The position numbers and the translations under genes are program-made. Below the pieces are notes generated by a model. It was given only the letters and a program-made list of their open reading frames with translations. It searched no databases and was not told the origin of the DNA. A stretch of 32,314 bases of DNA from Devosia equisanguinis (GTDB taxonomy: Bacteria > Pseudomonadota > Alphaproteobacteria > Rhizobiales > Hyphomicrobiaceae): assembly GCA_945903565.1 (NCBI GenBank), contig CAMDPA010000005.1:1-32314 (forward strand). The letters are read 5' to 3'. How positions within the stretch are numbered: position 1 is the first letter of the stretch; the number at the start of each line of letters is the position of its first letter. Shown here piece after piece: positions 1 through 32,314 of this stretch.

Positions 1-96
1 TTTGGTCATTGCGAGAGCTGCCGCTCTACTTTGACCCAAGAGACGAACGTGCCCGCACAGTTTTGCCCAACGGAACCGGTTTCTTGGGAGGTTCAA

Positions 97-286
97 GTGC
101 CGAATGCGATCAAGCTCGGCTTCGTTGGCCTGAACTGCAAAGACGTCGATCGCATCAAGCAGCACTTCACTGAAATGATCGGCCTGCCACAAGTCCTCGA
201 TGCCGGCACCGATGCCTAGTGTCCCCCCCTGCCACCGACCCTGACAGCAAGAGGGCGATCTGATCGAAGTCTTCAGGTTGTCGGCT
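97..286 (+). pseudogene. Remnant of a VOC (glyoxalase-fold) protein gene
   Basis: A GTG codon at 97 follows a good ribosome binding site (GGGAGG, 5 bases upstream). It opens about 40 codons resembling the first beta-alpha-beta unit of a VOC/glyoxalase protein (IKLGFVGLNCKDVDRIKQHF, then a GLP turn). The frame stops at TAG 217-219, far short of the usual 120-150 residues. Past the stop, other frames read TDPDSK and then GDLIEVF, which resemble the typical VOC C-terminal 'DPDGNLIEVF' strand. I infer an old gene with a large internal deletion plus frameshifts, its tail running into the 3' end of the converging DUF1428-VOC gene. The track's TTG start at 31 lacks a convincing ribosome binding site. 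It could instead be an unrelated short ORF; moderate confidence. Confidence 0.5.
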
Positions 287-1067
287 GGACGATGATCATC
301 CACGCCACCCCGAACGTGTCGGTGACGGCACCAAAGCGCGGCGAGAAGAACGTCGTGCCGAGCGGCATCTGCACCGTGCCGTCCTTGGCCAGCGCATTGA
401 ACAGCCGGTCCGCCTCGACTTCGTTCGGCACCGACAGCGATAACGACATGCACTGGAAATCCAGCGCCCCCGATTTCATGCCGTCGGACATCATGATGTC
501 GGAGCCGGCGATGCGCAGCGAAGCGTGCATGATCCGGTCGTTGAACTCGGCAGGAACCTTGTCGGGCCCGGGTTCGTCGGGATTGTCCTTGAAGCGCATC
601 ATCATCAGGACCTCGGCGCCCAGTGCGGTCTTGTAGAAACGGATCGCCTCCTCGCAGCGGCCGCGAAAGAACAGGTAGGGTTGGATGGCCGGGGCGGCAA
701 CAGCGGGCTGTCCGACGAACGGCTTGAAGCCGCCGAAGAACATGCGTTGGCCGTCGAACGGCATCGACTTCGGGTCCATCATGCCGGCCATGCGGGGATC
801 TTGCATGGCCTTGGCGCTGACCTCGTCGCGATGCGCGCGCGAGTGGTAGGTCATGATGCCGACGAAGACGGTTTCGCCGGGCTTCAGATCGACGCTCTGC
901 GGGAACGACGTGACCTTTCCGGCGGGTGCGTCATCGGCTTCGACCTCGACGCACGACAACGCGCCGTGCTCGAGCCAGACGGCGACGAATAGCTCTGCCT
1001 GCTTGCGATAGGCCTTGATGTTCTTTGTCGGCACGGGAACGACGAACAGGTCGGTGTAGGTGGTCAT
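273..1067 (-). CDS. DUF1428 - PhnB-like VOC fusion protein
   Basis: The protein is about 264 residues and cytoplasmic (no signal peptide). Residues 1 to about 112 match the DUF1428 family (starts MTTYTDLFVVPVP, includes FVGIMTYHSRAHRDEV and the conserved MPFDGQRMFFGGF). After an alanine/proline linker, residues 120-264 form a PhnB/VOC domain (QPYLFFRGRCEEAIRFYK; ends FGVAWMIIV). Each domain is normally a separate protein of 110-150 residues, so this looks like a gene fusion. I chose ATG at 1067 because AGGAG lies 7 bases upstream; the track's start at 1088 has no such site. It is the last gene of a leftward cluster with a second VOC protein and an SRPBCC protein. VOC proteins bind metals and small molecules, but the substrate cannot be told from sequence. 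Confidence 0.88.
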   Translation of the reverse strand: MTTYTDLFVVPVPTKNIKAYRKQAELFVAVWLEHGALSCVEVEADDAPAGKVTSFPQSVDLKPGETVFVGIMTYHSRAHRDEVSAKAMQDPRMAGMMDPKSMPFDGQRMFFGGFKPFVGQPAVAAPAIQPYLFFRGRCEEAIRFYKTALGAEVLMMMRFKDNPDEPGPDKVPAEFNDRIMHASLRIAGSDIMMSDGMKSGALDFQCMSLSLSVPNEVEADRLFNALAKDGTVQMPLGTTFFSPRFGAVTDTFGVAWMIIVQPTT

Positions 1068-1113
1068 GACGATCTCCTGGATTTGCATTGTCGGGTCTCG
1101 TTGCTCTCGGACT

Positions 1114-1602
1114 TCACGTGGCCGCAGCAGCCGCTTCGAGTTTGGCGACGTCGATCTTGATCATCTGCATCATGGCTTCCATGACGCGCTTGGCCTTGGC
1201 GGCGTCGGGATCCGACAGCAGTTCCGGCAAGCGCCGCGGCACAATCTGCCAGGACAGGCCAAACTTGTCCTTGAGCCAGCCGCACGCGACGGGGGTGCCG
1301 CCATCGGCCGTCATCGCCGCCCAAAAGCGGTCGACCTCGGCCTGGTCCGCGCAGTCGACCAACAGCGATACGGCATTGCTGAATTTCTCGTACGGCCCGC
1401 CGTTGAGTGCCAGGTAGCTCTGGCCCGCCAGCGTGAACGTGATCAACAGCACCGATCCTTCCTTGCCGCCTGGATAGTCGACTGTCGACCTTTGCACCTG
1501 ATCGACCGACGAGTTGGCGAAGACGGACGTGTAGAACCCGACGGCCTCCTCGGCATTGCCGTCGAACCAGAGGCAAGCGGTGATTTTCTGTTTCGGCGTC
1601 AT
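1114..1602 (-). CDS. PhnB-like VOC family protein (3-demethylubiquinone methyltransferase-like fold, PF06983)
   Basis: A 162-residue cytoplasmic protein with the PhnB-type start KITACLWFDGNAEEAVGFY, a central LALNGGPYEKF segment and the closing KFGLSWQIVPRRLPELL. These are hallmarks of the PF06983 family, often mislabelled '3-demethylubiquinone-9 3-methyltransferase' although no SAM-binding motif is present. The C-terminal part AKAKRVMEAMMQMIKIDVAKLEAA is a helix typical of the family. A strong ribosome binding site (AAGGAGAG) precedes the ATG. It sits 46 bases upstream of the DUF1428-VOC fusion and 59 bases after the SRPBCC gene, all leftward, so probably one operon. The substrate is unknown; such clusters are often read as detoxification or stress genes, which is inference. 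Confidence 0.9.
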   Translation of the reverse strand: MTPKQKITACLWFDGNAEEAVGFYTSVFANSSVDQVQRSTVDYPGGKEGSVLLITFTLAGQSYLALNGGPYEKFSNAVSLLVDCADQAEVDRFWAAMTADGGTPVACGWLKDKFGLSWQIVPRRLPELLSDPDAAKAKRVMEAMMQMIKIDVAKLEAAAAAT

Positions 1603-1661
1603 GGAATTCTCTCCTTGATGGTCGTGTGCGCATTTTCAGGAGCTGCGCGGCATCGTGCATT

Positions 1662-2141
1662 TTATTCCGGAATGTCCGGCTCGACGAGCAAGGCGAGCTG
1701 GGCGAGCGACTGCTGCCAGCCGAGATAGCAGGCCTCTTGCGGAATGAGCGCCGGAATGCCGGCCTGCTCGATGTTGATCTCGGTGCCAACCGAAACCGCC
1801 TTCAACGTCACGGTAACCTCCATGACGCCCGGCAAGTTCGGATCGTCAAACTTGTCCTTGTAACGAAGGCGCTCGTGCGCTACGAGCTCCAGATAGTCGC
1901 CGCCGAAGGCGTGGCTCTTGCCGGTCGTGAAGTTCGTGAACGACATGCGGAAGGTTCCGCCCACCTTCGCGTCCAAGTGATGGACCTTGCCGGTGAACCC
2001 GTACGGCGGCAACCAACGGGCCAAGGCATCAGCGTCGAGGAACGCCCGATAAACCTTCTCCGGCTTAGCTGCCAGCACGCGGTGCAGGTGCACGGTGTAT
2101 GGCATCGGCGATTTGGGTTCTTGTTCTGAGGACTTGGCCAT
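1662..2141 (-). CDS. SRPBCC (AHSA1/START-like) domain protein
   Basis: A 159-residue protein with the AHSA1-type SRPBCC fold: VHLHRVLAAKPEKVYRAFLD near the N-terminus, ALARWLPPYGFTGKVHHLD, the strand GGTFRMSF, and a C-terminal long helix GWQQSLAQLALLVE that closes the ligand cavity. Family members bind hydrophobic ligands or act as co-chaperone-like proteins, but the ligand here is not predictable. The start is supported by GAGGAGA upstream of the ATG at 2141. It is the first gene of the leftward SRPBCC-VOC-(DUF1428-VOC) cluster. In many proteobacteria such clusters are led by an ArsR or ECF sigma gene; none is seen here, the next gene upstream being a divergent receiver protein 228 bases away. 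Confidence 0.9.
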   Translation of the reverse strand: MAKSSEQEPKSPMPYTVHLHRVLAAKPEKVYRAFLDADALARWLPPYGFTGKVHHLDAKVGGTFRMSFTNFTTGKSHAFGGDYLELVAHERLRYKDKFDDPNLPGVMEVTVTLKAVSVGTEINIEQAGIPALIPQEACYLGWQQSLAQLALLVEPDIPE

Positions 2142-2369
2142 TCGCTTTTCTCCTCGGTTTGCGTGCTGGTGAGAATGTCGCTGAGCCTACTGCCTTGCGT
2201 CGGTCGAGTGAAAGCAGAATGGCCCTGCGAACCGACCTCTTCATTGCCGTGTCACATCGAGCAGCTATCGAGTCTACCAGCGTGGGTACGATAGGGCCGC
2301 CGGGCTGGCGGTCCGTCGCATAGCTATGGCTTTTGGCGCACTTCCGCGCCGCACCATTGGACGACGCCC

Positions 2370-2768
2370 ATGCCCGCGCGCGTGATGATCGTCGAGGACG
2401 ATCTGCATATCGCAATCCTGCTGCAGTACAACTTCGAGGCGGCCGGCTACGAGGTCGAGCATCTCGAACGTGGCGATGGCGTGGAAGGGCGCATCGCCGA
2501 TTGCGCGCCGGACCTGCTGTTGTTGGATTGGAACCTGCCCGGGGTTTCCGGCATCGAGCTTTGCCGACGCATCCGCAGGCTGACCCCGATGGAGCGCTTG
2601 CCCATTATCATGCTGACCGCGCGAACCGATCGGGCCGACCGTGAATTCGCGTATCATCTTGGCGCCAACGAATACGTGACGAAGCCCTTCTTGCTGAGCG
2701 ATATTATGTTTCGTGCAAACGGGCTGGTGCCAAGGAAACTGCAAGTGACGCCGCTGCCCCGCGTTTAG
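2370..2768 (+). CDS. Stand-alone PhoB-like response regulator receiver domain
   Basis: A 132-residue single receiver (REC) domain. Acidic pair D10/D11, phosphoacceptor D53 (LLLLDWNLPGVSG), T83 (IIMLTAR), Y102 and K105 (YVTKPF) are all present, so it should be phosphorylatable. The stretches LLQYNFEAAGYEVE, GIELCRRIRR and LPIIMLTARTDRADRE resemble the PhoB branch of OmpR-family regulators. Full-length PhoB has about 230 residues with a winged-helix DNA-binding domain. Here the frame ends 25 residues after the KPF motif, and I find no winged helix in another frame downstream. It may be a truncated PhoB paralogue or a functional phosphate sink or partner. No histidine kinase gene is nearby. The ribosome binding site is weak. 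Confidence 0.85.
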   Translation: MPARVMIVEDDLHIAILLQYNFEAAGYEVEHLERGDGVEGRIADCAPDLLLLDWNLPGVSGIELCRRIRRLTPMERLPIIMLTARTDRADREFAYHLGANEYVTKPFLLSDIMFRANGLVPRKLQVTPLPRV

Positions 2769-2934
2769 CAGGTCGCGCGGGTGGTTACGGCCTCTTCTCT
2801 GAACGTTCGGGATGGCCGGCAATGCGGGGGATATCACACGCGCATTCACACGCTCATCGCATCCGCGAAGTAGTCCAAGGCAGCGGGGTTGCTGTGTGTG
2901 GCGGCACGCCGCGCCTGACGGATGGAGCCGATAC

Positions 2935-3156
2935 ATGACCAACGAGACGATGCCGAACACCGGGCTCGAGCATGGCCGGAATACCGCGACGATCGACATG
3001 CGCCGAGCACGACAAGCGAGCAAAACGCCTGCAACCGTGCCGATCTCTCCACTCCTGGAGCGCGCCATGCTCGACGCACTCGACCGCGACGACGCATTGC
3101 GTTCGCGCTTTCTGCGGGAGCGCTGGCGGGGGCTTCCGGGCGCTGTGCGTGAGTGA
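2935..3156 (+). CDS. Small hypothetical protein
   Basis: A 73-residue ORF starting MTNETMPNTGLEH, with a possible ribosome binding site (GGAG, 9 bases upstream). I do not recognise a family. The N-terminal half looks disordered and basic; the C-terminal part (ISPLLERAMLDALDRDDALRSRFLRERWRG) is predicted to be helical and amphipathic. The track's longer version from 2812 has an Arg/Ser-rich N-terminus without coding character. It lies between the receiver gene and the Pho box in front of phoX, in the same direction. It may not be expressed. Confidence 0.35.
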   Translation: MTNETMPNTGLEHGRNTATIDMRRARQASKTPATVPISPLLERAMLDALDRDDALRSRFLRERWRGLPGAVRE

Positions 3157-3197
3157 AGCTGACTGCCTGCATGCCTGCAGGAAGCGGCGGGGCATGA

Positions 3198-3215
3198 TCG
3201 TCACGCGGCTGTCAT
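3198..3215 (+). promoter_or_regulatory. Candidate Pho box (PhoB site) upstream of phoX
   Basis: The sequence reads TCGTCAC-gcgg-CTGTCAT, two 7-base half sites with the 4-base spacing of PhoB boxes. The second half is a perfect CTGTCAT and the first matches at 5 of 7 positions when the accepted C/T at the last position is counted. It lies 50 bases before the phoX start, where a PhoB-activated promoter would be expected. GATAGT (3223) or GACAAT (3236) could serve as -10. This was found by eye; a matrix score is not available. Confidence 0.45.
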
Positions 3216-3264
3216 GTCCCGCCGATAGTCACCAAGACAATTCCAGACAGCGTTGGGGGCGAGC

Positions 3265-5223
3265 TTGAGCCAGGATGTGTGCCGGTCGAAATCGCAGCAG
3301 TTCGAGGCGGCGGAGGATGCCGGCTCCAATCCGTCCCGCGCCGACACGATCGGCGATGTCATCGCAACCCGGTTGTCGCGGCGCGACCTCGTCGGCGGTA
3401 TTCTGGCGGTCTCCGCGATCTCGTCGATCATGCCGCTTGCGGCTGAGGCGCAACCACTGGCAAAGACGGCGAACACGACGCCCAATTTCAACTTCAAGGA
3501 AATCGCGGCTGGCTCCGATCAAGCGATGCACGTCGCCGAGGGGCACGATGCCGACGTACTGATCCGCTGGGGCGACAAGGTGTTCGCAGATGCGCCCGCA
3601 TTCGATCCGCGGCGACAGACGCCGGCCGCGCAAGCCCGCCAGTTCGGCTACAACAACGACTTCCTCGGTTACGTACCGCTGCAAGGCTCGTCGTCGCGCG
3701 GCCTGCTCGTCGTCAATCACGAGTACACCAATGAGGAACTGATGTTCCCCGGCGTCGGCCGGCAGGACACGACCAAGTTCGCGAAGATGACGAAGGAGCT
3801 CGCCGACATCGAGATGATGGCGCACGGCGGCTCGGTGATCGAGGTGCGCAAGCGCGGCGGCAAGTGGTCGATTGTCGAAGGTAGTCCTTACAACCGCCGG
3901 ATCACCGCTACCACCGAAATGCGCATTTCGGGTCCGGCGGCGGGACACCCGCTAATGCGCACAAAGGCCGATCCCACGGGCACGCGCGTCCTCGGTATGC
4001 TGAACAACTGCGCCGGCGGCATGACCCCGTGGGGCACGTGGTTGACCTGCGAGGAGAACTTCAACGGCTATTTCTGGGGCTCCGTCGTCGGCCATCCCGA
4101 CGAGCAGGCACTGAAGCGCTACGGTGTGCCCTCGAACTGGTACAACTGGGGCGCCTACTACGATCGCTTCGACATCGCCAAGGAACCCAACGAGGCAAAC
4201 CGCTTCGGCTGGATGGTCGAGATCGATCCGATGGATCCCAAGTCGGTTCCGGTGAAGCGCACCGCGATGGGTCGCTTCAAGCACGAGGGCGCCGGCGGCG
4301 TCGTCAACAAGGATGGCCGATACGTCGTCTACTCCGGCGACGACGAGCGTTTCGACTACGTCTACAAGTTCGTGACTGAGGGGCGTGTGAACGCACGCAG
4401 CCGCGCGGTTAATCGCAACTTGCTCGACAAGGGCACGCTGTATGTCGCCAAATACAACGCTGATGGCACAGGCGAGTGGCTGCCGCTGGTCCATGGCCAG
4501 GGCAAGCTGACGGCCCAGAACGGCTTCCGCGATCAGGGCGAGGTGTTGATCAACGTGCGCGCAGCGAGCGATGCGCTCGGCGCGACGCGGATGGACCGGC
4601 CGGAGGACATCGACGTCAATCCGCGTAACGACAAGGTCTATCTGATCCTGACCAACAACGGCAACAGAACGCCCAACCAGATCGACGCCGCCAATCCGCG
4701 TGCGAGCAATCGCTTCGGTCACATTATCGAGATGATGCCGGATGGCCGCGACCACGCCTCGACCAAGTTCCGGTGGGAGATCCTGGTCAAGTGTGGCGAT
4801 CACACCATCGCCGCGGTCGGTGCCAGCTTCAATCCCGCGACGACGAAAGACGGCTGGTTCGGGATGCCGGACAATTCGATGATCGACGGGCGCGGACGCT
4901 TGTGGATCGCGACCGACGGCAACTCGCCGCAGGCGACCGGTCGCGCGGATGGCGTGTGGGCCATGGAGACCGAAGAGCCTGCGCGCGGCACGGCGAAGCA
5001 TTTCTTCCGTTGCCCCAACGGTGCGGAGCTGTGCGGCCCCTGCATGACGCCCGACATGACGACGTTCTTCGTCGCCATCCAACACCCCGGCGAGAGCGAG
5101 GATCCCAAGGTGCTTGCCACCTTCGAGAGCCCGAGCACGCGTTGGCCAGACTTCAAGCCCGACATGCCGCCGCGTCCGGCCATTGTCGCGATCACGCGGC
5201 GCGGCGGCGGGAGGATCGCGTGA
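3265..5223 (+). CDS. phoX: PhoX-family alkaline phosphatase (DUF839), Tat-exported
   Basis: A 652-residue protein of the PhoX family, periplasmic Ca/Fe-dependent phosphatases that release phosphate from organic esters. The twin-arginine signal SRRDLVGG (residues 38-45) precedes a hydrophobic stretch ending AEAQ; the long pre-Tat leader with SNPSRADTIGDVIA is typical of the family. Conserved blocks include VVNHEYTNEELMFPG, GGMTPWGTWLTCEENFNGYF (with the family cysteine), VYSGDDERFDYVYKF, DNSMIDGRGRLWIATDGN and the cysteine-containing CPNGAELCGPCMTPD. There is no suitable ATG at the 5' end: the track's start is TTG 3253, and TTG 3265 (MSQDVCR) after GGGGGCGAG fits the family N-terminus better. 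A candidate Pho box lies upstream and the next gene is coupled by a TGATG overlap. Function is confident by family; the exact start is less so. Confidence 0.93.
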   Translation: MSQDVCRSKSQQFEAAEDAGSNPSRADTIGDVIATRLSRRDLVGGILAVSAISSIMPLAAEAQPLAKTANTTPNFNFKEIAAGSDQAMHVAEGHDADVLIRWGDKVFADAPAFDPRRQTPAAQARQFGYNNDFLGYVPLQGSSSRGLLVVNHEYTNEELMFPGVGRQDTTKFAKMTKELADIEMMAHGGSVIEVRKRGGKWSIVEGSPYNRRITATTEMRISGPAAGHPLMRTKADPTGTRVLGMLNNCAGGMTPWGTWLTCEENFNGYFWGSVVGHPDEQALKRYGVPSNWYNWGAYYDRFDIAKEPNEANRFGWMVEIDPMDPKSVPVKRTAMGRFKHEGAGGVVNKDGRYVVYSGDDERFDYVYKFVTEGRVNARSRAVNRNLLDKGTLYVAKYNADGTGEWLPLVHGQGKLTAQNGFRDQGEVLINVRAASDALGATRMDRPEDIDVNPRNDKVYLILTNNGNRTPNQIDAANPRASNRFGHIIEMMPDGRDHASTKFRWEILVKCGDHTIAAVGASFNPATTKDGWFGMPDNSMIDGRGRLWIATDGNSPQATGRADGVWAMETEEPARGTAKHFFRCPNGAELCGPCMTPDMTTFFVAIQHPGESEDPKVLATFESPSTRWPDFKPDMPPRPAIVAITRRGGGRIA

Positions 5224-6200
5224 TGCATCGCATTCTAGCACTTGCAGTAGCCGCGGCATCGCTGGTCGGGACGCACGCCCACGCGCAAAGCGGCCCGCGC
5301 GCCTTTACCTTCATCGGCTGGGGCGACGTGCCCTACGCGATCCCCGGTGACTACGTGAAGGTCGACCGGCTGATCACGGCGATGAACGCGGTGAAGCCTG
5401 CGTTCTCAATCCACGTTGGCGACATCAAGGCCGGCAACACGCCGTGCTCCGACGAGGTGTTCAAGCGCGCGCTCGACCAGATCCAGACGGTCGAGCACCC
5501 CGTGGTCTACTCGATCGGCGACAACGAGTGGACCGACTGCCATCGCGCAGACAACGGCAAATTCGATCCGCGCGAACGGCTCGCCAGGGTGCGCCAGATG
5601 TTCTTCCCAAAGCCCGGGCAGAGCCTTGGCAAAGTCCCCATGGCGCTCGAGAGCCAGGCGCTGGCGGACCCCAAGCTCGGGAAGTTCGTCGAGAACCAAC
5701 GCTTCGTGCGCAATGGGGTGATGTTCGTCATTCCGCACATCGTCGGATCGAACAATGGATTCGAGCCGATTGATCCGAAAGCGACCGAGGAGTTCTTCGA
5801 GCGTAATGCCGCCAATGTCGCCTGGATCAAGGAAGGGTTTGCGCTTGCCCAGTCCTCTGGCGCCAGTGCGATGGTCATTGCTTTCCAGGCCAACCTTTAT
5901 GACACGCGCCGCTCCGCCGGCACGTCGATTCCGGTCTCCTCTGGCTTCCTGGCGACGATCCGCGAGATCGCGGCCGGTGCGCGCGCATTCGGCAAGCCAA
6001 TGCTGGTGATGCACGGAGACCAGCACACGCTGGAGCTGGAGTTGTTCCGCGACGTGCAGTTGCGACCGGTCCCCAACGTGCTCCGTCTGCAGCTTTGGGG
6101 TGAAGGCAAGGTCCACGCCATGCGGATCATCGTCGATCCCGACATGCCCGGCGTATTCAGCTTCGCGCCGCTGATCGTACCGGAGAACGGCGCTTTTTGA
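5223..6200 (+). CDS. Secreted metallophosphoesterase-like protein
   Basis: The ATG overlaps the phoX stop (TGATG), so translation is probably coupled. The 325-residue product has a Sec signal peptide (MHRILALAVAAASLVG, cleavage near AHA-QS). The mature part carries calcineurin-like metallophosphoesterase blocks: FIGWGDVPY, FSIHVGDIKAG, YSIGDNEWTD and a late MHGDQHT, which correspond to the D/N/H metal ligands of the family, although the classical GHxH reads HGDQH. It lacks the C-terminal domain of 5'-nucleotidases. With PhoX next to it, a periplasmic role in phosphate ester or nucleotide hydrolysis is likely, but the substrate is unknown. The track's longer ORF from 4773 is only an open frame through phoX. 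Confidence 0.85.
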   Translation: MHRILALAVAAASLVGTHAHAQSGPRAFTFIGWGDVPYAIPGDYVKVDRLITAMNAVKPAFSIHVGDIKAGNTPCSDEVFKRALDQIQTVEHPVVYSIGDNEWTDCHRADNGKFDPRERLARVRQMFFPKPGQSLGKVPMALESQALADPKLGKFVENQRFVRNGVMFVIPHIVGSNNGFEPIDPKATEEFFERNAANVAWIKEGFALAQSSGASAMVIAFQANLYDTRRSAGTSIPVSSGFLATIREIAAGARAFGKPMLVMHGDQHTLELELFRDVQLRPVPNVLRLQLWGEGKVHAMRIIVDPDMPGVFSFAPLIVPENGAF

Positions 6201-6637
6201 GCCGCGTGGGGATGGCTGCGTGAGGCTGCCTGCGTGAGGCTGGCCATATGAAGCTGGCCGTGGGCGCGTCGCGTGGTTGTGGTGGTGCGTTTGCCGGTTC
6301 GGCCACGACAGAACGACTGGCACGACGCGCGCCAGCGCTGCGTCGGAACTGGAAGCGGGGGCACCAGGACGCGACACAGAGCTGGTCGTCTCCGAGAGCG
6401 CTACCTGGCGGGGAGCGCGCCCGATCCAATCGACTGCCAAGCACACCGCCAACTAAAATAACACGTAAGCGCGGCAATCCGGGCAGCCATTCCAAGATGC
6501 GTTTGACAAGCGATCAACTTTCTGAATCGTTGCGTCTCGTCAATGATCACAGGATCGCATCGGGGTATGACATCGTGATGAAGGGCGGTGGCTCAACTGC
6601 AACGCCGCGACGTCTGTCTCGGAGATATCGAGCGGCG
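6201..6637. other. Intergenic region without a convincing gene (437 bp)
   Basis: This lies between the metallophosphoesterase gene and the converging TauE/SafE gene. ORFs of up to 173 codons (6248-6769) have Arg-rich, low-complexity translations and no recognisable domains. A short tandem duplication lies at its start; no clear terminator was seen. The part around 6450-6560 is noticeably more AT-rich than its surroundings. Confidence 0.5.
6216..6243 (+). repeat. Short tandem duplication, 14-bp period
   Basis: CTGCGTGAGGCTGC is followed directly by CTGCGTGAGGCTGG, a 13 of 14 match. It lies 15 bases after the stop of the metallophosphoesterase gene. Probably a slippage duplication; no function is implied. 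Confidence 0.7.
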
Positions 6638-7387
6638 TTACCAGTTGGCGACGATCAGGCTGAGACCCATCGTGAAGAGCAGCGAAACGACGAGGTGGTC
6701 GAAACGGCGGTTGTCGAGGCGGCGGTAGACCCAGGCGCCGAGTCGGACGCCGATGAAGGTCGCGGGTAGGCAGATCAGCAACGCGCGCCAGAACGCGTAA
6801 GGCAACAGCCCGGCCACGGCACTAGAGATGACGGTCGCTGAAAGTATCGTCGTATTGAAGGCCTGGAACAGCGCGCGCTTTTCATCGCGGCTCCACGGCT
6901 TGAAGGTCGCCCACATGATCGGCAGTGGGCCCGACAGGCCGGCAAGGCCGCTCATGACGCCGCCGCCAAAGCCGATCGCGGCGTCTGCCAACCGGCCGCC
7001 CGCGGCGGCAAGTCCGGTCGCGGCCAGCCGGTGCGAGATGAGGTGGAAGCCGCAGTAGACGACCAGCACGACGCCAACGCCGAACTTGAAGGCGCCGATT
7101 GGAACCAGCGGCAAGATCCACGTTCCGATCGGCACGCCAGCGAGTCCGGCCAGAATGAAAGGGGCGACCCGCCGCCAGTCGATGGCATGCCAGATGAGAT
7201 GAAGCGTTTGCAGCTGGCCGACAACGCCTGCGGCCGCACCAAGAGACGCAGCCATCGCAGGGTTGAGGACGTGGATCCACACGGGAACCGCTGTCAGCGC
7301 GGTGCCGAAGCCGGTCAAGCCATTGACGAAGCCGCCAAGCAGCGCGCCGAGCAGGAGCAGCGCAATATCAAGTGCGGATGGCGGCAA
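6638..7387 (-). CDS. TauE/SafE-family (sulfite exporter-like) membrane permease
   Basis: A 249-residue integral membrane protein with about seven to eight hydrophobic segments and the family signature near the N-terminus (ALLGGFVNGLTGFGTALTAVP) repeated in the second half (AAIGFGGGVMSGLAGLSGPL). The internal duplication and length fit PF01925. Members move sulfur compounds or organic anions across the inner membrane; the substrate is not predictable. The start is TTG at 7387, preceded by GTGAGGAC at good distance; no ATG fits the N-terminus. It is divergent from hsp20 and is not the same subgroup as the second TauE-like gene at 13927. Confidence 0.9.
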   Translation of the reverse strand: MPPSALDIALLLLGALLGGFVNGLTGFGTALTAVPVWIHVLNPAMAASLGAAAGVVGQLQTLHLIWHAIDWRRVAPFILAGLAGVPIGTWILPLVPIGAFKFGVGVVLVVYCGFHLISHRLAATGLAAAGGRLADAAIGFGGGVMSGLAGLSGPLPIMWATFKPWSRDEKRALFQAFNTTILSATVISSAVAGLLPYAFWRALLICLPATFIGVRLGAWVYRRLDNRRFDHLVVSLLFTMGLSLIVANW

Positions 7388-7456
7388 GGATCAGTCCTCA
7401 CGAGCGCACTGGGCCACAGGGTGTTGCGCCTGGGGCACGCCTGGTTGTTGCGGTGT

Positions 7457-7484
7457 CTTGAAACGCTGGCGATATCGCCCATAT
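7457..7484 (+). promoter_or_regulatory. Candidate sigma-32 (RpoH) promoter of hsp20
   Basis: CTTGAA (7457-7462), a 15-base spacer, then CCCATAT (7478-7484). This matches the heat-shock sigma consensus CTTGAA-N13-17-CCCCATNT well. The predicted transcript would start near 7491 and carry a leader of about 140 bases before hsp20. Found by eye. Confidence 0.55.
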
Positions 7485-7602
7485 GAGTATGCGAGGAGAG
7501 CAGGCGCCCGGAGTGGGGGCGGTTCGACCAGCGGGTGCCCGAATGGGGTTCGCAGGTTCTTAAACCAGCTTGCGTGCGGCCGATACACGGGTCTTGCACG
7601 CG

Positions 7603-7630
7603 TCAAGGTCGCTTCCAGCGAGGGCTTTGA
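7603..7630 (+). promoter_or_regulatory. ROSE-like RNA thermometer hairpin over the hsp20 ribosome binding site
   Basis: The last hairpin of the leader has an upper stem TCGCT/AGCGA (7609-7613 with 7617-7621, loop TCC) and a lower stem TCAAG/TTTGA (7603-7607 with 7626-7630, one G-U pair). Between them a single G faces the GGG of the Shine-Dalgarno sequence GAGGG (7620-7624), 9 bases before the ATG. The 5' strand UCGCU fits the U(U/C)GCU motif of ROSE elements, which control small heat-shock genes in rhizobia. Folding was done by hand. Confidence 0.45.
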
Positions 7631-7633
7631 GCT

Positions 7634-8071
7634 ATGGCACGTATGTCACTTCTATCGAGCCCCCTGTTGCTCGGCTTCGACGAGATCGAGCGGCTGATCG
7701 ACCGCGTCGGCAAGAACGCGAGCGACGGCTATCCGCCGTACAATATCGAGCGGATCAAGGCGAATGGCGAGGGCGTTGAGACGCTGCGTATCACGCTGGC
7801 TGTGGCCGGCTTCACGCGCGACCAGCTCGACATCACGCTGGAGGACAAGCAGCTCCTCGTGCGCGGAAAACAGACCGACGATCAGGAGCGCGACTATCTT
7901 TATCGCGGCATCGCGGCCCGGCAGTTCCAGCGCACGTTCGTGCTGGCGGATGGGATCGAGGTAAGGTCGGCGGACCTTGCGAACGGCCTCCTTTCCATCG
8001 ACCTCGTGCGGCACGAGCCGCAGCGGCTCGTCCGCACGATCGCGATCGGCGGCAACGGCACTGCGCCATAA
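7634..8071 (+). CDS. Small heat shock protein, Hsp20 (alpha-crystallin) family
   Basis: A 145-residue ATP-independent chaperone that holds unfolding proteins. After LGFDEIERLIDRV and the YPPYNIER segment typical of the alphaproteobacterial IbpA-like group, the alpha-crystallin domain runs from about residue 38 to 128: LRITLAVAGFTRDQLDITLE, then the RGIAARQFQRTFVLADGIEV block and the conserved NGLLSIDL (the A-x-x-x-NGvL-type motif). The start MARMSLLSSPLLLGF fits homologues; GAGGG lies 9 bases upstream. A sigma-32-like promoter and a ROSE-like hairpin lie upstream, so heat induction is likely. The next gene is DUF1150, its usual neighbour. Confidence 0.95.
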   Translation: MARMSLLSSPLLLGFDEIERLIDRVGKNASDGYPPYNIERIKANGEGVETLRITLAVAGFTRDQLDITLEDKQLLVRGKQTDDQERDYLYRGIAARQFQRTFVLADGIEVRSADLANGLLSIDLVRHEPQRLVRTIAIGGNGTAP

Positions 8072-8191
8072 ACGTTGTTCTGCAAAAGCAGAAATATACA
8101 GCAGTGCTGCCCAATTGCCGCACCAGAATCAGTGTAGTGTGACATGCTTCGCAAGCGGCATGGCAGACAGCTTCCCATAAGGAGTAGCGTC

Positions 8192-8488
8192 ATGAACCAG
8201 ACCAAACGTGGCATCGCAAAGGCCAAGTCGACCGACAAATTGGTCGTTCAAGCCGTGATGAACGAGCGCGAGTTGGCGGCGCTCGGCGGCGGACGCATCG
8301 CCTACATCCGAGTGCTGTCGTCCGAACAGGCCAAGGAAATGTATCCTTCGATCGAGGATCTGCCGCCGGGCTTGCAGCTCTATGCGCTGCAGGCCGCCGA
8401 CGGCACGCCGATCGCGCTGACCGATTCGCTGCAGGCAGCCATCGGCCACGCACGCGGCGACGAGCTCGAGGTAGCGGGCGTCCACTGA
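8192..8488 (+). CDS. DUF1150 family protein
   Basis: A 98-residue protein of the alphaproteobacterial DUF1150 family: MNERELAALGGGRIAYIRVL, then LPPGLQLYALQAADGTPIALTDS. This family commonly follows hsp20 in Hyphomicrobiales. The molecular function is not known; a role with the small heat shock protein is inferred from position only. ATG 8192 is chosen because AAGGAG lies 7 bases upstream; the track's start at 8144 adds 16 residues of no family character. The gene is 120 bases after hsp20 and is followed by a strong terminator, so the two may form one heat-shock transcript. Confidence 0.9.
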   Translation: MNQTKRGIAKAKSTDKLVVQAVMNERELAALGGGRIAYIRVLSSEQAKEMYPSIEDLPPGLQLYALQAADGTPIALTDSLQAAIGHARGDELEVAGVH

Positions 8489-8509
8489 TCGCAGGCTGAT
8501 CGTATTTTG

Positions 8510-8539
8510 GGCGCCGGGCTTAGGGCTCGGCGCCTTTTT
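8510..8539 (+). terminator. Rho-independent terminator after DUF1150
   Basis: GGCGCCGGGC (8510-8519), a short loop, then a matching arm ending CTCGGCGCC (8526-8534), followed by TTTTT (8535-8539). The stem has about ten pairs including one G-U, ending the hsp20-DUF1150 unit. Confidence 0.85.
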
Positions 8540-8627
8540 CTATGGTGGCGCCGTCCCTTTAGGACGCTCCGCACAATAAGTGCATTACTTTCATGTTCGC
8601 AGTATCGCGATAAAATCAAACTCTGTT

Positions 8628-8775
8628 CGTCATGGCCGCGAAGGCGGCCACCCACGACAGGTCGCAGCTTAAGCGATGATAAGGCCCGGCAACACTCTCG
8701 AAACGCAACTCATTTCACCTCTGCGCAGCCGCCCATTGCAGCGCGTCATGGGGGGCCGCCTTCGCGGCCATGACG
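8628..8775. repeat. Paired inverted repeat, 22-bp perfect arms
   Basis: CGTCATGGCCGCGAAGGCGGCC at 8628-8649 recurs as its exact reverse complement at 8754-8775. Each arm is itself a hairpin (GGCCGC-GAAG-GCGGCC). The 104 bases between are non-coding. This fills most of the 302-bp gap between the DUF1150 terminator and the converging tctC-like gene; I see no gene there. It may be a small non-autonomous mobile element or a pair of REP-type palindromes. Confidence 0.8.
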
Positions 8776-8842
8776 GTTGTGGGTGGGAGATATCCTAGCA
8801 GATCGCCGACGAAACCCGCTTCGTTTATTGTTCGGAGTCTCA

Positions 8843-9874
8843 TTAGCGGCCAGCGGGCCCCATAATGCTGCGCGCCAGTGTTACGACATCTTCTGGCATC
8901 GCCATCAATTCGGCCACCATCGCCTGCAGCGGCTCGCCCGCCAGCGGTTCGACCTCGAAACTCTGTTGCAGCGCTTCGGCCTTGAACTCTTCGCTGGCGA
9001 GAACCGCATCGAGCGCGCGACGCAGGGCCCTGGCGCGCTCCGCCGGCACGCCGGGCGGGGCAAACAGCGCGCGGCCGATCTCCGATGTGCTGGCGATCAC
9101 CTTCATCACGTTGCGGTCGCGCTCGCCGTTGGCAAGCTCGACGATCGTGGGCGTGTCCGGCGCCTTGGGGCTGCGGCTCAGGCCGATGGTGTAGAGCAGG
9201 CCGGCCTGCTTGCCCGCGATCCAGCCGCGGCCTTCCAGATATTCCCACGATGTCGAGCCGGCGACGTGGATCTCGCCGCGCTCCATGGCGATGCCGAGAT
9301 CGGCGGAAGCCTTGTAACCGCGCACAACCTTGAAGCGCGTACCGGAGAGCTGGTTCAGGGCGGTTCCAGCAATGGCGCCGAGCCCGGTGGCGCCGGTTGC
9401 GCCGAGCACAAGCTCGATCTGGCGGGCGTCGGCGATAGTGCGGGCAGGGGCCGCGTGCCATACGGCGCCCCACCCTCGGAACGAGGCCATGCGGCCGATC
9501 CAGACGAAATCCTGCGGCCGGTAGGTGGCCGCGGGATCGATCAGCTTGTTGAGGAACACCGAGGGCTGGGTGATGCCGAAGGTGCTGCCGTCGCGCGCGG
9601 CGACGTTGTGCAAGTAGTCGGCAACCCGAATGCCGGAGGCACCAGGCATGTTCTGCGCGACGATGGTGGGATTGCCGGGCAGATGGCGTCGCATGTACTT
9701 CGCGGCAAGGCGGCCGGCGCTGTCGAAGCCACCGCCCTCCGCCGAGCCGATCACGAGCTGAAGTGTGCGGCCCTTGAAGAATGACTCAGGGTCCTGGGCC
9801 AAGGCGGCGGGCACGGTAGAAAGCGCCAGCGCCGCGGCCAGTAGCGAACGTTTTCCGGTCGAGAGCCGTGCCAT
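8843..9874 (-). CDS. TctC/Bug-type periplasmic solute-binding protein, coded with TRAP permeases
   Basis: A 343-residue protein with a Sec signal peptide (RSLLAAALALSTVPAALAQ, cleavage after ALA). The mature part is of the TctC (Bug) family: FFKGRTLQLVIGSAEGGGFD, the conserved RHLPGNPTIVAQNMPGASG, ARDGSTFG, and the C-terminal FAPPGVPAERARALR. Such proteins bind carboxylates in the periplasm and normally serve the TctAB permease. Here the gene starts 12 bases after a TRAP large-permease gene in an operon with no DctP-type protein, so it probably feeds the TRAP permease. A GAGG site 6 bases upstream supports the ATG. The ligand is unknown. Confidence 0.9.
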   Translation of the reverse strand: MARLSTGKRSLLAAALALSTVPAALAQDPESFFKGRTLQLVIGSAEGGGFDSAGRLAAKYMRRHLPGNPTIVAQNMPGASGIRVADYLHNVAARDGSTFGITQPSVFLNKLIDPAATYRPQDFVWIGRMASFRGWGAVWHAAPARTIADARQIELVLGATGATGLGAIAGTALNQLSGTRFKVVRGYKASADLGIAMERGEIHVAGSTSWEYLEGRGWIAGKQAGLLYTIGLSRSPKAPDTPTIVELANGERDRNVMKVIASTSEIGRALFAPPGVPAERARALRRALDAVLASEEFKAEALQQSFEVEPLAGEPLQAMVAELMAMPEDVVTLARSIMGPAGR

Positions 9875-9886
9875 CAGCAGCCTCGT

Positions 9887-11383
9887 CTATTTCGGCGCCG
9901 AAGGCGGCGGGGGAATGTCGATCCCCGGCGGCCCAGTCAGCACGGGCGGGCCGCTGGGAATAACCGGCGGGCCGCCGAACGGGTTGCCCGGCGGTGCCCC
10001 CAGCGACGGCTGGTCGATCCGGATCTCGATTTTCGAGGCGTCGACTTTTGGTTTCTCGAGGAAGTAGGTCACCGTACGCGGGAAGAAGATCAGGATCGCG
10101 CACAAGATCAGCTGCAGGAACACCCAGGGGATCGCGCCCCAATAGATATCCGAGCTTTTGACTTCCTTGGGCGCAATGCCTCGCAAGTAGAACAAGGCGA
10201 AGCCGAACGGCGGGTGCATGAAGCTCGTCTGCATATTGGCCCCGAGCAGCACGCCGAACCAGATCAGGTCGATGCCGAGTTTTTCCGCGGCCGGTGCCAG
10301 CAGCGGAATGATGATGAAGGCGATCTCGAAGAAGTCGAGGAAGAACGCCAGCACGAACACGAACAGGTTGACGAAGATCAGGAAGCCGACCTGCCCGCCC
10401 GGCAGCGACGTCAACAGAGTCTCGATCCATTCCTTGCCCCCGACGCCCTGGAACACCAGGCTGAACACGCGCGAGCCGATCAAGATGAAGACGACCATCG
10501 CGGTGATGCGCATGGTCATCTCCATGCCCTGGATCATCAGCGGCCAGGAGAAGCGGCCGTTGAGCCAGGCCAGCGCTATGGCGCCGACGACGCCCATGGC
10601 GCCGGCTTCGGTCGGCGTGGCGAGACCCATGAAGATCGTGCCGAGCACAAGGAAGATCAGCACCAGCGAGGGCACCATGCCGCGCATGCAGCGCCAGAAC
10701 AGCGGCCAGCCACGCAACGTGCGGGCCTCGGGCGGCAGGGCCGGCACGGCATCGGGCCAGATCCGGCTGACGATCCAGACCCAGATGCAGAACAGGGCGA
10801 TCTGGATCATGCTGGGAATGATCGCGCCCAGGTACATATCGCCGACGGACTTGCCGAGCTGGTCGGCCAGCACGACCAGCACCAGCGACGGCGGCACGAG
10901 CTGGGTGACGGTGCCGGCGGCCGCGATCACGCCGGTGGCATGGCGGATCGAGTAGCCGTATTTCATCATCACCGGCAGCGAAATGAGGCCCATCGCGATC
11001 ACCGAGGCCGCAACCGTGCCGGTGATTGCGCCAAGGATCGCGCCGACGATGATGACAGCATAGGAGAGGCCGCCGCGCACGCCGCCGAACAACTGCCCGA
11101 AGCCTTCGAGGAGATCCTCCGCCAGGCCGGCGCGCTCGAGGATGGCGCCCATCAGCGTGAAGAACGGAATGGCCAGCAGCAGGTCGTTGGAGACGACGGA
11201 GAACAGCTGATAGGTCAGGTTACCGAAATAGATGGGATCGATGAGGCCGAGTTGCAGGCCGATGATGCCGAAGAACAGGCCGATCGCCGCCAGCGAGAAT
11301 GCGGCGGGGTAGCCGACGATCATGCCGACGATGAGCCCCATGAACATCAGGGGCGCCATGTTGTGCTTGAGAAGCTCGATCAT
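9887..11383 (-). CDS. dctM: TRAP transporter large permease (DctM)
   Basis: A 498-residue membrane protein with 12 or more hydrophobic segments and DctM hallmarks: MGLIVGMIVGYPAAFSLAAIG, AIPFFTLMGAILERAGLAEDLLEG, GTVAASVIAMGLISLPVM, LATPTEAGAMGVVGA and LDFFEIAFIIIPLLAPA. It is the ion-coupled transport subunit of a TRAP system in the inner membrane. The usual DctM is about 425-440 residues; the excess lies partly in a C-terminal tail rich in proline and glycine (APPGNPFGGPPVIPSGPP and similar) after the last membrane segment. Its ATG overlaps the dctQ stop by four bases (ATGA). The substrate is not known. Confidence 0.95.
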   Translation of the reverse strand: MIELLKHNMAPLMFMGLIVGMIVGYPAAFSLAAIGLFFGIIGLQLGLIDPIYFGNLTYQLFSVVSNDLLLAIPFFTLMGAILERAGLAEDLLEGFGQLFGGVRGGLSYAVIIVGAILGAITGTVAASVIAMGLISLPVMMKYGYSIRHATGVIAAAGTVTQLVPPSLVLVVLADQLGKSVGDMYLGAIIPSMIQIALFCIWVWIVSRIWPDAVPALPPEARTLRGWPLFWRCMRGMVPSLVLIFLVLGTIFMGLATPTEAGAMGVVGAIALAWLNGRFSWPLMIQGMEMTMRITAMVVFILIGSRVFSLVFQGVGGKEWIETLLTSLPGGQVGFLIFVNLFVFVLAFFLDFFEIAFIIIPLLAPAAEKLGIDLIWFGVLLGANMQTSFMHPPFGFALFYLRGIAPKEVKSSDIYWGAIPWVFLQLILCAILIFFPRTVTYFLEKPKVDASKIEIRIDQPSLGAPPGNPFGGPPVIPSGPPVLTGPPGIDIPPPPSAPK

Positions 11384-11991
11384 TGCAGCGGCTTCTCGTA
11401 GACCGCGTGCTCACGGACGTAGTCGGTGGTCAGTGCAGCGATGCATTTGATGATCTCGGAGATGCCTTGCAGCAGCACGAGGAAGAAGCCGACCGGCAGC
11501 AACAGCTTGACGGGCCAGCGCGGCAGGCCGCCCGCGTTGGAGGAGGCCTCGTTGATCCGCCAGGAGTCCACGAACCACGGCCAGGTGAAGTAGATCAGCA
11601 GCAGGCACATCGGCACGAGACAGAAGATCGCGCCGAGCAGATCGATCCAGGTCCGTGTGCGCTCCGATACCCAGCCATAGAACAGGTCGACCCGGACGTG
11701 CTCGTTGACCTTCAAGGTGTAGGCCGCACCAAGCAAGACCATGCCGGCGAACATGTACCACTGCGCTTCCAGGAAGCTGTTGGAGTAGTTGCCATACCAG
11801 CGGAGCAGGCCTTGCAGCGCGGGAAACGCGCGGCCCTCGTCGGTGAGTTTGACGATGGCGCTGATCGAATAACGGAAGGCCGCGTTGAAGGCACTTACGA
11901 GGGCCGCGATCAAGACCAGCCAGACGGCGATCCGGCTGATGGCCTGATTCAACCGGTCGATCGCGGTGCTGACAGCCAGCAATCGTTGCAT
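11380..11991 (-). CDS. dctQ: TRAP transporter small permease (DctQ)
   Basis: A 203-residue protein with four hydrophobic segments (ISRIAVWLVLIAALVSAFNA; WYMFAGMVLLGAAYTL; LLGAIFCLVPMCLLLIYF; LLLPVGFFLVLLQGISEII) and the family motif LKVNEHVRVDLFYGWVSERTR, followed by the SSNAGGLPRWPVK loop. It is the DctQ partner that stabilises DctM in the membrane. The start at 11991 has AGGGGAGG upstream. It is the first gene of dctQ-dctM-tctC-like, divergent from the Mrp gene with 229 bases between. Confidence 0.94.
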   Translation of the reverse strand: MQRLLAVSTAIDRLNQAISRIAVWLVLIAALVSAFNAAFRYSISAIVKLTDEGRAFPALQGLLRWYGNYSNSFLEAQWYMFAGMVLLGAAYTLKVNEHVRVDLFYGWVSERTRTWIDLLGAIFCLVPMCLLLIYFTWPWFVDSWRINEASSNAGGLPRWPVKLLLPVGFFLVLLQGISEIIKCIAALTTDYVREHAVYEKPLQ

Positions 11992-12220
11992 CGAGCCTCC
12001 CCTCGCGGCGCTGCTTTCCTGCGCGACGGGACGATTGCCCGTTCTCTCGTCGCGGCGAATGATTTGACCTTGTGGCCTTCACCCCCATATGTCCGTGGGC
12101 CCATTCCGGTCGTCAAGTTGGCCTTTGGTGGCTGACGACTAAGCTAGGCGTGCCGCTGGCGGTGCTTGGTCGACCGCGGCCGGAATAGGGATCGAGCGTA
12201 GGATCGAGGCGAAAGCACGT

Positions 12221-13831
12221 ATGTCAGTCACACAACAGCAGATTCTGGCGACCCTCAAGCGCATCCGTGGGCCGGATCTTCAGGGCAACATCGTCGAGCT
12301 TGGGCTCGTGTCGGAGGTCGTCGTCCGGGATGGGCGGGTGTCGTTCTCGATCACGGTGCCCCCGGAACGGGCCGGCGAGCTCGAGCCGCTGCGACAGGCG
12401 GCCCAGCAAGTGGTCGCCGAACTTGAAGGCGTGAGCGCGGCCACGGTTGTGCTGACGGCAGATCGTGCCGGTGGACGTGCGCCGGCTGCAACGGCAACAG
12501 CAGCGGCTGGGCCGGGGGCCCGCGCGGAGAGCCCACGGGTGGCGGCTGCCCGAAGCGCGCAAGGTGGAGCCGCGCAAGGCGGGGCGCCCGCTGCCGCGCA
12601 GTCCCACGCGCATTCTCATTCCCATTCACATCAGCATGCGCCGGCCGCTGCTGCCGGGGCGCCCCGGGCCGCAACCCACGGCGCGCGAAAACCGGGCGCG
12701 GTGCCCGGGGTGAAGCATCTGATCGCGGTCGCGTCCGGCAAGGGCGGTGTCGGCAAATCGACGGTGGCGGTCAATCTGGCGCTGGGCCTGGCCGCGCTCG
12801 GGCACAAGACCGGCATCATGGATGCCGATATCTACGGGCCATCGCAGCCCAAGCTGCTGGGCTTGTCGGGCAAGCCCAAGGTCGGCGCCAATAACCGTCT
12901 GATACCGATGGAGGCATACGGCATCAAGGTGATGTCGATGGGTTTCATCGTCGACGAGGCGACGCCGATCATCTGGCGCGGGCCGATGGTGGTGTCGGCG
13001 CTCAATCAGATGATGCGCGAGGTCGAATGGAACAGCGGCGGCGAGGATCTCGACGTTCTCGTGATCGACATGCCGCCGGGTACGGGCGACATCCAGCTTT
13101 CGATTGCGCAGCAGGTGCCGTTGGCCGGCGCGATCATCGTGTGCACGCCGCAGGACCTCGCGTTGATCGACGCGCGCAAGGGGCTGGCGATGTTCCAGAA
13201 GGTCGATGTGCCCGTGCTCGGCATCATCGAGAACATGAGCTACTACCTATGCCCGAAGTGCGGTGAGCGGGCGGAGATCTTCGGCCACGGCGGCGCGAAA
13301 CACGAGGCCGAGAAGCTCGATCTTCCGTTCCTCGGCGCGATCCCGCTGCACATCGAGATCCGCGAATTGTCCGACAGCGGAAAGCCGGTCGTCGCAACCC
13401 ATCCAGAAAGCGCGAACGCGCGCGTGTTCCTGGAGATCGCGGCGGCGACGTGGGTTGCTATCGAGGCGAGTGCGGCGGGCAAGGCCGAGCCACCGCGATT
13501 GGACGTTTCGACCGACAAGGCCTCGCTCAAGGTCGCGTTCGAGGGTGGCGCCAGCTACGATCTACCGGCGGAGTTGCTGCGGGTGACGAGCCCGTCGGCC
13601 GAGGTGCAGGGCCACAGCCCCAGCCAGCGCGTCACGGTGCCGAAAAAGCGTAACGTCAAGATCAAGGAGCTGCGGCCGGTAGGCAACTACGCGGTGCGGA
13701 TCGTGTTCGACGACGGCCACGATACCGGCCTGTTCTCTTGGGTATATCTGGCGGAACTGGGCCGCGAGAAGGAGAAGAAGTGGGCGCAGTATCTCGCGGA
13801 GTTGGAGGCCAAGGGATTGTCGCGGGGATAG
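12221..13831 (+). CDS. apbC: Mrp/ApbC (NBP35-type) Fe-S carrier ATPase with N-terminal MIP18 and C-terminal DUF971 domains
   Basis: A 536-residue protein in three parts. Residues 1-80 are a MIP18/DUF59 domain of the alphaproteobacterial Mrp type (IRGPDLQGNIVELGLVSEV). An Ala/Gly-rich linker follows with six alternating histidines (128-140, SHAHSHSHSHQHA). Residues 165-415 are the deviant Walker ATPase: GKGGVGKS (173-180), DADIYGPSQPKLLG, DMPPGTGD (283-290) and the cluster-binding CPKC (344-347). Residues 425-530 match DUF971 (VRIVFDDGHDTGLFSWVYL), usually a separate gene. Mrp proteins bind and transfer Fe-S clusters to apoproteins; most are about 350-390 residues. The His run might bind metal (inference). 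A GAGG site lies upstream. It stands alone rather than in an suf/isc operon. Confidence 0.94.
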   Translation: MSVTQQQILATLKRIRGPDLQGNIVELGLVSEVVVRDGRVSFSITVPPERAGELEPLRQAAQQVVAELEGVSAATVVLTADRAGGRAPAATATAAAGPGARAESPRVAAARSAQGGAAQGGAPAAAQSHAHSHSHSHQHAPAAAAGAPRAATHGARKPGAVPGVKHLIAVASGKGGVGKSTVAVNLALGLAALGHKTGIMDADIYGPSQPKLLGLSGKPKVGANNRLIPMEAYGIKVMSMGFIVDEATPIIWRGPMVVSALNQMMREVEWNSGGEDLDVLVIDMPPGTGDIQLSIAQQVPLAGAIIVCTPQDLALIDARKGLAMFQKVDVPVLGIIENMSYYLCPKCGERAEIFGHGGAKHEAEKLDLPFLGAIPLHIEIRELSDSGKPVVATHPESANARVFLEIAAATWVAIEASAAGKAEPPRLDVSTDKASLKVAFEGGASYDLPAELLRVTSPSAEVQGHSPSQRVTVPKKRNVKIKELRPVGNYAVRIVFDDGHDTGLFSWVYLAELGREKEKKWAQYLAELEAKGLSRG

Positions 13832-13926
13832 GATACGAAGGAGCTTGCGACGTGAAACAGCGCACAAGCTGAGCCGAGCGATTGTAACGGTGTTGGGCGA
13901 GGTGGTTTGACGACGAGGCACCGTTA

Positions 13927-14679
13927 ATGCCCGACAGCATCGTATTCTTCGCATTCGTAGGCTTTGCCGCCCAGCTCGTCGATGGCGCGCTGGGCATGGC
14001 CTACGGCGTGACCGCGACCACCATCCTGTTGAGCTACGGCACGTCGCCGGCGATCGCGAGCGCCAGCGTCCATACGGCGGAAATTTTCACGACCGCTGCG
14101 TCCGGCGCGTCGCATTGGCGGTTGGGTAATCTCGAGCGCGGGCTGCTGTTGCGGCTTGCCGGGCCCGGCATGGTTGGCGGTGTTCTCGGCGCCTATGTGC
14201 TGACGGCGTTTCCCGGCGACAAAATCAGACCTTTCGTGGCGATGTATCTGTTGGTGGCGGGTGCAATCGTTCTGGGGCGAGGTCTGCGCAGGCATCGGCA
14301 GGACCATGTGCTGGGACCCAACAAGGTCATGCTATGCGGGCTCGTGGCCGGCTTTCTAGATGCGGCCGGCGGTGGCGGATGGGGGCTTCTGGTAACGTCG
14401 AGCCTGGTCTGGGGCGGGCTTACGCCGCGCAAGGCCATCGGCACGGCGTGTCTTGCCGAGTTCTTCGTGACGACGGCGGTGTCGGCGACGTTCGTCGCAA
14501 CCATCGGGCTGCAAATGTGGCCGGTGATCCTGGGGCTCATCATCGGCGGTGTGATTGCAGCGCCGATTGCGGCATTGGCGGCGCGGCACATGCCCGAGCG
14601 CGCGATGATGATCACAGTTGGGATGCTCGTAATGGGGCTCAGTGTACGGGAGATATTAAAGGGCTTAGGCGTGGTTTGA
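13927..14679 (+). CDS. TauE/SafE-family membrane permease (second copy, different subgroup)
   Basis: A 250-residue protein with about eight hydrophobic segments. The family repeat appears twice: VGFAAQLVDGALGMAYGVTAT at the start and LVAGFLDAAGGGGWGLLVTS in the middle. The first resembles members annotated as sulfite exporters near cysteine and sulfate metabolism genes, but no such gene lies here. It differs clearly from the TauE-like protein at 6638-7387. A GAGG site 9 bases before the ATG supports the start. It lies 95 bases downstream of the Mrp gene in the same direction. Confidence 0.92.
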   Translation: MPDSIVFFAFVGFAAQLVDGALGMAYGVTATTILLSYGTSPAIASASVHTAEIFTTAASGASHWRLGNLERGLLLRLAGPGMVGGVLGAYVLTAFPGDKIRPFVAMYLLVAGAIVLGRGLRRHRQDHVLGPNKVMLCGLVAGFLDAAGGGGWGLLVTSSLVWGGLTPRKAIGTACLAEFFVTTAVSATFVATIGLQMWPVILGLIIGGVIAAPIAALAARHMPERAMMITVGMLVMGLSVREILKGLGVV

Positions 14680-14784
14680 ATGAGCAGGTCGCGTTGTGGC
14701 TCTTGAAATCACGCGGGTGGTCTTGCATGTTCCGCCGCGCTTCACGCAGAGGCGGGACAATCGAAACATTGGGATCCCCCGGGA

Positions 14785-15861
14785 ATGACCGCAAACGATC
14801 TGTTTTCACCCCTCGCGCTGGGCGACATCAAGCTGCCGAACCGCGTCGTGATGGCGCCGCTGACGCGTAGCCGGGCCGGTGCGGGCAACGTCCCGCAGCC
14901 GCTCAACGTCGAATACTACCGGCAGCGGGCCAGCGCGGGCCTGATCGTCAGCGAGGCGACGCAAGTTGTGCCGGAGGGGCAGGGCTATCCCAACACGCCG
15001 GGCATTCATTCGGACGCTCAAGTCGCGGGCTGGAAGACGGTGACGGACGCGGTGCACGCGGCCGGCGGGCGGATCGTGCTGCAGCTCTGGCACGTCGGCC
15101 GCGTGTCGCATCCGGTGTTCCAGCCGGGCAATCAGCTGCCTGTGGCGCCATCGGCGATCGCACCGAAAGGTCAGCTCTACGGGCCGGACTGGAAGAAGAT
15201 CGACTACGTTGCGCCGCGCGCGCTGGAGCTGGCTGAGATCCCGGGCGTGATCGAGGGCTATGTGGCAGGCGCGCGCAATGCCAAGCGGGCAGGGTTCGAT
15301 GGTGTCGAGGTGCACGGCGCCAACGGTTATCTGCTCGACCAGTTCATCCGCGATGGCTCCAACACGCGGACGGATTCCTACGGCGGCAGTGTCGCCAACC
15401 GCGCGCGGTTGACCTTGGAGGTCGTGGAAGCGGTTATCGGCGTGTGGGGCGCATCGCGGGTCAGCATCCGGTTGTCGCCGCTCAACCCGAACAACGACAT
15501 GGCCGACAGCAATCCGAATGCGACGTTCGGCTATGTCGCGCGCGAGCTGGCGCGGTTTGGTATGTCGTATGTGCACGTGCTCGAGCCGGTTGCAACGCCG
15601 GCCGATCAACAGGTGCTCGGCACGATCAAGGCGGCCTGCGGTGCGCCCGTCATCGCCAACAACGGCTATACGCTGGAGACGGCGCAGGCGGCGATCCGCG
15701 CAGGCCAGGTGGATGCGGTGGCGTTCGGCAAGCTGTTCCTCGCCAATCCGGATTTGCCCCAGCGGCTGAAAGCCGGCGGGCCGCTCAACGAATGGGACAT
15801 GAAGACGTTCTACGGTGGCGGTGCGGCGGGCTATACGGACTATCCCGCCCTTCCCGCGTGA
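14785..15861 (+). CDS. Old yellow enzyme family FMN oxidoreductase (NemA-like)
   Basis: A 358-residue flavoprotein of the OYE family, which reduces activated C=C bonds or nitro groups with NAD(P)H. The start DLFSPLALGDIKLPNRVVMAPLTRSRA is typical. The substrate-binding H-x-x-N motif is in VEVHGANGYLLDQFIRDG, followed by the FMN-region TDSYGGSVANRARL. Near the end are GQVDAVAFGKLFLANPDLP and FYGGGAAGYTDYP, the family's closing motif. Length fits the N-ethylmaleimide reductase class. The ribosome binding site is modest (GGGA). It follows the TauE-like gene by 105 bases in the same direction. Its physiological substrate is unknown. Confidence 0.94.
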   Translation: MTANDLFSPLALGDIKLPNRVVMAPLTRSRAGAGNVPQPLNVEYYRQRASAGLIVSEATQVVPEGQGYPNTPGIHSDAQVAGWKTVTDAVHAAGGRIVLQLWHVGRVSHPVFQPGNQLPVAPSAIAPKGQLYGPDWKKIDYVAPRALELAEIPGVIEGYVAGARNAKRAGFDGVEVHGANGYLLDQFIRDGSNTRTDSYGGSVANRARLTLEVVEAVIGVWGASRVSIRLSPLNPNNDMADSNPNATFGYVARELARFGMSYVHVLEPVATPADQQVLGTIKAACGAPVIANNGYTLETAQAAIRAGQVDAVAFGKLFLANPDLPQRLKAGGPLNEWDMKTFYGGGAAGYTDYPALPA

Positions 15862-15960
15862 GAATGCATCTGCGAAAGCTAAATGCAAACCATTGCGGCA
15901 GCGCATGAATTCGTACTATTGCGGTTCAAGGTTCTGCTGCTTCAATGAAGGGTCATGCGT

Positions 15961-16809
15961 ATGTCGTGCGTATCGAGAGTTATGCGGGCTCCGTTTGCCG
16001 GTGCTGCCGCCGCCGCTATGGCGCTTTACGTACTGGCCGCCCCCAGCGCTGCATTGGCGCAGGCGTGCGGCAACACGGGGGCCGGGTTCGATGCTTGGCT
16101 GACCGGCTTCAAGTCGCGCGCGGCCGCGGCCGGCGTTCCAGCAAGCGCCATCGGCTCGGGGCTCGCCGGGCTCAGTTACGATCCAACCGTGATCAGCCTC
16201 GACCGGGGGCAGCGCTCGTTCAAGCTCAGCTTCGAGCAGTTCTATGCGCGGCGGGTGTCCAGCTCGCTCATCTCGCGCGGCAAAAGTCTGATGGCGTCGA
16301 ACGCGGCGCTGCTGAAGAGCATTGAGCAGCGGTACGGCGTTCCCGGCGCGGTACTGATCTCGATCTGGGGTCTGGAGACGAACTACGCGCGTAGCAGCGG
16401 CGGGTCGAAGTCGATCACGCGTTCTCTGGCCACGCTTGCCTATGATTGCCGCCGCGCGAAGTTCTTCGAGAACGAGTTGGTCAATGCGCTGCGGATCATC
16501 GGCCGCGGTGACATGAGCGTCGCGGAGATGCGTGGTGGCTGGGCCGGCGAGATCGGGCCGATGCAGTTCCTGCCGTCGAGCTACGTCAAGTATGCGGTCG
16601 ATTTCGACGGTAACGGGCGGCGCAATCTGATGAACTCCGTGCCGGACATGCTGGCGTCGACCGCGAACTATCTCAAGTCGTACGGCTGGAAGCCGGGCCA
16701 GGCGTGGACGCCGGGCGCGCCGAACTATGGCGTGATCCAGCAGTGGAACAAGGCCGAGGTCTACGCGCGCACGATTGCGGTGATGTCGGCGAAGCTGGCG
16801 GGTGGCTAG
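15961..16809 (+). CDS. Lytic murein transglycosylase, MltB family
   Basis: A 282-residue exported enzyme that cleaves peptidoglycan between MurNAc and GlcNAc with 1,6-anhydro product. A signal peptide ends near ALAQ-ACG. The SLT_2-type catalytic domain follows: FDAWLTGFKSRAAAAGV, then the catalytic Glu in ISIWGLETNYAR, and GGWAGEIGPMQFLPSSYVKY, VDFDGNGRRNLMNSVPDMLAS, ANYLKSYGWKPG. There is no C-terminal peptidoglycan-binding domain. I chose ATG 15961 because GAAGGG is 8 bases upstream; the track's ATG at 15955 is only 2 bases from it. The alanine after ALAQ is followed by Cys, but the context is not a clear lipobox. Confidence 0.92.
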   Translation: MSCVSRVMRAPFAGAAAAAMALYVLAAPSAALAQACGNTGAGFDAWLTGFKSRAAAAGVPASAIGSGLAGLSYDPTVISLDRGQRSFKLSFEQFYARRVSSSLISRGKSLMASNAALLKSIEQRYGVPGAVLISIWGLETNYARSSGGSKSITRSLATLAYDCRRAKFFENELVNALRIIGRGDMSVAEMRGGWAGEIGPMQFLPSSYVKYAVDFDGNGRRNLMNSVPDMLASTANYLKSYGWKPGQAWTPGAPNYGVIQQWNKAEVYARTIAVMSAKLAGG

Positions 16810-16820
16810 GCAGGCGATTT

Positions 16821-16905
16821 GTAGGGTGCAATAGCCGTTTTCCGGCGTATTGCACCGGCGACGTTGCAGCGGTGCAAAACGCCCAAGCGGGCTATTGCAC
16901 CCTAC
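16821..16905. repeat. GTAG-headed REP pair (BIME-like), GGTGCAAT type
   Basis: Outer arms GTAGGGTGCAATAGCC (16821-16836) and GGCTATTGCACCCTAC (16890-16905) are perfect reverse complements. Inside are two hairpins: GGTGCAATA/TATTGCACC (16825-16833 with 16848-16856) and GGTGCAA/TTGCACC (16871-16877 with 16895-16901). Each hairpin is headed by GTAG on its own strand. This is the layout of two opposed REP units. It lies between mltB and the converging rsmB. Confidence 0.85.
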
Positions 16906-16916
16906 GAAGAATGGTT

Positions 16917-18365
16917 TCAGCTTTTCCGCCGCAACCTCGCCGCATAGAACCCGTCCATGCCGCCGTGCTCCGGTGATGTCCCAGGCGTGTGAAACGGCAT
17001 CGTGCGCAGATCGCCGGCGGCAGTGATCCAGGCGGGATCGATGCCGGTAACGTCATCGGTGATCGGCTCGCGCGCGAGGTCGGGATTGCCAGCGAGAATC
17101 CGCTCGATCTGCCGTTCGCCTTCCTCCGGCTCCAGCGAGCAGGTGCAGTAGACGATCAGGCCACCCGGGCGGACGAGGGTGATGGCGTGGTCGAGCAGGT
17201 GCGTCTGCAGATCGACGAGCTGGGCCATGTCCGTCGCGCGCTTCAGGTGAAGAATGTCGGGATGGCGGCGGATCGTGCCGGTGGCGGTGCAGGGCGCATC
17301 GAGCAGCACGGCGTCGAACGGCTGTTCCGGCCGCCAGGTCAGCACGTCGGCGGCGACGATCTCGGCCTGAAGCTGCAGCCGGGCCATGTTCTGGTGCACA
17401 CGCTCCAAGCGTTGGGGCGTGAGATCGACGGCGGTGACAAGGGCGCCGCCGGCGGCGAGCTGGGCGGACTTGCCGCCGGGCGCCGCGCACAAGTCGGCGA
17501 CACGCTGGCCGCTTATGCCGCCAAGCAGGCGGGCCGGAAGAGCGGCGGCGGCGTCCTGAACCCACCACGCCCCTTCGGCAAAGCCGGGCAACTCGTCGAC
17601 GCGGGCACCGGGGTTTGCAAGGCGCACGGTGCCCGTGCGCAGTAGCTCACCACCCAGGCGGGTGGCCCATTCGGCGGCTTCCGATGGAGTTTTGATGGTC
17701 AAATCGAGCGCTGGCTCCTCCAGCGACGCGCGGGCGATGTGGTCGGCGCTTGCTTCTCCGTAGGCTGAGCTCCACCTCGTCCACATCCACGCGGGGATGT
17801 TCTGGCGAGCGCCCGGCAACGTCGCCAGGATCTCCCGGCCGCGCTCGGAGGTGCGGCGGAGGACGGCGTTCGTCAGCCGGTCGAAACGGCGGGCGCCGCG
17901 GTCACGGCGGGCCTGATCGACGGCGATGCTGATGACGGCGTGCGGCGCGATCTCGAGCACCACGAGTTGGGCCGCAGCGCACAACAGAATCGGCGACAGC
18001 AGCCCGCGATCCTCTGGCAGTGGCTTTTCGATGAAGGTGGCGACGACGGCCTCCAGCTCGCCTTTGCGGCGCAGCACCGTGGTGGCGATCAGGCGGGCGA
18101 GCGCGCGATCGCGCGGGGCCAGCGCCGCGCCGGGGCCGGAAGAGAATTCGGTGGCAAGCGCATCGTCGAGTGCGCGGCCACGGTCCAGCACTGCGGAGAC
18201 GAGGCGAACGGCAAGCGCGCGCAAGTCATAGCCAGGTGCGGATGGCGCAGGGGCTGCCGTGCTCTCTTTATTGCGTTCGCCATGCTTGCCGCCATGGCGG
18301 CGATCCGGGCCCTGGCCATGGGGGCGCCGCTTGAAGCCCGGCTTGGCCGGTGGCTGGGTGGGCAT
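16917..18365 (-). CDS. rsmB: RsmB-type 16S rRNA (cytosine-C5)-methyltransferase
   Basis: A 482-residue enzyme that methylates a cytosine of 16S rRNA using SAM. A basic N-terminal extension (FKRRPHGQGPDRRHGGKHGE) of about 40 residues precedes a NusB-like RNA-binding domain (about 45-190, ALAVRLVSAVLDRGRALDDAL, LSPILLCAAAQLVVLEIAPHAVIS). The methyltransferase domain has motif I (VADLCAAPGGKSAQLA), motif IV with its cysteine (DAPCTATGTIRRHPD) and motif VI with the nucleophile (YCTCSLEPEEGE). It is longer than E. coli RsmB (429). It lies 9 bases after htpX with GAGGAAA upstream, so one transcript; this order is common in Hyphomicrobiales. Confidence 0.93.
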   Translation of the reverse strand: MPTQPPAKPGFKRRPHGQGPDRRHGGKHGERNKESTAAPAPSAPGYDLRALAVRLVSAVLDRGRALDDALATEFSSGPGAALAPRDRALARLIATTVLRRKGELEAVVATFIEKPLPEDRGLLSPILLCAAAQLVVLEIAPHAVISIAVDQARRDRGARRFDRLTNAVLRRTSERGREILATLPGARQNIPAWMWTRWSSAYGEASADHIARASLEEPALDLTIKTPSEAAEWATRLGGELLRTGTVRLANPGARVDELPGFAEGAWWVQDAAAALPARLLGGISGQRVADLCAAPGGKSAQLAAGGALVTAVDLTPQRLERVHQNMARLQLQAEIVAADVLTWRPEQPFDAVLLDAPCTATGTIRRHPDILHLKRATDMAQLVDLQTHLLDHAITLVRPGGLIVYCTCSLEPEEGERQIERILAGNPDLAREPITDDVTGIDPAWITAAGDLRTMPFHTPGTSPEHGGMDGFYAARLRRKS

Positions 18366-18374
18366 ACTGTTTCC

Positions 18375-19340
18375 TCAGCCCCAGGGGCCGCTCGAGGGGG
18401 AGGTGTTGCCGGTATTACCGGCCCAGGAGCCGCGTGGCATGTCCCCGGCGATCTCGATCGGACGAGGCGCATCGGCGATCCGCTGCCATTCGACGGCGAG
18501 CTTTTCAAGTTCAGTAATGCGGTTTTCGATGTTCGGATGGGTCTGGAACCAGTTGTCGAAACCGGCGCCGGTCAGCGGGTTGACGATGAAGACGTGGTTG
18601 GCGGCCGGGGCCCTCTCCGCTTCGGGATAGGGCGTCTGGCGGGCGGCGGCGTGGATTTTCTGAAGGGCGGAGGCCAGCCAGCGCGGATTGCCGCAAACGG
18701 CAGCGCCGACGCGATCGGCTTCGTATTCACGCGAACGGCTGACGGCCATTTGTACGAGCATGGCCGCGAATGGCGCGACGAGCACGGCCGCCAACACGCC
18801 GATCCAGCCGAAGCGATTGCCCTGCGGCCGGCTGCCAAACAGGTAGCCGAACTGCAGCACGTTGGCGAACATCGAAATCGCGCCCGCGATGGTGGCGGCA
18901 ACCGTCATCGTCAGCGTGTCGCGGTTGCGGATGTGCGCCAACTCGTGGGCGATGACGCCCGCCAGCTCCTGCCAGCTCAGGGTATCCAGCAGGCCGCTCG
19001 ATACCGCGACCGCCGAGTTGGCGGGATTGCGGCCAGTGGCGAAAGCATTGGGCTGTGGGCTGTTCAGCAGGTAGACTTTGGGCATCGGCAACCCGGCGCG
19101 CGCCGCGAGCGTGGCAACGAGTTCGTGCAGACGCGGGGCGTCGGCATGAGAGACCGGCTGCGCCTTGAACATCTTGAGAACGACGGTGTCCGAGTTCCAA
19201 AAGGCGAAGGCATTGGTGCCAAGCGCGATCACGAAGGCGATCACCATGCCTTCCCTGCCGCCAACCACGGCGCCCATGGCGACGAAAATGCCGGTCAGGA
19301 CGATGATCAGCAGGCCGGTCCTGGCGAAGTTGGTCGGCAT
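18375..19340 (-). CDS. htpX: HtpX zinc metalloprotease
   Basis: A 321-residue inner-membrane M48 protease that degrades misfolded membrane proteins. Two N-terminal membrane helices (LLIIVLTGIFVAMGAVVGG; MVIAFVIALGTNAFAFW) are followed by PNAFATGRNPANSAVAVSSGLL, the zinc site HELAH (132-136), two more helices, and SREYEAD with the third ligand Glu (about 205). The C-terminal tail (GSWAGNTGNTSPSSGPWG) is low in complexity. GGGAGG lies upstream of the ATG. Co-transcribed with rsmB and divergent from DUF1674, a frequent arrangement in this order. Expected to be membrane-stress induced, but no such site was identified. Confidence 0.95.
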   Translation of the reverse strand: MPTNFARTGLLIIVLTGIFVAMGAVVGGREGMVIAFVIALGTNAFAFWNSDTVVLKMFKAQPVSHADAPRLHELVATLAARAGLPMPKVYLLNSPQPNAFATGRNPANSAVAVSSGLLDTLSWQELAGVIAHELAHIRNRDTLTMTVAATIAGAISMFANVLQFGYLFGSRPQGNRFGWIGVLAAVLVAPFAAMLVQMAVSRSREYEADRVGAAVCGNPRWLASALQKIHAAARQTPYPEAERAPAANHVFIVNPLTGAGFDNWFQTHPNIENRITELEKLAVEWQRIADAPRPIEIAGDMPRGSWAGNTGNTSPSSGPWG

Positions 19341-19441
19341 TGCAGTTCGAAGCCTCCCAGGCTTGATCGACGGCTACTTAGCCAGGCTGTCGTCATGCTA
19401 TATGGGAAGGCAGCACGCAATCCACCACTGAGATCGGTTAC

Positions 19442-19687
19442 ATGACCAAGGCGGAACATGGCGCCCAGACGGCCAACCCTTCGGCCGTAGCGACGCCAGC
19501 AGAAGGGGCCGCGCGAAATCTGCCCCCGGCGGCGCAGCGGGCGCTTGCCGAGGCGGCGGAGCGGCGGGCGCGTCAGGACGAAGAGCGCGCGCGGGCGGCG
19601 GCGGCAGCCGAGCTTGGCGGCCGCAGCGGTCCCGATCCCGTACGCTACGGCGACTGGGAGAATGGCGGCATCGCGTCGGATTTCTGA
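19442..19687 (+). CDS. DUF1674 protein, SDHAF4-like succinate dehydrogenase assembly factor
   Basis: An 81-residue protein with a variable Ala/Glu/Arg-rich helix followed by the conserved C-terminal signature GGRSGPDPVRYGDWENGGIASDF. This signature defines DUF1674/SDHAF4, whose mitochondrial members assist assembly of flavinylated SdhA. A like role in bacteria is inferred from homology. The ribosome binding site is weak (GAG-rich). It is divergent from htpX with 101 bases between, which must hold both promoters. No sdh genes lie in the window. Confidence 0.9.
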   Translation: MTKAEHGAQTANPSAVATPAEGAARNLPPAAQRALAEAAERRARQDEERARAAAAAELGGRSGPDPVRYGDWENGGIASDF

Positions 19688-20009
19688 GGGCCCCGGCCCA
19701 GAGGGCTGAACCGCCCCCCGACATCGGGGCGTTCGGATTTGGAGCGTTCCAGCGTGGGACAGTCCCATGGCTGACGGTAGGGTTTTGCTCAGATCTCAGA
19801 CGGAGCAGGCATGGTTGGCACGCGCTTGGCCCGGGCGTTCGGGCCTGCAGGCCGCCTCTTCGCCCATTCTGCTTCCTTTCGGCACGCCATTAATAGCCTG
19901 TAAACCGATCTGAAAGGTGGGCGGCGGCCTTCCGGCGGCGGCGGCACCGGCAGGCATCGCGATTGCATTCCTCCCTGGCAAGTCAATGCCACCCCGCAGG
20001 GAGCCCCCC
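19688..20009. other. Intergenic region upstream of the TadG-like gene (322 bp)
   Basis: No gene seen. It contains an imperfect hairpin (CGCCCCCCGACATCGGGGCG, about 19713-19732) without a T-run, a small TGGGA-CAG-TCCCA stem, and a GGCGGC-rich stretch before the next gene. The promoter of the TadG-like gene should lie here, but I could not place it. Confidence 0.4.
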
Positions 20010-21302
20010 ATGTTCAAGTCCCCGATCACCGCCGCCTCCAAGTTCCATAGCGACGAGAAGGGCAGCGTCGCCATCCTGTTCGGTCTGACGGCGGTCGTGG
20101 TGACGATGGCGGTCGGTATGGCATTCGACATCGGTCGGTCGATGTCGTCCAAGACCAAGGTTGCTCAGGCGGCCGACGCCGCAGCGCTTGCTGCCGCTAA
20201 GGGCTTGAGGCTCGAGGGCCTGAGCGAGGCCGAGGCCATTACGCTGGCCAAGAAAGTATTCGCCGAGAACATGCGCCACGGCAGCGGCAATTGGACGAAG
20301 ATCGACTCCGTGAACGTTACCATCGACCGCAATACGAGCCAGGCCACCGTCGACGTCAAGTCGCACGTGCCCACGACGTTTGCCGGTGTCGCCGGTATCG
20401 AAAAGATGAGTTCGCCGGGCACCGCCACCGCGCTGTTCGAGAGCCGCGACATCGAGGTCAGCATCCAGCTCGATCTTACCGGCTCGATGTGCAACCCCTG
20501 CTCGAAGCTGGATGACCTCAAGGAGGCGACCAAGGATCTGGTCGACATCCTGATCCCGTCGTCGCCGACGGCTCAGAAGGTGCGGGTTGCGTTTGCTCCG
20601 TTCTCGGCTGGTGTCAATGTCGGTTCGTACATCCGCGACGTGAACGGCAATCGCGCCTCGGCCAACAACTGCGTGTACGAGCGCAAGACGGCGACCAACG
20701 CGCTGAGCGACGCCGTGCCCGAGGGTGACGATGCCTTCAAGATCCGGTCCGACCTGACCGGTGCCGTTCAGCCTTGCCCGAACGCCGAGATCGTGCCGCT
20801 GACCGACAAACGCGAAGTACTGAAGACCGCAGTCGATGGCTACCGGGCGACATCTTCGACCGCCGGGCATCTCGGCACATCATGGGCCTGGTATCTCCTC
20901 TCGCCGAAGTGGAAGGACATCTGGCCCACTGCTAGCACGCCAGTGGAGTACGGCACGGCGAAAACCGACAAGATCGTGATCCTGATGACGGACGGCGCCT
21001 ACAATACGATCGGCGGCGTCATGTACGGCGACAACTCCGCTCAAGCGGTTCAGTCTCGCAACATGTCGGTCGAACTGTGCACCGCCATGAAGAATCTGAA
21101 GAATGAAGACATGAAGGATGCGAACATCAGGGTCTACACCGTCGGCTTCAAGCTCGACTCGCCGAGTGCGGTTGCCACGCTTAAAGCCTGCGCCGGCCGC
21201 AAGGGCACCTCGCACGTGGGCTTCCACTTCGAGGCGACCGATGGCGAGGAGTTGCGCGCCGCCTTCAACAACATCGCCACCGACATCATGCGGCACTCTT
21301 GA
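20010..21302 (+). CDS. TadE/TadG-like protein with von Willebrand factor A domain
   Basis: A 430-residue protein. The N-terminus FHSDEKGSVAILFGLTAVVVTMAVGMAFDIGR is the Tad-type (Flp pilus-related) leader with one membrane helix, followed by the pilin-like helix KTKVAQAADAAALAAAKG. From about residue 150 a vWA domain begins with the MIDAS-type QLDLTGSM and ends FNNIATDIMRHS; VILMTDGAYN is a second vWA core strand. Proteins of this type accompany Tad pilus systems or stand alone as surface proteins in alphaproteobacteria. No tad or cpa genes are near. ATG 20010 has AGGGAG 6 bases upstream, so the track's extra N-terminal 31 residues are rejected. Its role is unknown. Confidence 0.88.
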   Translation: MFKSPITAASKFHSDEKGSVAILFGLTAVVVTMAVGMAFDIGRSMSSKTKVAQAADAAALAAAKGLRLEGLSEAEAITLAKKVFAENMRHGSGNWTKIDSVNVTIDRNTSQATVDVKSHVPTTFAGVAGIEKMSSPGTATALFESRDIEVSIQLDLTGSMCNPCSKLDDLKEATKDLVDILIPSSPTAQKVRVAFAPFSAGVNVGSYIRDVNGNRASANNCVYERKTATNALSDAVPEGDDAFKIRSDLTGAVQPCPNAEIVPLTDKREVLKTAVDGYRATSSTAGHLGTSWAWYLLSPKWKDIWPTASTPVEYGTAKTDKIVILMTDGAYNTIGGVMYGDNSAQAVQSRNMSVELCTAMKNLKNEDMKDANIRVYTVGFKLDSPSAVATLKACAGRKGTSHVGFHFEATDGEELRAAFNNIATDIMRHS

Positions 21303-21346
21303 CGAACTGAGGGTTCGGCCCGCCGTCGCAAAATCCATGGCAATTG

Positions 21347-21373
21347 AAAAGGGGCGCTTCGGCGCCCCTTTTT
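21347..21373. terminator. Bidirectional Rho-independent terminator between the TadG-like gene and acs
   Basis: AAAA-GGGGCGC-TTCG-GCGCCCC-TTTTT: seven G-C pairs capped by a TTCG tetraloop, with an A-run on one side and a T-run on the other. It can serve both converging genes. Confidence 0.93.
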
Positions 21374-21399
21374 GCAAGGTCGTTCCAATCGCTCGTACG

Positions 21400-23349
21400 T
21401 CAGCCCGCCGCCCGCTTGTTCAGCCGGTTGTTCACGAGATCATCGACGACGCTGGGGTCGGCCAGCGTCGTGGTGTCGCCGAGATTGGTGAAATCGTCCT
21501 CGGCGATCTTGCGCAGGATGCGGCGCATGATCTTGCCGGAACGTGTCTTGGGCAGACCCGGCGCAAACTGGATGACATCGGGCGAGGCTGTTGGACCGAT
21601 CACCTTACGGACGGTGGCGACGAGTTCCTTCTTGAGTTCGTCGGTGCCAGGCGTGCCGGTCATCAGCGTGACGTAGCAGTAGATGCCCTGGCCCTTGAGA
21701 TCGTGCGGGTAACCCACGACCGCGGCCTCCGCGACGGCAGGATGCGAGACCAGCGCGCTTTCGACTTCCGCCGTGCCCAAGCGGTGGCCCGATACGTTCA
21801 GCACGTCGTCGACTCGGCCGGTGATCCAGTAGTAGCCGTCGGCGTCGCGGCGGCAGCCGTCGCCCGTGAAGTACGTGCCGGGATAGGCCGAGAAGTACGT
21901 CTCGAGGAAGCGCTTGTGGTCGCCGTAGACCGTGCGCATCTGGCCGGGCCAGCTATCGAGGATCACGAGATTGCCGGTCGCTTCGCCTTCCAGGAAGTTG
22001 CCCTTGTCGTCGACCAGAGCGGGCTTGCAGCCGAAGAACGGGCGGGTGGCCGAACCGGGCTTGGTCTTGGTTGCGCCGGGCAGCGGCGTAATCAGGATGC
22101 CGCCGGTTTCGGTTTGCCACCACGTATCGACGATCGGGCAGCGGCTGTCGCCGACGACGCGGTGATACCACTCCCAGGCTTCCGGGTTGATCGGCTCGCC
22201 AACCGAGCCGAGCAGGCGCAACGAGGTCCGGCTGGCGCGTTTGACGAAGTCGTCGCCGGCGCCCATCAGCGCGCGAAGTGCGGTCGGCGCGGTGTAGAAG
22301 ATGTTGACCTTCCACTTGTCGATGACGTGCCAGAACCGCGAGGCCGTCGGATAGTTCGGCACGCCTTCGAACATCAGCGAGGTCGCGCCGTTGGCGAGCG
22401 GTCCGTACACGATGTAGCTGTGACCGGTGATCCAGCCGACGTCGGCGGTGCACCAGTAGACGTCGCCGTCATGGTAGTCGAACACGTACTGGTGGGTCAT
22501 CGAGGCGTAGACGAGATAGCCGCCGGTCGTATGCAGCACGCCTTTCGGTTTGCCGGTCGAGCCGGAGGTGTAGAGAATGAACAGCGGGTCCTCCGCGCTC
22601 ATTTCCGTTGGTGGGCAGTCGGCATTGACCTTGACCAGCTCCTCGTGGAGCCAGACGTCGCGCCCCGCGGTCCACGGCACGGGGTTGGCGGTGCGGCGTA
22701 CGACCAGCACCTTCGCCACGCCCTTCGATTTGGCCACGGCTTCGTCGGTGTTCTTCTTGAGCGGGATCGGGCGGCCGCCGCGCACGCCTTCGTCCGAGGT
22801 GATGACGAACGTCGATTCGGCGTCGTCGATGCGGCCGGCAAGACTGTCGGGCGAGAAGCCGCCGAACACGACGGAGTGAACCGCACCGATGCGCGCGCAG
22901 GCCAGCATCGCGTAGGTCGCCTCGGGGATCATCGGCAGGTAGATGGTGACGCGGTCGCCCTTCTTGACGCCGTTCGCCTTCAGCACGTTTGCGAACTTGC
23001 AGACCCGCTCGTGAAGCTGCCGGTAGGTGATCTTCTCGTCCTGGGTCGGGTCGTCGCCCTCCCAGATCAGGGCAACCTGGTCGCCGCGCTTGGCGAGGTG
23101 CCGGTCGATGCAGTTGGCGCTGACGTTGAGGGTGCCGTCCTCGTACCATTTGATCGAGACGTCGGGTGGGCCATAGGTCGTGTTCTTGACCTTGGTATAC
23201 GGTTTGATCCAATCGAGACGCTTGCCCATCTCGCCCCAGAACCCGGTGGGATCGTCGATCGAGCGCTTGTACATTTCCTTGTACTTGGCATCGTCGACGA
23301 AGGCGCGGCTGGCCCACTCAGGCGGCACGGCATAGATCTTCTCGGACAT
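21400..23349 (-). CDS. acsA: Acetyl-CoA synthetase (AMP-forming)
   Basis: A 649-residue enzyme that activates acetate to acetyl-CoA via acetyl-AMP. Motifs: [16 protein letters not shown] (nucleotide-binding loop), [53 protein letters not shown], and [11 protein letters not shown] with the Lys (about 606) that is the usual acetylation switch. Length and ends fit canonical Acs. ATG 23349 follows AAGGGAA. It converges with the TadG-like gene on a shared terminator. The 764-codon ORF on the opposite strand is its mirror frame. No yjcH/actP partner lies beside it. Confidence 0.97.
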
Positions 23350-23470
23350 GGTCGGTGTTCCCTTGCATTATTTGTGTGCCGCCGGTGCCGGCAGTGTGTG
23401 GCCAAAATCTAGGAAATCGAAGGGGCTGTCGGCAACCACCCCGTTGGTCGAATAGTGGGGCTTGCCGTTG

Positions 23471-24196
23471 TCAGGCGGCGACCGCCGGTTTTGGGGAGGC
23501 AACATCGCTTTCGTTCGGGCTGCTCGAGCCCGTCAGTCCTCGGCGATCGAAGATCAAGTCCTCGTCCTTGCGGTGGATCATGGTGTTCAATATCTCGATT
23601 GCCTCCTGCATCACCGGATCGAGTTCGGCGACGCATGTGCGGCGGACATCAAATGCACGGTCGCGAAGCGCGTTTCCCAGGCGTGCCGTAGAATACGGAG
23701 CGGCCGATTTCTTGAAATCCTCCACGACCTGCTGGGTTGCCAACAACAGGTGCTCGAAGTTTTCCTGTTCGATTGTGCCGAGCTTCTCGAAGACGACGAC
23801 GAACTGCATCCGTGCGCCGGGGCAGTAGGCGATCAAGCCGGCGTGCGAGGACTGGATGTTTTCGCTGACCAGTTGGCGGCGCACAGCGGCGCGAATCCGG
23901 CTGATCTCCTTCCATTGGAAATCCCGGGCTGCAGTGAAATCTAGCCGATCCGGATTGCGCGCGGCAATCTGGCTCGTTTCGACGAAGCATGCCTGGACCT
24001 CCTCGAAGATCGACAGCGTGATCTCGCGCCAGCGCTCCAGGTTCGAGATGAGCTTCGCCGCGGCGAACCGGATCTGGTCGGCCTGCTGGCGCCGCGCAAA
24101 ACTGCGCTCCTTGCGCCAGCCGAGACAGAGCGGCAGCAGCGTAATGGCGAGGCCGACGATCTTGACGATGTCCTCAAGCTTCAGCCAGTTCGGCAT
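23471..24196 (-). CDS. Membrane-anchored protein of unknown function
   Basis: A 241-residue protein that I do not recognise. One N-terminal hydrophobic segment (IVKIVGLAITLLPLCLGW, about 10-27) is followed by a basic stretch (RKERSFARRQQAD), which predicts a cytoplasmic body. The rest appears mostly helical with possible coiled coil and no known catalytic motif; the C-terminal tail is Ser/Pro/Ala-rich. The ATG comes one base after the stop of the DUF1761 gene, with GGGAG at 9 bases, so the two are translated together. A link in function to DUF1761 is only suggested by this position. Confidence 0.75.
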   Translation of the reverse strand: MPNWLKLEDIVKIVGLAITLLPLCLGWRKERSFARRQQADQIRFAAAKLISNLERWREITLSIFEEVQACFVETSQIAARNPDRLDFTAARDFQWKEISRIRAAVRRQLVSENIQSSHAGLIAYCPGARMQFVVVFEKLGTIEQENFEHLLLATQQVVEDFKKSAAPYSTARLGNALRDRAFDVRRTCVAELDPVMQEAIEILNTMIHRKDEDLIFDRRGLTGSSSPNESDVASPKPAVAA

Positions 24197-24197
24197 G

Positions 24198-24614
24198 TCA
24201 CCGAACTCCCAGCCAGCCGATCACCGCGCCTTGCACGATCAGCACGCCGAGCCAGTGCCCCGCGTCGATCAGAGTGAGCGAGCGCTTTGCCCCCTGGTAG
24301 GCGTGGTTGGTCGCGATGGTCGTGGCGACGAAGCCGAGCCAGCAGAAGGCGCCGGAGATCACGCCGTTACGCACGGTGATCTGGCCGGGGCCGAGATGCC
24401 CCATGATGCCAGCCAGCACCCAAGCCATGACCAGCAGGCAGACGCCGGAGATGAGCATCGGCACCAGCATGCCGGTCTTCTGAATGTCTTCCATGGTCTT
24501 GTCGATTGCGGCCATCCATTGCTTCGACAGGATGCCGTACCACGCCCCCCCGAACAGGAAGCCCGCGACGGCGGCTGCCAAGATCGCCCAATAGTTCATG
24601 CCTGCGAATGCCAT
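24198..24614 (-). CDS. DUF1761 family membrane protein
   Basis: A 138-residue protein with four hydrophobic segments: NYWAILAAAVAGFLFGGAWY, LVPMLISGVCLLVMAWVLAG, GVISGAFCWLGFVATTIAT and HWLGVLIVQGAVIGWLG. The first, with FLFGGAWYGIL, and the helix-3 region are typical of DUF1761, whose function is unknown. GGGAGG lies 10 bases upstream of ATG 24614, which decides the start over the track's 24635. Just downstream is the anchored hypothetical gene. Upstream, 73 bases separate it from the methyltransferase pair. Confidence 0.85.
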   Translation of the reverse strand: MAFAGMNYWAILAAAVAGFLFGGAWYGILSKQWMAAIDKTMEDIQKTGMLVPMLISGVCLLVMAWVLAGIMGHLGPGQITVRNGVISGAFCWLGFVATTIATNHAYQGAKRSLTLIDAGHWLGVLIVQGAVIGWLGVR

Positions 24615-24687
24615 GGTGAAACGTCCTCCCAACAAATGCTGCGCGTTGATTTCCAGCGCAGCTTAACATGCGGTAGGGGAGGGTCCA

Positions 24688-25356
24688 TCATCCCGCCCGC
24701 CAAACCGCGGTTCGCTTGATCTCGCTGTCCTCGAGTTCACGCGTGACGGGAACCTGGTATTCGCGGAGTTTCTCGAAACGGCCACGCGGGAAATAACTCC
24801 GCTGGGGGTCGCCGATCAGCACGGCGCTGCCCTGGCGAACGGCGTGCTCGATGAAGGTGAGAACCCGGTCGGCGAGTTCGCGCTCGTAAAACAGGTCGCC
24901 GACGATCACGACGTCGAAACCGGTAGGGGGAGCAGCGAGCAGGTCGTCGGCGGTTACGCGCACAGCCGTGGCGTTGACCGCCGCGTTGAGCGCAATCGCT
25001 TCGAGAGCTACGGAATCGATGTCGGCTGCGAGCACATCCCGCGCACCGGCTTTCACCGCAGCAATCGCGGTAAGGCCCGAACCAGCGCCAAGATCGAGCA
25101 CGCGTTGACCCGAAAGGAGGCTTGGTTCATCCAGGAGATAACGCGCGAGCGCCTGGCCTCCGGCCCACGCGAACGCCCAATAGGGCGGCGGCACGTTCAT
25201 CGCGCCGAGTTCTTCCTCGGTCCGTCGCCAGATCGGCAGCGATTCCTCGGCGAGATGAAGCTGTATCTCGGGCACGAGTGGCGGAGCGATCAGACGCGTG
25301 TTCGCGCGGATGAAGGCTTCCCAATCGGTGCTGGACGCAGGCGTCGGTGAGGCCAC
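24688..25356 (-). CDS. METTL20-like protein methyltransferase (second of a tandem pair)
   Basis: A class I SAM-dependent methyltransferase, 222 residues from GTG 25356, which follows GGAG by 7 bases; the track's TTG 25404 lies inside the preceding gene and lacks a clear site. It has the N-terminal FIRANTRLIAPPLVPEIQLHLA block, PPYWAFAWAGGQALARYLLD, motif I LDLGAGSGLTAIAA, and VIVGDLFYERELAD, characteristic of the ETF-beta lysine methyltransferase (METTL20) family. A bacterial member from Agrobacterium has been reported to methylate ETF-beta and ribosomal protein L7/L12, so a protein lysine target is likely (inference). The preceding gene codes a diverged paralogue; no etf genes are in the window. 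Confidence 0.88.
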   Translation of the reverse strand: MASPTPASSTDWEAFIRANTRLIAPPLVPEIQLHLAEESLPIWRRTEEELGAMNVPPPYWAFAWAGGQALARYLLDEPSLLSGQRVLDLGAGSGLTAIAAVKAGARDVLAADIDSVALEAIALNAAVNATAVRVTADDLLAAPPTGFDVVIVGDLFYERELADRVLTFIEHAVRQGSAVLIGDPQRSYFPRGRFEKLREYQVPVTRELEDSEIKRTAVWRAG

Positions 25357-25388
25357 GTTCAAGCTCCGATCTGGAATTCGATTAGAAT

Positions 25389-26027
25389 TTACGCCAAGCG
25401 CCAAACGCGCGCATACTCGACATAACCGATTTCCATGGCCGGCGTGAGGGGCGCGGTGTAGTTGCCGAGCAGCTCCAGCGCGACGGGTGGACGGCGGGCG
25501 GTCGAGCGATCGGCATACAGTACCGTGGCGCCGCGGCGGGATGCGCGCTCGAGGAACCCGCCGACCCGGGTGACGAGATCAGGTTCGTAGAAGAGATCGC
25601 CGATCAGCACGATATCCGCGTCCGGCGAGCTGGCGAGCAAATCGTCCTCGCTGATGCCGAGGTCGACCCCGTTCATCGTCGCGTTGAGGCGGGCTGCGGC
25701 ACACGCCATGGGATCTGTATCGTTGGCCATGGCTTCGCGTGCCCCGGCCTTCAGGGCGGCGATCGAGGAGATGGCGGAACCTGAGCCGACGTCGAGTACG
25801 CTGCGGCCGGCGACTTGATCGGGATTGTCGAGCAGCCAGCGCGCCAAGGCCTGCCCGCCGGACCAGGCGAAGGCCCAGTAGGGACGTTCCGCGCCCAGCT
25901 TTTCCGCACCCAGAAAGATCGAAATCGGTTCGCTGGCGAGGTTGAGGTCGAACTCGGGGACGAGGCCCATTGCGGTGCGTTCGGTTTCTTCACGGACAAA
26001 TCGGTCGGCGGTTTCGGTGCTGGTCAA
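25389..26027 (-). CDS. METTL20-like protein methyltransferase (first of a tandem pair)
   Basis: A 212-residue class I methyltransferase, paralogous to the next gene: FVREETERTAMGLVPEFDLNLA, RPYWAFAWSGGQALARWLLD, motif I LDVGSGSAISSIAA and IVLIGDLFYEPDLV align with it throughout. Motif I keeps the first glycines but has an altered end (GSGSAI rather than GAGSGL). The second acidic motif reads ANDTDPMA where the paralogue reads AADIDSVA. The start is TTG 26027, overlapping the EVE gene's stop by three bases; ATG 25970 would remove the conserved N-terminal block. Translation coupling with the EVE gene is likely. Which of the two paralogues methylates ETF-beta or another protein is unknown. Confidence 0.87.
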   Translation of the reverse strand: MTSTETADRFVREETERTAMGLVPEFDLNLASEPISIFLGAEKLGAERPYWAFAWSGGQALARWLLDNPDQVAGRSVLDVGSGSAISSIAALKAGAREAMANDTDPMACAAARLNATMNGVDLGISEDDLLASSPDADIVLIGDLFYEPDLVTRVGGFLERASRRGATVLYADRSTARRPPVALELLGNYTAPLTPAMEIGYVEYARVWRLA

Positions 26028-26491
26028 GCCTGGATCTTTCTGGGGTCAAGTCTGCCCATGCGGCACACCTCGGCCCATTCGTCGGGCGTCACCGGCTGAA
26101 CGGAAAGGCGCATGGACGTGACGAGGCTCATCTTGGCGAGCTTGGGATTGGCCTTCACATCGGCCAGCGTCACCGGAGTGGGCATATCACATACAGCGCG
26201 CACGTCCACGCATTCCCATTTACCGGTGTCGTCGCTGGGGTCTGGACGGGCGAGCAGGGAAATTTCGATGATGCCGACAATCTCCCGGCCTTCGTTGGAA
26301 TGGTAGAAGAATCCGAGGTCGCCGAGCTTCATGGCCCTCATGTTGTTGCGGGCGAGATAGTTGCGCACACCGTTCCACGGCTCGCCCTTCTCGCCACGCG
26401 CCTTGCACATTTCCCATGAGAAAGCGTCGGGCTCGGACTTGAGCAGCCAGTAGTGAGACGATGACGGAGTAATCGTGGTTTTCTTGGCCAT
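26024..26491 (-). CDS. EVE-domain protein (THYN1-like, PUA-related)
   Basis: A 155-residue protein with the EVE fold: HYWLLKSEPDAFSW at the start, EPWNGVRNYLARNNMRAMKLGDLGFFYHSN in the middle, and VTSMRLSVQPVTPDEW near the end. EVE domains are PUA-related pockets that bind modified bases in nucleic acids. Most bacterial versions are stand-alone as here; the ligand is unknown. ATG 26491 lies 10 bases after the antitoxin stop, with GTGGAG overlapping that stop, so the track's longer ORF from 26584 is rejected. It is followed with overlap by two methyltransferase genes. This places it in one transcript with a toxin-antitoxin pair. Confidence 0.92.
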   Translation of the reverse strand: MAKKTTITPSSSHYWLLKSEPDAFSWEMCKARGEKGEPWNGVRNYLARNNMRAMKLGDLGFFYHSNEGREIVGIIEISLLARPDPSDDTGKWECVDVRAVCDMPTPVTLADVKANPKLAKMSLVTSMRLSVQPVTPDEWAEVCRMGRLDPRKIQA

Positions 26492-26501
26492 ATTTTCTGC
26501 T

Positions 26502-26822
26502 CTACTCCACAAGCACTTCGAGGCCCTTGCGCTTGATGAGCGCCAAGAGCGTGAGGGCGGGGCCGCTGGGGCGACGTTCGCCACGTTCCCACTGGCTGAT
26601 CAGTCCAGTGGTCACATTCAGGTGCCTGGCGAGAACGGCTTGGCTCACATGCTCGCGTTCGCGCAATGCCTGAATCTCCTTCGGCGACAAATCTTCGACT
26701 TTGGCGAGGCAGAGGGTATCGAACTCGCGCATGGTCGTCTTGGCCATCACGCCGGCCTCGTGGGCATCGGCGGCGGCTTCGTGCACCACACGGGCGATCC
26801 TGCTCGCGTACTTACGTGCCAT
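26502..26822 (-). CDS. XRE/HTH antitoxin of a type II toxin-antitoxin pair
   Basis: A 106-residue protein. The C-terminal half is an XRE-type helix-turn-helix (LSPKEIQALREREHVSQAVLARHLNVTTGLISQWERGERRPSGPALTLL in sense, residues about 45-97). The N-terminal part (RKYASRIARVVHEAAADAHEAG) is helical and probably binds the toxin. It overlaps the toxin gene by 11 bases, the usual coupling when the toxin comes first (higBA-like order). Such antitoxins repress their own promoter; a palindrome sits in the predicted promoter upstream of the toxin. Confidence 0.9.
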   Translation of the reverse strand: MARKYASRIARVVHEAAADAHEAGVMAKTTMREFDTLCLAKVEDLSPKEIQALREREHVSQAVLARHLNVTTGLISQWERGERRPSGPALTLLALIKRKGLEVLVE

Positions 26823-27189
26823 CGAACTCGACCTCTATCCAGACGCCGGCCTTGACCAGTTTCTTGACCTGCGTGGCGTTGTAGCCCAGGAACTCGGTGG
26901 CCAATGCGCGGAACCTCTCCAAGTCGTCATCGTCGATGTTGTCCTGATCGCTCTTTGCGAATCCATCCACGAATACGGCTCGCGTCTGTGTGCGGTAAAG
27001 GACGATCGTGCGGAAGCCGCCTGACCGGCCTTGCCCTGGGCGCGGAATTCTCTGTTTGATAACGCCGCCGCCGAGATCCGCATCGATCAAGCCACGTTCG
27101 GCCCGTGCGATGGCCTCAGTCAGCGCCTTATCGTCGATCCCATGGCGACGGGCAAACCGTGTGAAACCCTTGGTCTTGTAAACGTGCAC
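26812..27189 (-). CDS. RelE/HigB-like toxin (PF06296 type)
   Basis: A 125-residue protein of the RelE-superfamily group with KGFTRFARRHGIDDKALTEA, RGLIDADLGGGVIKQRIPRPGQGRSGGFR and AKSDQDNIDDDDLERFR, the standard blocks of PF06296. Related toxins are ribosome-dependent mRNA interferases; activity here is inferred. I prefer GTG 27189 (MHVYKTKGF, fits homologues; GGGGGAA 5 bases upstream) over the track's GTG 27204, which lies at the predicted transcription start. It is the first gene of the pair and of the longer leftward row including EVE and two methyltransferases. Confidence 0.9.
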   Translation of the reverse strand: MHVYKTKGFTRFARRHGIDDKALTEAIARAERGLIDADLGGGVIKQRIPRPGQGRSGGFRTIVLYRTQTRAVFVDGFAKSDQDNIDDDDLERFRALATEFLGYNATQVKKLVKAGVWIEVEFDGT

Positions 27190-27209
27190 CGCTTCCCCCG
27201 CCACGCTCT

Positions 27210-27238
27210 AATCTATGACACATTGTATTACAATTCAA
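27210..27238 (-). promoter_or_regulatory. Toxin-antitoxin promoter with overlapping palindromic operator
   Basis: On the minus strand TTGAAT (27238-27233), 17 bases, TAGATT (27215-27210) form a sigma-70-like promoter. The perfect palindrome ATTGTA-A-TACAAT (27222-27234) lies across the -35 end and spacer and is a likely operator for the XRE antitoxin. The transcript would start about 27203, leaving some 14 bases before GTG 27189. Found by eye. Confidence 0.6.
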
Positions 27239-27377
27239 GCTCCGGCTCCAAAGCCGTTGGCCATCGTCGGGCTGAGGGAAAATCGCAACGCGCCGCGACG
27301 ACGGCACAACTGTTGGCGCCGTCAGGCGAACCGCTTTAGACTCCCAGCTTATCCAACAACCAAGCGGTGGACACATA

Positions 27378-28601
27378 GTGACGGAGCTGCCGAAGACGCG
27401 GCCGGAAGTAGCGGCGAGAACGCAGGCGGCGATCTATGGCGCGGGCATGTTCTCGAACTCCATGTCGGACGTGGCGGCCGTGGTGCTGCCGCTGTGGCTG
27501 GCGGGGCTTGGCTATTCGACGGTGGCGATCGGGCTGGTGGTCGGGGCCAAGCACATCCTGCCGCTGCTGTTTGCGATCCACGGCGGGGCGATGATCGACC
27601 GGCTCGGTGCGCGGCGCGTGATGATCGCGGCGGCTGTGACGAGTGCAATCGTGTTGCCGCTGTTTCCGCTCTATCCGGTGCTGGCGATCATCGTGCTGTT
27701 GCAGATGGTCAATGGGTTTGCCTCGGCGCTGAGCTGGATCGGGGCTCAGGCGCTGTTCGGGCGCATCCTGATGGGGCATCCCGATTATGCTGGTCCGTTC
27801 GCGTTTGCGCTGAGGATGGGCAGTTTCATCGGGCCACCTATCGGGGGGCTCGCCTATGATCTTTGGGGAATAAATGGCGGGATCGCGGTGCTCGTGGTGT
27901 GGGCGCTGCTGACGCTCGTGGCCGCCTGGAACCTGCCGCCGAGCCGGGCGCTTCCGTCGGGCAAGCAACGGGTCGGCGTGGTCGATCTGATGCCGCGCGT
28001 GGCGGACTACAAGGCGGCGTTCAGGCTGGTCGGCGTGCCGGCGATGGCGACGGTGCTGTCGATCACCGTGTTTCGGATCGCGGCGAGCAGCATCCAAGAT
28101 TCGTTTTACCCGGTGTTCCTGACGTCGATCGGGCTGCCGGCGACGCAGATCGGAATTCTGATCACGATCTCGTCGGCGCTGGCGGCCGGGGCTGCGCTGT
28201 CGATCGGCTGGATGACGCGGCGGATGGATGCGTTGTGGCTGCTGGTCGTGTCGTCGATGGGCTCGATCCTGTTCATCGCGGTGACGCCCTTGTTCACGGC
28301 GTACTGGATGCTGGTCGTGCTGGCGGCCGTGCGCGGCGTTTGCATGGGCGTGAGCCAGCCGTTGATGCTGTCGCTGCTGGTTAGCGCGGCGGAGCGCAAC
28401 GAGCAGGGGCTCGGCGTATCGCTCCGTACAACCGCCAACCGCGCGGCTGCGGCGGTCACGCCAGTAACGATGGGCCTGGTGGCAAGCGTTGTCGGACTGG
28501 GTGCGAGCTTCCTGGTGATGGGCGTGGTGCTGATGGGCGGGATGGCCGTGGTGGGGCGGCGTGTGCTGAAGGGACGCGGGCGGAGCGGGACAGGTTCGTA
28601 G
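27378..28601 (+). CDS. MFS transporter
   Basis: A 407-residue membrane protein with about 12 hydrophobic segments and the MFS loop 2-3 motif (IHGGAMIDRLGARRVMIAAA; a G-x-x-x-D-R-x-G-x-R-x form). The central hydrophilic loop (LPPSRALPSGKQRVGVVD) divides two six-helix halves; a second weaker motif (IGWMTRRMDALW) lies in the second half. The start is GTG 27378 with only a weak ribosome binding site. It could be a drug or metabolite exporter; the substrate is unknown. It is divergent from the toxin gene, with 188 bases between, and converges with the Ldh-family gene with 12 bases between. Confidence 0.92.
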   Translation: MTELPKTRPEVAARTQAAIYGAGMFSNSMSDVAAVVLPLWLAGLGYSTVAIGLVVGAKHILPLLFAIHGGAMIDRLGARRVMIAAAVTSAIVLPLFPLYPVLAIIVLLQMVNGFASALSWIGAQALFGRILMGHPDYAGPFAFALRMGSFIGPPIGGLAYDLWGINGGIAVLVVWALLTLVAAWNLPPSRALPSGKQRVGVVDLMPRVADYKAAFRLVGVPAMATVLSITVFRIAASSIQDSFYPVFLTSIGLPATQIGILITISSALAAGAALSIGWMTRRMDALWLLVVSSMGSILFIAVTPLFTAYWMLVVLAAVRGVCMGVSQPLMLSLLVSAAERNEQGLGVSLRTTANRAAAAVTPVTMGLVASVVGLGASFLVMGVVLMGGMAVVGRRVLKGRGRSGTGS

Positions 28602-28613
28602 GCTGCCCCCAAT

Positions 28614-29672
28614 TCAACGCGGCACAGGCAACGCAACACCCAGCTTGCCCCCGAGCTTCTGCAAATCCGCCCACGTACCAGGTGAAATCGCGACGCCATT
28701 CTGTGCGACCGACGCGGCATAAGCGCGGTTGCCGCGCTCGCCGGGGAGCAGGAGTTCGTCGAAGCCGGGGCGGCGCGGAAGGCTTTTCACGGCGGCGGCG
28801 AGGTTCTCGACGTCGGCCTGGAAGTCGCCGAGCGGGCGGAACTGCGCGATGTCGAGCGCGATGATGATCGCGTTGTGGGAGTGCCGGACCTTGCCGCCGG
28901 GTGCGATCATTCCGGCGAGCAGCGGTGTGCCGGCCATCAGGCCCGCGAGACACTCGAGCATGAGCGCGAGGCCGGAGCCCTTCGGACCGCCCAGCGGGAT
29001 CGGCAGGTTGGCCTTGGCCGGATCGGTCGTGGGGTTGCCGTCGTCGTCGAGGGCGACGCCTTCGGGCAAGGTCTCGCCGCGCTCTTTGGCCTGCGCAAGT
29101 CGGCCGATGCCGAGGATCGCCGTCGACATATCGAGCGCAATGGGCCCGTGCTTGCCGCCGGGCACGGCGATCGCAACAGGGCTGGTCGACAAGCTCGGCA
29201 CGCGGGCGCCGTGATAGGCCATGTTGGGCGAGCCCGCGCTGGCGACGATCGCAGCGAATCCGCGCTCGGCCGCCCAATTCGAGAAGTAGCCGATCGCGCC
29301 CGTATGCGTCGTATGGCTGACGATCGCATAGCAAACGCCGACCGCTTTCGCCTGCTCGCAGGCGGCGGCGGTGGCCTTCATCATGGCGACGGGGCCGAAC
29401 GCCTTGTTCGCTTCATAGACGAGGGCTGCGGGAAGCTTCAGTCGTGTCTCGACCTTGGCCTTGGGGTCCATGTCGCCGCGGTCCATGATCGCGAAATAGC
29501 GCGGCAGGCGAAACACCCCGTGCGAGCCGACGTCGCGCATGTCGGCCCAGATCAGCGCATCGGCGACCACGCCGGCATCTTCAGCCGACATCCCGCGCGT
29601 GCCGAGAACGTCGACCACGAAGCGTTTCATGGCGGCTTGGTCGAAGATGATGTTCTGAGGGTTCATGTTCAT
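28614..29672 (-). CDS. Ldh-family (malate/L-lactate/ureidoglycolate-type) NAD(P)-dependent dehydrogenase
   Basis: A 352-residue oxidoreductase of the Ldh_2 (MDH2) family with the usual blocks: ADMRDVGSHGVFRLPRY, VSHTTHTGAIGYFSNWAAERG, SAGSPNMAYHGARVPSLSTSPVAIAVP and LGGPKGSGLALMLECLAGLM. Members oxidise 2-hydroxy acids or reduce 2-oxo or imino acids with NAD(P); the exact substrate cannot be read from sequence. The second ATG (29666) is an alternative start. It converges with the MFS gene and is divergent from a TctC-like binding protein gene, which hints at a carboxylate substrate taken up from outside. Confidence 0.92.
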   Translation of the reverse strand: MNMNPQNIIFDQAAMKRFVVDVLGTRGMSAEDAGVVADALIWADMRDVGSHGVFRLPRYFAIMDRGDMDPKAKVETRLKLPAALVYEANKAFGPVAMMKATAAACEQAKAVGVCYAIVSHTTHTGAIGYFSNWAAERGFAAIVASAGSPNMAYHGARVPSLSTSPVAIAVPGGKHGPIALDMSTAILGIGRLAQAKERGETLPEGVALDDDGNPTTDPAKANLPIPLGGPKGSGLALMLECLAGLMAGTPLLAGMIAPGGKVRHSHNAIIIALDIAQFRPLGDFQADVENLAAAVKSLPRRPGFDELLLPGERGNRAYAASVAQNGVAISPGTWADLQKLGGKLGVALPVPR

Positions 29673-29797
29673 GCTGCCTTGCCGTGTTCGATCAATCCGA
29701 TTCCGGTCGACGCAGAGCCACGTGCTGCTGGACCGGCGCCGACGGCGTGTCTAAGCTCGTGCAAGCTATAAGTCACGAGCAACGGCAGAGGTTGGTC

Positions 29798-30838
29798 ATG
29801 GGGCGTCGAGCAACATTGAACCTGACATGTGCGGCGGTGGGGCTGGCGACGGTGCTGGCATCGACCGCTGTCATGGCGCAGGACGCGGCGAGCTTTTACA
29901 GGGGCCGCACGGTGCAGGCGGTGGTGGGATATCCGCCGGGATCGACGTTCGAGCTTTATCTGCGGGTTTATATCCGCCATGTCGGCAAGCACCTGCCGGG
30001 CAATCCGACGGTCATCATCCAGCACATGCCGGGCGCGGGATCGCTGACGGCGACCAGCTATCTGGCCAGCGTAGCGACCAAGGACGGCACGGTGTTCGGC
30101 ATGCCGAACCCGGTCAACACGATCGAGCCGCTGCTCGATCCGGTGCGCACGAAGTTCGATCCGCGCACGTTCAACTGGATCGGCAACCTCAATACCGAAA
30201 TCTCGACCTGCAGCTTCTGGGCGAAGGACATCAAGACTCTCGACGACATGAAGAAGCGGGAGGTGACGGTCGGCTCCACCGGGCCCGCGTCCGGCTCGAC
30301 GATCGACGCCGTCGTGCTCGGCAATCTGCTCGGCCTAAAGATCAAGGTGGTGACCGGCTACCGCGTGCTGACGGATATCAAGCTGGCGTCGGAGCGTGGG
30401 GAAGTCGATGGCTTCTGCGGTCTGCTCGTGTCGGCGCTTAAGACCGACTACGCGGACGAATGGAAATCCGGGAAGCTGTCGGTGCCGATCCAGATGGGGC
30501 TCACCAAGCACAACGATATCGCGAGCGTGCCGAATGCGTTCGATCTGGTGACGAGCGAAGAAGACAAACAGCTCTTCCGGCTGATCTTCGGGCCGTGGGC
30601 TTATGGCCGGCCACTGTTTGCACCGCCGGGCGTACCGGCCGATCGCGTGGCAATACTGCGCGCGGCTTTCAAGGCAACGCTGGCCGATCCGGAGTTCGTG
30701 GCCGAGGCGAAGAAACTCAACATGGAGATCAACCCGACGGACGGTGAGAAGATCACGCCCATCGTCGACGCGATCCTAAAGACGCCGGAACCGGTGGTGG
30801 CGCGGGCGAGGTCACTGCTGGGCGTGGACAAGCGCTGA
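29798..30838 (+). CDS. TctC/Bug-family periplasmic binding protein
   Basis: A 346-residue protein with a signal peptide ending near VMAQ-DAAS. It carries FYRGRTVQAVVGYPPGSTFE, RHVGKHLPGNPTVIIQHMPGAGS, the TKDGTVFG turn and FAPPGVPADRVAILRAAFKATL, all TctC/Bug hallmarks. It is a diverged paralogue of the TRAP-linked protein at 8843 (shared LPGNPT..MPGA and C-terminal APPGVPA blocks). No permease gene follows: beyond it lies gene-free DNA, so it is an orphan receptor here. ATG 29798 has AGAGG upstream; the track's upstream extension lacks family character. It is divergent from the Ldh-family gene with 125 bases between. Confidence 0.9.
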   Translation: MGRRATLNLTCAAVGLATVLASTAVMAQDAASFYRGRTVQAVVGYPPGSTFELYLRVYIRHVGKHLPGNPTVIIQHMPGAGSLTATSYLASVATKDGTVFGMPNPVNTIEPLLDPVRTKFDPRTFNWIGNLNTEISTCSFWAKDIKTLDDMKKREVTVGSTGPASGSTIDAVVLGNLLGLKIKVVTGYRVLTDIKLASERGEVDGFCGLLVSALKTDYADEWKSGKLSVPIQMGLTKHNDIASVPNAFDLVTSEEDKQLFRLIFGPWAYGRPLFAPPGVPADRVAILRAAFKATLADPEFVAEAKKLNMEINPTDGEKITPIVDAILKTPEPVVARARSLLGVDKR

Positions 30839-30841
30839 GGC

Positions 30842-30886
30842 GCAGGCTGGGTCAAGCAAGCGCAGCGCCGCGCGCCCCAGCAAACG
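30842..30886 (+). repeat. REP-like hairpin, variant GCTGGG/CCCAGC
   Basis: The head GCAGGCTGGGTCAAGC resembles GTAGGTTGGGTCAAGC at 31606. The stem is GCTGGG (30846-30851) with CCCAGC (30876-30881). It begins three bases after the stop of the TctC-like gene, so it may also act at the transcript's 3' end. Compared with the copy at 31610 the second pair of the stem has changed from T-A to C-G. Confidence 0.65.
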
Positions 30887-31023
30887 ACGCTGATATCATA
30901 ATTGCGAATTGTCGAGCTTCGCGCAAACGGCGCTCAGCGCCGACCTGCGAACGCATGCATGTATGCGCTTGCCTCGGGCGCGGCCAAGGCGGCTAGCGAC
31001 GCGATGGGCCATATTGAGACATT

Positions 31024-31276
31024 GGCCCCGGAGGGGCCATGGGCTGTAGCCATGGGTGCAGCGCAGCGAAACCCGTGGGAGTTGTCGGTTTCCATTCGTT
31101 GCCGCCCCGGAGGGGCGGAGGAATTGATCGCGACCGTCAAATCGAAACTCATGCGCCCCGTCTCGCCGAAGGCGAGCCTTCGGCTCGACGGGGCGATACT
31201 GAAACGAGGGTGATTTGGGGCTACGGGTTCCGCTGCGCTCCACCCGTAGCTACAGTCCACTGGCCCCTTCGGGGCC
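31024..31276. repeat. Composite inverted repeat with nested palindromes
   Basis: The left arm (31024-about 31080: GGCCCCGGAGGGGCC, then CTGTAG, GGGTGCAGCGCAGCGAAACCCG) recurs inverted on the right (about 31217-31276), reading in reverse complement GGCCCCGAAGGGGCC, CTGTAG, GGGTGGAGCGCAGCGGAACCCG. Between them are GCCCC-GGA-GGGGC (31102-31114) and a nearly perfect 40-base palindrome (31155-31194). On the right, GCTACGGGT/ACCCGTAGC (31220-31228 with 31242-31250) is a perfect 9-bp stem. Confidence 0.75.
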
Positions 31277-31447
31277 GAGGTCTCCGATAAGGTGTCGTGC
31301 AAATAAATGGGGCAGCTCCTATTAACGTCGCAACTCGATAAATGCAGCAAACAGGAGTTGCTATCGTTTCGAGCAACTTCTGCGCTGCATCGAATTGCCC
31401 TGCAGGCACGTCGGCGCCGCCAGGTGCTCACCCCTCATTTTTCGTCA

Positions 31448-31489
31448 TTCCGGCCCCGGATCGACGTCCGGGGTAAACTGCGGCCGGAA
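31448..31489. repeat. Nested palindrome of the 'GTCATTCCGG' type
   Basis: The outer stem TTCCGGCC (31448-31455) pairs with GGCCGGAA (31482-31489); the inner CCCCGG (31454-31459) pairs with CCGGGG (31468-31473). The text around it, CGTCATTCCGGCCC and CGGAACCCAGG, recalls a common intergenic repeat of alphaproteobacteria. Confidence 0.7.
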
Positions 31490-31604
31490 CCCAGGTCACG
31501 TCGACGGGATGGTGGGGGAGACGAAGGCGCGGTGTACTTTCTGACGCGCTCGCTGCGCCATCGCTTGCGATCTCGATTTCGTGGGTGGGCTGGAGCGCTT
31601 CCCA

Positions 31605-31696
31605 CGTAGGTTGGGTCAAGCGTTTCAGCGCGACCCAACATCCACGGCATGCCAGGAAATGTTGGGTCGCGGCCAGTGGCCTTGACCCAACCTACG
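31605..31696. repeat. GTAG-headed REP pair (BIME-like), TTGGGTC type
   Basis: Perfect 16-bp outer arms CGTAGGTTGGGTCAAG (31605-31620) and CTTGACCCAACCTACG (31681-31696). Two hairpins with the perfect stem GTTGGGTC/GACCCAAC lie inside: 31610-31617 with 31632-31639, and 31661-31668 with 31684-31691. GTAG (31606-31609) and CTAC (31692-31695) flank them. The layout equals that at 16821-16905 although the stem sequence differs. Confidence 0.88.
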
Positions 31697-31744
31697 GCGC
31701 CGGTTGTACGTTTGGGATTCACATCAAGCGGAGTGCGCTCTAGG

Positions 31745-31762
31745 TCCCGCCCTTCGGCGGGA
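31745..31762. repeat. Short perfect hairpin
   Basis: TCCCGCC-CTTC-GGCGGGA: seven pairs around a four-base loop. No T-run follows, so it is unlikely to be a terminator; its style is that of a REP palindrome. Confidence 0.75.
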
Positions 31763-31822
31763 TGACGGCAGCGGGTGGGGGCTGCACGTATTCCAATTTT
31801 TACGCATAAAAAGACGGGTGGT

Positions 31823-31880
31823 CTGGCGGGTGTCCCGCCAGTGGGGTCTGGGGCCAGCCCCAGTCGCGCCCTCGGCGCGA
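31823..31880. repeat. Row of three perfect hairpins
   Basis: CTGGCGGG-TGT-CCCGCCAG (31823-31841), CTGGGG-CCAG-CCCCAG (31848-31863) and TCGCGCC-CTC-GGCGCGA (31864-31880) follow one another within 58 bases. All stems are perfect. Confidence 0.8.
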
Positions 31881-31981
31881 ATTCATCGATGCGTGCGCAA
31901 CGCTGACGACCGTCACCGAACGTCGTAGGTCAGGTCGAGGTGCGAGACCCCGCATGCAATGGTAAACGCATCGCGGAGAAT

Positions 31982-32013
31982 GTCGGGTCGCGCAAAAGCT
32001 TGACCCGACCGAC
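31982..32013 (-). repeat. REP-like hairpin, variant GTCGGGTC/GACCCGAC
   Basis: The stem GTCGGGTC (31982-31989) pairs perfectly with GACCCGAC (32002-32009). Read on the minus strand it is GTCGGTCGGGTCAAGC, matching GTAGGTTGGGTCAAGC at 31606 except for a changed head (GTCG) and one stem position altered on both arms (T-A to C-G). Confidence 0.7.
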
Positions 32014-32314
32014 GTCATCTCTCCACGTTCTTCCTCTCGACAGAGGCCGAGTCCAGCGTCGACCACGTTCTCTACGGCTGCTCCTACGTCGAAGTGATCA
32101 ATCTACCACGTCGAGGCACGGTCGAAGCATGGTCGATATCTCCTTCCCGCCGGCCCTCGCCGGCCGACTGTCAGTAGCTTTTGGACTTGTCTGGTTTTGA
32201 TAGCACACGACTTGGCCGCTTCGGCGGGTTCGGATGATCATCGGCGGAAGCAGGGGACGCCGATGATGTCGAGAGAGGCGCGAGCCGTCAGGCGGCGCAC
32301 CTCTTGGCTTTGCG

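Follow-up and report, generated by a model that had tools for sequence, protein, structure and literature searches.

A lone receiver gene, a PhoB box and phoX

The window, by which we mean the whole stretch of 32,314 nucleotides analysed here, carries on its forward strand a gene for a lone PhoB-type receiver (2370–2768), a PhoB box (3198–3215), the alkaline phosphatase gene phoX (3265–5223) and an ORF of 325 codons (5223–6200). The first of these genes codes for a protein of 132 residues that lacks an output domain. In a Pfam search its product gave a single domain, Response_reg, at 85.9 bits. The top NCBIfam profile was PhoB (TIGR02154), which matched at 114 bits over profile positions 2–123 of 226, well below the full-length cut-off of 296 bits. 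An AlphaFold2 model, computed from an alignment of 40 receivers, predicted a complete (beta-alpha)5 fold with a mean pLDDT of 91, in which all five strands are complete, alpha5 is intact at residues 109–119 and the tail is loose. Since the domain matches cover the receiver and the predicted fold is complete, the protein terminates cleanly at a domain boundary and not inside the fold. The nearest solved structure is 1zes, the activated PhoB receiver. Having the whole receiver fold and no other domain, the protein is a single-domain response regulator.

The active site of the predicted fold is complete as well. E9, D10, D53, T83 and K105, which supply the acidic pair, the phosphoacceptor aspartate, the threonine and the lysine, are aligned and kept in all three orthologues described below. 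The receiver may be phosphorylated by a histidine kinase. The initial annotation had described an output-less receiver with all catalytic residues and no DNA-binding domain, and this description holds. Using tblastn, we found no DNA-binding domain in the receiver ORF and no remnant of one in the DNA on either side, in any of the three species; the C-terminal winged-helix of full-length PhoB is absent from ORF and flanks alike. A frameshift or a hidden DNA-binding domain near the receiver could be ruled out, the flanks being without a match. Scans for a sigma-70 promoter and for a terminator around the receiver gene gave no signal above chance.

The phoX product matches PF05787 at 600 bits (cut-off 24) and has, by eye, a twin-arginine motif near its N-terminus. 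We place its start at the TTG at 3265 rather than at 3253, because the former aligns with the ATG of the relatives. The PhoB box, TCGTCACGCGGCTGTCAT, consists of two 7-bp half-sites at an 11-bp period and ends 49 bp 5' of this start. Genome-wide, the bare consensus with 2 mismatches gave an unremarkable 39 matches, compared to 33 for a reversed control. As the consensus was thus uninformative, we turned to phoX promoters from other genera, in which coding-strand boxes lie mostly 45–110 bp before the start, and derived a half-site matrix from them for scoring. By this matrix the window box scores 16.4 bits, and boxes at 17.4 and 15.4 bits occur in the receiver–phoX gaps of two relatives; they lie 49, 62–63 and 50 bp before phoX (window, then the two relatives). 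In about 3000 random stretches of 300 bp, none of the three scores was attained. In one relative (G001:C163, L177) the gap contains four tandem half-sites at an 11-bp period, CGGTGAT, CGGTCAT, CAGTCAT and CAGTCAT. The box proposed earlier between receiver and phoX is therefore a Pho box that stands above background, precedes a Pho gene and keeps its place in the relatives.

Because all three gaps hold high-scoring boxes at a conserved position, phoX is very probably driven by PhoB from its own promoter, as judged from these sites. PhoB likewise drives phoX in Sinorhizobium meliloti (PMC5127829). The box lies 3' of the receiver gene and is assigned to phoX. A second, weak PhoB-box-like site (2238–2255, forward strand) lies 114 bp 5' of the receiver start and scores 10.9 bits. 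Weak coding-strand sites precede all three receiver genes, but 9, 6 and 12 of 94 control genes, respectively, score as high, so that PhoB control of the receiver gene is only suggested. These weak upstream sites may possibly constitute a feedback loop.

The 325-residue ORF overlaps the phoX stop codon and has no Pfam match at E ≤ 0.001 and no NCBIfam match. It accompanies phoX in two other genomes of the genus (G003 and G002), where it is 80–84% identical, and its sequence, with segments like HVGDIKAGNTPC and GDNEWTDCH, hints at a calcineurin-type phosphoesterase. The gap between receiver and phoX also contains a small ORF of 73 codons (2935–3153) that has no match in the loci from other places; it may be due to chance or be a species-specific insertion. 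Elsewhere, the genome of the window carries a second phoX (G000:C273), 74% identical to that of the window, with no receiver nearby; about 210 bp 5' of its start lies a weaker PhoB-box-like site.

Conservation and descent of the truncated receiver

In what follows, G000 denotes the genome of the window, and G001, G002 and G003 denote other genomes of the same genus. A search of 60 related genomes gave two orthologues of the receiver, both in this genus: a protein of 127 residues (G003:C305, 64% identity) and one of 122 residues (G001:C163, 62.5%). Identities among the three species are about 61–64%. Both orthologues are also lone receivers, and both lie directly 5' of phoX on the same strand, at distances of 164 bp (G003) and 129 bp (G001), compared to 496 bp in the window. 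A DNA-binding domain has left no trace in any of the three gaps. The ORFs 5' of the receiver are unlike one another in the three species, which indicates that the receiver–phoX pair has been kept as a unit. The adjacency is seen in 3/3 genomes where the place is visible; in the fourth genome of the genus, G002, the matching phoX and the downstream ORF are present, the contig ends inside phoX, and the rest of the genome gave no close receiver. That the truncated gene and its pairing with phoX are conserved, which the initial annotation had suggested checking, thus holds for two further species, and no full-length gene was seen at this place in the relatives where it is visible.

The receiver gene has no stops, and between species its third codon positions match at 46% and its second positions at 74–78%. 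Its dN/dS is 0.23–0.28, at dS above 1, while that of phoX is 0.14–0.18; from these ratios we conclude that purifying selection acts on the receiver, which nonetheless evolves faster than phoX. At the protein level, phoX is 79–81% identical between species, compared to 61% for the receiver. The faster evolution, together with the missing DNA-binding domain and the restriction to one genus, would fit a decaying, functionless fragment of a phoB duplicate, as the initial annotation had offered as its alternative. This explanation is contradicted by the conservation in three species: all three genes are intact, share the point of truncation and have dN/dS near 0.25, their catalytic residues are invariant, their place beside phoX is conserved, and the lost domain has left no remnant. 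We regard it as very improbable.

How far the truncated form extends was followed at several levels. In 103 genomes of the family, at E ≤ 1e-35, we obtained only the receivers of the genus and the PhoBs of one other genus, with no further lone relative; three PhoBs of that other genus were translated and all are full-length. In 398 genomes of the order, at 1e-37 and with only 10 candidates per genome scored, the other matches have long frames (239–461 aa). A GTDB-wide scan with two peptide patterns, whose reach is close relatives, gave 80 best loci; among the 67 checked, only the two known orthologues end after the receiver, and the frames of the remaining receivers continue into the output region. 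In 27 further phoX loci, no receiver was seen up to 1.5 kb from phoX (or up to the contig end where that was closer), and a literature search of partial coverage brought up no case of a lone receiver derived from PhoB next to phoX. Since the family, order and GTDB-wide searches gave no other lone relative, the lone PhoB-type receiver is, as far as these collections show, an innovation of one small genus of uncultured Hyphomicrobiales.

The descent of the receiver was examined in a tree of 84 receivers, which has 124 columns only. The three lone receivers, hereafter the orphans, form one clade (100/99). They fall inside a PhoB branch (99/96) that contains 51 PhoB-type receivers besides them and excludes the remaining 28 receivers of the window's genome; the assignment to the PhoB branch made from the sequence alone is thereby upheld. 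Within this branch the tree puts the orphans with other Hyphomicrobiales PhoBs, although their placement inside PhoB is uncertain. The tree does not favour recent copying from the PhoB of the genus itself, though this topology is not rejected (AU p = 0.335). A chimera with another type of receiver was likewise considered and dismissed, since the N-terminal half scores 139 bits against PhoBs and 57 against the best other receiver. The C-terminal half also scores best with PhoB, at 38.9 bits, with one of the genome's own OmpR-type receivers near at 34.1 bits. We conclude that a PhoB gene in the ancestor of the genus shed its DNA-binding domain and was retained as a stand-alone receiver beside phoX.

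The canonical Pho genes lie elsewhere. PhoR-type kinases are encoded at G000:C49, G001:C129 and G002:C84, and a pstB-phoU-phoB cluster at G000:C30. A second phoU-phoB pair occurs on a 3.8-kb contig (G000:C499), which is possibly a stray contig.

Kinase-facing and dimer-facing residues

To locate the changes in the orphans, we considered the positions that are common to at least 90% of PhoBs. Compared to 24 PhoBs chosen without a peptide pattern, the three orphans have jointly lost 0/31 conserved positions in residues 1–85 and 9/21 in residues 86–121, which comprise alpha4-beta5-alpha5. The associated p = 8e-5 comes from a test that treats positions as independent; because the orphans share ancestry, it measures how the two regions differ and should not be read as three separate events. 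The same comparison on 51 PhoBs gave 1/36 and 10/21, respectively. Each orphan has 12–13 losses in residues 86–121, while no single PhoB has more than 3.

On the conserved side lies the kinase-facing alpha1 helix. A YN pair at residues 20–21 is found in 51/51 PhoBs, and in 24/24 of the pattern-free set, but in 0/28 other receivers of the window's genome. Four PhoR-specificity positions (13, 14, 17 and 21) were taken from the title of PDB 4ja2, where four positions were used to rewire a receiver; the alignment includes rows for E. coli PhoB and RR468. The orphans read HILN, NILN and HILN at these positions and the genome's own PhoB reads AILN, so that the orphans match PhoB at 3/4, while the other receivers of the genome have PhoB-allowed residues at 2/4 or fewer. 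The rewiring in 4ja2 presumably copied PhoB, its new letters P, I, M and V matching E. coli PhoB. Position 13 is H or N in all orphans and never H or N in the 24 PhoBs. This residue could betray a receiver that belongs to an unrelated kinase and has come to lie beside phoX by chance. Given the three shared specificity positions, the YN pair confined to PhoBs and the adjacency to phoX wherever it can be seen, we consider such an origin of the pairing improbable.

The opposite face has been remodelled. V92, L95 and A114, as well as positions 91, 101, 111 and 115, are what we take, from the 1zes structure, to be PhoB dimer contacts. In the orphans the hydrophobic residues among them are swapped (V92 to E/A/E, L95 to Y/L/R and A114 to F/S/M), while the central charges are kept (R91, D/E101, E/D111 and R/K115). 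The alpha5 helix of the orphans is 14–21% identical to that of their own PhoB, compared to a mean of 77% among PhoBs. This bears on a possible dominant-negative role, in which the receiver would pair with PhoB via alpha4-beta5-alpha5 in mixed dimers that are unproductive at PhoB boxes. The retained charges would allow it; the alpha4-beta5-alpha5 face works in PhoB dimerisation, and non-functional heterodimers are a possible negative mode in the E. coli work (PMC2586830). However, the hydrophobic contacts are replaced, alpha5 is far less like that of the own PhoB than PhoBs are on average to one another, and mixed dimers in this family form weakly even when the faces are intact. Heterodimer formation therefore appears unlikely. 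Of the two mechanisms proposed in the initial annotation, pairing with PhoB loses ground in this way, whereas drainage of phosphate from PhoR gains from the PhoR-facing residues and the active site, both kept, as far as residue patterns can tell.

Taken together, residues 1–85 and three of the four specificity positions are conserved and residues 86–121 are eroded, from which we conclude that the input face has been kept and the PhoB dimer and output face remodelled. Given this regional pattern, a PhoB heterodimer is less favoured than a PhoR-facing decoy or a receiver that has acquired a new partner. A new partner is not proved by the change of face in itself, because losing contact with an absent DNA-binding domain would relax parts of the face too.

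Possible roles and comparison with known systems

Within the phosphate response, the receiver probably acts as a built-in decoy or adaptor. We tentatively favour a role in which the truncated paralogue docks on PhoR and competes with full-length PhoB, raising the threshold or shortening the response of PhoB-driven genes. The receiver would dock by its alpha1 face and either accept phosphoryl groups, as a sink, or occupy and block the kinase, as a sequestering protein. Competition with the PhoB encoded elsewhere would leave less PhoB~P, and hence a higher threshold or a shorter response at genes such as the adjoining phoX. A competing receiver that sequesters a kinase, with the resulting effect on threshold, has been modelled and tested for other receivers (PMC10368727). 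Somewhat more guardedly, the receiver could be seen as a decoy derived from the cognate regulator, one that shed DNA binding and PhoB dimerisation, kept PhoR docking and sets the starvation threshold, possibly with feedback. Several observations count against a decoy: position 13 departs from all 24 PhoBs, S108 and G86, close to the kinase contact, are altered, the orphans evolve faster than phoX, and the replacements that they share in residues 86–121 would equally fit a new partner.

These shared replacements (T86, R/K88, F/Y93, A94, T104, S110 and A116), together with a pairing with phoX that persists despite differing upstream neighbours, lend some weight to another reading, to which we assign a smaller but appreciable chance. 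The receiver, phosphorylated by PhoR or another kinase, might signal through a new partner bound at the remodelled face, in the manner of CheY or DivK; such a partner may act on phosphatase export or phosphate uptake. Single-domain regulators that act via other proteins are known in alphaproteobacteria (PMC5964349), and one single-domain regulator activates a polysaccharide-synthesis enzyme (PMC12802240). Against this, no candidate partner was found, replacements common to three related species can be explained by common descent, and alpha5 is just 29–50% identical between orphans.

If the receiver does restrain PhoR, as we propose for a decoy, it would be a natural case of a two-component system gaining a tunable threshold by the loss of half a gene. 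It would also affect our view of how the widespread phosphate-starvation phosphatase PhoX is controlled. Stand-alone receivers are common. Descent from the system's own DNA-binding regulator is seldom this easy to see; in the present case we can name the parent family, and only one face has changed, which lets the sequence itself tell input from output. With PhoB (TIGR02154) the orphans share receiver sequence, clade, active site and the kinase-facing residues of alpha1; they differ in lacking the DNA-binding domain, in the remodelled alpha4-beta5-alpha5 and in a gene placed by phoX and not by pst-phoU. CheY, DivK and MrrA are also receivers only, but of another lineage, the receiver of the window belonging to the OmpR/PhoB branch.

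Osp of Rhodobacter sphaeroides is, like the receiver described here, a lone alphaproteobacterial receiver, and for the latter we propose that it, too, acts on a conserved system's kinase. Osp, a single-domain regulator, inhibits its kinase CckA in a negative feedback loop; it has neither the Mg-binding acids nor the lysine and acts in its unphosphorylated state (PMC9430884). In contrast, the window receiver keeps the Mg-binding acids and the lysine and has no degenerate active site of the Osp type. The systems closest in predicted action are kinase sequestration and phosphate sinks (PMC10368727; LovR, PMC5964349), where, as predicted here, a competitor drains phosphoryl groups or lifts the threshold. 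In those cases the competing receiver is a non-cognate regulator or comes from another family, whereas the receiver of the window is a truncated paralogue of the cognate regulator itself.

Follow-up and report, generated by a model that had tools for sequence, protein, structure and literature searches.

The question of three hairpins near a contig end resolves into a genome-wide one. The genome of Devosia equisanguinis clearly contains about 200 small palindromes of the mobile type (REPs, mostly arranged as head-out REPINs) that are scattered between its genes. We consider it very probable that they are REPs of the GTAG superfamily, mostly REPINs, that is, non-autonomous single-stranded DNA elements dispersed in trans by RAYT (TnpA-REP) transposases of the HUH/Y1 type. 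The genome (G000) is a MAG of 577 contigs and 5.27 Mb (94% complete, 4.6% contamination), and the window, i.e., the whole stretch of 32,314 nucleotides that was analysed, is its contig C5. The pattern GGNNGGGTCAAG matches 201 times in this genome (97 + 104), compared to 16 matches (5 + 11) of the reversed pattern. With a covariance model made from 42 distinct copies, at least 149 hits were obtained (E-values down to 5e-11); this number is a floor because just 150 candidates were scored. The further copies that the original prediction had asked to be sought, by a covariance-model search of the genome, are thus present in quantity. Structure statistics are drawn from about 100 located copies of the 201. 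The layout of the REP is GTAGG-YY-GGGTC, a two-base mismatch AA/GC, a variable loop closed by GC, and GACCC-RR-C, and the GTAG tag, noticed earlier on the cleanest window copy, stands at the foot of the hairpin in 103 of 122 matches genome-wide. The main class carries the AA-GC mismatch as a bulge (TCAAG...GCGA, with A13A14 opposite G32C33), while in a sibling class the inner C-G pair is swapped to T-A and GA/GA takes the place of AA/GC. Conservation continues inward from the tag, but outward it reaches just one base beyond GTAG (C in 77 of 87) before it ends abruptly, and the boundary of the element was therefore placed at this edge. Neighbouring copies less than 250 bp apart are oriented head-out in 37 of 38 cases, at distances of 75-165 bp, and in simple pairs both members mostly belong to one stem class (28 of 31: 17 CT/CT, 10 TT/TT, 1 TC/TC). 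The unit is the head-out pair, the REPIN. In an unbiased sample of 432 kb (20 contig stretches of 20 kb and the window), 85.4% of which is coding according to a simple codon-usage gene caller, 24 of 25 REPs lie outside genes.

Within the window the family occupies positions 30,842-32,013 with the following features:

30842-30882, plus strand: damaged singlet REP of the CT class with a GCAG tag and a long loop
31606-31640, plus strand: REP of the TT class with a GTAG tag, left member of a REPIN (covariance-model E 1.1e-10)
31660-31695, minus strand: REP of the TT class with a GTAG tag, right member of the same REPIN (covariance-model E 3.9e-9)
31606-31695, unstranded: complete REPIN, a head-out REP pair with spacer, bounded by GTAG...CTAC (DNA fold)
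31925-31954, plus strand: decayed REP of the TCGAG class, GTAGGTCAGGTCGAGGTGCGAGACCCCGCA, partner of the REP at 31981-32013
31981-32013, minus strand: REP of the TC class with a GTCG tag, right member of a hetero-REPIN (covariance-model E 2.7e-9)

In the window, the sequence GGNNGGGTCAAGC is present at exactly three places (30845 and 31609 on the plus strand, 31998-32010 on the minus strand), as had been observed, and 100 dinucleotide-preserving shuffles contained it 0.04 times on average and never reached three copies. The stems likewise read as described before, with GCTGGG/CCCAGC, GTTGGG/CCCAAC (twice) and GTCGGG/CCCGAC. A fourth copy with one mismatch at 31680-31692 (minus strand) forms the other arm of the middle pair, and the two GTTGGG/CCCAAC copies represent one facing pair. 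This middle REPIN is a 90-nt palindrome (DNA fold z = -8.4 versus shuffles) with outer arms of 16 nt, at 31605-31620 and 31681-31696, that are perfectly complementary. The third locus is a decayed hetero-REPIN (31925-32013), of which the partner at 31925-31954 had been missed; the same TCGAG/TCAAG arrangement is found intact on contigs C63 and C6. The first REP begins 3 bp past the stop of a gene (ORF end 30838) for a receptor of the TctC/Bug type, a label that rests on a Pfam match below the curated cut-off of that protein family. This REP is damaged, with GCAG in place of GTAG and GCCCC in place of GACCC, which breaks the inner T-A pair. The short loop ascribed to it does not hold either, as a long insert lies there, and its fold (z = -0.5) is no better than that of shuffles. 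We include this copy in the family because of its sequence relatives, the closest being C143:4143, and not because of its own fold.

Three copies cannot by themselves show covariation, whereas the genome-wide set does. The variable dinucleotides are exactly complementary in 95 of 101 parsed hairpins, so that the earlier notion of a REP family with paired stem changes is upheld, and neither of the outcomes named in advance as refuting it, a lack of further copies or arm changes without a partner, came about. These 95 hairpins fall into the stem classes CT/AG (56), TT/AA (30, of which 25 TCAAG and 5 TTGAG) and TC/GA (9). In an alignment of 42 distinct sequences, hand-picked from copies parsed for REP architecture, 98.8% of the cells pair compared to a shuffled mean of 92.5% (none of 500 shuffles as high), and 34 cells are changed on both sides compared to 10.1 (again none of 500), although related copies share changes and the shuffle statistic ignores this kinship. 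Pairing falls to 23-40% if the partner is shifted by 1-3 columns. Double changes occur at 4 pair positions, a number that 56 of the 500 shuffles reached and that is not itself unusual; the evidence therefore lies in the matching of the changes and not in their number. An independent case of a paired change is provided by a site on contig C210, where the present genome has GTAGGTTGGG...CCCAAC and the orthologous REP of the congener G010 has GTAGGCTGGG...CCCAG, with both arms altered (T-A/C-G).

The original prediction had proposed to look for a RAYT gene flanked by the same hairpins. Such a gene exists in the congener G011, in which a 183-aa RAYT on contig C69, in the gap between two genes, sits between inverted copies of exactly the TCAAG REP (GTAGGCTGGGTCAAGCG...AGCGCGACCCAGC). 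In the present genome the sibling REP is found in this position instead: an intact RAYT on contig C14, 58% identical to that of G011, is flanked by inverted TTGAG REPs (GTAGGTTGGGTTGAGC...GCGAAACCCAAC), which have T-A for C-G at one pair, a compensated change, and GA/GA for AA/GC at the mismatch. A second RAYT at C334:4584-5030 (L091) has an internal TGA stop and a different flanking palindrome. A RAYT with TCAAG-type REPs on its flanks was not found in this assembly (94% complete), only those on C14 and C334, which bears on the driver of the family in its own genome and not on the membership of its copies among REPs. In G012, G070 and G096 the REPs on either side of the RAYT belong to a further GTAGG type. 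A third type of similar RAYTs, at C334:4584-5030 (L091) and at G012:C203:9213-9659 (L090), is flanked by CCGTAGGGCGCAATAGC in both cases and is intact in G012.

The proteins are RAYTs. Four of them (G000, G011, G012) match NF047646, "REP-associated tyrosine transposase", with E-values of at most 3e-51 (best about 1e-54), and the structure of E. coli TnpA-REP (4ER8) is matched by the C14 protein with an E-value of 1e-35. The HUH motif (H72-x-H74) and Y144, which aligns with 4ER8 chain position 115, are invariant over seven RAYT proteins. A PF01797 search of the genome gave no match because its RAYTs score 19-22 bits, under the cut-off of 23 bits; they were recovered by a RAYT query and by NF047646. 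Scanning a collection of genome contigs with a single RAYT protein likewise yielded no match, and a scan with a RAYT alignment yielded at least 541 relatives across phyla. By a crude test, 27 of 80 RAYT loci taken from these matches have GTAGG..GGG hairpins on both sides. The earlier reference to GTAG recognition by RAYTs in enterobacteria is supported as to the tag and the RAYT association; the system is not limited to enterobacteria.

The four sister species differ about tenfold in the copy number of the motif (201, 125, 46 and 22), with the 125 matches of G011 counted at 70% completeness. Raised TCAAG counts were also observed in other genera (e.g., G072, G098 and G095), which may reflect other repeats. 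At a DNA identity of about 76-85% around the elements, REPINs are shared at orthologous sites with G011 (on C38) and with G012 (on C80), and some copies are therefore inherited and old. The site orthologous to C80 has no recognisable REP in G010, and the C62 site retains decayed remnants there. Copy number thus rose or fell by lineage. No RAYT close to the G011 type was found in G010, the genome with the fewest copies, whose RAYTs comprise one of another type (43% identical) and a weak match that is interrupted by a stop. Its low copy number is consistent with decay after loss of the cognate transposase, in a comparison of four genomes.

Several other explanations have to be considered. Chance inverted repeats in GC-rich intergenic DNA, as which the 30842 copy with its poor fold could pass if taken alone, retain practically no probability and are refuted by the genome counts of pattern and reversed pattern and by the E-values of the covariance model. 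The original prediction favoured local spread, i.e., a single hairpin that inserted near 31 kb, multiplied there and diverged under structural constraint. Five REP copies within 1.2 kb speak for it, but the three window loci fall into three different genome-wide stem classes, their nearest relatives all lie on other contigs (C143, C36 and C63), and no unique spacer or loop sequence is common to the window copies that were compared. We therefore reject local spread as highly improbable. It is also conceivable, if unlikely, that the hairpins serve in RNA, as 3'-UTR stabilisers or terminators behind genes, and are maintained by selection on RNA pairing and not by transposase recognition. In the 432 kb sample, the 18 REPs with both neighbours known show a downstream bias, with 8 in '--' gaps, 7 in convergent '+-' gaps, 3 in '++' gaps and none between divergent genes ('-+'); since the two members of a pair do not count as independent, the independent placement events are somewhat fewer than these counts. 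This bias and the position of the 30842 copy directly behind a stop codon would suit an RNA role. However, avoidance of promoters is expected of any tolerated insertion, and an RNA role explains neither the tag and the head-out arrangement nor the sharp CGTAG edge and the RAYT association, and is at odds with the wide spread of copy number among congeners. A secondary RNA role for some copies may exist.

Dispersal by RAYTs, which we prefer, allows different drivers of the TCAAG family in the present genome. The sibling RAYT on C14 may drive it by cross-recognition, so that no cognate RAYT would be missing or lost, a possibility we regard as real but not as the favoured one. The C14 gene is the only intact RAYT found in this genome, the TCAAG and TTGAG REPs differ by just one compensated pair and the bulge, and E. 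coli TnpA-REP processes some foreign bulged REPs (PMC8266576). Against this, the flanks of C14 are of the rarer TTGAG type (34 pattern hits compared to 201), RAYT genes of this family each carry their own REP types, and a second RAYT may be unassembled, because flanking repeats often break assemblies. Somewhat more doubtful is a broader scenario, in which the approximately 185 copies above background persist without a RAYT of their own and are either driven by a sibling RAYT whose REP has changed its bulge to GA/GA or passed on together with it, while a congener keeps the matching RAYT. If true, this would be a natural case of switching in RAYT-REP specificity, with the residue aligned to K82 of the E. 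coli protein differing between the classes. The RAYT loci compared at this residue are:

L079:1486-2070 and L078:1501-2052, minus strand: RAYT loci compared at the K82-aligned residue (alignments)

Among the few proteins available, the RAYT of the AA/GC type has E at this residue, that of the GA/GA type has S and that of the TTAGCGC type has T. In E. coli TnpA-REP, K82 is reported to contact the bulge C (PMC8266576).

For the steps of dispersal itself we rely on the analogy to E. coli, where GTAG and the unpaired bulge are the features by which the RAYT identifies a REP in single-stranded form, and where cleavage falls at a CT close by (PMC8266576). By this analogy, the tag and the bulged hairpin would be read in single-stranded DNA by the Devosia transposase, which would probably cut at a nearby CT, and the REPIN would reach other intergenic sites by being copied or moved. 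Because the transposase would read the hairpin, changes in the stem would survive mainly when paired. The family shares the GTAG tag and the imperfect stem with the E. coli group 2 REPs (y, z1, z2) and their TnpA-REP (PDB 4ER8), its TCAAG class has the conserved AA-GC mismatch bulge (PMC8266576), and the RAYTs belong to the same protein family. Unlike in E. coli, the stem letters are GGYTGGGTC / GACCCARC, the dimers point head-out and mostly combine REPs of a single stem class, and sibling classes carry GA/GA and not AA/GC.

Similar elements are known from other bacteria. Di Nocera 2013 (PMC3733652) already describes GTAG repeats, HH dimers, alternative complementary stem residues and RAYT flanking, and its GTAG-3-like families resemble the present one in their HH dimers 20-100 bp apart, their subfamilies with alternative complementary stem residues, their location downstream of genes and the non-complementary di- or trinucleotides between the stem and a GC-flanked loop. 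By this description the present family is probably GTAG-3-like. REPINs were defined in Pseudomonas fluorescens SBW25 (Bertels and Rainey 2011, PMC3116915), where they are likewise intergenic inverted REP doublets forming long hairpins, with every class tied to its own RAYT; the REP sequence of SBW25 is different, and singlets are common in the present genome. The REP of Coxiella burnetii, GTAGGTTGGGCTGAGCTTGCGAAGCCCAAC (Nunvar 2010, PMC2817692, Table 1), is nearly identical in head and architecture, but has the inner stem GGGCT/AGCCC with a GA/GA mismatch.

The family is accordingly a clear yet ordinary addition to a well-known kind of element, as the general phenomenon, including the paired stem changes, is already published. 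Its value lies in the comparison: since the four sister species differ in copy number as well as in RAYT content, growth, drift and decay of REPINs can be followed together with the transposase, and likewise the joint change of stem mismatch and RAYT.

A longer inner hairpin of the type GTCGATGCGGAGCATCGCTCCGCGATGACGCGCGA recurs in many REP loops (C12:7529, C38:5827, C73:3806 and others), as though a single loop variant had spread. At C38:12455 the present genome has a copy with such a hairpin and the G011 orthologue a copy without it. The end of contig C5 (30839-32314) is a stretch of about 1.5 kb without a gene according to the simple caller, and is packed with palindromes of several families. 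These include a second, different GTAG-tagged pair, GTAGCCATGGGTGCAGCGCAGCGAAACCCGTGG (plus strand, from 31046) and GTAGCTACGGGTGGAGCGCAGCGGAACCCGTAG (minus strand, from 31253). The related pattern GTAGCYAYGGGTG has no match in three congeners and 13 in the present genome, most of them in facing pairs about 190-215 bp across, which combine one GCCA and one GCTA head and are hetero-pairs with a paired stem change. A 20-bp inverted repeat lies at 31154-31195.
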